In this document: one piece after another, positions 1 to 64,000 of the stretch
Numbering within the stretch: position 1 is the stretch's first letter
How the letters are laid out: each line of letters starts with the position of its first letter
Source: Polytrichum commune
Lineage: Eukaryota; Streptophyta; Polytrichopsida; Polytrichales; Polytrichaceae
Reading direction: 5' to 3'
NCBI GenBank assembly: GCA_950295325.1
Contig: OX485806.1
Span: forward strand, 31,992,001 to 32,056,000
DNA: 64,000 bases
Translations under genes and position numbers: made by a program
The notes under the pieces: generated by a model
What the model saw: the letters and a program-made list of their open reading frames with translations, nothing else
What the model was told of the DNA's origin: nothing
The model's database searches: none

Positions 1-333
1 AGACTGATCTAAGGCTTTATTTTAGATCACTGATGGAAATCCCAATCCGGGATGTTGCACCAGGTACACACACATCAGGACACACAGGTATAATCTTGAT
101 TACCAAAAAAGCACCGATACGATATGATCTCTCCGAGTGGAACCTCAACCTGAACCTTCGCGAAAAAGGGGTTCAAACTAGAATCTAGACACAGCTGTGC
201 TGAGATGGTGAAAGAATTGCACCTAACCCTACATGACGGACCAACCTCAACGGTACCTACATAAAAAATCTGGAACCTCAATTATGGTAAATATATCTAC
301 ATATTGTGATCACAGAACCGGTTATCTCGTATA
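1..333 (-). other. 3' flank / probable 3' UTR of the FSP1-like gene
   Basis: This is sequence downstream of the stop codon of the minus-strand oxidoreductase gene. On the minus strand an AATAAA hexamer occurs at 21-16, about 310 bases past the stop, and could serve as a polyadenylation signal. No coding sequence is recognised here. Confidence 0.35.
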
Positions 334-2484
334 TTAGTTAGTCAGTCCAAGCTCTTTCCGGTTCTTGCCGACAAACAGGTCTTTGCTCTTCAACATGCCG
401 GGCAAACGGCCCAGGACGGTTCCAAATGGCAACTGCGCTACAGCCAGCGTCCTACCCAGTGAGACTATGCCGAACGGCGAGGTCAAAGCCTTGTACTCTG
501 AAAGTCTGCTAGAGTGGGGATCTTTGATCATCTTCTTGATATTTTGTGCTACTATGCCAGCATGCTTGCCCGCCAAAAACCCTTGCTTAATCTCCTGTGA
601 TCGGAACAATATCGGATTTTAATGTCAATCCTTATATGTATAAGAGCATTGAAAGAGAGAGGAACACTGAAACTCATGCACCTCACTTGTAACAGAATTG
701 CAAATAGAAAGGTTGGATTAGGATACTGCGGATGATACAATACACAGGCTTGTTATGTGCCCAAAAAGCCAGTTAGGATCTCCTGTAATGGACTTCAGAT
801 TTCATCACCTTGTATGTTTATAGTTTTCAACAACCTCCTCCTCGTGTGCATTTGAAAATTGAAAAAGTGGGACCAAGTGACTCATGAACCTCACTGTTTG
901 ATTTGCCAAAACCTTTCGCGAATCAAGGTAGTTTGACTGGGATACTGTGGATTAGACAAACAGTCAAGGAGGTTGTTGAAAATTTTGTGTCCTGAGAAGC
1001 TAGTAAGGGACACGGCGACATACCTTGGTGTTGCAAATGTCTCCAACGGCAAAGATATTGGGCTTTCCTTCCAATCTCAAGTTCGAGTCAACCTTCAAGC
1101 GACCTTCGGCATCCACGAGATCGCTGAGCTCAGTATCTCTCAACCATGATGAACCCACACGCTTTCCAATGCAGACGAAATGGGCGTCAGCCGTGATCTC
1201 TTTTCCGTTCGTTGTGACGTAGTTGGGTCCAGCCAGGCTTTCAAGCTCTACTCTGTTGATAGTTTGAACAAGAGGTGCACACGGATTAGCTGCTTCCACT
1301 GCCAAGAAGTGTTGATAAAATGCTGATGATGTGGATAAGTTTTTGCAACAGACGATAACAAGAAATCCGAATATCCGAATTTCAGGTGAAAGATGCCACA
1401 AATCAGGTTACCCACCTGTCATTGAGAATAACCTCAACTTTCTTGGACTGCAGCCACTTCAGTGTCTTTTGTGAAGCTTTCGGTCCGAGGAACTGAAGCA
1501 GACGCTCACCGGAATGCACCAATGTAACCTTCACATACAAAGCAGGGACGATAATTAAATCATCATTCATATCATCTAAGCTAAATGTCAAATTGTAATA
1601 CGTGATACTGTCTACTGTATACGCACCTTCTTGTCTGGGTAATCCACCACAATCTCCCCAGCTAGCTCCACGCCCACGGGACCCCCTCCTATGATGAGGA
1701 TTGATTGGGCAGCGACAATCTTTTTGTTCTCTGCATCCTCCAAAGAAAAATATTATGGATAAACATCGAAAATGCTAACGAGATGAGTGGCCCGTCTGCT
1801 GATGGCAGACGTTGGGGAAGCAAAAAGGTAAAGCAATGCTCTTTGGGTTTAATCGGACTGACAGCAGTGCTTTAACGTTGTGCAGAGTCTCCAAGTGTCT
1901 CCTCTAAAGTCCGAGTAGGTCATGTTCGTTTAAGAAATCCATCCACATCTTCGTTGGAAAATACAAACACTCTGAGAGGGCATCCGGCACTTACCAGCTT
2001 CGTATAGCTTCACACGTTCGGTCTTCGTCGATGGACCTGTGTACGTGGAACCGGTGCTAATAACAAGATAATCGTAGGGCACATGCTCCCCTGATTCCGT
2101 TACCACCTCTGTGGCAGATACAGATTTGGCGATGCTCATCACAACTCGCGACTTCTTCAAGTACTCCGAGTGCTTGACAATTGAGCGCTCAGCAAATTTA
2201 GGTTCCACCATACACCTCATCTCTGCGTAGGGGACTTCGTAGTACTCCTTTCTGCAGCGCACCACAAACACGAAATTTACATGTACGAACTAGGGCACCA
2301 TCCGATTGCAAACACCAAATGCCTAGTGAGACAAAATATTCTAAGTGCAAAACCATCGCGGCGAACGTGAGTGTAATACGTACGGATCAATGAGCGTAAC
2401 ATCGGCTTCCTCGTCGAAGGTCTTGGAGAGCGCAGAGCCTCCGACCCCCCCACCAACGATGACAATGCGCTTCTTGTCTGTCAT
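334..2484 (-). CDS. AIF/FSP1-like FAD-dependent NAD(P)H oxidoreductase (six coding exons)
   Basis: Six minus-strand exons join in frame: 2384-2484, 1995-2251, 1627-1730, 1416-1528, 1024-1252 and 334-594. All introns start GT and end AG. The joined frame is 1065 bases, 354 residues, a normal length for the apoptosis-inducing-factor-homologue / ferroptosis-suppressor-protein-1 family. Visible motifs are an FAD-binding Rossmann loop GGGVGG (residues 11-16) followed by LIDP-K-EYYEVPYAEMR, a second Rossmann loop GGGPVG (134-139) for NAD(P)H, and the FAD-contacting NIFAVGDICNT near residues 257-267, then a short C-terminal domain ending in LGLTN. Family members pass electrons from NAD(P)H to quinones; that role is inferred. 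The start is the ATG in the exon that follows a good acceptor at 2507-2510. An in-frame upstream Met at 2523 would lie inside that predicted intron. No membrane helix or transit peptide is evident. Confidence 0.9.
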
Positions 2485-2506
2485 TTTCGATATCTTCCCC
2501 TTAAAT

Positions 2507-4600
2507 CTGCACGAAAGAAGCAAAATATTGAGGATCGTGCTCGACAGCTCGTAACAAAGGCGAACGGCACACGCCGCATTAGCCCCATATTAAATCCAAC
2601 AGTTAATATCACTTGCACGTGATCCGATCGCATCGAACAGTCAAGATGCATCGGATCCAATCCACCTACGTGCCCGAGTCCTAACACCTCTTCAACTCTA
2701 GGTGCTGAAGCCATTTCCATACACAGAAGAGTAGACATGTATCAAACCCGACCTCCATATCACCGATTCTCAAAATTCGAAATAAGATCACAAGAAGGAT
2801 CCCATTAGATTCAACGCACCCTGACCTCTTCACACACTCCAAGGCAGCTCTAAAGATAAGAAGCAGAAAAACGATTGCCAAATGCCGTAAGATACTCTCC
2901 GCTCGACTCCCTTATAAAAATTCACAACATAATGATCGTCCAAGCAGAGAAAACAGAGACGATTTATCTTATCGGGCCCTAACCTCTTCAAAATTCGAAA
3001 GCAACTCGAAAAGGAAGCAGAACAAAAACGAAAAGCAAAACTCCATATCAAATCTGTGTCAGATACAGTTGCAGAGAACACAATACGGATGGCAAGGTCT
3101 GTGCTTCTGTGAGACAGATGACCACTCGCGGCCGTCGCTTGTTTCTCGCCTATTTTGTGAAATGAAAAACCACAGGTTGAGCTGCCAGAGGTACTAGAAA
3201 TGCATTCCACTAGAGTCACTACAATTCGACGAGCGCCACTGAGAATCAATTAATCTGAAGCCAGATCCAGTGATATACTAGCTCATATGAGCAGAGCAGA
3301 TAAGAACGAGAGCTGAGAAGGGGGCGGGACATGAAAGTGGAGAGCAAGCTACAGTAGCGATGCAAGTGAGCAGGTGACGATGCAAGATTTAGGATAGTAT
3401 TTCTTGATCGAGAGCTTAAATAGAGTTGTTTTAGTATTTCAATGACTCGCAGGACGACACAACCAAGAAACGAAAGTACAGACCGTCCCAGAGACAAATG
3501 CGTATAAGCACTCACTTGACTCACTACAATTCAACAAAGACCAGAAAGAAAGAAACACACACCAGATTCAGCGTTAAACAATCACAGTTCTCACTTACAG
3601 CTGAGATGAGTCGAACAGATGAGGACGAGATCAGCTGAGGCGCTGTCGGAAGGGATATGGAAGTGGAGATTGACAAGCTACTTTAGCTGTGATGCGAGTT
3701 CAGGGTGAACATGTGACGATGGAGATACGGGTGTAGGAGGAAAGTTTTGCGATCGAGGAAAAGAAGGAAGGAGAGAGAGAGATTTGAGGATCGGGCGAAG
3801 CAGCAGCGAAATAGTTTATTTTTGTGGAGTACCGTGACAAGACGACATAGCCAAGAAACGAAAGTACAAATGCGTATATGAGCACTCCACTCCACTCGCT
3901 ACAATTCAGAATGCGGCACTAAGAAAAAATCAATTTAACCCCAGATCCATTAGCATACTTAAACCAGCTGAGATGAGACGACTGGCTGGCGGGAGATGAA
4001 AGCGTTAAGGGAGTGGACTAGCTATGTTGATTACGATGTGAGCGAGTGAAAGGAGTGAGCATGTGACGGCGAAAACACAGATATAGAAGGAGAGGAGACT
4101 TCTGTGATCGAAGCAGTGGAAACAACTTGAGGAGCGGGCGACTCAAGCAGGACTGGAATGAAATAGTTTATTGATTCTGTGACGACTCACAGGACGACGC
4201 AAAAAGTACAAGAAACGAAAGTACAAAAATGAGAGGCAAATGCGTCAGTTATATGAGCACTCCCACTCAACCACTCGCTCACTGCAATTCCACAAGAAAC
4301 AATGAAACACACGTCAGATCCAGCGACATCGATACTTGTTCACCTTACGTACCAGCTAAGAACCGGAGTCGAGCAGATGAGGCTGGATGCCGGGAGATTA
4401 AAGCGTTGAGAGAGTGGATTAGCTCTGTAAGTAGGTGTGATGTAAGTGATAGGATAATGTGACGATGGAGACTGCTGCACGGATGCTGTAAGTTGAGAGG
4501 AGGATCGGGGGAGGAGTTTTGTGATGGAGGAGAGGAGGGGAGGGAGGGAGAAATTTGAGGAGCGGCCGAAGGTGCGAGCGAAGCTCGGTAAGGAGAGGAT
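2507..4600 (-). other. Probable 5'-leader intron and promoter region of the FSP1-like gene
   Basis: Reading the minus strand, a pyrimidine-rich tract ending GTGCAG at 2507-2512 directly precedes the coding exon, which suggests an intron in the 5' untranslated leader. The first exon is not fixed. A pyrimidine-rich stretch on the minus strand near 4490-4600 resembles a plant leader. Most of the intervening sequence is a degenerate tandem array, listed separately. Between 2640 and 3000 the motif GAAGAGGT(T/C)AGG-like also recurs about three times on the minus strand, suggesting an older part of the same array. Confidence 0.4.
3200..4600. repeat. Degenerate tandem array, about four units of 310-380 bp, upstream of the FSP1-like gene
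   Basis: Units can be followed by shared landmarks. CAGATCCA or CAGATTCA occurs at about 3257, 3564, 3942 and 4315. Each is followed by AGCTGAGATGAG-like, GTGACGATGGAGA-like and AAGAAACGAAAGTACA, then AGCACTC-CACTC-CTACAATTC. Copies are diverged, with many substitutions and indels, so this is an old duplication rather than a young satellite. A partial earlier copy ends near 3240, sharing CACTACAATTC and AATCAATT. The array lies between the probable promoter and the first coding exon. Confidence 0.7.
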
Positions 4601-4767
4601 GGAGGAGAATCAGGTGTAAACGAATTGATTTAGTATACTACAGAGTTGGGATTGGGAAAGCGGGCTCGTGGCCAGGCAGGCAGACAGGAAGATACACCAG
4701 CCAGTCAGCACAGCCTGCGAGACTCGGAGGAGGATTTCGTCGCACTAGGTAGGAGGGCTACTTCTAG

Positions 4768-5244
4768 GGGCCCACGTCACACACGAGACTGAGGGCCCGT
4801 GACCATTGCGCTCCAAGCACGCTCATTGGTGGAAAAGGGGGAGCCGGTCCAAGTTCGCTGCACACTATGCTTGAGGGACCATGGGGGTAAGGGAATGCAA
4901 GATGCACGTAAAGTCTACGTGGCATCAAATGGGTCATGTTTTATGGTCACTTGGACAAAATTCATGCCGTCGCTTGGAAGTAGGCCTAGCACAAGACCGG
5001 GAGACCATGGCACTTCAAAATCTCACAACCGTTGATTTATTATGTTTATCGTATGTGAAAATCCTGCATGATTAGAAATTCATGGAAATAGCATTCGGTT
5101 GAGGGCCCGGCCACGTATGACTTCACACTACACTTGAGGGCATGTGACCACACTACATGATTTTGGAAGTGTCGTGGGGATAGCCTTTGGAAACTTCTTT
5201 GGGGCTCTCACAGTTTCATGGTCACGGCTCTTGGCTCTTGGCCC
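4768..5244 (-). mobile_element. Harbinger-type (Tourist-like) MITE, GGGCCACTTCACACA family, reverse copy
   Basis: The left end GGGCCCACGTCACACACGA and the right end GGCTCTTGGCCC match the reverse orientation of the family seen at 20127-20628. Internal landmarks agree, including AAAGTCTACGTGGCATC, GAGACCATGGCACT and CACACTACATGATTTTGGA. The right terminus has lost part of the inverted repeat, and no clear target duplication remains. It encodes nothing. Confidence 0.75.
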
Positions 5245-5257
5245 TGATTTAGATTTA

Positions 5258-5295
5258 GGGACACCTCACACATGAGCCAAGAGCCATGACATGTA
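5258..5295 (+). mobile_element. Fragment of a GGGCCACTTCACACA-family end
   Basis: The sequence GGGACACCTCACACATGAGCC and the following AAGAGCCATGACATG match the first roughly 38 bases of the MITE family. The match then stops and unrelated ACCGGTT-family sequence begins, so this looks like an element end broken by deletion or insertion. Confidence 0.55.
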
Positions 5296-5309
5296 ACATT
5301 GAGGCAGTG

Positions 5310-5500
5310 TCAGGGAGATTTGTGGGCATAATCGGTCAAAATCCTAGTGTTTCCGAGTCCAAAAGTTCACATGTTGTGATCTTTCGGTTTTTCTTTACTA
5401 ATTTGAGGTTTGTTCGATAGGATCTTCTACATGATAGGTCTCTTGGAGTCTTGAAATTTCAACCGGGTATTCATGTCAAAGGATTGTGGACTCCATGGCA
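5310..5500 (-). repeat. ACCGGTT-family dispersed repeat, minus-strand copy
   Basis: Landmarks are GGGAGATTTGTGGGCATAAT, TCGGTCAAAATCCTAGTG, TGATCTTTCGGTTTTTCTTTA and TCTTGAAATTTCAACCGGGT. The same order occurs in the copies at 45020-45333 and 50140-50370. The rest of the stretch to 5862 holds nothing I recognise. Confidence 0.6.
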
Positions 5501-5862
5501 ATAATGCAATTGTACGATCGTTGACCCATTTGATAATTGACTTGCTAGTATGCTTCGGGTCGTAATCGTGTTGGAACACCCTCCTCCACTTCTTTTCCGA
5601 ACTTCAGAATTGGCATGCTCTGGTAGTCCGATAGGATGTTATGATAATGCTCACTGTTCATTTTTCCTTCGTTTATGGTCAACTCCCAACATCCAAATTT
5701 TGTTTAGATTTTGAATAATAGGTGTCCTTAGGGGAGATTAAGTTTGGAGAAAACGGAAACGTAAATATGTTTTAGGGTTTTCAAATTGGACCGAGGTTTA
5801 TGTAGAGATTCATTAGACATATTATGCATGAGAGAGAAGATCCCAAAACAATGAGAATCTAA

Positions 5863-6360
5863 GGGCCACTTCACACACAAGCCAAGAGCCATGACCATGA
5901 AATTGTGAGAACCCATAAGAAAGTGTCCAAAGGTTGTCCCAACACACCTCCAAAATCATGTAGTGTGGTCATGGGCCCTCAAGTGTAGTGTGAAGTTGCA
6001 TGTGACCGGGCCCTCAGCCAAATGCTATTTCAATGATTTTTTTGCATGCAGGTCCTCACACATGATAAAATAGAATAAACCAACAGTTGTGAACGTTAGG
6101 AGTGCCATGGTCTCCCGATTTTGTGTTAAGCCTACCTCCAAGAGGTGGTTTTTGAAAACAGTCCAAGTGACCATGAAACATGATCCATTGGATGCCATGT
6201 AGGAGTCCATGTAGACTTTACATCCATCTTGCATTCACATACTCCGTTGGACCCTCAAGCGTAGTGTGAAGCGAACTTGGACTAGCTCCGCCTTTTCCAC
6301 CAATGAGAGTGCTTGAAGTGTAACGGTCACGGGCTCTCAATCTCATGTGTGAAGTGGCCC
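5863..6360 (+). mobile_element. Harbinger-type MITE, GGGCCACTTCACACA family
   Basis: The copy is 498 bp, starting GGGCCACTTCACACA and ending TGTGTGAAGTGGCCC. TAA precedes the left end (5860-5862); CGA follows the right end, so the duplication is imperfect. It is collinear with the copy at 20127-20628 along its whole length and is non-coding. Confidence 0.88.
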
Positions 6361-9300
6361 CGAGGCTAGCACATGTGTCTGAAACAAGTTTGAAAATGTG
6401 TTGAGGGTCTTTTTGGTATCATGGTAAGTTAGGGGAGGTTGGCTTCATATTAGATATGTATTATAAAATATGTTGTGAAGACATGATTCATAACATTATG
6501 AAGACCTTGCTATAGTATGTTCTCTTTCCATTTGAGAGTTCTTGGTTTGAGGAAGGCAATGATTGGGAAGGTATTAATCATATTTTAATAAGGATTTGGC
6601 TAATGGCGGAGTATATAAAATAAGTGTCATGTCAGTATGAAGGAAAAAAACATTTATGGAAGCAATGCTTATATGACATGTAGTATTGGGAAAGGGAGGA
6701 TTCATACTCTCGTATTCAGATCAAGGTTGACCAAAGATTTGGATCCCTCCACATTATTCTAGAATCTTAGCCATGGCCCTCATGACACCATGGAGACACT
6801 TAGTAAGTTTATGTTGGGGGTTGACATGCATCCAATATATTTACATTCCCTTGGCTTCACAACTATAACCAAAGTGGGCCAACTTGACAAGGACATCTCA
6901 CAAATTTGGCCATATCTTCATGGTTTTCAATATTGTAAATGACTTAGTTCATCCCCATGCCATTTCATTATCACTTGCACCCGTGCTTCTAAGATTTGGT
7001 TTTGGTCATCCCCACATTGTCTTCTCAACACTCTGTCAACCATTTTGAAATTGTGGAACAACGATTCTATCGATGCCCGTGCATCCTTGTTGCCACAAAA
7101 ATCTAAAATTCATAACAGATATGATATAGCCAAAATGAAATATGTAATTTACCATTAGAATGATGGATAATGTTGTACATGCCAAACACCCGACTCTTAT
7201 CTTCGCCAAAAATCAAGAATAAACTATGGTGGACTACCTATCAAAAGCAACTTGATGGATGAATCTTCCAAGAAGCATTGTCCAATAACCCATTCTAGAA
7301 GCCGGACACATGAACGTTCCTAGAAATCATGTCGTACCATCCTAGAAGTTGGATACAAGAGACCTTTGTGTAAAAAGTGGACGCTTCCATGTTAATCATT
7401 GTCATAGATAGAACATCGACCATAACATTGTTCATGCCTCGATTTGGACTTTGTGAACCCAAGAACAACTTGAGAATTGTGTTAGGATAATTTCACCAAA
7501 ATCCACCGAAGAAACTTGGATTTGGTAAACCCCTCGGCATGACAACCTCTTCTCTCTATTTAGAAAGAGAAGAGATGTGTCACAACAAAATTGCATGATG
7601 CTATGACATACAGTTTCATGCATGGATTAAAATGAAGGGATAACGTAGGTCAATTATCATCGCTAAAGTCTAGAAGGAATCCCATGTGACACGTCCTTGT
7701 TTGAATGATATGTCATTGTGTACGTAGTTTAAGAAAAGTGACATTTAATAATATATCACATCATATCATATCATATCATGTGTTTGAGTGTCAACTACAC
7801 AAATTATCCCATTTAGTGCGATGTGGTGCCAAGTCCCAAAACATGCACTATTTTGTCAAATTTTGAATTTAGTGTAGGTTGGAATCTCTTAACGAGTGAT
7901 GCTTAATTCGTGAAGACATGCTTGTTTACTATACACTTTAAGAAGATTAGTGCATGCTCTAAGGTGCTTTGCAAATTGAGGTTGCAACTTTGAGAATTAT
8001 TCTTGATGGCGCAGAGACAACAACGACATCTTTAGGCATTGTAAAAATGATATGATAGCGTTGCTATTCATGAAGACCCAACAAAAACAATGACGAAAAC
8101 ATTTTGGGCTCCCGAAACCCTAGATCTTATGATGACACAAATTTCATAATGCAAAGAAATTTAGTATCACCTTCACCAATTTCCCACACTCACTATAAGC
8201 CTTCCTCACTAATTGGGGTAATTAGTGTACCATTGGCGGCATCATGATCATATTTGCTAAACAAAACTAGTAATGCACAAAAGATGTACTACCTACCCAT
8301 TGGTATTGTATAATCGACAAAAAGGAGATGTTTCTACTATTTCACAATATGCTTCCCAATGAAACAAAGATGTTGGTAACCGTAAAGGTCAAAGGGTGCT
8401 TTTTGACAATTGAGATGACTTTGGATGAACTAAGACTTTCAAGAAGCTTGTATGTTGTTTACAATATGAGAAGAATAAAATGAACAATGGCTACAAGTCA
8501 CTTGAAGACTAGTACATCCATTGGTTAAAATATCCATTTAACATTTGAACATGTCAAAAAAACAATGAAATATAGTATTATAGTAAAATATCATCGGATG
8601 AAATGATTTCTTAATGTTGGGTGCAAGCAGGGTCAAAGTGGACAACTCATGTACCTTGCATAGGTTGAAGTGAAAGTAATTCGAAAATTAGATACTAACT
8701 TTGAACTTTGTGAAGGAAAATATCGTAAACATTTGAAATAAACACGTTGATCTACAAAGCTAAACAATTTATGTTGATAATTTTTTTCCCAAGAAAAGTC
8801 TACATATTGTAGACGGTAGAAGTGGTGTGGAACTAAGTGATACTGAACAAGTAATTGTCAAAATTTTGGTTTAAATATGATAAAATTACATGAAAATGAT
8901 GTTTGTCTACAAATATTTGTAATGTTGCCCTCAAGTTTACAATGAATCCAAGGAATAGTGGACAAAATTCCAACTTCAAAAAATTTAAGGTCATCAAACC
9001 TACATCCAAAACCAGTTGTAGCCATTACCTTTTGAGCATCACTTTTAGTGATAAGTTTGAAGATCTCATATTGACATTTTATATTTTAGTATTTAACACA
9101 ACAATAGTGGTTTCCATGAAAAAACTCCAATTTAAAAAACATTTTCTGCTATTTTTAATCATTTGATTAAAAATGGTTTTAGTATATCAAAGCATTTTTT
9201 TTTGGTACACTTGGCCATGCCTTCTCCTTATTTAAAATCCACAAAAAGGGCAACAAAGCACGCTTGCTAAATACAAACACCATGATTTTGACATCCTATC

Positions 9301-9822
9301 CTCATCAGGTAGTAACTATATCGAAAACATTGCCATTCAAATATTAATATCATGATTCGAATGTTTGCAGTTCTATTCAATATTGTAATAGAATCATCGA
9401 GACAGATGTGCCTAAATCAAACACACCAATATTCTAAACACATGTATCTGAGTAGGATGTAGTTAGGTGTGGATCTAAGAAATGGCACCAACAAGATATG
9501 TGTTTAAAACAAATCAAACTACATGCTCAAAACCATATACTAACCATTCTAAGTTCGATAGTAAACATAATTGGGGAAGGGGGGGCTTTATGACCACTAA
9601 ATGAGCACAAAAATCTTCGTGTTGATGATGAATACGGTATATAGGATACTTGTTTGAACTCCAAAGATTATGACACAAATGGCTACAAGGACGAATTGGA
9701 TTTGCTAATCGTCTTGGTATTAATTACACGAAGTGGGTACATTAAGGAAAGTATCCAGCATGTTCGGGTACGTCTACGCTTTTGATTAATTGCTCAATTG
9801 TTTTGTAGATTAGGCACCAGGG
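6361..9822. other. AT-rich intergenic stretch, no gene recognised
   Basis: Only short open frames occur here, with no recognisable domain. A short ATCAT microsatellite lies near 7755-7780. A fragment near 9440-9500 (AGTTAGGTGTGGATC..ATGGCACC) resembles the R1 dispersed repeat. Decayed transposon sequence is likely but cannot be assigned. Confidence 0.5.
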
Positions 9823-10070
9823 TTAAGGGAGAACCGGTGGTTAGTTACCGATGGACCGGTGGAGTTTGAGAAATAACCGGTTGAAATTGGAGACTTGAGG
9901 ATAATTATCGATCATTTTAGAGGAATATATGGAATATTCCCCAAATGAATGAAAGCAAAACCGGAAGATGCCAACATGTAACCGGTTGGATTTAGAATCA
10001 CTAGGATCTTGACCGACTATATATATGTCCAAAAAACTTCCCGGGCACTGTTCCATAACCAAAGTTGTTG
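9823..10070 (+). repeat. ACCGGTT-family dispersed repeat, plus-strand copy
   Basis: Landmarks in order are GAGAACCGGTGGTTAGTTA, GAGTTTGAGAAATAACCGGT, GAGACTTGAGGATAATTATC, TTTAGAGGAATATATGGAAT, AACATGTAACCGGTTGGATT and AGGATCTTGACCGAC. The same order appears at 14509-15115 and 41977-42200. No coding capacity and no clear terminal structure or target duplication was found. Confidence 0.65.
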
Positions 10071-10143
10071 AAGTTTACGGGTTATTGTGCCATATACGAT
10101 TTGCTTTATGAAATTTGAAACGCCTTTGTAGACTATGTGTTAG

Positions 10144-10461
10144 GTAATCGTTTTATTGGAACCGGTTATCGGTGCAGAACCGGTTCTGTCAAGGTGGCAA
10201 GCCCACGAGGGCGAGCCAGCTGGACATAACCTGTTCTGCATTGATGACCGGTTCCAATAAAACGATTACTGGATGTAACTGGTTGGCCGCTTTGTTGAGC
10301 CGCGCAGGTGACCTAAACAGTGGGTCACCTGTCGTCCTCTTCAACATATCTGATTTAGATGATCATAACCGGTTGGGATGTCGAGGTTATCGTCTACAAA
10401 CCTGTGTGCTCAGAGCCAATCGTGTAGTGCCACCTCGGCGAAACAAAGCGGCCAACCGGTT
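10144..10461. repeat. Nested palindromic block
   Basis: Three inverted repeats lie within 320 bp. The first has arms at 10144-10186 and 10228-10269; the outer 23 bases match perfectly and read GTAATCGTTTTATTGGAACC at the start. The second has 20-bp arms AACYGGTTGGCCGCTTTGTT at 10277-10296 and 10442-10461, with one mismatch. The third is a compact hairpin, CAGGTGACC at 10305-10313 with GGTCACCTG at 10323-10331, sitting in the loop of the second. ACCGGTT is repeated throughout. An open frame at 10172-10489 crosses the block but has no recognisable product. Confidence 0.75.
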
Positions 10462-10689
10462 ACGATTGAGTTATGTCATGAGCCTATAGTAATTTTTATA
10501 ATGAAGTGTGGCAATAAAATGAGCACACTTTACTCAATTATAGATGCTCGGGCGACCTCAATTGCGGGTTGGGTATCCAATCTCGTGCAATTGGGTCCGA
10601 ACGTTTGTGTAGAAATATGTAGTTTGTCGGAGTGTTGTGAATCATCTCAAAACTTCTTTTACGGTTGCATTTGTGACGAGAATTACATA

Positions 10690-10812
10690 CTCCTTCCGTC
10701 CCAAAATCGTTGTCCTACCCCTCGGAGTTTTATGTCACAAAATGTTTGTATGACAAACATTTTGGGATGGAAAACTCTTGGGGGTAGGACAATTATGTTG
10801 GGATGGAGGGAG
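10690..10812. mobile_element. Stowaway-like MITE (123 bp)
   Basis: The terminal inverted repeats begin CTCCTTCCGTCCCAAAAT at the left and end TTGGGATGGAGGGAG at the right. A TA dinucleotide flanks both ends (10688-10689 and 10813-10814), as expected for Stowaway/Tc1-Mariner MITEs. Nearly the whole element folds back on itself, with CAAAATGTTTG pairing near the centre. Confidence 0.9.
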
Positions 10813-10894
10813 TAACAATGTTGAGTTCCAAAAATGTCAAACACCCTTGATCTAAGCTTGAATTGCAAAGGTTGATATGCATACATTCTTTCTA

Positions 10895-10922
10895 TAATAA
10901 TAATAATAATAATAATAATAAT
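10895..10922. repeat. (TAA)n microsatellite
   Basis: About nine consecutive TAA units, directly followed by a pyrimidine-rich TTCTTCTTC tract. Confidence 0.9.
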
Positions 10923-12329
10923 TTTACTTTATTTCTTCTTCTTCTTTTGCTTCTTTGTGGGATGAGTAGGTGGGTGAAGGAGGATGAGAGGGAATGACTA
11001 CATAGGAGAGTGCCTCTCACTCACCCAACATTTTTTAAATATTTTAAATAGTATGTGTATCGGAGATTGCTTTCCGGAGTTGATATGACACCAAAAATAT
11101 TTTTTATTCCAAGGCGTTTGAATTGAATAAACTACAAGCTAATAAAGGAGTCTACTTTGCATGTCGAACATATAAGAGGTACACTCGTATGCAACAATTC
11201 CCTCTTGTCATGGGGGAGGATATGCTTTCATAATTACTAAATGTCCAAATAATTATTGTGTTATTTAGCCTTGTAAAGTGCATTGATATGTGCAATTAGG
11301 TTGCCTTTGCCACTAGATTGCCTCTTTATCCATAAAAATTACCTTTGGTCAATAGCATATTATAAAACTTACGACTTTGTCTATTCATTTGCATAGCAAC
11401 CTCAATAACCCAATGATAATTGTGTTTCGTGACTATAGTAGTAAATATGAAAAATAGTGTGGTATTCTTTAAATATATTAGCATGGGCCAACCTAATTGC
11501 ACATATTAGTGGCTAGGTGAATTCCAGGAGTAATTGATGCGACCCTTGAATAAACTTTTACTGCAGTTGCCATGTAAGGGGGGGTGAATGTTCACAACAC
11601 TTACCAATGGGGAGGGAAAATTTGGAGAGGGAGAAAGTGAAAACACTAGTAATCGTTATTATAGAGGCCAAAGATTTCAAAATTTTGTCCAAATCAAACC
11701 CTAAATTGGGGTCATTGTTGACAAATTAGTCTAGGGCACTTAAATTCGGACGAATCAACAACCAACCTATTGGGGGGGGGGGGGAGGGGCATGTTTTCAT
11801 TATTACCTCTTTGGTAGGTGTTAGGAACTTAACCTAATGTATACTAGATGGTGTGAGATAAAAAATTAATTTCCCTTAATCCTAAGCATCCAAGAGGCCC
11901 AAATTGGGTACATCCAAGCAAAAACAAATAGAGTTTCTAAAATATATACTTTCATTTTTAACTAGTCATATCAAAAGTGACCCTATCTAAATTCAACTTA
12001 TCTTTAAAGTGAATCATTTAAGTAAGTTTAAATACTTTGGTGTTATTGAAGATTTAAAGTTGAACTACACGACGAAGATGCCCTTGGATGCAAATACATG
12101 TATTGTAATCGATCATCAAAGTCTAGTACAAGTACATTTTGATTTATTTCTTTGACATATGACAATGTATATAATGCCCCCTCCGCATTTGACTTTAGCT
12201 AAGCCTAAAAGTTGGTTCTAAAAACATGGCCTTCACACCATCAACATTATCTAGTGTTGAGCCTAGTTGGCAAATAATGTGGCATGGTTTAAAAAGGGAG
12301 GTTTTAAGCCTCAAGCACCAACTGTCGCA
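10923..12329. other. Intergenic stretch, no gene recognised
   Basis: This is AT-rich sequence with an almost pure G run near 11771-11783. No open frame with a recognisable domain and no clear element ends were found. Confidence 0.5.
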
Positions 12330-13260
12330 ACCCTTGCTAACTCCCCTTGACCATCTCAATCATTTTAATTTCTAGCAAGGGCCACAAGCGCTAACCCTTT
12401 GCATTCCGCCATGCTGATGGTTAGCTCCTCATACCCTGGGGGAACCAATCCTCCTACTTTGCTTTCGGGACTCACCCCTTAATTGGTAACCAATCCTTAG
12501 ATGTGGACTTCTATCCATGGAAGTCCAATCTTATGTTGATCATCGCGTTACCCGAGCAACACTACAACAGCCGGAACCATATTAGGCAACTATGCCCTCA
12601 CATTGGGCCAATGCCCATGGAGGTTGTGCCGCTCGGCCTCGGGTGGGTTCGGCCACACCACCTCACCCACATAAGCCTCTAAGACTTTTGGCAGGGCCCT
12701 TACACCACCGTCAAGAAACCTTTTGTCTCTCTACCAAGAGTTGGGGCCAAGTAGACATTTTCCTTTAGCCGTTGGGTCTAGAAGCCTCCAACAACTTCAG
12801 AACACCATAACTTAACTTATTTGTATGACGTTTGATGCTAACAAGCCACCACTCCATCGTCATCCACGCTTCACGAGATGCCGATGGACTCCTCACTTGC
12901 CCTATTCGGGCAAGTAATGAGGAAGTTATGCCTGTTGAAACCTTGGCAGTCCTGGGAGCCACTCCCAGGCCACTGCTGTACCAGGCGCTGTCCCGGGACA
13001 GCGCCCCACTCAAATTGCCATATCTCCTAGCTCACACCTCCGATTGAGGTGTTCTTGAGCATTCTAGAATCCGCACGTCATAAGCTACACATAGCTTATG
13101 GCCTTTCCCTTGTGACTCCTAATCTTCGTGGGTGGGAGGCATTCCCAACACCGGGGCCCTCACCCACACTAGGATCACTTGGGCCCTCTCACCAACGGCG
13201 TCACAAGTCCCGGGTGTCACTATGAGGCCCCCCTTGTGCCCATGGTATTTTGGGCACTCC
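12330..13260. other. GC-richer block carrying a string of perfect short hairpins
   Basis: At least eleven non-overlapping perfect hairpins follow one another. Their spans are 12331-12381 (arms CCCTTGCTA), 12390-12425 (GCTAACC), 12482-12494 (ATTGGT), 12504-12527 (TGGACTTC), 12601-12613 (CATTGG), 12895-12915 (ACTTGCCC), 12951-12969 (CCTGGGAG), 12984-13005 (GGCGCTGTCCC, no loop), 13034-13052 (ACACCTC), 13079-13100 (CATAAGCTA) and 13236-13257 (GTGCCCA). Five have arms of eight or more bases and loops of eight or fewer. The block is visibly richer in G and C than its flanks and has no convincing coding frame. It could be a structured non-coding RNA, part of a retrotransposon LTR, or a hairpin-rich mobile element; I cannot tell which. 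Confidence 0.6.
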
Positions 13261-14438
13261 TCATGGAGAGGTACGCGACACCAACCCTCCCATCGGTACC
13301 TAACACACGAGACAAGAATATAGGACCTTCAAAAGTGTCACCTCCCACCCTTGTCATTGGTTGCTCTTAGTCTTACATATGAGGGCACGAGAAGCTCCAT
13401 CAACAAAAACTGATGGTAAGATGCATGAGAATCTAAGACATTTGGGAATGGGACGAAAACTACCCAACATTCATTACTTGGTAAATAAAACAAATGAACA
13501 TGTGTGAAAGCTACTTAACTAAGACGTACTCAAAAATCTCTGAAGCAAATTCTTGTAGGTGCATTGGGATATATAGCTGGATGTCTCCGTTGTAAACTGA
13601 GGGAGTTTTACCTTGTTTTTAAGAAAGAGTTTGGTTATTTGATAAAGTCAGGTGGGGAGGGGGCACAATAAGGTTTCAAATACATAAATACATTAAATGT
13701 GGTATAAGGACTTCGCGAAGCCGTGGAAATTGTGTATGTGGGCATATATTGAGACACCCGTGTCCTTTACCTTAAGAGTTAACAAAAAAAACCGGCTTCT
13801 TCTTATTCCCTCGCCCTACCCTTGCAAACAGTGGAAGCCGGCCTGCTACGCTCGGTGTTTCCGACACCCCCCCGGGAATTGTTTAGTTTGGCATTATTGA
13901 TCGGCTCACATGTCCCTGACGCCCTAATACCATATCTTCAACAGGTGTACATTGTGGGGTGCTGCAAATATTGGGGTTTCCTAGATTTCTTGGAACCTAG
14001 AAACATGGGTCCTGGGGGATGTTCCAGAACCTTGTAATGTGGAGCCAGATGCTTGGGGTAGGGTAAAGTTAGAAGGCAGACCCAGCACCGAATTTCAGGG
14101 AAAGGAAAAAGGAAAGGAAATGAATGTTGAACTCCCCTGGACGAAACCCTAAAACCGGTACAAGCGTTCTCACTTTACCTCTATAATTAGCAACCCGACT
14201 AGTGTGGGCTAATTCGGGAATCCCAAGGACACGGTGGCTTGAAGGACGTAAAAGATGTGCGAGCCTTAAATGGACACCTTTTTTTTAATTTTATAAAAGC
14301 GGTTCCCGATGTACGAGGGTTCTAGATGAAGATTTTGGGCCACTTTACATTCAACGTCCATTTTAGGCTCACGTTTATTAGTGGGTTCCGTTGCTCAACA
14401 TACAGCGAAGGTTGTTCTTTTTTGTAAATATATAGGCT
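13261..14438. other. Intergenic stretch, no gene recognised
   Basis: Short open frames only, without recognisable domains. The GC-richer composition of the preceding block fades by about 13380. Confidence 0.45.
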
Positions 14439-14508
14439 GCCCACACATACTGGTGGTGGGCAGCAGTGAACGGGCGAACTCCGTTCACTGCCACCAGTAA
14501 GTGTGGGC
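14439..14508. repeat. 70-bp hairpin
   Basis: Imperfect arms from 14439 (GCCCACACATACTGGTGG) pair with sequence ending at 14508 (CCACCAGTAAGTGTGGGC). The inner stem is CAGTGAACGG with CCGTTCACTG around a seven-base loop. A related hairpin lies at 15686-15803, and both carry the GTGTGGGC and CTGGTGG motifs. Confidence 0.75.
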
Positions 14509-15115
14509 AAGAACCGGGGAGAGCCGGCGATTAGTCTAGATGAACAGGTTGATTTTGAAAAATTACCCGGTTGCAGTTCAAGACTTCAGGAGGATTTGGG
14601 ACCTAAAGTTACAAAGATGCACTGGTTGATTTTGAGAAATAACCCAGTTGAAGTTCGAGACTGCACGATAATTTTGTACTTTAAGTTACAAAGATGAACC
14701 GGTGAGTTTGAGAAATAACCCGGTTGAAGTTTGAGACTTCACGATAATTTTGTACTTAAAGTTACAAATATGAACTGGCGAGTTTGAGAAATAACACAGT
14801 TGAAGTTCGAGACTTGAAAATAATTTTGTACTTTAAGTTACAAATTTGAACCGGCGAGTTTGAGAAATAACACGGTTGAAGTTCGAGACTTCATGATAAT
14901 TTTGTACCTTAAGTTACAAATATGAACCGGTGAATTTGAGAAATAACCCAGTTGAACAAGACCCCACAAAACTTATCAAGTGTTCTAGAGGAATATAGAG
15001 AATATACCTCAAATTAATAAAGAAAAAACCAAAAGTTCATGCAACATGTAACCAATCGGACTTGGAAAGAATAGAATTTTAATCGATCATGCCAAAAAAA
15101 TCTCCATGGACAATT
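14509..15115 (+). repeat. ACCGGTT-family repeat with an internal 76-bp tandem array
   Basis: The copy begins GAACCGGGGAGAGCCGGCGA. Between about 14535 and 14955 a unit of 76-77 bp, containing GTTTGAGAAATAACCCGGTT, GAAGTTCGAGACTTCA and AATTTTGTACTTAAAGTTAC, is repeated about five times. The remainder (TTCTAGAGGAATATAGAGAA, AACATGTAACCAATCGGACT, TTTTAATCGATCATGCC) follows the order of the copy at 9823-10070. Confidence 0.75.
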
Positions 15116-15685
15116 GGACAATTTTGATATTTAGTGTGACTTACTATTTGGATTCACAAGGTGCTATATCCTTTTACTAATGAATTTTTTTTTACCAAGT
15201 AAAGTTGTCAATGTTTTATAATGTCCAAACATCATTTGTTGGTAAAATATGAGATGTACAGTAAATAGATATAGCATTGCGTAATCCCGCATAGTAAGCT
15301 TTGCCCAAATATCATATTCAGTGTAGTTATAGAGAGATATGAATTCGTGGCCTCTATGTAGACTCACTCATTGCGAAGGTGAAAATGTAGCGATTTTTCT
15401 ATGGTGACATTCAAGCACAAAGTTAAATTAAATTACTTGGGTGGCTAGCTAACCCAGTTTTAATTTTTAATTTCTTAGGAAAACAAAGTCAAGAATTTCC
15501 AGGTGTTCAGGCAGACTTGAAAATAATTATTTTCTGCCTAAGCTGCTAGTAACCTACGCTAGGATTTCAACCAATTATGCCCAAAAATCTCCCCAAACAC
15601 GGGCCACTAAACTCAAACGTCCGTTGAAACTCGAACCACTATAGCAGTGACTTACTAGGATTTTTCCGGAAACTTACCCTTTACA
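15116..15685. other. Intergenic stretch with an ACCGGTT-family end fragment
   Basis: No gene is seen. Near 15565-15600 a fragment AGGATTTCAACCAATTATGC, followed by CCAAAAATCTCCCC, resembles one end of the ACCGGTT family. Confidence 0.4.
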
Positions 15686-15803
15686 CCTGCGAACGGGCGA
15701 ACAGGCTGGGCCTTGCGCCCAGTCGTTGCCGTGGTGACTTTTCACTCCTAAATAATCTCCCTGCTGGTGGGGGCCTACCACTGCCCCTCCCACCAGCAGG
15801 TGT
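15686..15803. repeat. Long imperfect hairpin
   Basis: A perfect 12-bp stem CCTGCTGGTGGG (15760-15771) pairs with 15789-15800. An outer match ACACCTGC (from 15686) pairs with GCAGGTGT (ending 15803), and CTGGGC pairs with GCCCAG between them. Sequence similarity to the hairpin at 14439-14508 suggests the two are related. Confidence 0.6.
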
Positions 15804-15843
15804 GGGCAGGCCTTTAGTGAAGTTCGAGGTGTGTGAGGTGTTA

Positions 15844-16978
15844 GAGCAAGGCCAGTCATGCTTGCATCCGCATCCGGAAACAGAAAGTGGCCTCTGTCCG
15901 GGATGCAAGATGCAGATGCAGGGAGGCCTCCCACTCGCTATTTCTCAAACTCAACCGGCTCATGCATGATGTGTAATTTTCCTGAAGTCTTCATCTTCAA
16001 CCGGCTATTTCTCAAACTCAATCGGCTCATGCATGATGTGTAATTTTCCTGAAGTCTTCATCTTCAACCGGCTATTTCTCAAACTCAATCGGCTCATGCA
16101 TGATGTGTAATTTTCCTGAAGTCTTCATCTTCAACCGGCTATTTCTCAAACTCAATCGGCTCATGCATGATGTGTAATTTTCCTGAAGTCTTCATCTTCA
16201 ACCGGCTATTTCTCAAACTCAACCGGCTCATGCATGATGTGTAATTTTCCTGAAGTCTTCATCTTCAACCGGCTATTTCTCAAACTCAACCGGCTCATCC
16301 GTGATGTGTAATTTTCCGGAAGTCTTCTTCTTCAACCGGCTATTTCTCAAACTCAACCGGCTCATCCGTGATGTGTAATTTTCCGGAAGTCTTCATCTTC
16401 AACCGGCTATTTCTCAAACTCAACCGGCTCATCCGTGATGTGTAATTTTCCTGAAGTCTTCTTCTTCAACCGGCTATTTCTCAAACTCAACCGGCTCATC
16501 CGTGATGTGTAATTTTCCGGAAGTCTTCATCTTCAACGGGTTATTTCTCAAACTCAACCGGTTCATATGTAACAGGTTATTTCTCAACCCCAAGCCTCAA
16601 CCGGTCATTTCTCTGAACCCCAAGTCTCAACCAGGTCATTTCTCAGAACCCCAAGCCTCAACCAGGTAAATTCTCTAAACCCCAAGCCTCAACCGGTAAT
16701 TTCTCAAACCCAAGCAGTTCATGTGTACGTGAAGGGTAAGTTTCCTGAACCCTAAGCCTCGGTTTGGTAACTTCTCTGACTAAATTCTTTGTCTTCTAGT
16801 TGATAGCAGGCTCCCTGCATAACTCGAGGAAATGCAGGGAGTTCTGCACCTCCCCCAAATTTCTTCATCCAAATTTTAGTGATGTCAGTTTGAGTGGGGC
16901 ACTTCCCTGCATCCGCATCTGCATCGCGGATGTAAAAGTGCAGATGCAGATGCGGATGCAGGTTGAGTGGCCTTGCCC
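15844..16978. mobile_element. Harbinger-type MITE (1135 bp) carrying a minisatellite
   Basis: The left end GAGCAAGGCCAGTCATG and the reverse of the right end GGGCAAGGCCACTCAACC form imperfect terminal inverted repeats, both running into CTTGCATCCGCATC or CCTGCATCCGCATC. TTA flanks both sides (15841-15843 and 16979-16981). A perfect 20-bp hairpin lies just inside the right end (16906-16925 with 16943-16962). The interior is mostly a 67-bp tandem repeat. No transposase is encoded. Confidence 0.75.
15940..16600. repeat. 67-bp minisatellite, about nine copies
   Basis: The unit contains CGGCTCATGCATGATGTGTA, ATTTTCCTGAAGTCTTCATC and TTCAACCGGCTATTTCTCAA. The CATGCATGATG landmark recurs at 15961, 16028, 16095, 16162 and 16229, then as CATCCGTGATG at 16296, 16363, 16430 and 16497, a spacing of exactly 67. 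The first five and last four copies form two sequence variants. More diverged AACCGG units continue to about 16730. The reverse strand is clearly related to the 76-bp unit at 14535-14955. Confidence 0.92.
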
Positions 16979-16989
16979 TTATTTGGTTA

Positions 16990-17015
16990 GAGCGTCTCCA
17001 GCGGAGACTCTGGGA
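16990..17015 (+). repeat. Left terminal inverted repeat of the Harbinger element
   Basis: It begins GAGCGTCTCCAGCGGAGA directly after the TTA target duplication and pairs with 20086-20111. The two ends differ at positions 5 and 12 of the repeat, both G/A differences. Confidence 0.93.
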
Positions 17016-17212
17016 GGCCAAAAAAACGGTAACCTGCTGCCAACCTCGCAAAGTCAAATCGCACCGTTCACTCTGCAACGGTAGCATGGAAGTCGGGCTC
17101 GGCCAAGGAGGCCCAGGGCACGGCCAAATCTCACGATATACAGAGCTCTCTACACCGCACTTGAGAGCTGGTCAAAGCGAATCTTCTTGGGTTTTGCACC
17201 TTTTCGGGAAGG

Positions 17213-18547
17213 ATGGCGGGAAGTGGGAGAGCTTCGTCGCAGGCTGCACCTCTCACGTCGACGACAGGTGCCGCGCCTCTCACCTCTGGACCTACAGCGC
17301 CGAAGCCCAAGAAGGGGCGCAATTTCACACCCAAGGAGGAGCGTCAGTTGTGCAGGAGCTTCTTGCACGTTTCTCAGGATCCTTGTGTGGGGAATGGACA
17401 GAGGAAGGACGCGTTCTGGGAGAGGATCACGGTGCACTTCAACGAGCATGTCACCAGTGGTAGTCGCCCTGCTCGCTCCCTTGAATCCAAGTTTCATGTA
17501 ATTCGTCACGACGTGAGCAAGTTTGGCGGATGCTACGCGCAGGTGGAGCGGCTCAACGTGAGCGGCACAAACGCGGAGGACACCTTGGAGAAAGCGCTGG
17601 AATTGTACAAGATCAAGGCGGCTAAGAACTCGGATTTTTTGTTCCTGCATTGCTGGTGGTTGTTGAAGGACGCGCCGAAGTGGGCTGACGGTTTTGGAGG
17701 AGCCAAGAAGACGACACCCACCAAGCGATCTCGGGCTGCGGAGGGGTCGGACCAGGAGTCAGATTGCGTGGATATGGAGGCGCCCGTCGGAGGGGGTGGG
17801 CCTGAGGTAGTAGGAAGCGCGGGAGCGGGCCGCACGTTCAAGCGCCCGACGGGCAACCGCATTGCGAAGGAGGAGCACAAGCAGGGCAAGCTCCGCGAGC
17901 TCGCGATCAGGGCGCAGGCTGCCGCGACCAAAGACATGGCTGCCGCGACGTGGAGGAAAACGGAGTTGTTGCAGGAGCAAAACGTGCTCATGCTTTTTAC
18001 AACCCCGGATGTGCAGATTACAGACACTGGGGCGAGGGAGTACCTGCGCCTGCGCCGCGAGGAGGAGCTTGGGAAGCTCCGACGTAGGCTCGAAGAGGAG
18101 GCGCTCCTGGCGGAAGCGCAGCGGAAGGCAGAGGAGGGGGCCAATACCCGCGAAGGGAGGGAGGCGGAGCAACCAGGTGCGACAGGGCCGCCAGTCGACC
18201 CCTCCCTCAGAGCCAGCGACGACAACGACCAGTGGCCGGAGGAGGAGTCTCCTGTGCAGGGAGGGCTCTCGGGTGGCTTGCAGGGAGGCTTGCAGGCAGG
18301 GCTCTCGGGTGGACAGCAAGATTCGGAGGGCCCTTGGGTGGACAATTTTTCAACAATTCGCTCAAGCACTCCCACAACCTCTCAAGCATTCATAGATTCA
18401 CAAGAGACGCCCGGGCAGCGAGGTTTCAATTGGCACAACGACTCACATGATCCAATTCAGCTAGACAGTGAAGGTACTTTCAGTTCAGGAAGTAGAATCG
18501 ATTTGAACGGAGTGTATTGCTTTGGACAGGAACGGTACAATGTTTAG
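17213..18547 (+). CDS. PIF/Harbinger ORF1: Myb/SANT-like DNA-binding protein
   Basis: This is an uninterrupted 444-residue frame. Residues about 36-100 form a Myb/SANT-trihelix-like domain (NFTPKEERQL..., RKDAFWERITVHFNEH, RSLESKFHVIRHDVSKF), followed by FLFLHCWWLLKDAPKW (142-157), typical of the plant proteins often mislabelled GST-T3-like or NAM-associated. A basic patch KRSR (about 171-174) could be nuclear-localising. A charged, probably coiled-coil stretch lies at about 275-318, then a Gly-rich GGLSGGLQGGLQAGLSGG segment. In this superfamily ORF1 binds DNA near the element ends and helps bring the transposase to the nucleus; that role is inferred. The start ATG (GGAAGGATGGCGG) is the first in frame. 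The stop TAG (18545-18547) overlaps the convergent transposase stop. Confidence 0.88.
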   Translation: MAGSGRASSQAAPLTSTTGAAPLTSGPTAPKPKKGRNFTPKEERQLCRSFLHVSQDPCVGNGQRKDAFWERITVHFNEHVTSGSRPARSLESKFHVIRHDVSKFGGCYAQVERLNVSGTNAEDTLEKALELYKIKAAKNSDFLFLHCWWLLKDAPKWADGFGGAKKTTPTKRSRAAEGSDQESDCVDMEAPVGGGGPEVVGSAGAGRTFKRPTGNRIAKEEHKQGKLRELAIRAQAAATKDMAAATWRKTELLQEQNVLMLFTTPDVQITDTGAREYLRLRREEELGKLRRRLEEEALLAEAQRKAEEGANTREGREAEQPGATGPPVDPSLRASDDNDQWPEEESPVQGGLSGGLQGGLQAGLSGGQQDSEGPWVDNFSTIRSSTPTTSQAFIDSQETPGQRGFNWHNDSHDPIQLDSEGTFSSGSRIDLNGVYCFGQERYNV

Positions 18548-19839
18548 AAAGTAGCAGCACCCTTGAGGGCCCATATGTGCTCAATCAAATCTCCTCTTAA
18601 ACTAAAATGCACATCCTCGTCTTCTATCTCTTGAGTTGCAGCTGCTAGCTCCTCAAATGTAACACCATGGCCGAATTGCAAGGCCGCATTAATCTCAAGG
18701 ATTGGTTGCAAATTGTTCTCCTGCTCATCTTCAATCACCATATTGTGCAATATCACACAGGCCATCATGATGTCGGAAATGGTGTCCTGTGACCAATGCC
18801 GAGAGGGGTTCTGAATGATTGCAAACCTTGACTGTAAAACCCCAAAGCACCTCTCCACGTCTTTTCGGCAAGCTTCTTGGACCTTGCTGTAATGCGCTCT
18901 CTTCTCATCGGCCGGTTCATGGATGCTTTGTACAAAGCAGGACCATGACGGATAGATACCATCTGCAAGCAAGTAGTACCGTGAATACTCCACTCCATTC
19001 ACGACGAAAGTCATGCCGGATGAGCTGCCTCGGAGCATGTCATGAATGAGAGGTGATCTGTCAAGCACGGTCAAGTCGTTGTTCGATCCTGGCAACCCGA
19101 AGAAAGCATGCCAGATCCATAGGCTTTGATCGGCAATCGCTTCGAGAATGATCGACCGGTTCTTGTCCTTGTCCTGGAATTGGCCCTGCCATGCAACGGG
19201 GCAATTTTTCCATTCCCAATGCATGCAATCAACAGAGGCAAACATTCCCGGGAAACCTCTATCCGTGTTAATGCTAATTTGTTTCTCAAGATCCTCACGG
19301 GTAGGTTGCCTCAAGTACCTAGCCTCGAACACAACTCTCACTGCCACTACAAATCTCTTTAAAGATAACATAGCCGTGGATTCCCCCAACCTACAGTACT
19401 CATCGGTGCCATCTGCACTAATGCCGTATGCAAGCATTCGCAATGCGGCAGTGCATTTCTGGATCGACGACAATCCCATCACACCAGCAGCATCACACTT
19501 TTGCACAAAGAAGGAATCGTGGGCGCAAACCTCTTCCATTATCCTCAAAAACAACTCCCGTGACATTCGATAACGACGGCGGAATAGCTCGGGTCCAAAC
19601 ACGGGCTCATCTGCAAAGTAGTCACGGTAGATGCGCTCATGGCCAGCCAATCGATCTCGCTGTAAATTAGGTTGCCTGCCAGGCCTTGATCCACCATGTC
19701 GGCCTCTCCGGACCTCAAACTCATGCCCATCACCAAGCTGGTCCACCAATATACCCATGAGCAAATCATCTTGCTCGTCGTCTTCCAAGAGCTCCCGTCG
19801 TTGAGCAACCAGGAGCTGCCTCCAGCCTTCCAGGTCCAT
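18544..19839 (-). CDS. PIF/Harbinger DDE transposase (HARBI1-like)
   Basis: This is an uninterrupted frame of 431 residues from the chosen start. An in-frame Met 16 codons upstream (19887) also exists, but the sequence between is CT-rich leader-like DNA, and the start at 19839 begins MDLEGWRQLL in a better context. It has the plant transposase signature: GHERIYRDYFADEPVFGPELF, then the catalytic triad. Numbered from 19887, the triad is D220 (FASVDCMHW), D309 (YLLADGIYP) and E345 (KDVERCFGVLQ), with 35 residues between the second Asp and the Glu. All three are intact, as are the flanking blocks DLTVLDRSPLIHDML and CVILHNMVIEDE. The enzyme cuts and joins element ends at TTA/TAA sites. Its stop TAA (18544-18546) overlaps the stop of ORF1 on the other strand, so the two messages must share or cross each other's 3' ends. 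Confidence 0.95.
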   Translation of the reverse strand: MDLEGWRQLLVAQRRELLEDDEQDDLLMGILVDQLGDGHEFEVRRGRHGGSRPGRQPNLQRDRLAGHERIYRDYFADEPVFGPELFRRRYRMSRELFLRIMEEVCAHDSFFVQKCDAAGVMGLSSIQKCTAALRMLAYGISADGTDEYCRLGESTAMLSLKRFVVAVRVVFEARYLRQPTREDLEKQISINTDRGFPGMFASVDCMHWEWKNCPVAWQGQFQDKDKNRSIILEAIADQSLWIWHAFFGLPGSNNDLTVLDRSPLIHDMLRGSSSGMTFVVNGVEYSRYYLLADGIYPSWSCFVQSIHEPADEKRAHYSKVQEACRKDVERCFGVLQSRFAIIQNPSRHWSQDTISDIMMACVILHNMVIEDEQENNLQPILEINAALQFGHGVTFEELAAATQEIEDEDVHFSLRGDLIEHIWALKGAATF

Positions 19840-20085
19840 CGCAGCACAGCAAAGAGGGAAGCACAGCAGAGAGAGAGGTAAGCACAACAGAGAGAGAGGA
19901 GATGAGCAGGGGCGGTGTTTTCATGAGCCGGAAGTTGCTTCGAAGTCAGGAGGGGAGTTCGAATCAGGATAAGGCGGGACTGGCCTGGTCCACGAGAGCC
20001 ACCGGTGGGTGTGGTGCCACTGGACCGACTTTTCTGGCCTCTGGCACATTCCCCAAGCTCGCCCAAAGCCTCTGCCAGAGCCATT

Positions 20086-20111
20086 TCCCAGAGTCTCCGT
20101 TGGAGATGCTC
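20086..20111 (-). repeat. Right terminal inverted repeat of the Harbinger element
   Basis: On the reverse strand it begins GAGCATCTCCAACGGAGA. It is followed directly by TTA at 20112-20114 and matches the left repeat in 24 of 26 positions. Confidence 0.93.
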
Positions 20112-20126
20112 TTAGTTGTCATGTTA

Positions 20127-20628
20127 GGGCCACTTCACACATGAGCCAAGAGCCGTGACCATGAGATTGTGAGAGCCCAAAAGAAAGTGTCCAAAGGCCA
20201 TCCCAACACACCTCCAAAGTCATGTAGTGTGGTCACGGACCCTCGAGTGTTGTGTGAAGTCATATGTGACTGGACCCTCAACCAAATGCTATTTCAATGA
20301 ATTTCTATTCATCATGGTCCTCACACATGATAAAATAGAATAAATCACGGTTGTGAGTGTTCGGAGTGCCATGGTCTCATGGTCTTGTGGTAGGCCTACC
20401 TCCAAGAGGTGATTTTTGGAAATAGTCCAAGTGATCATGAAACATGATCCATTCGATGCCATGTAGGAATCCATGTAGACTTTACATCCATCTTGCATTC
20501 ACATACTTTGTTGGTCCCTCAAGCGTAGTGTGAAGCGAACTTGGACCGGCTCCGCCTTTTCCACCAATGAGAGTGCTTGAAGTGTAATGGTCATGGGCTC
20601 TCAGTACGTCCCGTTTGTGAAGTGGCCC
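20127..20628 (+). mobile_element. Harbinger-type MITE, GGGCCACTTCACACA family (502 bp), best-preserved copy
   Basis: It begins GGGCCACTTCACACATG and ends TTTGTGAAGTGGCCC. TTA flanks both ends exactly (20124-20126 and 20629-20631). It is non-coding, and it starts only 12 bases after the target duplication of the complete Harbinger element. It serves as the reference copy for the family. Confidence 0.93.
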
Positions 20629-20631
20629 TTA

Positions 20632-21084
20632 GTCTTAGGCCCAACTTTATACACGGCTCGGGGTTGGCCCAATTCATGTGCAATTCAACCCTCAATGTGG
20701 CCCAACTTGATCAACTTCTGTTGGTCCGACCTTCTCACATGTAAAGTGACAAGGCCCGATTTTAGGTCCAATGTTCTTGAGGGGAAAGTGTAGTGAAAAT
20801 GATTGACTTTCTATGGACCGACAGTAGAGATGTTTATTATCCAACGAATGATCTCAATCCGGCCCATGTTGAGAGTTCGGGCCGAGGAAAAGCTCGTCCC
20901 GGTTTCGTCAAGCTAGCTTGAAGGTTTGGTGTCAAAATTGTGCCACCTAGGGTACCGCATGGAATGAGTGGGTGTTTGGACCCAACCCTAGTATAAAACT
21001 CTTGTGCCGGATTTGTTAAAACCAAGTGATCTTATTGGACCAAATTTTCAGAATTTGGGTCAGCCCTCAATCCAGCCCCAAGTC
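20632..21084. other. Intergenic stretch, no gene recognised
   Basis: No coding frame or element end was recognised between the two MITEs. Confidence 0.5.
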
Positions 21085-21087
21085 TAA

Positions 21088-21532
21088 GGGGCGGTTTACA
21101 CTATGGATCATGAAGTCGTCCCACGGCCGTCTAAGCGATGTGATTGGACGTTGAAGTCGTCCCGGGACGACTTGGGTTTACACCAAGGAAAAAATGCCAG
21201 AGTGACCACGGAGGTTGAGGTCCACAAAATATTATTTTTTAAGCCTACTCTATCCACTGCCATGGTCCAATGGGTTTTCCGTTGGGACAAGCAAAAGAGG
21301 TGGTCCGGGAAAAAGAGCAAGGGCCCATGTCAGAAAAATGCCGTTTTAAGCCTTTTTGGTGCATGGTCATTCTTCATGGTCCACATTCGGTTTACACCTA
21401 GTGAAGGGCCCATGAACCATGAAAACTAATATTTTAGTAACTCGGACCATGGAAGTCGTCCCATGAAGTCGTCCCACGCAAAATAGGCCTCTTACGTGGG
21501 ACGACTTCATGGTCCATAGTGTAAACCGCCCC
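21088..21532. mobile_element. Harbinger-type MITE, GGGGCGGTTTACACTA termini (445 bp)
   Basis: Perfect terminal inverted repeats begin GGGGCGGTTTACACTATGGA, and TAA flanks both ends (21085-21087 and 21533-21535). GAAGTCGTCCCA-like motifs recur inside both arms. The termini resemble those of the element at 26323-27359. It is non-coding. Confidence 0.9.
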
Positions 21533-21535
21533 TAA

Positions 21536-24017
21536 AGTGCCCCTTATTGAGTGTTTGTTCTTTGATATAACTTAACCACACTTGTCACTCAAATGTAGGT
21601 GTTTGATTTAGATACAGAGCTAAATAAAGTGTGCGTAACATACTCCTTCTTGTCCATCATAACATTATCGAGCTACTATGGAGTGTTGTGTGTGCCCTAC
21701 ATTTATAGGTGGATTGTTTTTGAGCCTTGGATGTTGATTTGCATATTTCTAGGCTCTCAAGTTGAATATGAAAGTTGTGTGTGCTTCTTGCAACCAAGGT
21801 TGCTAGCTTGGTTCTTGAGATCAAACAATTAGTTTGGGCGGACTGCGGATGCCACAAGCTTCAGTAAAACTTGCCATGCTAGCCATTCATTTTAATTCTA
21901 GAAAGAACGTCCAACCAACTAAGATTATTCCCAAGATAGAAGAACATTGATCTCTCATCATCTAACAAAAGTTAAGGGTTACGTTTGATGTTTGAAGTAT
22001 ATGCATGTATAAATTTGTCTAAAACCTCCTCACAACGCTCGTAGTCATTCCTTTTTGGGTCAATATTGTTAGGTGTCCCATAAGTATTCTTACAAATATT
22101 CTGACATTAAATAGTAGCAACCCGTAAGAGAAACTAAGGAGCAATGAGGGGTGTGCAAGCTATGCATAAGGCTAGGAGAACCGACTAGATAATGTGTGTA
22201 ATCTTGGAAAATTACGACCATTGAAACTAAAATGAAGTACTGCAAATGAGCAATCACAACCGTCAATGTTGTTGTTGTTGTTTTTTTTTTTTTTTTTTTA
22301 AATTATTTTGTTTCATTATGTCATTGCTTCTTGCATATATTTTCTTTCTCCTTGAAGCAATATTCAATGCACGTGAGCCTTACTTACTGGAGCTCAAATG
22401 AACACATTGTACGGTATACATGAGAAAACCCTTGGAATGGATGCATAAGGTAGGAAGGAAGGAGAGAGGGAAGGATCTATTTACAAGGAAGATGGAGGCG
22501 AAGGAAATGAGGGATGGAGGGAGGAAGACATGGGAATATACTTTTTGATATTTTTTGTATTTTTGTTTCGAATATACTAAAGTAGTCATCTTTTATGGTC
22601 AAACAATCATTTCTATCTCTTCTTGGATCTACTAAGTTTGTCTAGACATTGTTGCAATTGGTTGCCGAGTTAGTTGGTATCAAAGGTGGTTTTAATGGAT
22701 GGCTTCAGAACGACACCTACTAGCAAACATGTTGTTGGACTATCTCCCCACTAGTATAAGTTTGTAACAAAGCTTTGAACAACAACAAGGGGACACTCAA
22801 CTACATTATGGGTTGGGATTTTCAGTTGAGCACCAGTTCATGGTCACTAAGGTGTTGCAACCTTGCAGGGGTTTTGACCTTACTATGGAAGACTTCCATG
22901 CGCCAATTATGCCAACTTAGACAACTACCTATGCAAAGGTGGTGAAGCTTTAGCCGGTATCTTCAAGCATATTTTCGGTTGATCGCTTCCATGTAGATGA
23001 GGTGGGCCAACATACGAGAGAGTATATTTGCCAGTTGTTGTCAAAAGTGCAATTTGGAACATGCTAGGCACGAAATTTTAATATTTTGAATGTTGCATGA
23101 CTAGATGATTGCATTTTGTACACATAAATTTGAAAGCTTTTGGCAATAATTTAATAATAAGAATATGTCATCATGAACAAAATTAGTATAAATACCACAA
23201 TAATGGATCCACGAGAAGTTACACATTTATGCAAATCCCTTTCCTTTTATTCTCAAATGAAAGTCAATTTCCACTTCCACAATAAAGAGGCGATCAATAC
23301 CCCTTCCTAAACAATCAACTATCCCCTACAAATGTGTTGGATGCAGACTCTTGTTTTTTTTGGACAAAATTAGTGCACATCAAACCATGTTATGAGGTCC
23401 ATTTATTTACTTAGTTTGTCACCTAGTGGGCTTTCACCGACTTCGCCGGCACATGGAAGTGTACCCTTAGGTTAGACTTCCATGTGCCAACAATTGTAGG
23501 GAAGCAAAATAAACTTTGCCGATGTTGGCGAAGCTTTAGTCAATATCTTCAAGGATATTGTTGGCCAAGCAAGAAGCGAGGGAGTAGATTTGTCTTGTTG
23601 TCAAACATGTGAAGAAGATTTGCCTTGTTGTCAAACATGCAAGTTGGACTATGGCCGCCACCACATTGACCCATTTTTGAATGTTGCACAAGTGGATTTA
23701 ATAGACTTTAGATCTCAAGAATTATAATCATTTATGAAAGAGAGAGAAATAGACAATGTTTGAATGGTATCAAAAACACCAACATGAAAAATATTGCGAT
23801 CTTGATTCCACACCACATACTTAAGCAATTCACATTGTTTTGATTAATTCAAATCAAAGTCAATCATGAATAACAAAACGGTCGACTCCCTTCCCTTGAA
23901 CTTCGACTTTCCCCTCCAATTGAGTCGGCTACCGAGATTTGTTTTCCGAGTAAAACACTTGTGCACACTTTGGTGAGGAGGAAGGAAGATATCCACATTT
24001 GGGCACACATCAAGATC
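21536..24017. other. Intergenic stretch with repeat fragments
   Basis: No gene is recognised. A T run lies near 22277-22299. Two related fragments at about 22880-23050 and 23440-23690 share GACTTCCATGYGCCAA, GGYGAAGCTTTAG and TATCTTCAAG; reverse relatives occur at 55860-56400. An R1-like motif CACTCAAATGTAGGTG is at about 21585. Confidence 0.5.
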
Positions 24018-24116
24018 TACTCACTCACACTCACACTCACACTCACACTCACACTCTCACTCTCACTCTCTTTCTCTCTCACACACACTCTCTCTCACAC
24101 ACCCCCACACACACAT
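24018..24116. repeat. Compound CACTCA / CTCT / CACA microsatellite
   Basis: Runs of CACTCA grade into CTCTCA and CACACA units over about 100 bases. Confidence 0.9.
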
Positions 24117-24118
24117 TG

Positions 24119-26319
24119 ATACCATAGATATCCAAGAAGTTTGATGAGCGGAAATCAATGGCTAACAAAGATATCTTGCATCATGTGCTATCTAAGTACT
24201 TTGTGGAATGGATGAGTTCGTCTTGAGGCTAGGCCAAATCACAACCATGCACAAAAACAAACAAAATATGGAATTGACTTGTTGAATATCTATGACTTGT
24301 GATATGTTTTGTTGTTGCTAGCATACTAGAGTCTGAGTAGGCCTTAACCCCTAATTGTGTTTGTAGTCATTTTCCTTCTAATTTTCAAAGCTCTTCGTCA
24401 TTATGAAAGCGAAGATTCTTGTCCTTATTGGACGATCATGTAGATCCCCTCAATCATATCGACTACCGGCCCTAGAATGGTTAGCAAAGATCACCATACA
24501 TTACTTCAGTCTCTTTGAATACATGTCTTTTTGGTGTTTGTTTTGGGGTGAGCACCTAACCACACACCACTCAAATATAGGTGTATGTTTAAGAATTTGA
24601 GTTATTGAGTTAGGCCCACTTACCTTAACATATTTTGTCACAACCAACATTTTTGCTTTTTTTATACAAAGAAAACGTTGTCAACATGCTCAAGCTTTGG
24701 GTTGCTACATATGCTCCGCATTGGTTTCCATGAGTAGACGTCATAACCAAGTTTGTCCATGTATATACATAAAAAAATGGCTAAGGGTATGGAATGAAAA
24801 AGTAAAAATTGATACTTGTTTGTTGGGGCTAATTTTTGAACAATGTGCAAACTCGTTTTTGATAGCTAGGTGCTCTGGCTTGATCACGTTTCCTCCCTCA
24901 TCCTCAGTTTCCAGCAATTGTAGAGTGGACCCTATGTAGTTAGGCCGCGTCCCAACTATCTTGTTGACTGAGGGTCTTCCATTGCTGCTCATTTGCATTC
25001 TATGCCTCAAGGTGAGTCCGAGAGTAGGTTTCAAAGTCCTTGGTTACCCCTTGGTGTGTTCATGCTATTAACTTGCACTCAATCTTGGTGGTTTTGAGAA
25101 GAGGTGTCTTTGGAGTTGTCTCAAAAAGAAAGGTAGTGTCTTTGAAGACAAATTGTTCTAAAGGTTAAATATATGCTTTGAAGGTTAAGCTCCTTGGTTT
25201 AGCTTGGGAGGTGAAGTTGAAATCCGAAGTTGGAGGTGCGAAGTTTTTTTTTGAAGTTCCAGGGTTCAGGGTTTAGGCCAAAGTGGGAGGTGTGAAATTT
25301 GTTTCAAAATTATGGAAGAGCTAGATTATTGTTTGCGCACGAGAAGAAGGTGTCACAAAGAATATATAACCTTGAGCAAGCCAAGGATCTTGGCATTTTG
25401 GATCATGACTTCAACAAGCAACATGCTAAAATATTTAGAATTGTAGCGTGTACTATGTGCATATGCGATTGCGAGTTGGATAGCACAATTGTAAGAATTG
25501 TGCATTCATACGAATCAAAGCTGCATAATGCTTCTTAACCATTGATTTATTCAATTGCTCAAGAGCTGGGGTTTTGAATTGCACACTAGAATTCGTGCAC
25601 CCAAGTGGGTGAGTGATGGACGAGATCTTCTTGCCATGAAGTTGGGTTCGGGAATGCATGTGCCATAAAAGCGTGTGGGCATATGTGAGTCACACGTAAG
25701 AGTTGGGGTCACGTTTGTTCAAGTGCTTGAAAGCTCGGGTTGTTTATTGCATGCTAGGAGTTGAGCACCCAAGTGGTGGCTAGCGACTTATTATGCCATA
25801 AAGCGTGGTTGTTGAAAATATATGCTTAAGAGCTGGCTTTACATCACAAAGTGCTTGAGATCCGGGCAGTCATGTGGGTGACGAGCAAAGACGATTATAT
25901 GTCAAGTGGGTAGTGAAGTCATAGTACGATTGGTAGAAGAGCTGGGTTTGTAAGACCAACATGCACGGAAATTGAATTCGTATATGTAAAATGAACGTGT
26001 TATATATGTGATAAGGTGGGGAACATGAGACCATATCGTCACAACAATTGGGGCACCTCAGCAGTGAAGGGGAACATGGAGGCAAAGGTGAGTAACAATA
26101 CTGAGCTGGTGAGTTGTGTTCATGGGTCCAACAATAGGTTCGAGAACAAAGACTTTGGATGTCAAAATCCCACTGCTTCGGACTGAATATGAAGTCAGGG
26201 CAGCTTAACACAACTCATCGGTTGAGGAATGTTATTTGGGGATTGGTGCAGTGGCATGATTGGTCATACAAGTTGGTTGAGGCAGTCGCCATTTTAAATG
26301 TCCCCAATTAAAATTAGGT
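24119..26319. other. Intergenic stretch, no gene recognised
   Basis: It contains an R1-type fragment near 24530-24600 (ACCACACACCACTCAAATAT followed by AGGTG) and short frames without domains. Confidence 0.45.
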
Positions 26320-26322
26320 TAA

Positions 26323-27359
26323 GGGCCGGTTTACACTACGGTGGAGAAGGCCTCCGGTCGGTCAAGAATGCTTGGCCAAGACATGGTTATATGAGGCAAA
26401 TGGTGGATGTGCCGGAGAAGAATTAAAGGCAATAAAATATTTCTTAAGGAGTCTTGACCGGTTGAAGTCTAAACACCTAGAGGAGAAGTTTAGCGGAGAA
26501 GTCCACCGGAGAAGTCCACCGGTGAAGAGAAGTTCACCTAATGGTGAAGATTTTTTGTGATAAAAAACCATAATTCTCTACATTCACATTGTATCAAAAG
26601 ATTTCAACAAGAATTGTGTTCATAAGAATTGTGTAATATAATGTTCAATTTTATTCAAAAGATAATGAAAATTGCCAAATTGCCAATTGTCAAGTTTGGT
26701 CCATGTAGGAAATAAATGTCTCCTTGGGTGTTTAAGAATGAAGAGGGGAAAACCCATACACATTGGACAAAGCACTACTCTTTGGTATTATTTAAGACAT
26801 GCTCTCCTCTTAATCATCCTCATCAATTTCTCTCTTCTTATCTTTGATCTTCAATCATGGATAATTCTCAAAATAATCTTCAAAATAATTCTCACTACCA
26901 ATGAGGTCATCCTCATCTTGGCTACTACCAAACTGAAATTGTGAGTAACCAGCCATTGCGAAAAAAAATTGCACAAAAAAAGATCGCTAAGGAGCTACTA
27001 TAGCAAAGAGAGAGAGAGAGAGAGAGAAGCTTGCCAACACCTTAGGTTTTGAAAAAAACCAGATCTGAAATCTATGGTCCAGATCTATTTTTGAAAATTA
27101 AATTTTTATTGAGTTGGGCTTCTCCGGCCTCTTGAGGCCGGACAAGAAACTCCTCCTCCGGAGAAGCCCAACTCCAAAAAGTGCCGCCATGTAGGCGGCC
27201 ATGTCATTTTATCATCCATGAGAAAAGTTCACCACCAGTGTTTTCTTCACCTAGTGTAAACACCCACCGGTCAAGAGTTGCATTTTCAACCAATCACAAT
27301 TGAGAAACGCCCTTTTTTTCATGACCGGTGGACTTCTCCACCGTAGTGTAAACCGGCCC
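26323..27359. mobile_element. Harbinger-type MITE, GGGCCGGTTTACACTA termini (1037 bp)
   Basis: The first and last 27 bases are perfect inverted repeats beginning GGGCCGGTTTACACTACGG. TAA flanks both sides (26320-26322 and 27360-27362). CTCCGG-rich motifs (GGCCTCCGGTCGG, CTCCTCCGGAGAAG) recur inside. No transposase frame is present, so it is a non-autonomous derivative. Confidence 0.92.
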
Positions 27360-27362
27360 TAA

Positions 27363-30126
27363 GTCTATAACAAGGCACTTGTGGTCCCTGAACCCAAATC
27401 AAACCTTATAAATCATGGTCAACCCTTCAACTCATTAATTAACATTTTCCCTCACATTAGGGGACGCGGTCCTAGACAGGGGACTAGGTAAGCATCGTTA
27501 AAATATAACTCTACTAGGCAAAGAAAGTGGCTTGGGATTCACAACATCATTGTAGATTTGAGCATCAAGACAAGTTCCCTACAAGGTTGTTCATGTCGGT
27601 TCATTCAAAATGAACACGACTAGACTAATACAAGGTCTTTGATGCTATTTCCAGAGTCAAATAATCTAAAAATTTGTCATTTGCACGTCATTTATAATAT
27701 ATGTTACTACATTTTCACCTTTGCAATGGATGGGTTTACATAGACGCCATGAAACCCTAGCCAAAGAAAGTTTGTGCTCACGGGATCAAATATCTTGGAC
27801 TGACAGATTGAGGAATGCGTATAATTATAACATGCCATGGTTGCAGGTGAATAGCATGGGGCACATTGTTTTGCTGCAAGTGTGGCAGTGGTTGGAATTG
27901 ATGTTCGAGTGGAAACTTGAGAAGGACAAATTGGAGTTTCCTAGGCACAAAGTATGTTCACATTGGCAGATTTAACAATCTTCACAGATGATATATATAT
28001 ATATATACACCTTGGTTGAGTTTTGAAAAGAACTATCATAACATTTTGAAGCATGTGTTGGTGCCTTGGTTGAGTTTTGAAAAGAGCTAGGATAACAAGT
28101 TTGAGCAAGCATTGGGGTGACCTTGAAGATGCACTTCTTGGAGGTAAATCTGTGATGGATATTGCATGTGCAGATCTTCGTTTCACTCCTTCGTTTCAGC
28201 CGATAGACAACCTCCTTGAAAGATTGCCTAAATTCTTAAGTTTTCCTTGGAATGGGTACTGACAAGGTTAGGGATGGTCAAAAGAAACATTATTCACTCT
28301 AGTTTTGTGCGTTAGGTATGCGGGGATCTAACTGTGCACCCTTGTATCCACTAAATTGGATGTGAATCGAAGAAGAGATTTATGATGGAGATAGAGACGT
28401 TGACATAATTACATGCACACTCAAGCAAGACATGTTACGTAACCATGTCACCTATGTATATTGCTACCAACATGATAATACACTTTCAAAAATGCCAAAT
28501 TTGTCTCTACATTGTGGGAAGGTCACTCAATAACCTCACTGTGTAGTCAATTAAAAACTGAGCACACAGGAAAGGAAGTGGAGAACTTTCATAAGAGGGA
28601 CAACTAAAACATGAACTTGACTTTGCAATCATCAATTCCTAAATTCATGATGATGGTTGCACAAAAACTGGTACCTGTTGTTAATTCAGAATCTGATTCA
28701 AATGGTGATGATTCTAATGAATTTTAAGATCACACCATTGAAGTACAAGGGTGCAAAGGCATGGAGGAAGATACAGTTAAAATTGAACTCAAAATTGAGA
28801 GACAACACCTCCCTCCCACCCCCATTTACAAGCTGCCATTGAACCAAAAGCTACAATGCCAATGACCATCCATTAACTCTCCCACAAATCGATTGTCAAG
28901 CAGATCAGAAGAAACGAAACATGCCAAACCACCCATGCCTCGCTCACAACCTAGCTTCATTTGACGCACAAGATTCCAACCTGTTACAATAAGCTGGACC
29001 ATATATATAAACTTGCATTCCTTCAATCAAAATCTTCAAGGATGTCCACTGCAAAGGGTGCGTAGTGGGTCCCTGCTAATTCTGTGATCTTGTCGTCTTT
29101 CCTGCGCAATTGCTACTACAAGACATTACTACAAAATGTGGGACTCTCAAGTGCACAACCATTAGATAGAACGTGTGACTTTTAGGTGATGTTTCAACCT
29201 TATTAACCCAAAATGAACCAAAAAAAAACGTAGACTTGGCCATTCAAAGTCACATTGGACACGTTCCAGATTTCAATGGACCCCACATTTTGTAGTGGTA
29301 AGATGGAGAGAGTGAGTCGGGGTATGAGAAGGACACTTAAATCTGTGCATTCACCGTTTTGTAATCATCCTTCTGATGGAATCTTGGAATTTCATTTTCC
29401 GACTTACGTCGCAATGATGTTTCGATTCTTGTGCTTCTAGTTGCACTCGATTAACAACGCTCCTGCTACAGCTTCAATCTAGAAGCTTGGAAAGTTTTAA
29501 GGATCTGTATTCTACATGGTGACTTTCAAAGCAGCAGCTTCCGGACATGAAGGCTCACTCTCACCTGGAACCTTGGCTATGGTACACCTTGAATTGCAAT
29601 GCACTGTTTCTGCATGGCTACAATCGGTACCTAAACTCACACATTGCAATTTCGGGACAAGTGTTGCAATGGGGGACCCCATTCCTCTCCGCCCGCCGTT
29701 TTGTTGGGTAGTCGCCTCCTGCGACCTTTTAATCTCACTATCTCCCTGTTGCTCACCTTCTTCTACCTGCTCATTGTTCACTATAAATATTCGAACAGGT
29801 GGGGTCAACTTTCAACAAGTATTTTCTCCTCTGAACAAGGAATTTCCAAGAGTCCGCTTTTAGAATTCATCAGTTGGGGAGGAAATCTATTCCATTCGAT
29901 TCCAATTTGGAATGATGATGAGGATATTGTGATTCCCACTCCGAAGATTCAGTGATCTGCGTCACAATCCATCACGGTCTCAAGCAATGGACTGTGATGA
30001 ATGCAGCCAACTTGCCTGACCTATTCAGTCTGTTCGAGTGAGTGATCGGTGAGGGCAGGTAGGCAATCAACCTACCAGATTTGCATGCGTGCAAACCAGA
30101 TTATCACAAAGTGAACAACCAAATCA
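27363..30126. other. Intergenic stretch with unassigned open frames
   Basis: Two adjacent plus-strand frames (27721-27975 and 28077-28262) might be a gene fragment, the second containing SKHWGDLEDALLGGK, but no family was recognised. A 59-bp direct duplication around CTTGGTTGAGTTTTGAAAAG lies at about 28009-28095, next to a TA microsatellite. From 29500 to 30000 two overlapping frames of about 100 residues exist on both strands without recognisable motifs. Confidence 0.4.
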
Positions 30127-31122
30127 CTAAGGTCTGAATGAGAACATTGGTGCAGCCTCCTCCGCTGCCTGTTTCAGCCAGTAGTCGGAATCAATTTTTG
30201 CAGCATCCGAATTAGGTCTGTCACTCGGCAGTTGAGGAGTTGAATATCCAACATTGTTGTTTGCGACGACGCTACTTCCGGTCGAGGTCGACCTCGATTG
30301 GCGAGTAGGGAGTGCAAAAGGCTCCTTGTATGGATTCGGCCCCACCGCTGCCTTCTTTGAGCGACTCTTGGAAAAGAACTTCTCGTCACTAAGGTCATCA
30401 GAACCAAATCTTCTCAAATGTCCACGCGCTTCGCGAAGTCGAGACCCCTGCCTATTGAGCTGAGGTACGGGGGCATTGGTGAAGGGCTCGACACGTCGAG
30501 GCCGGTTTCTGGAAGCAATTAACCTTTGGCGATAGTCGCCGTCCGGCACGGAGTTGCTTCTTTGAAGCTCCACCAGCTTCTCTCGGGCTTCGGAGTCGAA
30601 CTCTTGGGAGAAGTACTCACGTTCTGCGTAGACCGTGCCATAGCTAGCGCCAACGACATTTGATGAGGTGGCGGCGCCATTCATCATATGAATGTAAGTG
30701 TCCCGAAGCTTCGCAAAAAGGTGCATCGGGTTAATGGAATGGAGGGCAGACCTTCCCGCCTTCTTCGCCTTTCCCTTCGAGGACGATCGGTTGGTTTTGG
30801 TGTGCAGATTATGGATCTTGACGGGCTGAGCGACCGGGACTCCTCCTGTGCGCTTCTTCTTCTGCGATGATGACTTCGGGCGCCATCGCAGAAGCTTCAA
30901 AACGGCATTAGAGTAAGCTTCTGCGAGACCGGGCGCCTTCGCATTGGCGGACGCATTAGCAGATATGTGGTCAGGATCAGCTTCTTCTTCTTTCCAATAT
31001 TGATGCGCATCTGCGGGTGATGATGGGGAATCCGGTATATTTCCTCTGAATTGTGGAGGCACAAAATCCTCCAGCACCGGGGACAACATTGGCTGTACTG
31101 CCACAGGACGGTTCATCGTCAT
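30127..31122 (-). CDS. Plant protein of unknown function, 331 residues
   Basis: This is a single uninterrupted exon beginning MTMNRPVAVQPMLSPVLEDF. The protein is rich in Ser, Pro and basic residues and looks mostly disordered. Conserved-looking blocks are a short hydrophobic/basic helix (AEAYSNAVLKLLRWRP, about residues 68-83), a Lys/Arg-rich stretch (SSQKKKR; SSSKGKAKKAGRS) that could direct it to the nucleus, a helix MHLFAKLRDTYIHMMNGAAT (about 133-152), and Arg/Ser-rich motifs (RFGSDDLSDEKFFSKSRSKK). No signal peptide, membrane segment or catalytic motif is seen. The start sits two bases after a good acceptor (ACATATTGCAG, ending at 31125), so an intron in the leader is likely. I recall plant proteins with a similar LRDxYxxMM block but cannot name a family. 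The coding status is well supported by length and composition; the function is unknown. Confidence 0.8.
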   Translation of the reverse strand: MTMNRPVAVQPMLSPVLEDFVPPQFRGNIPDSPSSPADAHQYWKEEEADPDHISANASANAKAPGLAEAYSNAVLKLLRWRPKSSSQKKKRTGGVPVAQPVKIHNLHTKTNRSSSKGKAKKAGRSALHSINPMHLFAKLRDTYIHMMNGAATSSNVVGASYGTVYAEREYFSQEFDSEAREKLVELQRSNSVPDGDYRQRLIASRNRPRRVEPFTNAPVPQLNRQGSRLREARGHLRRFGSDDLSDEKFFSKSRSKKAAVGPNPYKEPFALPTRQSRSTSTGSSVVANNNVGYSTPQLPSDRPNSDAAKIDSDYWLKQAAEEAAPMFSFRP

Positions 31123-31124
31123 AG

Positions 31125-32423
31125 CTGCAATATGTAAAATTTTCTCTGGAACATATATATATCTCAGCTCCTTCTCCTCAAAATTTCCTAATTTGTGTTG
31201 AATGCCTACAAACTTTTCCGATCATCTCCTGCGTTCCACTCAAATCGCAATCGGGATATAAATATCAACTTGAACGGTTGAAGATTGCTGTAACCGATGT
31301 TTGAGTTTGAGTCTCTCGCAAGAACTCAGACCTCTTCCGATCCTCGTTTGAGGACACGCAACATCGACCACTATAGAGATGATGCCAAAGCTTTCCCCGT
31401 CACTCACTGCTCCAACATACCTAGCTGCCGATTGATTTACAAGTCGAAACATAACCTCAACAAGAACACTTTATTGAAATCCATCACTCGAGCTGCGACT
31501 GCAGATAACAGGTCAACGTTACTGATAAATTAGCTACCGATCTCGGTGCATTGATAAGTTACTACAAACCTAAAACACCGAGCTCATTCTGCATTCCACT
31601 CGAATTGAAAGGCCCGCCAACACTACCACCGATGTTTGTGTCACTCGCAAGAACTCCGACCTCTTCCGATCCAGCTCCTCGAAGACACCAGATCACAATA
31701 GAGATGCTTTCCAGCTACTGAATCGTCTTAAATTGCAACCTGCGAACTAAAACTGCCGCTCACGATTACTGCTTGCTTGCAACAAGCTTAAAGTTGTCAA
31801 CACAACCTCAACAAGAACACTTTAGTGTGATTCATCGATCAAGAGACTAGCTACTACAGAGGGGTTTTCCCGCGCGATGCATGAAACGCGGATAACGGAT
31901 CACTGTCGTAGTTACTGCATAAACAAAGCTACTGAATCAAATTAAATAGCATTGATGTGCAAACCAAAACTGCCGATCACGATTGCTCCTTGCTTGCAAC
32001 AAGCTTGGAGTTTAGCAACACAACCTCAACAACATGTTACACTTCACTGCGATTCATCGATCAAGAGAACTACTACAGAGGGCTTTGCTCGAGCGATGAA
32101 ATGCGGAGAACAGATCACGGTCGTTACTTGAAATAATAAAAGCTACTGAATCATCTTAAATTGCAATAATCTGCAACCTAAAACTGCCGTTCATGATTAC
32201 TGCTTACTTGCGCTAAGCTTGGAATTCAGCAACATAACCCCAGTTCAAGATGTTACACTTTAGTGCAAATCATTGATCGACACAACTACTACAGAGGGCT
32301 TTGCTCCAGCGATGAAATGCGGAGAGAACCGGATCACAGTCGTTACCGAATGAAGAAAGCTACTGAATCATCGCCAAGTGCAATGATCTGCGAGCTATAA
32401 CTGAAGCTCCGACCACGATTACT
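31125..32423 (-). other. Probable 5'-leader intron of the 331-residue protein gene
   Basis: On the minus strand an acceptor ACATATTGCAG ends at 31125, two bases before the start codon. A strong donor GCCT/GTAAGTAATC lies near 32423. If they are used together the intron is about 1.3 kb and is filled by a tandem array, listed separately. Confidence 0.5.
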
Positions 32424-32460
32424 TACAGGCAGCGTGGAGTTAGTCACAGCGGATCGATTA
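31240..32460. repeat. Degenerate tandem array of about 205-220-bp units in the leader of the 331-residue protein gene
   Basis: The landmark GCTACTGAATC recurs at about 31713, 31931, 32151 and 32355. CTACTACAGAGGG recurs near 31851, 32066 and 32289. CACGATTACTGCTTGCTTGC-like and GCGATGAAATGCGGA-like motifs occur in the same order in each unit. An older pair, CTCGCAAGAACTC then GACCTCTTCCGATCC, is at about 31315 and 31647. Copies are diverged. Confidence 0.8.
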
Positions 32461-32760
32461 TGCTACATAGCTTGCAGAGGTCAACATTGAAGATGGACTC
32501 CGTGGGTGGAACCTGGATGCAGCGTTTTTCCTTTCTTTCTTTTGTTGCTGTTGGATTTCATCCGAGTCACAAGACAATCCCAATCGCCATCGAATGGAAA
32601 AAAGTGCAGTTTTTCTCCCCAGACCAGAGCTGACCAGAACTGCAAAAAGACGGCAGAGTGGCGTCGGCTCGATCGTCGACCACGACTCCGCCAGTCTCCG
32701 ATCCCTATCCAGCCCCACCACTCCACTTGGCATTCCACTTTCCCTTTTGCAACTTAATAA
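32424..32760 (-). other. Candidate first (untranslated) exon and promoter-proximal region
   Basis: On the minus strand this stretch is less AT-rich than its surroundings and ends at the donor near 32423. It contains open frames but no recognised protein, so I read it as probable leader sequence of the downstream 331-residue protein gene. No clear TATA box was identified. Confidence 0.35.
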
Positions 32761-33289
32761 AAGAAAAGAAAACACTAAACATATTCAACCGGATTCATTA
32801 CAGTACACACTCTAGCCTCCCTAATATCACGCCCTGCGGCAACTCAAGTGCACATGGTATTACGGAAGTAGGTCTGCAGTGGTAACATGGATGCGTGATA
32901 ATAGAGAATTAGTGTACCGTATTACACAATGGGATAACACAAAGTGATGCATGCGAGCGTGTGGTTTGGATTCTTTGGTGGATTACTTTAATGTCAAAAT
33001 TCATGAATGTTTTTGGGACCCAAGGAATCTACACTAGGGTTTGGGTCCAGTTGTGTGAAGAGAATGGAAGTGGAGTTGATGTGGCACTATTTTGCGGGTG
33101 CCAACTCAAGGAAAATATTATGCTCGATCTACGGAGATACCAAACTTCAAGCTTGCTAGGTATGATGTTGAGTCCGAAAGTAAGGTTCATCAAGGGGTGG
33201 TTTGGACCCCAAGTTTCTTGGACTCACGTCCCTAATGGGAACCCATTCTATGGTGTATGTGTGTGTGTGCGTGCCTAATTTGGTCACCT
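32761..33289. other. Intergenic stretch, no gene recognised
   Basis: A short open frame at 32961-33278 has no recognisable domain. Confidence 0.45.
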
Positions 33290-33985
33290 ATATTATGAGT
33301 GGAAGTGTATGGTAAGATTTGGTATTAAGAATTAACACTGAAAGTATGTGCGTTATGATGAGATTGGACTATGATATGCTCGAATAAGGTAGACGTGCCT
33401 AATTCCCAGCATATCAATGGTTTGGACACCTATATTTGAGTGGTATGATGAAGTTAGGTGTGGCTCCAAGAATGGATACCTTGAAAAATACATGTCTTTA
33501 AAAGAGATTGGACCATGTGCTCCAAATATGCCACCTATACTAGGCTCAAAGTCAACATAATCGGGATGAGCTATGTGACCACTTAACGTGCAAGAGAACC
33601 TTTGCTTTGATAATGAATAAGAATAAGTGTGAACACAAAGAGAAAAGCCCAAGAAATGTATCCAAATAACCCATGACATGCACCTTAGACACCATACCGG
33701 GATCGATGATGAGTACAACCGGGATACAATGAAGAGGGCCTATTTGATCACATAAAGAGAAATATAATCTTTACTTTTTCCTTCTATTAAAACCAACTCT
33801 TGCTGCATCTTAACTCCGACTTTGAAACTTGAAATGACAATATATTATGATTGATAATTGCTAACATGATGAGACAATTCATGAGCCAAACCAATGGGCG
33901 GAAATGTATGTGGAATTAGAAGTGCCCACAATCATAAGGCCACGTACCACATGTGTTGTAAGAGTTCATATGAGGTTAAAAATTC
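33290..33985. repeat. R1 dispersed repeat, longest region
   Basis: It contains the R1 core twice: GTCACCTATATTATGAGTGG near 33284, and GACACCTATATTTGAGTGGT near 33427 followed by GATTGGACCATGTG. At 33825-33950 the second R1 module appears in reverse: GAAACTTGAAATGACAATAT, GATGAGACAATTC, GGAATTAGAAGTGCCCACAA. It encodes nothing recognisable. Confidence 0.6.
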
Positions 33986-34403
33986 AGTTTAGCCCCGTTT
34001 TTCAAAAATAAAAAACAATAATGGTAGCAACCAATGAGAGCATGTGGCAACAATAGCCACTACATAATTCAAAGATAAGGTAAAGGGTGTATTGGACACG
34101 CCATACCATCATTCTCGTACTACATGCTAGTTGACTCTATCCCTTAACAACATGATGCGGAAAGCGTTTTCTATCTTGACTTCTACCAAATAACATTGCC
34201 AAGGACTTCTTGAGGATCATTGCAAGAGACGAGGTATAAGGCACCATCAAACGATTACATTCATATTGTAAATATCCAAATACCTCTTTGGGTCCTCACA
34301 ATGATTTTGCAAGTGAATCGGTTTGAGAAACTATACTTATAGTTACAAATCTTATTGTCATGATGAGAAAATTCATAGGTTAGTGGACCTTACATATCAT
34401 GTA

Positions 34404-34835
34404 CTCCCTCCGTTTCATATCAAAAGTTACGTTTGGACATAATTTGCGTTACGAAACAAAAGATACGTTTGGTGAAATTTCTTTCAAACTTCGTCAAACG
34501 AATTGGAATGTTGCTATAAACAATGTAAATGTTGTTGCTGATGAACTACCAAGTCAATCAACTAACAATTTACACTTATTTAACAATTGATATTTGAACT
34601 CAACCTAAACCCAAACATCAACATGGTTTTATGTGTATCATTCATCAATGGTGATGAACGGGCGTGTTGCCTTCAACAAATTCAAAATTTGATTTTTTTT
34701 TTGGACACCCCTAGCTCACCGGAAAGTGCTTAGTGAGAGCTATACAACGCACACAATTTCGTGCTAAAAATGTGAAAAATGACCTTAATCCCACATATTT
34801 AGTGAAACGTAACTTTTGATATGAAACGGAGGGAG
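34404..34835. mobile_element. Stowaway-like MITE (432 bp)
   Basis: The termini are CTCCCTCCGTTTCATATC and its inverse GATATGAAACGGAGGGAG; the inverted repeat extends through AAAAGTTACGTTT. TA flanks both sides (34402-34403 and 34836-34837). CGTAACTTTTGATATGAAAC near the right end pairs with the left arm. Confidence 0.93.
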
Positions 34836-34837
34836 TA

Positions 34838-37800
34838 GTATAGATTGGTGGGAAGTTGCAAGCCTCAATACTGTAGCTTTCTAGAAGTTTGGGCATGTTT
34901 CTGACTAATAATTAATTAAAGTGAAAAAGTAAGTTAGGTAGCCTAGAAAAATATATTGTAGAATTGGGCATATCCAAAAAATAATTTAAAATAAGGTAGA
35001 TGTTCATCCAAGTCATCTCTATAATTCATGGATGGTGTTCCTAATTACATCCATGACGGCTACGATTAACCTAAACACTTCCCTTAACAAACATTCCTAC
35101 CTAAAGTTTGTCTTCTATTTGTATGTCATGGTTTTAGGTATAATTATGATTTTTGGCACTCTTTGACCGTTATTTTCTTTTCTTTTGGACACTCAACGAA
35201 ACTAATTTCCCAAAAATTGAGGCACCTTTCAAATTAATTATATTTTGCCCAAGCTACTAGAGAGCTACAGTATGTTCTTGAAGCTTGTGATAGAAACGGA
35301 GTTAGAATGCTAAAATGTCTTTAAGGAGTGAGCACTTCATGAGGTGTAGAGGATAACCATGGAGACAATTCGATGACTAAGCTTTTGGAGAAGGTAGGAA
35401 ATTTCAACCACTATGTTCGGATGAGGATTTTTTTAGCTAAGAAATACTCGGTTTTGAGCAAGATGTGGGAGACACTTAGGCGGCGGACCTTAAAAAATTC
35501 CTCAAAGACTTTTAGGATTTAAACAAATGTGCGCCCACTATTTTCTTTGAGCTTCAAGGTCAAGTTCAAACAATCATTACCAATGGGCATGTGGGCCACG
35601 TTGTTGAGTCCACTTGAGGTCGTTTTAAGTGTGGGGAACCATGTTAATATATATAAATTACATAGCAACAACGACAAATGAGAGCAAGGGGCAACGAGGG
35701 TACGGAAGATAGGGAAGAGGCCAGGGTGAATAGGGCACAACCCTATGAACATGCCATGTAGGCATTCTTTGGAGAACCATGACTAGAAATAAAAGTGGAG
35801 CATGCACTACAAGCAAAGTTGTCCAAGAAGACGAGACAAATTGGGGCAATTCAAGGACCTATGAGCATGTCATGCACGTATTACTTGGAGAATGGCGAGC
35901 ATTGAATTTGTGTTGAATTGAAATCTAGCAATGCACTGCACAAGTTCATGGTTGTCCATGTTCTGTTCCATGTTAAGCTTTCTTGATTATTTCATCACTT
36001 TTTGCATGCCTTTTCTCTTTCCTTGGAACATATAAATATAGTTTTTGGACTCAATGTAACTTTTGATGTACATAATGTTTACAAAGGACAAGGTTATAGT
36101 AAAGAAAAAGTGATTGGGAAAGGAAGAAACATTGGTGCCACTTCATATTTTCCATAATTTGGCCTCGTAACCTAGTGTAAATTCCTTAAATTTGCCTATG
36201 ACAAATAAGATCGCTCAATCATGGGCTTTCTTTGGTCTTGGCATCTAACTATTGACTCCACCATGTTTTGTATCTCTTATTATTTGAAGTGAAGCATTAC
36301 TAAGATTTTTTAAACTTAAACTATTAATTCTTACCAAGTAATGTCTTTTATGTTACATTATGTACAAATCCCTATTTGATCTTGGTTGATAACAATAAAT
36401 AATGTAGTAAAATAATATAGCACTGCACAATCCAAACCCAGGTACGCAACTCCCATATTATATGGCGTTGATTATAATCCTTATAATGCACTTTAGTCCA
36501 ATCTTGAGTGAGATAACTTGTTTTAATGTATGAAACTCTTGTAGCTCTGCTAACAAGGAATCCAAAAATGTATTTATATATAGGACATGAATATTCCTTA
36601 GAGCTTATTATTTGCATAAAAACCAGATTTTTAAATTTTTTTAATACATGTATTGTGGGCCAAACTACGCAACTTTTTGGGCTTTTAAATATTTATATAT
36701 AAACATTGCACATGAATTTTAATTATAATTGGAGGCAACTACTCATGTGGATTTTTAAAATTTAGACGTTCTATAAGGTTAAAAAAAATGTTTCTATTCT
36801 TTGTATACGTTGCGGATTTTTTATTAAATAAACATGCAGCCCAACTTTCTCTACATCTCATTATTTATTTGATTTGGTCCTCACCCAACTTTTTGGTCCC
36901 TTATTTTTGTATAAATTGATGTATTTTTTTTATACAAAAATTGTCATGTAAATTGTTTTAATGTTCATCCCCCCTATGTATAATATGGGAATTGCGTACC
37001 GGGGAATCCAAACAATGAGTGAAACTAATTAAGTACCATAAACAATGATGCCAACCATGTTGTCTTCACATTGTCTTGCAATGAGCAATGCCATATGAGT
37101 GAGGACAACTAACACTAGAATGACAAGGTTTTTATGCACTTGGATGAAAATCATTTATAATTATTTAAACATATTGGATTTTAAAATAATTTAAAAGAAT
37201 AGGTAATTTGATTGGTAAGCATAATGGAGATGATGACATGACCTTGTATTCTTAGTACTTGTTGCTTCCTACATCAAAGGTTTCATGATCCAAAATTTCA
37301 TTGTCATGGACTCATGGCTTCAATACCACAACATCAATCAACACCATAAGCCTCCTCCTTTATCCAAATTGGGAGTAGGGTATTATACAAAAATGGAATG
37401 ACTAGTGATATCAAGTTAGTAGTCTCTAGTATTGAACTATGTCATTTCCTTGGCCTTATAGCATATAAGGTAGCCGGCCCATTCCTGATCATTTGATCAA
37501 TTTAGCATATTTGTGGTTTGATGATCGAAGGAAAAAAAAAAAAAAACTCCATGTAGTGAAGATATGAAAAATCTCTATGTAGAGAAATAGAAATAAGAGG
37601 TGATTCATAGTATTTCATAATGTTTATCCACAATAACCAAATTACTATGAATTTTCTAAGTGTATATTCTCTTTGACCTATACTCGTGATATAGGCTATC
37701 ATCTTTTTGATCGTCGATTTGCCACAAAACCAAGAATGCTTGATTCTCATAATTGATAGCCATGGCACCTAAATATGCTTGCAATATAAACCTAGCTTTA

Positions 37801-37899
37801 AACTTAGACACTGACATTTGGCTTACATGGATTTTGACCAGGACATGTCAACACATACCATAGATTAATATTGTGTTGCACATAAATACGGTGGCCTAT
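34838..37899. other. AT-rich intergenic stretch with a small tandem duplication
   Basis: No gene is recognised. A roughly 145-bp direct duplication is visible at about 35690-35960, with landmarks CCTATGAACATGCCATG / CCTATGAGCATGTCATG and GTTGTCC at the end of each copy. An A run lies at about 37533-37546. Confidence 0.45.
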
Positions 37900-38396
37900 G
37901 GGCCACTTGACACATGTGCCAAGAGCCATGACCATGAAATTGTGAGAGCCCATAAGAAAGTGTCCAAAGGCTATCGCAACACACCTCCAAAATCATGTAG
38001 TGTGGTCACGGATCCTCAAGTGTAGTGTGAAGTCATATGTGACCGGTCCCTCAACCAAATGCTATTTCAACGAGTTTCTATTCATGCGGGTCGTCACCCA
38101 TGATAAAATAGAATTAACCAACGGTTGTGAGCATTTGGAGTGCCATGGTCTCCTGGTTTTGTGTTAGGCCTACATCCAAGAAGTGGTTTTTGAAAATAGT
38201 CCAAGTGACCATGAAGCATGATCCATTCGATGCCATGTAGGAATCCATGTAGACTTTGCATCCATCTTGCAATCACATACTGCTTTGGTCCCTCAAGCGT
38301 AGTGTGAAGCGAACTTGGACCGGCTCCGCCTTTTCCACCAATGAGAGTGCTTGAAGTGTAATGGTCACGGGCTCTCAGTCTCGTGTGTGAAGTGGC
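37900..38396 (+). mobile_element. Harbinger-type MITE, GGGCCACTTCACACA family
   Basis: The left end is GGGCCACTTGACACATG and the right end GTGTGTGAAGTGGCT, with the last bases degraded. It is collinear with the copy at 20127-20628 (for example GTGTGGTCACGGATCCTCAA and GACCGGCTCCGCCTTTTCCA). No clear target duplication remains. Confidence 0.85.
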
Positions 38397-40477
38397 TGTA
38401 GGTTGCGAAAATGGGGTGGTGGTCGGGAATGGGTTGGCTGCCTTGGTACCATAATGAAGGGCCATGTGGCATCAAATAACAAGCATACCACAAAAGGCTA
38501 CCCTAAGCCTTATAACAATGTATTTATGGCTCACTTGCTTTGCAGCTCTAACCAAATTAATACACCGAGATTGGCCTAAACACTACATTAAATATTATAG
38601 ATTGTTCACCAATTCTATTTGACTCACTCAATACTAATTGTAAACCGCCCATGTAGTGTCACTAACACTAAAATGTAGACCTACCATTAAGGTAGAGGGT
38701 GCTTAAACCAACACTATAAGCTATTGCACATACATATGGTTACATGGTTGATATAAAAAATCATATTAGCCTTTGTTCTAAACATAGGTATAAAGAAAAA
38801 AAAATTAGCCTCAATTAGATATTTGATGAATATTCAAAGTTAGGAACCACTAGCTTCCTTAAACCATTATATAGGCCATGTGTATGACGACCTTGGATAT
38901 GATGAGGACCTCCACCTTCATTGCCTAGAACCAACACAACATAGTTGGGTACTATACCCAAGCTAGATCAAGGCCCTACTAGTAATGGTGAACAAAGCCA
39001 CATGGCCACCTCCATGATCCCACCTACTTCGCTTGCAAAACCATCACCTTGCATCTTGGGTACCAACCCCCTTTGTGCTTTGTGGGCCTACCTCGGTGAC
39101 TTTGTGAATAGAATGGTTGTAACCCCCCCCCCCCCTTGCAGTGTATAGAATGGCTAGAATAGGCATTGACAAGCCACCCTAGACCCACCTTGAACCAACC
39201 TGAGATATAGTGGAGCCCATTACCTACCCTACATGGAGGTAGTGGAGGTCGCTATGAGATGGCGCCACTCTGTGGGTCCATACACTCCTACACCATGGGG
39301 AACACTTCAAGGTAGTAGAGTGTTGGTGATTGAGAGGCGTTTATAAGTGTTGGTTTTAGCACCCTCTACCTTATTTGTCATTCCTTGTAGATTTGTTTAG
39401 GCATTATAGATTTACGATGTTGCAATTATTGTCACTTACTAAATGATTTTTCATCCAAAATGTTTTATTAAATAATTGTTAGGATGTAGAATATACCAAA
39501 CGTTGTTTCAAAAATTGGCATTTGGGCGAACTGAAAGTAAGTTGGGATGACAATACTTGTATACTTATTCATAAGAAACGTCACTAGAAAGTTAATAGAA
39601 TGACATAAAATACCATATGACACTAAACACAATATTTATTGTAGCATGACTTGGTGAACACAAACTTACCATAACATATCACTTTACACTCAACACATGT
39701 AAATGGGATCATGTCATAATGACTGCCCGTGTCAAGTAGGAAGTGTGTTATGAGCACCATAATCCTAATAGTGCATAATGTCACATTTGGTTTCAACATT
39801 TCAAGATGCCTACCACTTTAAGATTTGAAGTAGGTTTAGTACCCAGTTGTCACAACCCAACCAACGGTCACGGTGACGAAGGTTTTAAGCCTCCGACAAC
39901 TACACCAATTATTGTATTTATAGTCACATGGTATTTTATGTCGATGTGATAACTTTTATGGTGACACTTTGTACGAACAATTTATTGTCATGGATGGTGG
40001 ATGAAAACTTTAAGTTCATCCATTGGCCACAACCATACTACTTTGTCACCGGCTCTTCTATGGGTTGTGCCTCCACCCTCACGACTCCTCATGTGCTTGA
40101 GAGTTTGCTTGATGCGATGATTTGGTATAATTTTGCATCCGAACAAATATATGACGAAATATTGTCATGGATGATTTGGATGAAAGGTCACTTAGTAACT
40201 GACACCAATGGCAACGCTTTGAATCTATTATTCCCAATTTTAATTTTTTTACAAAGAATGACAAACAATGTTTTGCTAACATTTAGTGTTCACGACACTA
40301 CACCCCGGGTTTACAATTAGTATTGGCCAAGACAATTAGAATGGGTCACACGAAATACAACGTTTAGTGTACCACTTCCCACTGCACTATCAAAACCAAG
40401 ATCAAGTCTTTTAAGGATGGGTAAAAAATTCAACAAAAAGTCATAGTCTCCAGCTTTTGGTTTTGTGGTTTGTGGTT
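38397..40477. other. Intergenic stretch, no gene recognised
   Basis: A plus-strand frame of 130 codons (39928-40320) has no recognisable domain, and its DNA contains a short internal repeat (TGTCATGGATG). A C run lies at about 39123-39135. Confidence 0.45.
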
Positions 40478-40705
40478 TTTTTTAAATTTTTTTTTTAATT
40501 TTAGACAAAAGGCCGACAAGCGAGCGCCAAAGCACAGGAGGCAGTTCACCACCTGGCAAGTTTTCCGTCAAGTAGAGAGGAGATTTCACAACCGGGATTC
40601 GAATCGCCAACCTCTTCCTTGACATTTGGTTTTGTGTTTGGTAGTTGGAAAATGAGACAGTAGCATGAAGAGCTCGAGGAGAACTCTCCCCACCAAGGCA
40701 ACGCA
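40478..40705 (-). mobile_element. tRNA-derived SINE-like element
   Basis: On the minus strand a pol III B-box-like GCGATTCGAATCCCGG lies near 40600, and an A-box-like ATGCGTTGCCTTGGTGGGGA near 40705. The copy ends in a tail rich in A (AAAATTAAAAAAAAAATTT, about 40478-40500). Part of it (GTTTTCCGTCAAGTAGAGAG, GATTTCACAACCGGGATTCG on the plus strand) recurs at 43345-43435. Confidence 0.6.
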
Positions 40706-41976
40706 TTAGTCATCGCCCTATGAAGTGGCTTAGCTCAAGGCACAACATTGAACCATGCATGTATCTCAAAGGAATCTTTGTGAGAATAATTCCATTTGGA
40801 TACCTGGACCTACGGAGTAAGGCGACGCTAATTAAAATAGCGACTAGTTGCGCATTATTTTTTATGATTTTGGTTGATTAATTATGGACTAATTAAGGTC
40901 ACTGCCACAGTGCCTAGATCGCATAGTGCACATGTCATTAGATTAAATGTCAAGAGTCGTGGATCATAAGACTCCGTTTCTTCACTTTGAATCCACAGTA
41001 CTGAGCCACTTACATATACATTATTGGAGTAACTTAACTGACCAGTTTGTACTTTCTCATGGGCTCCTGCTGACGGTGAATTACCACAATAGAGCCGTGC
41101 TTCGTGCTTCAAGCTTTTAATAAACGATCACTCTTTACACATTTTGCCACGTGGCAGCCTTACATTGCTCGAACCCCACCCACATCCCATGTGGAGAGTA
41201 CGCTAACCGCGTGTTAATCGGACACTTTTTATTTCTTTGCCCCCTTTTTTGGTAGGTTGTGAAACACGCATTCGGTGTTAGATGATTGTCAATTCTAAGT
41301 CGTGTATGTAATTATATTGTTTCGTAATGTTTGGTGATTGTATTTTTGAATATCTTGTTCATTGTCAAAGTGAAGATTCTCGATGTGATTGAGATGGTCA
41401 TAGATGTTGTCATGTTGTTGAGCACGTACTCTTTTCTGAAAGATATTTTTTTGGGTGTGCGTTCTTACATTCACACCTAGCCACACACCATTCAAATACA
41501 ATTGTCGGATTAAGAAAAAAAACCAACCATGAATGGCATGCTTGTTTCATATCTCAACATCAAAACAAACGAACCAAGAAGTTGCATGATATGTAGAAAA
41601 GCTGAAGAGCATATAACTTGGATCGTAGTGTCCTTCAAAGCAAAGGCAAGTGGATTTTTTGACGTCTACGTAAACTTATCCAGTGTGGATGAAGGGACTG
41701 TAACGAAAACGATGCCCATGTCGGTCTAGGGTCAATTCATTCCAACTGGACCCATTAGAGTGATCAAGGGCCTCAGATGCCATTCTTAGAGTCAAATCAC
41801 ATGGAAATTGCAACAAAAACAACGGCTTGATGCATTAAACTTCACCTTCCCCATGAACGAGTTGTTGTCAAAACCAAAGCAATATTCCAACGATTTGTAG
41901 AAAGTTGCGAAATAGCGTAGGGAGCACACACATCTTTGAACTATTTTCTGCATGTTGAAATCAATGATGTAGAGAA
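40706..41976. other. Intergenic stretch with an R1 core
   Basis: No gene is recognised. An R1 core in reverse (CACACCTAGCCACACACCAT followed by TCAAATACAATTG) lies at about 41472-41504. Confidence 0.45.
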
Positions 41977-42200
41977 TCAATGAACGGGGAGAACCGACAG
42001 CTAGTTATAGATGAACCGATGTCGACGTTCAAGTGTTTAGGAAAAAAAAACTGAACATTTTAGAAGATATATGCTACAAAATATACCCCAATTTAACAAA
42101 GAAAAAAACCGAAAGATGACAACAATGAAACCGGTTGGATTTGGAAACATTAGGATCTCGACCAATTAGGCCCGAAAATGTCCTCGAACACTAGAAGGTA
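41977..42200 (+). repeat. ACCGGTT-family dispersed repeat, plus-strand copy
   Basis: The order GGGGAGAACCGACAGCTAGT, TTTTAGAAGATATATGCTAC, AATGAAACCGGTTGGATTTG, ATTAGGATCTCGACCAATTA, GTCCTCGAACACTAG matches the copy at 9823-10070. Confidence 0.65.
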
Positions 42201-43034
42201 TATATGATGGAGTCACTCATGTCGAATCTAAATCACAGTTTCGATCGTGGTCTAGTCAGTTTCTCTGTGACTTGTGATTTGTGGCTTACGGTATCGTGCC
42301 TGAAACTTGCTGCACTTTGTACTAACTTACAAGCCTGCTAGGGTACTCTCGACTTTGCCAATAGAGTCCGAACAAATTTCATGAATCAAGTATAGGAAAT
42401 TATTTGGGGGTTTATTATAAAAAAATCATCTTCAAAGTCTCTCAAAGCTCCATATTGTGTGGTAAGGAAGTTCGCCCCACTTCCGACCAATTTTAGTGGT
42501 TAAGGAGAAGTGAAATGGTGACGGAACCCCCCCCCCCGCACACCCAATTTGGTAAATTGCAGCGGAGGTGTATGAGTTTGGCTAGGAGAATCGTGGTTCT
42601 ATAGATAGAATTCCATGTCGAACTATTGAGAGCGTTGTTTAGGTGTCTTCGGAAGTTTTCCATGATATTTATTTCTGTAAAGCCATATTGTGGCCAAAGT
42701 CAAACACCTCTGCGTTTAATTTACCAAATTTAAGAGTTCCCACACCAGCTGAACACTCCTTTTGCAACACATGAGAAAAACGGCCATTTTAGGCACGTCT
42801 ATCTTATGTGTGCAAAATTTTATCGAGGACACGATGGGTATGGCTGACACATGGAAATAGGAATCGTAACCCATGTTCATTTCATGTGTTAAAATCACGT
42901 CAATGTTAACCTACTAGCACAATGGTAAGTTGCCATTACACGAATATATGACCATTGTTTCTGACGAAGGAAAGAGAAGCTAATCTTGTGGTTAATTTTC
43001 CACGTGCCCCACAAGCTGGATGAAGGCCATGGCT
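42201..43034. other. Intergenic stretch, no gene recognised
   Basis: Short frames only. A C run lies at about 42528-42538. Confidence 0.45.
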
Positions 43035-43293
43035 AAGCAACCCTTAAGTTACCTCCATGTGAACCATGTTTACCGGTAGTCTACGTTTCCCTGCACATTG
43101 TGTGTGTGAGAAAGGGTTGTGGATAGTAACTTGCAATGACAAACCTCCACATGTCCCACGAGTAAAAATGAAGGTTAAGTATAAGTGTGAACCATGCTAA
43201 TGTACACGCTATGGTAGACAATAAATTATGTTAAGTTACCTCTAAGTGCAAAGAAATGCAATTTGGCACATGTAGGTAACTTAAGGGTTGCTT
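43035..43293. repeat. Inverted repeat, 259 bp end to end
   Basis: Arms AAGCAACCCTTAAGTTACC (from 43035) and the reverse complement ending at 43293 match perfectly over 19 bases, and similarity extends inward through CTCCATGTG / CTACATGTG. A third partial copy, GTTAAGTTACCTCTAAGTG, lies inside near 43230. It may be a small foldback element; no clear target duplication is seen. Confidence 0.55.
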
Positions 43294-43344
43294 CAAATTT
43301 TGTCCCAAGTCCTATATATATATATATATGTATATATAGGAACA

Positions 43345-43435
43345 CAGGAGGCGCATGACCACATGACTAGTTTTTCCGTCAAGTGGAGAGAAGATTTCAC
43401 GAAGGGGAATTGAACCGCCAACCACTCCATTTCTT
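43345..43435 (-). mobile_element. SINE-like fragment
   Basis: It shares GTTTTTCCGTCAAGTGGAGA, GATTTCACGAAGGGGAATTG and ACCGCCAACC with the SINE-like copy at 40478-40705 in the same orientation. It is truncated on both sides and preceded by a palindromic TATATA stretch (43315-43341). Confidence 0.5.
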
Positions 43436-45019
43436 AAGTCCCATTTCAAGGTGGAAATCCAAGTTCATGGGCTCTAGAATTGGATTAAAAAAAGGCGGGG
43501 ACTCGCGGTGTCAAAAAGTAAAGGGGCAAAGTTCCAAGTGCAAGTCGAGTCAAGCTTTTCCTATACATTTTGCAAAGTTTCAAGCTGTACCTTATCCATT
43601 TAACTTCTTGAGCTGCTACAATTGAATTCTTTTGAAAGACTTTTAGGCATGGTTATGAGAAGTGAACACTGGTTTGTTTTGTGCTTGCCCTCGTGGTTGT
43701 GTAACATACCATTATTGGTGTATATTTTTAAGAATAATAATAATAAAAGGTTATATTCATTTACAAAGCGTGAAACTTATGTTGTTGTTTTGATTACTTT
43801 AGGTTGTCGAATACGCAAAGCAAGAATTACATGACTTTTCCAAGAAAGAACGGAGTTGTGGACTAGTTGATATCGTATTCATATAGAGAAAATATGTTTT
43901 AAATGCGCGAGGATGAGTTCATCAACATGGAACCTTCAAAGGAAGGAGTATTGCTCATTCTAAGATGTGTTATAAATGTGTATTTTTAAGGTACTTATGA
44001 GATTTATCATAAAATATTATAGTCATATGCTATATTTATATATAAAATATTTCGTCCCATAATATATTTGGAATAAAAAATTTCAAGAATTAATCATGAA
44101 CTCAAATCTCATTCTTTTGATGAAAAACTTGGCATTGAATGGTAAGAATCGTTGATACCATATAGTGGTAGGAAGTTGCATTACAACCTCTTCGAATGGT
44201 AGACTTGTCAGAACTTGTTGCCAAATGTGAATAGCTCATGAGGCATTGAGTATAACCAATAATGATTTTTTGTGATGAAGAGTTTGAAGTCACGGACAAG
44301 TTGAATAGCTACATGTGAAAAAGAACATCTGTAAAAAATGGTCCCTTTTGAGATTTTTATTGAGAAAGACCCGTTCATTTGAAGTTGAAAGCCTCATTTT
44401 GGGACATCTCATCATTTAATGGTTAGGTGCTTGATTATTCTAATGAAAATTTGTGTCAAAACCTGAGCTTGGACTTTCCCTTGGAGTTGGGTCACCCCTT
44501 TTGGCCAAATTGAGGGGTGACAATAAAACATGCCCCTATGGGTTGGTTGCTTATTCATCCCAATTTTGTCCCCCAAAAATAATTTAGGGTTGTTGAGCCC
44601 AATTTAAGAACAAACATTTCGCTCCTCTTGTACAATTTAAGAGAAAACTTGACCTTTGATAGGTTTGTGGTTGATTCATTTCAAAATTCATGACTTTGAC
44701 CAAACTAATCGGGATCCTTGAAGCTAATTCTAGTGGCAAGTCCACTTTAAAAAACATGTTCATACTTCTGTAGGGATGCTATGTTGGATGAATGAGAAAT
44801 ATGTTTGTATGCAATAATTTAAGTGTCAGAATCAATTATTGAAAAACATGCCCATACTTTTTTAGGAGTTTTATGTTCAATAAACGAAAGGTACCCTTGT
44901 ATGCAATAAGGTAAGCAAACCTAATTTGGTTACTAATCATAAATGGACACCTACATTTGAGTGGTGTGTGGTTTGGCGAATCAAAGTTTATAGCAAACAC
45001 AAAAAAATAACCAACTACA
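43436..45019. other. Intergenic stretch, no gene recognised
   Basis: No domain-bearing frame was found. An R1 core (GACACCTACATTTGAGTGGT, then GTGTGGTTTGG) lies at about 44946-44980. Confidence 0.45.
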
Positions 45020-45333
45020 CAGCGTCCGGGGAGATTTTGGGGCATAATCGATGAAGATCCTAGATTCCTAATGTTTTCAAGCCCAACCGGTTACATGGTT
45101 GGGGCGAACCAACCCGTGCAATGGTTCCTTGGAGGCAAGGGTTTAGGCATCCAACAAGGAACGAGTGTATGGGTTGGTTCGCCCAAATCCAATTACATGC
45201 TGTGATCTTTCGGTTGTTCTTTATTAATGTGAGGTATATTACGTAGATTCCTCTAAAATGATATGTAATTCTCATGAAGTCTTGGACTAGGATCGGTCAT
45301 TTCTCAAACTGAACCGATACCGGTTCATTTGTA
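45020..45333 (-). repeat. ACCGGTT-family dispersed repeat, minus-strand copy
   Basis: It runs from CGGGGAGATTTTGGGGCATA to CTGAACCGATACCGGTTCAT. Within it an inverted pair GGGCGAACCAACCC (near 45111) and GGGTTGGTTCGCCC (near 45170) encloses about 45 bases. Confidence 0.65.
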
Positions 45334-45667
45334 ACTACACTAAATAAGATATTTAGTGTTTGATACAGTAAATACGAATGCATACACTAAATATCAATAA
45401 CCCCATGAAAGTAAGTAACATTAAATGTAAACTCAAACACAAAATATCAATTATGGTAATATGTGGAAGTTACATGTTTGAGTTTAGTATTAGTAAGAAC
45501 ATATATATATATATATATATATAAACAACGATAAAAGAAGAATTCCAACATTTCTCATAGCATATCTTCTAATACTAATTGTCAAAAATTGACAATTAGG
45601 GTTGAGCAGGGTAGGATGGCAATAACATTAAATATAATCAAACATTAAATATCCTATTTAGTGTAGT
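45334..45667. mobile_element. MITE-like element with ACTACACTAAATA termini (334 bp)
   Basis: About 30 bases at each end form an inverted repeat (ACTACACTAAATARGATATT then TAGTGTTTGA or TAATGTTTGA) with few mismatches. The left end abuts an ACCGGTT-family repeat. I could not find a convincing target duplication, so the superfamily is open. Confidence 0.65.
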
Positions 45668-46380
45668 GTTGAATTCAACGTGTTCATTGAATCTACTATA
45701 CTTACTTATTTAATGGCCTCTCACTCGCCGCCTTGAAATTTCTGAAGCATTCAAGTCTTGCATATGTGAAGGAGAAAAAATACAAAAGCAAAATGTAAGT
45801 GAATCCGGTCAACGGTTGACTGGCACGGTGGAGGTGTTGACTGAGATCCCACCCAACACTCTAAAGAGATTTGTGTTGGACTTGGGTGACTAAAGTCACT
45901 CCTCAGCCTCCACCGCAGCCACGACTTGAGTTCCAATTCACAGGAAAAATCTTCCTCTTTCAAGCACAAGAATGCACTTTGAAGGCCGCGTGACCTCAGA
46001 ATCACGGAATTCCATAGTTTCCTCAAATCCTGGAACCCATCATGCCATCGTCAGGCGGCTTTTTATAGAGAGAGTGTCCCTCCGCCATTCACAATCCGAC
46101 ACAATCCGACACAAACCGACACGTGAGATTAGTTGTGGACAGTTTTTGTGGGTGGTATGTATGTTGGGTGTTTGGTTGGTTCGCGAGCTAAGGAGTTGAA
46201 TCATCAAATCCTTCTGTCTCTGTGAAATTGTAGCGGTGGATGATTTAGAGTTGGTGGTTGAGGAGATTGGGAAGATTGTTTTTGGCATGTTGTGCATGTC
46301 CCCTTCTTCACAGACGAAGTTTTTAGTCGTCCCGAGTTTGATGTTGTATGAGAGTTTTTGTATTTTGGATGTGCAAGGTT
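45668..46380 (+). promoter_or_regulatory. Candidate promoter region of the 47046 gene
   Basis: A TATA-like TTTATAGAGAG lies at about 46062-46071, followed by a short direct repeat CACAATCCGACACAATCCGA (near 46089). It is about 980 bases upstream of the start codon, so it would imply a long leader, possibly with an intron. Low-confidence call. Confidence 0.25.
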
Positions 46381-46990
46381 AGATCGAGGCATCGTCTATC
46401 TTTGAAGGTGGATATAAATTTTGTCGAAGCAGCAAGCATGATTTGTAAGTTTGCAGCTGGGGAGTCAGGGGCACTCCTGTTCCAGGGAATTTGAAATCGG
46501 AAGTTGCGTGTGGAGGTTAAGCATCCCGCCATTTCCAGTCTTCACGAACAAAATTTTGTGGAAGACAGAGCCAGTGCCTCGTTTTGGAGCTGGATATAAT
46601 TTGTCGAAGAAGCAAGCACCTGTGAGTTCGCAGAAGAGATTTGGCACCTGGATCAACATCTTGAGCACATCCATGCACTCATTGCATCGTCATTCACAAA
46701 GACAGAGCCATCTGTCTTTGAAGCTGGATAATAGAGTTTGTCCAAGTAGCAAGCATCTGTGAGTTGTTTGCTGCAGAAAATTTTACACCTGGATCAAGCT
46801 CTTGAGCATATACATGCGCTCGTTGCATTTTCGAGTACAGAGAGCCCGCCATTTCCAGTCTTCACAAACAAATTAAAACCTGCACAGGCAGTTGTTTTTG
46901 TGGAAGGCTTAGTCACGAAGACACTGGATCGAGGCATCATCGTTTTTGATGCTGGATATAAGTTGTCGAAGTAGCTTGAAGCATCTGTGA
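46381..46990. repeat. Degenerate tandem array upstream of the 47046 gene
   Basis: GCTGGATAT-like followed by TTGTCGAAG(A/C/T)AGCAAGCA occurs at about 46408, 46589, 46723 and 46951. CATCTGTGAGTT-like, CCGCCATTTCCAGTCTTCAC and ACACCTGGATCAAGCTCTTG-like motifs also recur two or three times in the same order. Unit lengths vary from about 134 to 228 bases. Confidence 0.75.
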
Positions 46991-47045
46991 GTTCGAGGGA
47001 ACTTGAAATTGGAAGGCTCAGCTAGTGTTTGAGATTGAGATGGGG

Positions 47046-47459
47046 ATGGGAATCCAGGGAAGCATGTCGAGGGTGTTGAAGCGGCGGAAGTACACGCGAG
47101 TGGAGGAGACGCAGTTTGTGGTGAAGAGCAAGAGATTGAAGGTGGCGAAATTGCAGGATGTGATTCCCAATCGCTCCACGAACAGGCTAAAGTTCCGATG
47201 GTTCCGCATCCGCCTCCCGTTCCATGTGTCGCCGAGCAACTTAATGGCTAGATTGAAGGCGCAGTACGCAGCCCTAATGGGATCCTCCGCCTCAAGAAGG
47301 TCCCGATCAAAACAGGCCGAGAAACTCCCGGCTCCTTCACGGCCTACCAAGTTCAACAAAAATGGAAGCATCCGTTCGTCGTCCAACGATGTCGTCGATG
47401 AAGCTTGGTTTCGGGATGCACTCCGGCGGTCGATCGCTCAAGGAAGACTGCCACTCTGA
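47046..47459 (+). CDS. Small basic protein of unknown function, paralogue 1
   Basis: The frame encodes 137 residues from the chosen ATG. Two in-frame ATGs lie just upstream (47025 and 47040). I chose 47046 because it aligns MGIQGSMSR with the MDLQGSLSR start of the paralogue at 53501. The protein is strongly basic in its first half (RRKYTRVEE, FVVKSKRLKVAKLQD), has a linker rich in Ser and Arg, and ends in an acidic-aromatic block VVDEAWFRDALRRSIAQGRL-PL. The N-terminal and C-terminal blocks are the parts shared with the paralogue. No signal peptide, membrane segment or known domain is seen. Shared sequence between two dispersed copies argues that both are real genes. Function unknown. Confidence 0.75.
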   Translation: MGIQGSMSRVLKRRKYTRVEETQFVVKSKRLKVAKLQDVIPNRSTNRLKFRWFRIRLPFHVSPSNLMARLKAQYAALMGSSASRRSRSKQAEKLPAPSRPTKFNKNGSIRSSSNDVVDEAWFRDALRRSIAQGRLPL

Positions 47460-48824
47460 TCAATGCTCTAATAGTTACACCGAACAACCTAAATTATTGC
47501 AACTTCTCATCAAAACATTCACAAATCCGATGTACTTCAGTGGTCAACAAATGGCGCAGATCAGTTGGCGACAGGCTGAATTTCTTTGCAACTTCTCATC
47601 AAACCATTCTCGAAATCTGACGGACTTCAAAGACCAACACATTGTGCAGATCGGCTAGCGAGAAGCTGTATTTTTCTTTCACATCATGGATTTCGGTGCA
47701 TGTATTGAACATTAGATCCCTAATTCTAGACTCCTAATCCTGCGGTATTTCTGCCCTTCGGGCATCGAGATTCTTAGAAATATGCAAGCAGGAAGCTTAA
47801 CCTAATAATTGCTAGGGTTGAGAATTTGGGAAAGATTCTGCTTAGTAGGGCATGCATGAGCCAGACAGAATTCTTTGATCAAAAGTCTAGTGTTCTCCGA
47901 AAACTGCAAATTGGCCAGCGATCCAGGAGCAGGATCATCGGTATCTTAACAATCAAAAGTGGCAACACCGTTCGAATTCCAACATACATACGTGGAGAAC
48001 ACCAAAATTATCGGTGACAAATTTGGGATTCATGGGGACTTTCGTTTTATGGGCACCTCCATGAATGTTGTTGTTGTTGGGTATTTCTAAATGAAGCACC
48101 TTGATCAGTTGATTGTGAACAATGATGGTCAATGTTACTTCCATGAAGGTTAGTTGCACAACCACTTTGAAGTAAGTGTACATTGATATTTGCTATGTTG
48201 AATCAACACTGGTCTACCTTACTTATTTGGTCAAAGTTGGTTCAACAAGCTAAAAAATTAATTTTGTCAGCATTTTTGAATGGGAAAAATTGCCGTTGAG
48301 TAATTGGCTATTGGAGTTCATGTGCTCTTAGAATCTCCATTCAAAGTGCAATTTTCTTTAGTTATGAATTGGTTTTTATTGGGGAGCCCAATTTGCAATT
48401 CACATGCGCTTAGATTGGCATTTCAATGTTGTACGCATGAAAGTGGTCCCAAGAGTCCCAACCTAGTTACATAATAAGAATAACATGTAGTATGTCTTTG
48501 ACCATGTTTGCAAAATGAGAGCTCGTGTTTTTTCAAAAACCTTATTGAAGATTTAATTATCATTAGAGAGGCTCTGCTTGTATGCCTAAATTGACATGTG
48601 ATTAGGGTGATATGTAGAGAAACATTATGATTATACTTAAAGTTTGATTAACATTGCCCAAGACTAGCTAGCCATTCAAGAAGAGTGACCACACAAGGCA
48701 CACTTACCTCAACTACATCCCAAACTTCATCCCATTGAATCCTAATCTCAAGGTATTGTCTCCCACTAACTTATTGGGCTTATTGTAAGGTATGGACACC
48801 TTATACTTATGCCATGATGGTCAC
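47460..48824. other. Intergenic stretch, no gene recognised
   Basis: The start is probably the 3' UTR of paralogue 1. Short direct repeats (TTGCAACTTCTCATCAAA, near 47498 and 47589) indicate a small duplication of about 90 bp. The frame at 47362-47658 is out of frame with the gene and crosses this repeat. Confidence 0.45.
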
Positions 48825-49180
48825 TCTTCTTAATTGGACACCTAAACTTGATTGGTATTATGGTAAAGTTTATAGTTCAGAATGGACATCAAAAACAACA
48901 TGTGTGTCAACGAGATTGGACTATGTGTTCTATATATTGACACAATTTGAAGTTCAATAGTACACACAATTGCGAAGCCTGTCTCTATGACCGATTGAAA
49001 AGAAAAATAAAGAAATTCCACTTTGACTTCCTATAATTTTTTTCATCTCGTCTCCAATTCTGAAACTTGAAATCATAATCTTCGTGATTTGCAATTGCTA
49101 AACGGATGAGACAATTTCTGATCTGATCCAACGGCTGGAACTGCTTGTGGACTTGTGAAATCAAAGGTTTGCTTGCATGA
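48825..49180. repeat. R1 dispersed repeat
   Basis: The first module, GGACACCTAAACTTGATTGG with GATTGGACTATGTG, is at 48836-48937. The second, reversed module, GAAACTTGAAATCATAATCT, GATGAGACAATTTCTGATC, is at 49063-49130. Order and spacing match the copy at 51690-51960. Confidence 0.6.
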
Positions 49181-50139
49181 TGGAAATTCATGTACAGTCA
49201 TGAACAGACCATTTCTGCAGTTTCTGCTTACCAAACTTAAAACGAGAATTTGTAAACTGAGTTCCTCCAAGCTGATCATGGTGATTTCTGAGTAGATCCT
49301 CATGGCTCATCTAAATAATTGTTTTATAGGTGACATATTTTAAGTTGTGATAGCTGCCTGGTACTACTTAAAGCTTAGAGCTTTATTTGTGGTTGTTGTT
49401 TCAAATGCGATTGGATTTTCAAATTCTGCGCCCAATGGAGTCGGTTGGTGAGTCCTATTTGAACCTGTCAAATTCCAACAGCAACAGTGCACCTTCTTTG
49501 TTGCTTTTGCAGACTGAGACTTGGAGGCACTTATTGTTCCAAGTTATATGTTTCCGGACATCTGGACTGGTTGCTGGGGACTGGTCATTAAATTTATGCC
49601 AAAAATGAAAATGAAACTATACAACATTATCTTGGCCCTCTTGAAACATGCAGCGATGCAATGGTCGTCGACACGTGGTGGTCACCTGTCATATTGGTCT
49701 GCATGTGCACAAGTTAACTACAGTAGCATACAATACCTTGGTTGCAACCAAGTCACCAGAATAACAAGTTTGAAAGTTTCTACGTTGACACAATATTCTT
49801 TTTTGAACACATGCCATCCACATGACCTTATATTTCAAAATGTTTATTCACTGCTACTCAACTGATGTACACTGCTATGTACGATTGGGTTTGCCTTTAC
49901 GAATAGGTTGCCTCTTTACCCATGCAAATTATCTTGGGTCATGACCAGATCAAAAGAACTCATAGTTTTGTGTCTTCATCCAAAAATGACAACCACAGTG
50001 AAACTTGTTATTTCTGTTATTGTGGTTGTAAAGTAACCAAAGAGTGTGAAGTTCCGGCGATAAATTAGCGTGGAGCAACCTAATTGCACAGATCAGTGTA
50101 GTTGCTGTGTGGCGCGTGGAAATATATGAGGGCACAATG
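49181..50139. other. Intergenic stretch, no gene recognised
   Basis: A 114-codon frame (49521-49865) has no recognisable domain. Confidence 0.45.
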
Positions 50140-50370
50140 CCTATCAATACGCTCCAGATCGGTGTCTGGAGAGGGTTTTGGGCTAATCCGTCGAGATCCA
50201 AGTGTTTCCAAGTCCAACAAATCACAAGTTCATATCTTTCAGTTCTACTTTATATATGAGTTTCATGTATCCTCTAAGAATTCCTGTATAATGATCGGTG
50301 ATTTGCCTAAAGTCTTGCACTTGAACCGGTTATTACTCAAACTCAATGGGCCCATCTCTGACTAACAGCC
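50140..50370 (-). repeat. ACCGGTT-family dispersed repeat, minus-strand copy
   Basis: The order GGAGAGGGTTTTGGGCTAAT, CGTCGAGATCCAAGTGTTTC, CATATCTTTCAGTTCTACTT, TGCACTTGAACCGGTTATTA matches the copy at 45020-45333. Confidence 0.6.
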
Positions 50371-51689
50371 GGATCTCAGCTCCAGATCTGGATGCACCAT
50401 ATTCATGCTGAATCTGCTAGCTCCTGACAGTTCACATATTTTTTAAAGCAAAAAGGAACTCAGCTTGAGGGCTGAATAATGTTATGATAGTGAAGGCTTG
50501 AAATTTTGAATAATTGATAACCAATGGGGAGTTGGAGTCCTATCTGGCGATTCCGCCCAGGCTCAGTACTAGAGCAGAGGCGCTCGTAACTGAATACTTA
50601 AGAGATTTTGCATCAGATTTGGAGAAGTATAAGGTAGTGCAAATTTTTCCCATGTAGGGAAGTTACAAATCAAGAGTATTGCAATTTTTTTGGTGATTTT
50701 ATTCTTTAACTTGAAAATATTGTGAACTTTTGAAACCAAAAGTTGGTCCAAACATATTACCAATGTCTAGAGTTTGTCATAACCGTTCATTTTAGCCACT
50801 CATTCCTCCTCATTTTAGCACTCAAAAATAGGACATGTATCATTGCACTATTGGTTTTGGCCTGTTCGAAATTCAATCCCGGCCTGATTGAAATTCTGAT
50901 ACCCTATAGATTGCTGATGGGCTCCTGATCAAGCATAGGTGCCTCTAATATATTCCATTCAACTTTAGCACCTCCGAGAAGTCAAGGCGATCCTTGGTGG
51001 GATTCGATATCCAAGTTTACAAAATTCTTGTTTTCACATAGAATTTCCACATGCAGTGGTTGTGATGAGTCAAATTGAGTCTTTCAGAGAGAGACCACAT
51101 GATGCGTACGATATCAACTTTATTATAATATCAAGTTTAGTACAATTATGGATTCAAACGCCTTCATCCCTTTCATTGGTGAGAGGTTTGCGATTGGTCG
51201 AGAACTTGAGAACCCTTTTCCCTCACAATCATACCTGTTTCACCTACCTTCCCATTGGCGGTCCATAGTGTAAGTCTTCACATTCTTTTCCACTCACCGA
51301 TTTCTGGTACCCTCTTTCCATTGGATAATTGAGTTACTGCTCAGCATATTCTCCTCCCGTCCATAATTTGTATTTTATCGGCAAGGATTCCCTAGCTACA
51401 AGATGAATGTTAGGAACCGGCTTGTTGTTGACTCTGGTGCCACTACAATAAGTGCTTTTGGGGGACAATCAATTCAAGGAGCTTTTAAAGATTGTTGGTT
51501 TTAGTAGCACCATCTACATGAGCCCAAAAGGTGTGGTAAGTCACTTCTACTGTAGGTGGAACCGAAACCGAGAAAAGGTGTGTCATCATTTCATGCAACC
51601 CTGATATTGTGAAGCAGTTGTTGAAATTTTCAAAGTCCGAGAGTAGCAACTTTCATGCGAGATAAGTTACAGTGTATGTGGACCTCATG
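50371..51689. other. Intergenic stretch, no gene recognised
   Basis: No domain-bearing open frame, no element ends. Confidence 0.45.
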
Positions 51690-51960
51690 TGGTCGCTCGT
51701 CTTCATCCGACATCCGTATTTGAGTGGTATTGTGACAAGGCTTGTAGTTAAGAATGGACACCAAAACGATATGTGTCACGATGAGATTGGACTATGTGGT
51801 ATGACTTCTAGATTTCAACTTCAATTTCTGATTCAACTTGAAATGGCAACTTGGCACAAGATTTACAATAATTACGAATTAGATGAGACAATTCTTGGTA
51901 TAATGATCGAATGGTCCAAATTGTTTGTGGAGTTGGAAGTGACCAAAACAAGGTCACATA
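51690..51960. repeat. R1 dispersed repeat
   Basis: The first module is CCGTATTTGAGTGGTATTGT, AAGAATGGACACCAAAACGA, GAGATTGGACTATGTGG. The second module, reversed, is CTTGAAATGGCAACTTGGC, TTAGATGAGACAATTCTTGG, GTTTGTGGAGTTGGAAGTGA. Confidence 0.65.
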
Positions 51961-52729
51961 TTCTACATATGTAATTTAAAAATTTATCAACGCAACATTC
52001 ATCTAGATCTGAATAGAGCTAGATCTACGTCATCCATGCCAATATAATTATGATGACTTGAGACATAGTTGTTGGGTCACATTGCATATCATTAGATAAC
52101 CCTTGAGCAGGGTAATTGAACATGACCATTTGAACACCCTCCTCTCTTGACCCTCCGTGCATATAGATCAACGGCCTATATTGAAACCTCTTCCACCAAA
52201 CCCAGAATGCCACCTCGGGTGCCAAATAATTGCGGTGATGGCGATTCTGAGTTTGGTCAAAGGCCACATCATGCAAGGTGACAATTCAGAAGCTTCACGG
52301 GGAGTAGGCCAGCGAGATCTAGGAAACACTCATGGTCCACTGGTGCGAGAATTTCAACCCTGACAAAGCAGAGTCACGGTTGTGAACACAAATAAGTGTC
52401 AAAATGCAAAGGTATTCTGAGCGCAGGGTAGGCAGAGAACTTGTTATAGTAGGTAGCAATTCAAACTGTTGGAATCCAGAAAAACCACATGATGGATGTA
52501 ACCACAGATTTCCAAGATTTCTAATGCATTTCATCGGCGGCTGTAGTCAAACGAAGAAGCTGGGGAAGGTGGCTACTTGTGGACTACTGCGAGATTTTTG
52601 CTCTTCACAAAGTAGAGGATAAAGAGGAGGAATCGGGTCTTTCATTTCCCGGCTGCAGCAGACATGGATAGCTAGCTCTCCTTCAGAATCTCAAGTTGAT
52701 TGTTGGGCAATCTGGCAATGAGGAAATCT
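51961..52729. other. Intergenic stretch, no gene recognised
   Basis: Only short frames without domains. Confidence 0.45.
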
Positions 52730-53250
52730 CGACAGTAGACCAATTTGGTAGAGTGAACTTCCTGAGATTCATGTGCTGGGTTATATGCAGTCGTATTGTA
52801 GGCACTTCCAACTCCACTGACAAATTAGCTTGTTGAGTCAGATTGGCGAATGACCCATGTGGTTAGGAATTGTGGATCATGAAGAGTTTCTTTTTCAAGT
52901 TTCAGAATTGGAGTTGAAAATGCAAAAGTTAGAAGCGGTCGAAGTGGTGATTCTCGTTCTCGTTTCTCGACATACAGTAGACTGCCGGATTTGTTTGAGC
53001 GAACTTTCTGAGAGTGGCATGTGTTCGGTATTGTTTTGAGAACCTAATTAAGGTACGTGAGTACCCGATTAATTGTGGAGAAATTCCAGCTCCACACACA
53101 AATTTGGATCGTTCGATCAGGTTGGTTTGTGAATTGTCCCATCTGGATAGCAATTGTGAATTACAGAGGATTGCCCTTTCAAGTTCCAGAAACGGCGTCG
53201 AGGTTTAAAGGTTATAGGAGGTCCAAGTGATAATCCTTCTCCTCTTTTCT
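52730..53250 (+). repeat. Tandemly arranged R1 second modules, directly upstream of paralogue 2
   Basis: Two copies of the R1 second module lie in direct orientation about 285 bp apart. Copy one, 52803-52925, has CACTTCCAACTCCACTGACA, ATGACCCATGTGG, TTTCAAGTTTCAGAATTGGA. Copy two, 53085-53210, has TTCCAGCTCCACACACAAAT, GAATTGTCCCATCTGG, TTTCAAGTTCCAGAAACGG. Between them GACAGTAGACCAATTTG (about 52730) and CATACAGTAGACTGCCGGAT (about 52970) form another pair, so the duplicated unit is longer than the module. Confidence 0.65.
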
Positions 53251-53329
53251 CCTGAAGTGGTCACATAGGCTCTCCCGATTGTGTACACTATTGAATATCG
53301 AATGGTGTCTATATTCTGTGCACATAGGC

Positions 53330-53430
53330 CAATCTCATCATAACATGTCTTTTTAGTGTCCATTAAACAACTACATGCCTTGTCATATACGACTTCTAAT
53401 ATAGGTGTTCCAATAAGAAGAGTGACCACG
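53330..53430 (-). repeat. R1 first-module fragment
   Basis: The plus strand shows AATCTCATCATAACATGTC, TTTTAGTGTCCATTAAACA and TAATATAGGTGTTCCAATAA, the reverse of the R1 first module. It lies about 70 bases upstream of the start of paralogue 2. Confidence 0.5.
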
Positions 53431-53500
53431 TAAGGCCCGTGCAACTTATAGGGTAGGCGCATAAGGAGGGGCAAATTTAGAGTCGAGTGAGTTTGAGGCC

Positions 53501-53923
53501 ATGGATCTCCAAGGAAGCCTTTCAAGGATGTTCATGAGGAGGAAGTACATGCGAGTTGATCAAGGGAGTCCAAAGTTCGTAGTGAAGAGAAAGAGAGTCA
53601 AGGTGGCACACTTGCACGATTGGGTTCCCACTCGGCCACTTTACAAGCTCAAGCTCAAGCTACGCGGCGTTAGGCTACACTTGGGGTCACCGGCTAACCT
53701 TGTGGCACGCGTGATGGAGAAGTTACACTTGAGCGGGATGATGTCTAATCACGCAAAACTCTCTAGTGGTACAGGACAAAAGTTGATTCACAATGAGCCG
53801 GACACTCGAAGGATTACATTTCCGAAACGAACCATCCGGTCATCAACCAATGAGGTCGTTGACGAAGCGTGGTTTAGGTTTGCTCTCAACCGAGCGATTG
53901 CTGAAGGGAGATTCCCGTTGTGA
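53501..53923 (+). CDS. Small basic protein of unknown function, paralogue 2
   Basis: The frame encodes 140 residues starting MDLQGSLSRMFMRRKYMRV in a good context (GGCCATGG). It is clearly related to the gene at 47046: the N-terminal block (MRRKYMRVDQ, KFVVKRKRVKVAHLHD) and the C-terminal block (IRSSTNEVVDEAWFRFALNR, then AIAEGRFPL) align closely, with a variable middle. Residue identity by eye is about 45 percent. The two genes lie 6 kb apart on the same strand, so a local duplication followed by repeat insertion is likely. There is no transit peptide, membrane segment or known domain. Function unknown. Confidence 0.78.
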   Translation: MDLQGSLSRMFMRRKYMRVDQGSPKFVVKRKRVKVAHLHDWVPTRPLYKLKLKLRGVRLHLGSPANLVARVMEKLHLSGMMSNHAKLSSGTGQKLIHNEPDTRRITFPKRTIRSSTNEVVDEAWFRFALNRAIAEGRFPL

Positions 53924-54494
53924 TTATTTGATTTTAAAAGCCAACACGATGGAATTGTTGGTGAGAACTTGAAGAAGAATTCATGTTCCCTATGACGTGA
54001 TCTTGGGACTGTAACCTACTCAGGGGCTCTCCACCAAGTTCCGTAAACCAACCTTGGGTTTACATTTGAGTTTGCAAATTTGATCAAGGGTGACTTGCAC
54101 ATCTCATTCACGTCAATCTACAACTGATGTCAGCTCTCTCTCTACTCTGGGTAAAGTGGTGTACATGAAGTACCCATATCTCTCTCTATCATTAGTTGCT
54201 TAGTTTGGTGGACTATACAATCCACCATGGAAATACTATGAAGAGAAGTGAGTACGATTTGCAAAGGCCAAACAATCGTTACCCGTCCAAAAGGTCGTCA
54301 TGTTTTAAGATTCTTGAAGTAAATCTTAAGAATTGACTTCACAAGTTTCAGTTTATTATAGTAAAAAAATGAGCGGGTAGAAAGTGAGCAACAAAATAAG
54401 GAGATAGAGTGATGAGAAGGTTGCAGGAGGGGGGCAGCAACCAAGAAAACGGTGGGCGGATTGCCTTTGAAACACTCGCCCATGATCCTAGTTG
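53924..54494. other. 3' flank of paralogue 2, no gene recognised
   Basis: No domain-bearing frame. The first part is probably 3' UTR. Confidence 0.4.
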
Positions 54495-54760
54495 GACCTG
54501 ATTTGGCCTTTGCTCATCATTAAGGGTTGCAATCCATCAAGCAGTTTCGCATTCGAGTCATCATCGAAGTGTAGACCTATTTGCAATTTTAACTGAAACC
54601 TTCACAAAGTGGAGAAGCAAATGATGGCGATGGATCCAATTTGGACGATGCACATCAAGGGTTGCATTCAAGAAGTTTTACATTTGAGATCTTATCGAAG
54701 CGTATATTTGCATTTTCATTGCAACTTCCACAAAGTGCAGAAGCAAATACAGTCGGTGAT
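54495..54760. repeat. 135-bp direct duplication
   Basis: AAGGGTTGCA-TC-AAG recurs at 54522 and 54657, followed in both copies by TTCGAGTC- or TTTGAGATC-, TCGAAG(T/C)GTA, TTTGCA-TTT and TTCACAAAGTG(G/C)AGAAGCAAAT. Confidence 0.75.
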
Positions 54761-55024
54761 GGAGACTAAGAAACAACAACTTGTGCAACGCCAACATCAC
54801 AGGGTTCCACAGATGTCTGTCTAGATTGAAGACGATCATTCAGAGGCTCTAATTGATCTTTACTAGTGCTGAAATATAATTTCCACGTGAAATTCAAGTG
54901 CGTCCCAGCCGATCATTGTAAGAATGACGGTGGAACAATTTGAGAAGAAAAATGAATACTTTTTAGTTTGCAAAGAGAGAGCCCTCTACGGCATTTTGAT
55001 GTGAGCGGGATAGAGGCTTGACTC
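54761..55024. other. Intergenic stretch, no gene recognised
   Basis: A short non-repetitive interval between two tandem repeats. Confidence 0.4.
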
Positions 55025-55770
55025 AATTTCTCTGAGATGTTGAGGAATCGTGTATCAAAGGTGTATTTGTTGTCAATGATGTGAATTTGGCTGCGAATCC
55101 ACAACCTACCTATATCAAATACTAAGGTAAGTGGTCCTATTGTGGGCACTTCCAACCTCATGGACAATTTTGACTCTTGGATCGGAAAAGGAATTGTCTC
55201 ATAAGTGTCACATAAGAGTGATGTCGAGGAATTGTGTATCAAAGGTGTATTTGTTGTCAATGATGTGAATTGGCTGCGAATCCACAACCTATCTATATTA
55301 AATACTAAGGTAAGTGGTCCTATTGTGGGCACTTCCAACTTCACGGACAATTTTGACCGTTGAATCAAAAAAGGATTTGTCTCATAAGTGTCACATAAGA
55401 GTGATGCCGAGGAATCGTGTATCAAAGGTGTATTTGTTGTCAATGATGTGAATTGGCTACGAATCCACAACCTACATGTATCAAATACTAAGGTAAGTGG
55501 TCTTGTTGTGGGCACTTCCAACTTTACGGACAATTTTGACCCTTGGATCGGAAAAGGAATTGTCTCATAAGTGTCACATAAGAGTGATGCCGAGGAATCG
55601 TGTATCAAAGGTGTACTTGTTGTCAATGATGTGAATTGGCTGCAAATCTACAATCTAACTACATCAAATACTAAGGTAAGTGGTCTTATTGTGGGCACTT
55701 CCAACTTCACGTACAACTTTGACCATTGAATCAAAAAAGGAATTGTCTCATAAGTGTCACATAAGAGTGA
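55025..55770. repeat. 183-bp tandem array, four copies
   Basis: GAGGAAT(C/T)GTGTATCAAAGG begins units at 55042, 55226, 55409 and 55592. Each unit contains TTTGTTGTCAATGATGTGAA, CACAACCTA, AAATACTAAGGTAAGTGGTC, GTGGGCACTTCCAACTTCAC and AATTGTCTCATAAGTGTCAC. Because 183 is a multiple of three, the minus strand stays open through the array (54913-55626, 237 codons of a 61-residue repeat), which I regard as fortuitous. The part CACTTCCAAC...GAATTGTCTCAT is the R1 second module. Copies are about 90 percent alike. Confidence 0.92.
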
Positions 55771-56999
55771 TTGCATATGTTTCAAGTGGTCACTCGTATG
55801 TATCAAATGTCACTCTTGAGAAACACAATGCACTTGCCAAGCACCAAGCTTCAAGCTTTGGAAGTAAGGGTACACTTCCATATGCCAACAAACTCGGCAC
55901 GAACCACCAAGTAACAAAAGTTTGGACCCTCCTCCACATGGAAGTGTGTGCTAATTTATCTTAGAAAACAAAAGTCAAAGGCCAACAAGTTTATTGTAGG
56001 GGGAAGTTGAAGTTTGAGGAGGGGGACTTGACCGCCTCTCTACTCTGGAACCCGGAAATAGACTTTCATTTGAGTGGTTAAATTGAATTCCATTAACTTG
56101 TCGGTGTGAACCCAAGGTCGTCATGTTTTACACTAATTTTTTCATGGTGGCATATTTTTATGATTCGAATCTTGCCCGATTTTTTTTTTTGGATTTATTT
56201 TCATTTTCTAGAATATCAAGATATAAGGTTCCATAAATATAGTCATTCAACAGTCCAACTTGCATGTTGGACAACAAGAGAAATCTACTCTCTTAGATGT
56301 TGACCCTCTTACTCCACATGGAAGTGCTTGGCAATTAAGATGCTTGAAGATATTGATAAAAGCTTCACCAATGTTGTAAAATAAATAAATGAATAAAAAT
56401 AACATCCATGTTTTTTGTTTCCACCAACATGAATGGGGAGCTTGTTCTTCCTTAACTTAATCATGTTTTACCAAGCTTCAGATAGGGTTTCTTCCTTCCT
56501 TTTGGAACGTGGCATAGATTTTAGTCATATTGTGTGGTGGTAATCACTCTATGTTGGACAAATTTGTTGTCAACCTCTCTTTTGTTTAGCAATAGCTATG
56601 TCAGATATTTTATGATGATTTGATGTCTACATTTCATGCGTTCTTTTAGTTCTCTTGAAGGTATGTTGAGGGGTTTTTAGTGCTCGTATTGATTGTTTGT
56701 GGATAGCTCTTTTGACGCCAACCATGATGGTAACAAGGGGATCGACTTTCCACCCCATGACTCTAAATATTTGAATGAATGGATTGTATGTATGGGTGTG
56801 TAGTTGGCCGAAAGATGTTTTCCGGTGATTGCCCATATATTTGGTGTATTGGAATTTTATTGTTTGCGTAGTTTGTGCGCCGGGTATGCCAGGAGCTTCC
56901 GAAAGTGTTTAGATAGTTTATGGCTAATTTTGTCATTGGAGACCCATTTATCTATGTATGGGTATTTGGTTGGGGCAATTCTTAATACCATTTTGAAAA
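55771..56999. other. Intergenic stretch with repeat fragments
   Basis: At 55860-56400 fragments such as CTCCACATGGAAGTG (twice) and AAGATATTGATAAAAGCTTC are the reverse of fragments at 22880-23050 and 23440-23690, defining another dispersed repeat. No gene is recognised. Confidence 0.45.
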
Positions 57000-58100
57000 C
57001 CAACCCCATACAAGCCACACCCATAGAATACAAAGTTGAATTCACCAAAATATTGCAAACAACCCCCAAAACCACCCCACCAACTCCCCGTGACAATACA
57101 ACCCCCCTCCCTGACACATTCTACCACACAAATACCCCCAAATACAAGCCACAACAATGCATATTATACATAGATGGCTCCTTCATACCACCAAATGAAC
57201 ATGTCATAGGAGCATTGTTGGATCAGGAGTCTACAACCCAAACAACGACCTCTACATCATAGAAAAACTCCTAGGTTTACCAAACATATTACCTGGAGAA
57301 CTATGCCCTATTCATTGCCCTCACCACCACAAAAGACCAACTGCTTGGCACCTTCATATTTACCAACATCCTCAATAGTATATACCTCATTAATAACCAC
57401 ATCCGCCACCTCTCGTCAAAACACAATCACCCCAATAACCTGCTAATATCAACCATAGTACACCACATTTTATGGACCAAGCACAACATCATAATATTAA
57501 CAAATAGAGCACACATTGGCAACCTGGGCAATGAAATTGCAGATCAACTTAGCAAACAAAGGAACCACCCCTACACCCCACATACATATAGCACACATCA
57601 CACCCTATTGGCTCAACGGAATCCCAATAGGCAAAGACCACAGAGAAATCCGCAACCTCCAAACCTACATAAACATTAAAAATAAATAAAATAAATAAAA
57701 AATCATCATGAAATAGAACTACAAGTGGCAAAGGCTAAATTCACCTACGTCAACAAATCATGGGTGTCTAACGAGCAAATTGACCAAAAACTCTCAAACC
57801 ACTTTGGAAAGCTCCAGGCATTTTCGATGCCCAAATCACATAAACCTTTAATTTTTTAACACGCCCACTCCATGGGAAACCACAAATAGAACATATTCTG
57901 GCCACTAACACACCCCAATTCCACTTTGTCCAAACCATGAAATCGACACATGGCCACACGTACTCTCCACCTGCAACCACCCACACATAAAAGGCATGCC
58001 CATAGCCTGACATAACATAGCCGCACACCAAATGGCTCACTCACTCTAATCCAACAAACATACAAGGTGCTATACCCTCCTAAATGCCAGCAACCAACCT
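57000..58100 (+). pseudogene. LINE retrotransposon remnant with RNase H domain, plus strand
   Basis: The region from 57159 reads CILYIDGSFIPPN, then GELCALFIALTTT, FTNILNSIYLINNHIRH and NRAHIGNLGNEIADQLSK in closely spaced frames. This is the order of an RNase HI domain (Asp, Glu, Asp, then H/D). The third acidic position reads Asn, so catalysis would be lost. A Pro/Thr-rich linker precedes it (57010-57150). Beyond 57610 the C-terminal region is broken by many stops and frameshifts. No reverse transcriptase domain was recognised upstream. A decayed copy of a non-LTR retrotransposon. Confidence 0.7.
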
Positions 58101-58544
58101 CACCGGCCCCAAGACATCACAATCCTGGATTGGTTAATAGTATGTTACATGCCCTCCCAACATGTCAACATGCCTGGCCCGATTGAGACCCGACATCCTA
58201 TGTATCATAAAGGCCCCCATTGATAGCCACACACCCATCCCCCCCCCCCCCCCCTCAAAAAAAAATCCCCATCAAACACCATACAATTCATAAACCCCAC
58301 TCAACATGCCTCATGAACCTAAACACCATAAATACTCGTACCAAAAATTAAAAAGGCACTCCCCTCCTTTGCAAATATTACTTAATGAAGCCCACCTCCT
58401 GGAAGGAAGGAAGTATGCCTACCCTGACGCCTGGTAAAAAGGGATCAAGGTAAGGAAGAAGAGGCTCCCATTCACATCGGTGCCAAATAAAAGCACAAAT
58501 GATATTTTCATTTTTATTTATTTATTAATGGAGGTGTGGTGTAG

Positions 58545-58860
58545 GGTTAGGTTTAGCTAGGGTGGTACCATCATTTGCTTGTCGATCTGCTATTTCATTT
58601 CTTATGATGTTGGTGCAAGCTCTAACTTTCTGTATTGTTATCTTTTGGATAGTCCATATGATTTGGTTAACCATGGCTGAGATGAGTACTTTGTTGGTAT
58701 GGTTATGTTGGGGATGTCTTAAGTGGTTATTTATTAAGTAAATACTATTAAGGCTATCTGTGAGAATGAAAATGTCGTGTGTAGTATTTTGTGTTAGTTT
58801 TGGCTACAAGTATGGCGTCTACTAGTTGCCAATATGATATTATTTGTCAAAGTAAGTAAT
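58545..58860 (-). pseudogene. LINE RNase H remnant, minus strand
   Basis: The minus strand, across frames, reads LATxxDAILVAKT, then FILTDSLNSIYLINNHLRHP, LISAMVNQIIW and KVRACTNIIRNEIADRQAND. This is the same RNase H family as the plus-strand remnant at 57 kb, but here the Asp of TDSLN is kept. Frameshifts and the loss of the usual His after RA mark it as dead. Confidence 0.65.
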
Positions 58861-59226
58861 TTCTTAAAAATGAAATTTTACTTGGATTATGACATTTAGT
58901 GTAGCACATTGGGATACTTGAGATCATGGTTTTGTGTTTTAGTATGCAAGGGGAAAACATTACTGATCATACCTATGGCAAGTGTCAAGTATTTACAAAT
59001 TAAAGAGGAAGACATTCTTGAGCACACTAATGTCAAGTGTCAATTGTGTACACTTTAGTCAACTTGTACACCATTGTATGACACATGCATACACCTCATA
59101 ACAGATTATTTGAACACACTCAGGCCAAGATATTAATAATCACACTTGGAATGCCAAGTGTCACGAGGTGACGCTCATGGTGAAGTTGTTGATCATTAGA
59201 GTAACCTAGCATACGCCTCAATATAA
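58861..59226. other. Intergenic stretch, no gene recognised
   Basis: It holds short repeats of CAAGTGTC(A/T)A..ACA(C/T)T and no coding frame. Confidence 0.4.
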
Positions 59227-59422
59227 GGGCCACGTCACACACAAGGCTGAAGGCCCATGACCACGGCAAATGAAGAGCTCTCATTGGTCGAAAATGCGGG
59301 GACCGTCCAAGTTGACTTCACACTAGGAGGTGGAGGCCTAAAGGACCAAAGAAAAGTTCGTGGATGAAAAGTCTACATGGAGTCCTATATGGCAGGCAGT
59401 GGATAAGGGTGTATGGTTTGCC

Positions 59423-59471
59423 GGAATTTGCGTCAGGCCCACCTCCAAGAGGTAGGCCTGACGCAAATTCC
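59423..59471. repeat. 49-base near-perfect palindrome
   Basis: GGAATTTGCGTCAGGCC and its inverse GGCCTGACGCAAATTCC flank ACCTC-CAA-GAGGT. It sits in the left subterminal region of the decayed Harbinger element. The other family copies have only the central ACCTCCAAGAGGT part. Confidence 0.85.
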
Positions 59472-59799
59472 GACAGACCATGGCAGTGAAGCAGTTGTAA
59501 ATGGTTGTCATGATTATTTTATTTATTTTTCTTCCAATAGTAACTTTTCCAAGACATAGTTGTTAAAATGAGGCATATGGTTGTTTCTCCCACATACCCA
59601 GAAGTCGAAGTAGTTAGAGTTTGTTGTAAATGCGATTGAAGTAGACAAATTTTTTTGACAAATTTTTTTTCTTCTATGATAAGATTTTCGCAAGATGTGA
59701 GTGGATCCGAAACCCAACAATGGAGCCAAAATTCTCCTTTGGATGTCGTGGAGTCAACCACAATTTGGATTGCACAGACCCTCATTAGGAAGTAGAAAT

Positions 59800-60960
59800 T
59801 TCAACAATTTTCAATTGTTTGCTGATGAAGATGTAGAGTTAATTGGTACATAAATACCGCAAAATATAAAGAGCAGTAGAGATGTGAGCATTAGAGGAGA
59901 AGCAGAAGATATTTCTAGGAAAGATGGTGATATTGACAAGAAGAAGAGAGGTAGGGCAGTAGCTACAAAATCAAAAGAAACACAAAAAAATAAAAAAATA
60001 AAAAAATAAAAATGAAGTGGATTTGGGAGATTCGGAAGGTGAAGGAGAGGCTCCAATTAAATGGCGAGACTATGAGATTTAAATTCTCATAGCCATTCGC
60101 AGTGAGATGGAAGAGGAATTCGCCAAATCTGCAAGAAAACAAGGTATGTATTTGTATATTAGATTGATTGTTATTAATTTCAAAAGCATAAATGAAATGA
60201 AAGTATAAAAATTCAGATACAGATTGGGCCAATTGGGCCTTTTTGAAGGCCTTCGCCTGTGCCGCCTACCCCGGGCCTCTCTTTCCCCCATTGAGGATTT
60301 AGCCGAATCGGGGCACTGGACTTCGAACTTGAGACCTCTTCGCTATGGGTGAGGAACCTTAGTAGGTGGTATGGACTTACTTGTCCCTCTCTTCTAGTTG
60401 GTAGAGTTATTAGCATATTGTATTTATTTCTATTACATTGTATTCTACTGTATTCCATTATACTGACTTCTATTGTTGTTGTAATTTGGAATATGAATGA
60501 ATATTTAGATTAAACTACATGCTCGTATGGTATCCACTCTGCGTAATTTTGGATGAACATAGTTAGCATGTAAGAAGAAATACAAGGTCTTGCTTATAGA
60601 ATACAAAAATGATAAATATGCAAATGAAATTTCAAGACATGATAGACAAGAGTGTCAGTACTATGAGGAGATGGACATGTAGAATGGACAGCGTGCAAGT
60701 ATGGTTAATCAGATGTCAACAAATGCTCAAGAGGATGGTGACCATCACTGTATGCACACCACACAACAAAATTCACCTGCAAGCGCTACAAATGACAAAA
60801 AGAAAAAAATTAAGACAAAATGGAAGGATTTCCAAAACAGATAGTTAATAATTCTTCAAATTTGATTGCATCTTTTCAGGCAATAACAGATTTACTAAAA
60901 ATAATGGATGCTCATATGACAGCCTTAATACAGAATTTATAGTTAGAGGCTCATATCAGA
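59800..60960 (+). pseudogene. Harbinger ORF1 (Myb/SANT-like) pseudogene
   Basis: Plus-strand fragments read KWRDYEI-ILIAIRSEMEEEFAKSARKQ (60050-60145), a Myb/SANT-like block, then after about 400 bases CKKKYKVLLIEYKNDKYANE and ECQYYEEMDMWNGQRAS (60570-60710). A GTATGT donor follows SARKQ, so the gap may be an intron. Stops and frameshifts interrupt the frame (for example before ILIAIRSEM). The gap holds a SINE-like insertion. ORF1 of this superfamily partners the transposase; this copy cannot. Confidence 0.7.
60205..60400 (-). mobile_element. SINE-like insertion within the decayed Harbinger element
   Basis: The minus strand reads GGTTCCTCACCCATAGCGAA, GAGGTCTCAAGTTCGAAGTC, CCAATGGGGGAAAGAGAGGCC-like and GGGGTAGGCGGCACAGG. 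The AAGTTCGAAGTCC block resembles a pol III B box. The start and end are not sharp, and it is a different family from the copy at 40478. Confidence 0.45.
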
Positions 60961-62130
60961 ATTTATATCCATATCTTGAAATTCCAGGTTTGAATTTTTT
61001 TGAAGTTTGATTCGCCATAAAGATTTAACTATTATTATATATATATTTGTGGCTTCTATCAATAAATCTTCATCTTTTTTATTTTCTTTTATCAAGAAAA
61101 TTTCAGTATCTTTATCAACTAGTTCTGCTAATCTTGTATTATTTTCTGTGATACTAATATTTCTGATCTCACCTATAGATGTTAATTCAGCCCTCATTTC
61201 TTGTCATTTTCTCAATGATCTATTCTCTATACGTCTACTCAATTTTCTTTCAGCTTATTCTATCCATTCTATATCAAATTTTTTTTTTTCAATAGTACAC
61301 ATAATGTATAGTACAATACATATAGCTACTATATCAGTTATATGCCATAATGGTATATTGGATCTTCTCATAATAATTCTCCATCTTCCTTTCAAGATTC
61401 TGAAAGCACGTTCTACACACATGCGGGTGAAATTTTGAATAAAATTCCAATTTGTTTTTTAACATTCTAATTTTTCTGCACACCCTTTAAATGGACTGTA
61501 AATCCATGGTCGCATTGGATATGCGCAATCTTCAATCAGCTTGGAAAGTAAGAATTTACCTTTGATGCAATTTCTTTCAACTTTTGTCAATTGAAACAAT
61601 GTCCAATCATACACACTTTCTGCCCATCCAAATTCGTAATCCCAAAACATACATTTCGTATCTACTATAAAGCCGAATGAAATGATTTTCTGCAATAATA
61701 ATCTTCTTCCCCAATTACAGGTCCAAGAATTGGAATGTGAAACCCATCGATTGCTCCTAAAATGTGAGGAATTCCATGAAGAGCCTCAAAATTTGGGCTA
61801 AAATCCTAAATGGACCTAACATCTCTTAAATAACCTTGAATGTATTGTGACATACACGAGTTCTTCGTTTAAACATTTTTTCCGTGAATGAACCCAATAA
61901 CAACCTATCCGTAAACCTTAAATTTCTCTCAAATGCCCATACACTACGATCGCTCATCTTCATACCCTTAAAGCAAATGCTCAAAATTAGGGCATTTTCC
62001 CATTCTCCATTGAGTGCCAATGCTTGCATATCAAACACATGTTGCACAATCTTGTACAAACACCAATATAAAGCTAATGCCACAAGAATCCTTCTTCTTC
62101 TCTCAATGTGAACCATCATGCTCTCTTTCC
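60943..62130 (-). pseudogene. Harbinger transposase pseudogene (second lineage)
   Basis: Minus-strand blocks in order are MMVHIERRRRILVALALYWC (62119 downward), GKWMKMSDRSVWAF-like, LLLGSFTEKMFKRRTRVC, then across a frameshift GIPHILGAIDG (the first Asp, near 61760), GPVIGEEDYYCRKSFHSAL, VDTKCMFWDYEFGWAESVYD, then LIEDCAYPMRPWIYSPFKG (the second Asp) and CVERAFRILKGRWRIIMRRS (the Glu). About 70 residues between the N-terminal and first-Asp blocks are missing, and several stops and frameshifts occur. The order and motifs are those of a HARBI1/ALP1-type DDE transposase, a different lineage from the intact one at 18544. Confidence 0.82.
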
Positions 62131-62394
62131 TTCCTCACCGATGTAAAACTCGAAAAAAAGAGTGAGAAAAAAAATAATGAAGATATGTAACTGAGGTAGG
62201 GCTGCCCCACTTTTCTCACTAATAAAATATGCAACGGTCCCTCAGCATGGTCCATTCTCACTTCACACTATGTTTGAGGACCCGACCCCACACAAAGTGG
62301 GTAGTCCTTCACCCTTGGTATGGCCTTTGGATGATAGTCAAGGGTCCTCATGATTCCATGGTCATGGCCCTTGGTTTGTGTGTGAAGTGGCCCT

Positions 62395-63472
62395 GAGGTA
62401 AGTGACACTATTATGCATGTAACAATGCATAGTAGGAAGATGTGGAAAACTTTGTGAAATCCAACTTTCTTGGTTTTTATCAAAATTAAAATGTGTTACG
62501 AATAGGTGAGTAACAATTTAGAGTTTCATGGAATGGAGTGGGAGGTTACATAAGGGCCAAAGGGGTTTGAATGAAAAACCACATGACCAATGTAGACCTG
62601 ATATTGCCATCAGCTGAGTCCTACCTAAGTTTGTGTATTCCTTCTGCCAATGAGAGTATCAAAGGAATAAAGCTATAATTTCCACTGAAATGGAATGATA
62701 TGAACATCAGCTTTTGTACCTTCTACATCAGCTGGTCAGTCGATTAATTAATCTTTCCTTGTGCCCTTGTGCCCTCGTGCCCACGCCATGATGATGGTTT
62801 TAGTAAGCCTGTAGATTGCAGCTTCTCCACCTTGCTGAACAGGAAAGAGCAGAATCTTTCATCTGTTGTCAGGTGCAACATATTCAGAAGAGCTAGGTAT
62901 ACGCCTTTATTATAGTCATCTTTGTCCGAAGAGTACAAACTTCAAAGGCGTGCTTTTCCAGGGCACAAAAGAAAGCAGAATCTTTCCGGCTCAAAAATCA
63001 CTATTTGAGCAATACGGCGTGAAGTTGATGTGCTATTCACCTTGCATTATTGCACCAGGACATCCACCACATCAAAAGACGGTTTGACATTATTTTAAGG
63101 GAGAGGGAAGACCAACGACTCAACAACCAAAGAGGAAATTGACTCGAGATCCAATGTAGACATAAATAGTTGAGAGGAAACATAAAAAAATAAAAACAAT
63201 GAAGGCAGGCCTCTAGATTGGAGACTTAAGAGACTACATAAGGAGTTTGCCTTCCACGTATAACAAAGCAAAGGAGTGTTGATAATTCAGGAGGGCAGGA
63301 GAGTGGAAAGAATGCGCTTACGAGAAGAAAGGCAGCTTGTTGCAGTGATGACATGGAAAACTGAAGAGATGTGAGATAAATAAAAAACAAACAACGACCC
63401 AATTGGATACCTATATAATTCCCATGAATATGTTACAAAGGCTCTCCCAATTCTTTTAGAATGAAGAGGCAT
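62395..63472 (-). other. 3' flank of the ABC transporter gene
   Basis: No gene is recognised. The minus-strand frame at 62744-62938 has no known domain. The part next to 63473 is probably 3' UTR. Confidence 0.4.
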
Positions 63473-63971
63473 CTAGCTTGCAGTCGGTTGCAATAAGGTG
63501 CTGTACTCCCTGGTATACAAGGAAGCATATTGCCCACCTTTTGAAAGTAAAGATGAGTGTGTTCCTTCTTCCACCAATTTGCCTCCATCTAACAATAAGA
63601 TTCGATCAGCACGTTGTACTGTTTCTAGTCGATGAGCAATTACAAAGACCTGCAAGATACAATACAGTTGGCTTCAGTGGCCAGTGATTGGAATTGTGTC
63701 TCCTGAACGCATTTAGCTTCCAAAAGCAAGAATTGAGCCCACAAGAAGGTTTTGAAGACCGGTGCTTAGCTTGATGAAATGATTGAGGTCACTGTAAAAT
63801 CCATGAAGAATGTTTAAAGAACGTGAAGAAAAGCAACTTACAGTATGACCAACCATTAATGCCTCTAAAGCCTCCCGCACAAGCTCCTCTGACTTGTTGT
63901 CTAGGGCAGATGTGGCCTCATCCAATATGAGAATTGAAGCGTCTTGATAAATTGCTCTTGCAATAGCCAAC
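63473..63971 (-). CDS. ABC transporter, B family: last two exons (partial)
   Basis: Exon 63842-63971 (130 bases) follows an acceptor TTCATTCTTAG and encodes [20 protein letters not shown] then [23 protein letters not shown]. The last exon, 63473-63649, encodes [20 protein letters not shown] then [20 protein letters not shown] and ends [18 protein letters not shown] with TAG. The join is in phase, GT to AG. Visible motifs are Walker B (ILILDE), D-loop (SALD) and H-loop (IAHR), the C-terminal half of a nucleotide-binding domain. The signature motif and Walker A lie outside the window. The end resembles ABCB half-transporters (MsbA/ATH type). Substrate and location cannot be told from this part. 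Confidence 0.9.
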
Positions 63972-64000
63972 CTAAGAATGAACCACATAATTGGGACATG

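What the first reader, a model, noticed from the sequence alone, without database searches (positions are those of the whole stretch)
59227..62394. Decayed full-length Harbinger element is the parent type of a local MITE family
The 3168-bp element has the same termini (GGGCCACTTCACACA type) and the same subterminal blocks as the roughly 500-bp MITEs at 4768, 5863, 20127 and 37900. Unlike them it contains a Myb-like ORF1 and a transposase pseudogene. A parent and its deletion derivatives side by side let one define which sequences the MITEs kept: about 250-300 bp at one end and about 150-200 bp at the other.
Basis: partly seen in the sequence, partly recalled or inferred. Interest (0 to 1): 0.8.

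Follow-up and report, generated by a model that had tools for sequence, protein, structure and literature searches.

The report
Decayed jumping gene, cousin of MITEs
The window holds a dead, full-length Harbinger DNA transposon whose ends resemble many short non-coding copies in the same genome, but it is a cousin of those copies rather than the type they were cut down from; this is ordinary transposon biology, with a possibly new detail in a hairpin that several related families keep near one end.

Summary
In detail: 59227-62393 (3167 bp) is a decayed PIF/Harbinger copy with a Myb-type ORF1 relic and a transposase pseudogene. The four MITEs share its termini and, collinearly, about 258-300 bp of the left and 139-144 bp of the right end. 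'Parent type' does not hold. The MITE consensus is 71% identical to this copy's left end and at best 75% to any of 31 coding or ORF1-bearing left ends compared, short stretches apart, though sampled MITE copies are only 6-7% from their consensus. In a 46-row tree the MITEs branch outside all sampled coding copies (94/87); grouping them with this copy or its subfamily is rejected (p 0.004, 0.007), with group B or L147 not. A second MITE family of about 590 bp, not in the window, is nearer (up to 91% and 88% to group B). No coding parent was found, but searches score only top candidates. Conservation between MITE and coding ends is blockwise. Side result: a strong hairpin 165-255 bp from the left end is kept in several Harbinger families.

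The parts
59227..62393 (+). degenerate full-length PIF/Harbinger element, subfamily 'A' (3167 bp)
   Evidence: nearest relatives L001-L006 (A clade 100/99)
59227..59244 (+). left TIR (one mismatch to GGGCCACTTCACACACAA)
62376..62393 (-). right TIR
59227..59485 (+). left subterminal block shared with the 499-bp MITEs (profile match runs on weakly to 59582)
59412..59482 (+). left hairpin, 34-bp imperfect palindrome with 3-nt loop; strongest fold of the element
59676..60151 (+). ORF1 exon 1 relic (Myb/SANT-like, first half)
60497..60939 (+). ORF1 exon 2 relic (Myb/SANT-like, second half, and C-terminal part)
   Evidence: the domain in relatives:
60946..62255 (-). DDE transposase pseudogene (residues 151-225 without match, frame changes, stops)
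   Evidence: PF13359 match of a fragment; unbroken frames of relatives
62250..62393 (+). right subterminal block shared with the 499-bp MITEs; its inner limit lies within 5 bp of the transposase start codon
4769..5240 (+). 499-bp-family MITE, right TIR lost
5258..5301 (-). 44-bp fragment of a right end of the same MITE family
5863..6360 (-). 499-bp-family MITE, complete
20127..20628 (-). 499-bp-family MITE, complete, TTA on both sides
37900..38398 (-). 499-bp-family MITE, complete

Best explanation
The element is an inactive copy of one subfamily (A) of a PIF/Harbinger family with TIR GGGCCACTTCACACA. The window's MITEs descend from a different, long-separated lineage with the same kind of ends, whose coding copy was not found. 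Shown: shared TIR, collinear subterminal homology, one MITE structure in the copies sampled, separate branching from this copy's subfamily, blockwise conservation. Inferred: the MITEs were copied by the usual two-protein Harbinger system (DDE transposase plus Myb-like ORF1) supplied in trans by coding relatives, which recognise the TIR and conserved subterminal blocks; the founder arose by an internal deletion that removed all coding sequence and kept left non-coding DNA and right non-coding DNA up to about the transposase start codon.
For: Profile homology of both ends in order and orientation in all 20 full-length copies. MITE copies homogeneous: 34 of 40 sampled exact-end copies run end to end at 474-515 bp, mean 6.2% from consensus. 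Consensus only 71% (this copy) to 73.7-75.2% (group B) identical on the left. MITEs outside all sampled coding copies and MITE590, 94/87; AU p 0.004 (with this copy), 0.007 (with A). Of 18 further transposase loci, 16 at 47-65% identity have other TIRs and 2 (L034, L035, 75-77%) the same TIR; of 20 further right ends, 17 have other TIRs, 1 none found, 2 the same TIR. Blockwise conservation exceeds shuffles (left 4, right 0 of 10000) and simulated even divergence (5 and 0 of 2000); the same columns tend to be kept in a family with other TIRs (1 of 263 shifts as high). Right homology covers the last 139 bp in six of seven group B copies, and in L019 the transposase ATG lies 139 bp from the end. 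Coding copies with unbroken 514-547-aa transposase frames exist.
Against: The AU test does not reject MITE+group B (p 0.12) or MITE+L147 (p 0.13), and the first, smaller tree rejected none of the groupings tried. The bootstrap had not settled, and both trees use the left end alone. Recognition of MITE ends by group B proteins is not tested.
Confidence: 0.78

Rival explanations
1. One reading: the window element's own family is the direct parent, and MITEs are its internal deletion derivatives that diverged afterwards.
For: Same TIR, collinear ends, plausible extents. Not rejected in the smaller tree (p 0.095).
Against: Sampled MITE copies are 6-7% from their consensus while the consensus is about 25-31% (L002 34%) from the left ends of the 20 full-length coding copies; grouping with this copy or subfamily A is rejected; another MITE family (590 bp) shows what nearer derivatives look like (up to 91% and 88%).
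Confidence: 0.06
2. The MITE lineage has its own coding parent still in this genome, which the searches missed.
For: First looks score only the best candidates; gaps and withheld stretches exist. MITE+L147 is not rejected (p 0.13), and L147 matches the MITE at 84% over 62 bp.
Against: Transposase and ORF1 searches listed relatives down to 47% and 32% identity, and none of 31 left ends exceeded 75.3% over more than 100 columns. Eighteen of the 486 matches within two mismatches of the group B right end were read: 14 complete MITEs, 2 partial MITEs, 2 that leave the MITE after 71 and 106 bp with no transposase match in the 0.67 kb read.
Confidence: 0.22
3. Blockwise conservation reflects promoter elements of ORF1 and transposase in the coding ancestor, not sites used in transposition.
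For: The left block precedes ORF1; the right block ends at the transposase start codon. The long MITE stem may have been a coding lineage.
Against: The blocks include the TIR and a repeated CTTCACAC motif at both ends. The two functions are not exclusive.
Confidence: 0.25

Closest known systems
Ping / Pong / mPing of rice (PIF/Harbinger; PMC9921582, passages read; PMC2836001, search listing with start of abstract only)
   Same: Two-protein Harbinger elements with a MITE. [quoted passage not shown]
   Different: mPing as a deletion derivative of Ping is recalled, not taken from a call; here no such near-identical coding parent was found for the 499-bp family.
MtPH-A5 and MITRAV of Medicago truncatula (PMC2213677, passages read, including parts of the abstract)
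   Same: MITE and coding Harbinger thought to come from a recent common ancestor, transposase possibly acting in trans; abortive gap repair proposed for internal deletions.
   Different: A separate family in another genome; no sequence comparison was made here.
Stowaway MITEs and Osmar elements of rice (PMC3660474, passages read)
   Same: 'Orphan' MITEs without cognate coding element, moved by related transposases.
   Different: Tc1/mariner-like with TA target, not Harbinger.

Membership tests
PIF/Harbinger superfamily (window element) | short TIRs and 3-bp TWA target duplication | tested here: met
   TIRs; 16 of 20 family copies with identical 3-bp duplication (a few TCA or TGA), this copy TAA/TGA
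PIF/Harbinger superfamily (window element) | DDE_Tnp_4 transposase | tested here: met
   PF13359 E 2.3e-22 in relative L019; this copy's fragment 6.3e-6, pseudogene
PIF/Harbinger superfamily (window element) | second ORF with Myb/SANT-like domain | tested here: met
   PF13837 39.2 bits, cut-off 27, on a predicted splice of exon 1 (L019) and exon 2 (L011); unspliced exon 2 alone 17.6 bits, below cut-off; relic in this copy
499-bp MITEs as deletion derivatives of the window element's subfamily | ends nearly identical to the parent beyond the TIR | tested here: not met
   71% over 262 columns left, 87% over 47 bp right
499-bp MITEs as deletion derivatives of the window element's subfamily | MITEs nested within or beside the parent's clade | tested here: not met
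   AU p 0.004 and 0.007 with 46 rows; not rejected with 33 rows (p 0.095 and 0.24)
499-bp MITEs as deletion derivatives of the window element's subfamily | collinear left and right segments with one junction shared by copies | tested here: met
   34 of 40 copies 474-515 bp; profile match of both ends
Tourist-like MITE (499-bp family) | short, TIRs, 3-bp TWA/TNA duplication, high copy number | tested here: met
   21 of 34 complete sampled copies with identical triplets; 645 end matches
Tourist-like MITE (499-bp family) | mobilised in trans by Harbinger proteins | not testable with these tools
   needs binding or excision assays

The most novel reading that the evidence does not exclude
A strong hairpin at a fixed place (about 165-255 bp from the left TIR) is a conserved structural part of several Harbinger families here, kept through sequence turnover: the F family has a sequence without detectable similarity that folds equally well at the same place. 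MITE founders in four groups kept the left end through it, so it may either be needed in cis or influence where gap repair aborts. The 499-bp MITE, whose hairpin is gone from its consensus, would be a natural test showing that it is dispensable for amplification once a MITE exists.
Probability: 0.25. Interest if true: 0.5.

Novelty: new member of a known kind. Interest (0 to 1): 0.3.

Why it matters
It corrects a tempting inference: a full-length transposon lying among MITEs with the same ends need not be their parent. It offers a footprint of the end sequences kept across a gap of about 25-31% between coding elements and an abundant MITE lineage, which can be tested as recognition sites. The hairpin, if general, bears on the open question of what fixes MITE breakpoints and why many MITE families lack a recognisable parent.

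Tried and rejected
Parent hunt by transposase: 18 loci and 20 right ends of the hits (84 scored candidates) were read, besides the copies; of these 38 only L034, L035, L080 and L081 have the GGGCCACTTCACACA TIR. L080/L081, read further as L099/L100, resemble the other family copies; L099 has no left end in the 4.3 kb read. Parent hunt by ORF1 exon 2: 20 of 150 listed hits were read upstream; 9 have left ends matched by the MITE profile at 56 bits or more, 69-73% identical to the consensus except short stretches of L147 (84% over 62 bp, 86% over 29) and of the palindrome; 11 show none or only a weak match on the other strand.

L040/L121, a MITE right end followed by other DNA, was followed for 4.9 kb: no left end and no transposase match.

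'MITE breakpoint sits exactly at the hairpin foot': MITE590 left homology stops at element 253-256 (the last paired base is 256) in the main alignments of 19 of 20 copies, 238 in L002, but short further matches to element 269-310 in L002, L003 and L005 suggest a small gap there and a later true breakpoint, so I do not claim it. Hairpin covariation is weak: score 0.113 against 0.100 shuffled, reached by 2 of 500; pairs changed on both sides 8 against 7.0, reached by 192 of 500. Rfam miRNA matches on the hairpin (best mir-3836, 35.8 bits, E 3.4e-4) are far below gathering scores of 90-100. Solved-structure search of the transposase: best E 0.32, nothing usable.

Age order, weak: MITE copies are 6-7% from consensus (both samples picked for good matches, so biased low), between subfamily A (pairwise 9%, halved 4.6) and C (14%, halved 7.1).

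Full report
WHAT IS THERE. The element runs from 59227 to 62393 (3167 bp), with TIRs of the GGGCCACTTCACACACAA type and flanking triplets TAA/TGA. The genome search scored 40 of 3036 candidates and found many relatives. Twenty of these loci were fetched; with the window copy, 20 full-length copies have both ends placed, while L007 lacks a recognisable left TIR. I sorted them into A (this copy, L001-L006), B (L008-L012, L019, L020) and C (L013-L018). A is a supported clade (100/99); C is only the remainder. Mean pairwise identity is 0.908 in A, 0.968 in B and 0.858 among four of the six C copies; this copy is 0.839-0.846 identical to B. Of 20 copies printed, 16 have identical 3-bp duplications.

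GENES. Read against the 514-aa frame of L019, the transposase relic lies at window 60946-62255 on the minus strand, in four pieces and three frames, without residues 151-225, with at least five stops. Unbroken frames of 514-547 aa occur in L009, L010 and L019, with PF13359 at E 2.3e-22 in L019. ORF1 lies on the opposite strand, so the two genes converge. Its Myb/SANT domain is split by a predicted intron: exon 2 alone scores 17.6 bits; the predicted splice, joined from exon 1 of L019 and exon 2 of L011, scores 39.2 bits against a cut-off of 27. Both exons are broken in the window copy.

THE MITES. The family is very abundant: 645 matches with at most one mismatch to a 52-base right end, none in the reversed control. 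Of 40 copies taken from the 78 exact matches, 34 are complete at 474-515 bp, 21 of them with identical 3-bp duplications; the other 6 lack a recognisable second end in the 641 bases read. The consensus of the 34 is 499 bp and copies are on average 6.2% from it, or 6.9% without the 52 bases used for selection; the selection makes this a low estimate. The common structure means that the breakpoints are the same by descent in the copies sampled.

PARENT OR COUSIN. The MITE profile matches both ends of all 20 full-length copies in order, with 127.7 bits for this copy's left end and 136.5-148.5 for group B. By BLAST the left similarity runs to element 255-267 in 17 of 20 copies, to 241 in L002 and to 191-192 in L005 and L014; by profile it runs on weakly to 290-356 in some. 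By profile the right part covers 139-144 bp in most copies and exactly the last 139 bp in six of seven group B copies; in L019 the transposase ATG lies 139 bp from the end. But identity is low: MITE consensus against this copy 71.0% left (262 columns) and 87% over 47 bp right; against group B 73.7-75.2% left and 92-96% over 51 bp right; the lowest left value is 66% (L002). A first tree of left ends (33 rows) gave the MITEs a stem of 0.28 changes per site, and AU tests rejected no grouping tried (MITE+this copy 0.095, +A 0.24, +B 0.47). With 46 rows the MITEs fall outside all sampled coding copies and the 590-bp MITEs (94/87). MITE+this copy (p 0.004) and MITE+A (p 0.007) are rejected; MITE+B (0.12) and MITE+L147 (0.13) are not. 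The bootstrap had not settled, and L147 and L149 are long branches. Both trees use the left end only.

LOOKING FOR THE TRUE PARENT. A transposase search scored 84 of 2369 candidates. Of 18 loci read, 7 have a GGCCCTCTTTACACTAG-type TIR (D), 8 a GGGGCGGTTTACACTATGG type (E), 1 a GGGCCGGTTCACACTATGG type (F) and 2 the GGGCCACTTCACACA type. Of 20 further right ends, 2 have that last type, 17 others, and 1 none found. An ORF1 search scored 150 of 690 candidates; 20 upstream stretches were read, 9 with matching left ends. In all, 31 left ends of coding or ORF1-bearing copies were compared with the MITE consensus: 20, 9, L035 and L100. The best are 75.2% over 270 columns (L009, L020) and 75.3% over 166 (L100); only short stretches go higher, such as 84% over 62 bp in L147. 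No parent was found.

A SECOND MITE FAMILY. At C7:3750559-3751159 lies a MITE of about 590 bp; the 40 candidates scored of 3149 are near full length. Its consensus, from 20 fetched copies, is 88.7-91.0% identical to group B over the left 256 bp and 86.8-88.4% over the right 189 bp, but 86% and 81% to this copy; copies are 6.7% from consensus. There are 513 matches with at most one mismatch to its right end. No copy was found in the window. Grouping it with A (p 0.0009) or B (p 0.006) is rejected too, so it also branches just outside the sampled coding copies. Exact matches to the group B right end number 6, all at the right ends of family copies listed; within two mismatches there are 486, of which 100 are listed.

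BLOCKS. MITE499 and group B ends agree in blocks, not evenly. Variance of identity in 15-column windows was reached by 4 (left) and 0 (right) of 10000 shuffles, and by 5 and 0 of 2000 simulated evenly diverged pairs realigned the same way. Blocks include the TIR, CTCTCATTGGT.GAAAAGGCGGAG, GTCCAAGTTC.CTTCACACTA, AAAGTCTACATGGA.TCCTACATGGCA and, on the right, ACTTCACACTA, ACGGCCTTTGGA and the last 50 bp. Left columns shared by MITE and a B copy overlap those shared by B and a D copy more than in all but 1 of 263 circular shifts. I read this as long constraint on ends, through protein recognition, promoter function, or both.

HAIRPIN. The left subterminal region of this copy folds into a 34-pair hairpin at 59412-59482 (about -57 kcal/mol, shuffles about -26). 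Over 22 elements scanned it is the strongest fold of the whole stretch in 13: 6 of 6 A/B/C copies, 6 of 7 D (for L033 and L037 the right end is not placed) and the one F. L021 (D) lost it by a deletion, and in the 8 E copies the fold there is weaker and not the strongest. The F left end has no significant similarity to the ABC copies (best E 0.83), MITE590 (0.085) or D (0.058), whereas the D hairpin matches ABC at about 1e-11. All 40 scored F copies of 1000 candidates show the palindrome at about 171-247. MITE590 keeps the hairpin (-66); the MITE499 consensus does not (-24, the shuffle level). F matches end at 273-279 in 13 of 40 copies, 12 of these with an opposite terminus close by, and at 327 in 11; 1 ends at 293 and 15 reach the query's end or its last base but one. 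Five D-like matches end at 314-316, four with an opposite terminus and three with a listed palindrome; two other D-like matches end at 204 and 134. Thus several MITE groups keep the left end through the hairpin. Queries began at the left end, which favours such copies. Covariation support is weak.

KNOWN OR NEW. Orphan MITEs moved by non-cognate elements are described (PMC3660474, passages), as are Harbinger MITEs thought to share ancestry with a coding element (PMC2213677, passages) and mobilisation of mPing by Pong (PMC9921582, passages). Five library searches showed me no paper with this family or the hairpin in what I saw (titles, abstract starts, passages of three papers); full texts of the rest were not read. 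The host was not identified; that it is a plant is inferred from the Plant_tran match and the genome layout.

Noticed in passing
59412-59482; L012, L015, L022, L023, L038 left ends: Strong hairpin 165-255 bp from the left TIR in A/B/C, D and F Harbinger families, without detectable sequence similarity in F; gone from the 499-bp MITE consensus.
   Followed up: partly
G000:C7:3750559-3751159 (inside L007) and L101-L120: A second MITE family of about 590 bp, nearer to the coding copies than the window's MITEs.
   Followed up: yes
G000:C2:55671321-55671707 and 11 similar F-type copies; C1:18455562-18456030 and three similar: Short F-type (about 387 bp) and D-like (about 450-470 bp) elements that also keep the left 273-316 bp.
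   Followed up: partly
5258-5301: 44-bp right-end fragment of the 499-bp MITE family next to the truncated MITE at 4769.
   Followed up: no
G000:C6:36818111-36819462; C3:30480358-30481668; C6:16500870-16501856: Clusters of 499-bp-family MITE matches lying head to head or abutting.
   Followed up: no
L001-L038: At least four TIR types among Harbinger transposases in this genome, sorting with transposase identity.
   Followed up: partly
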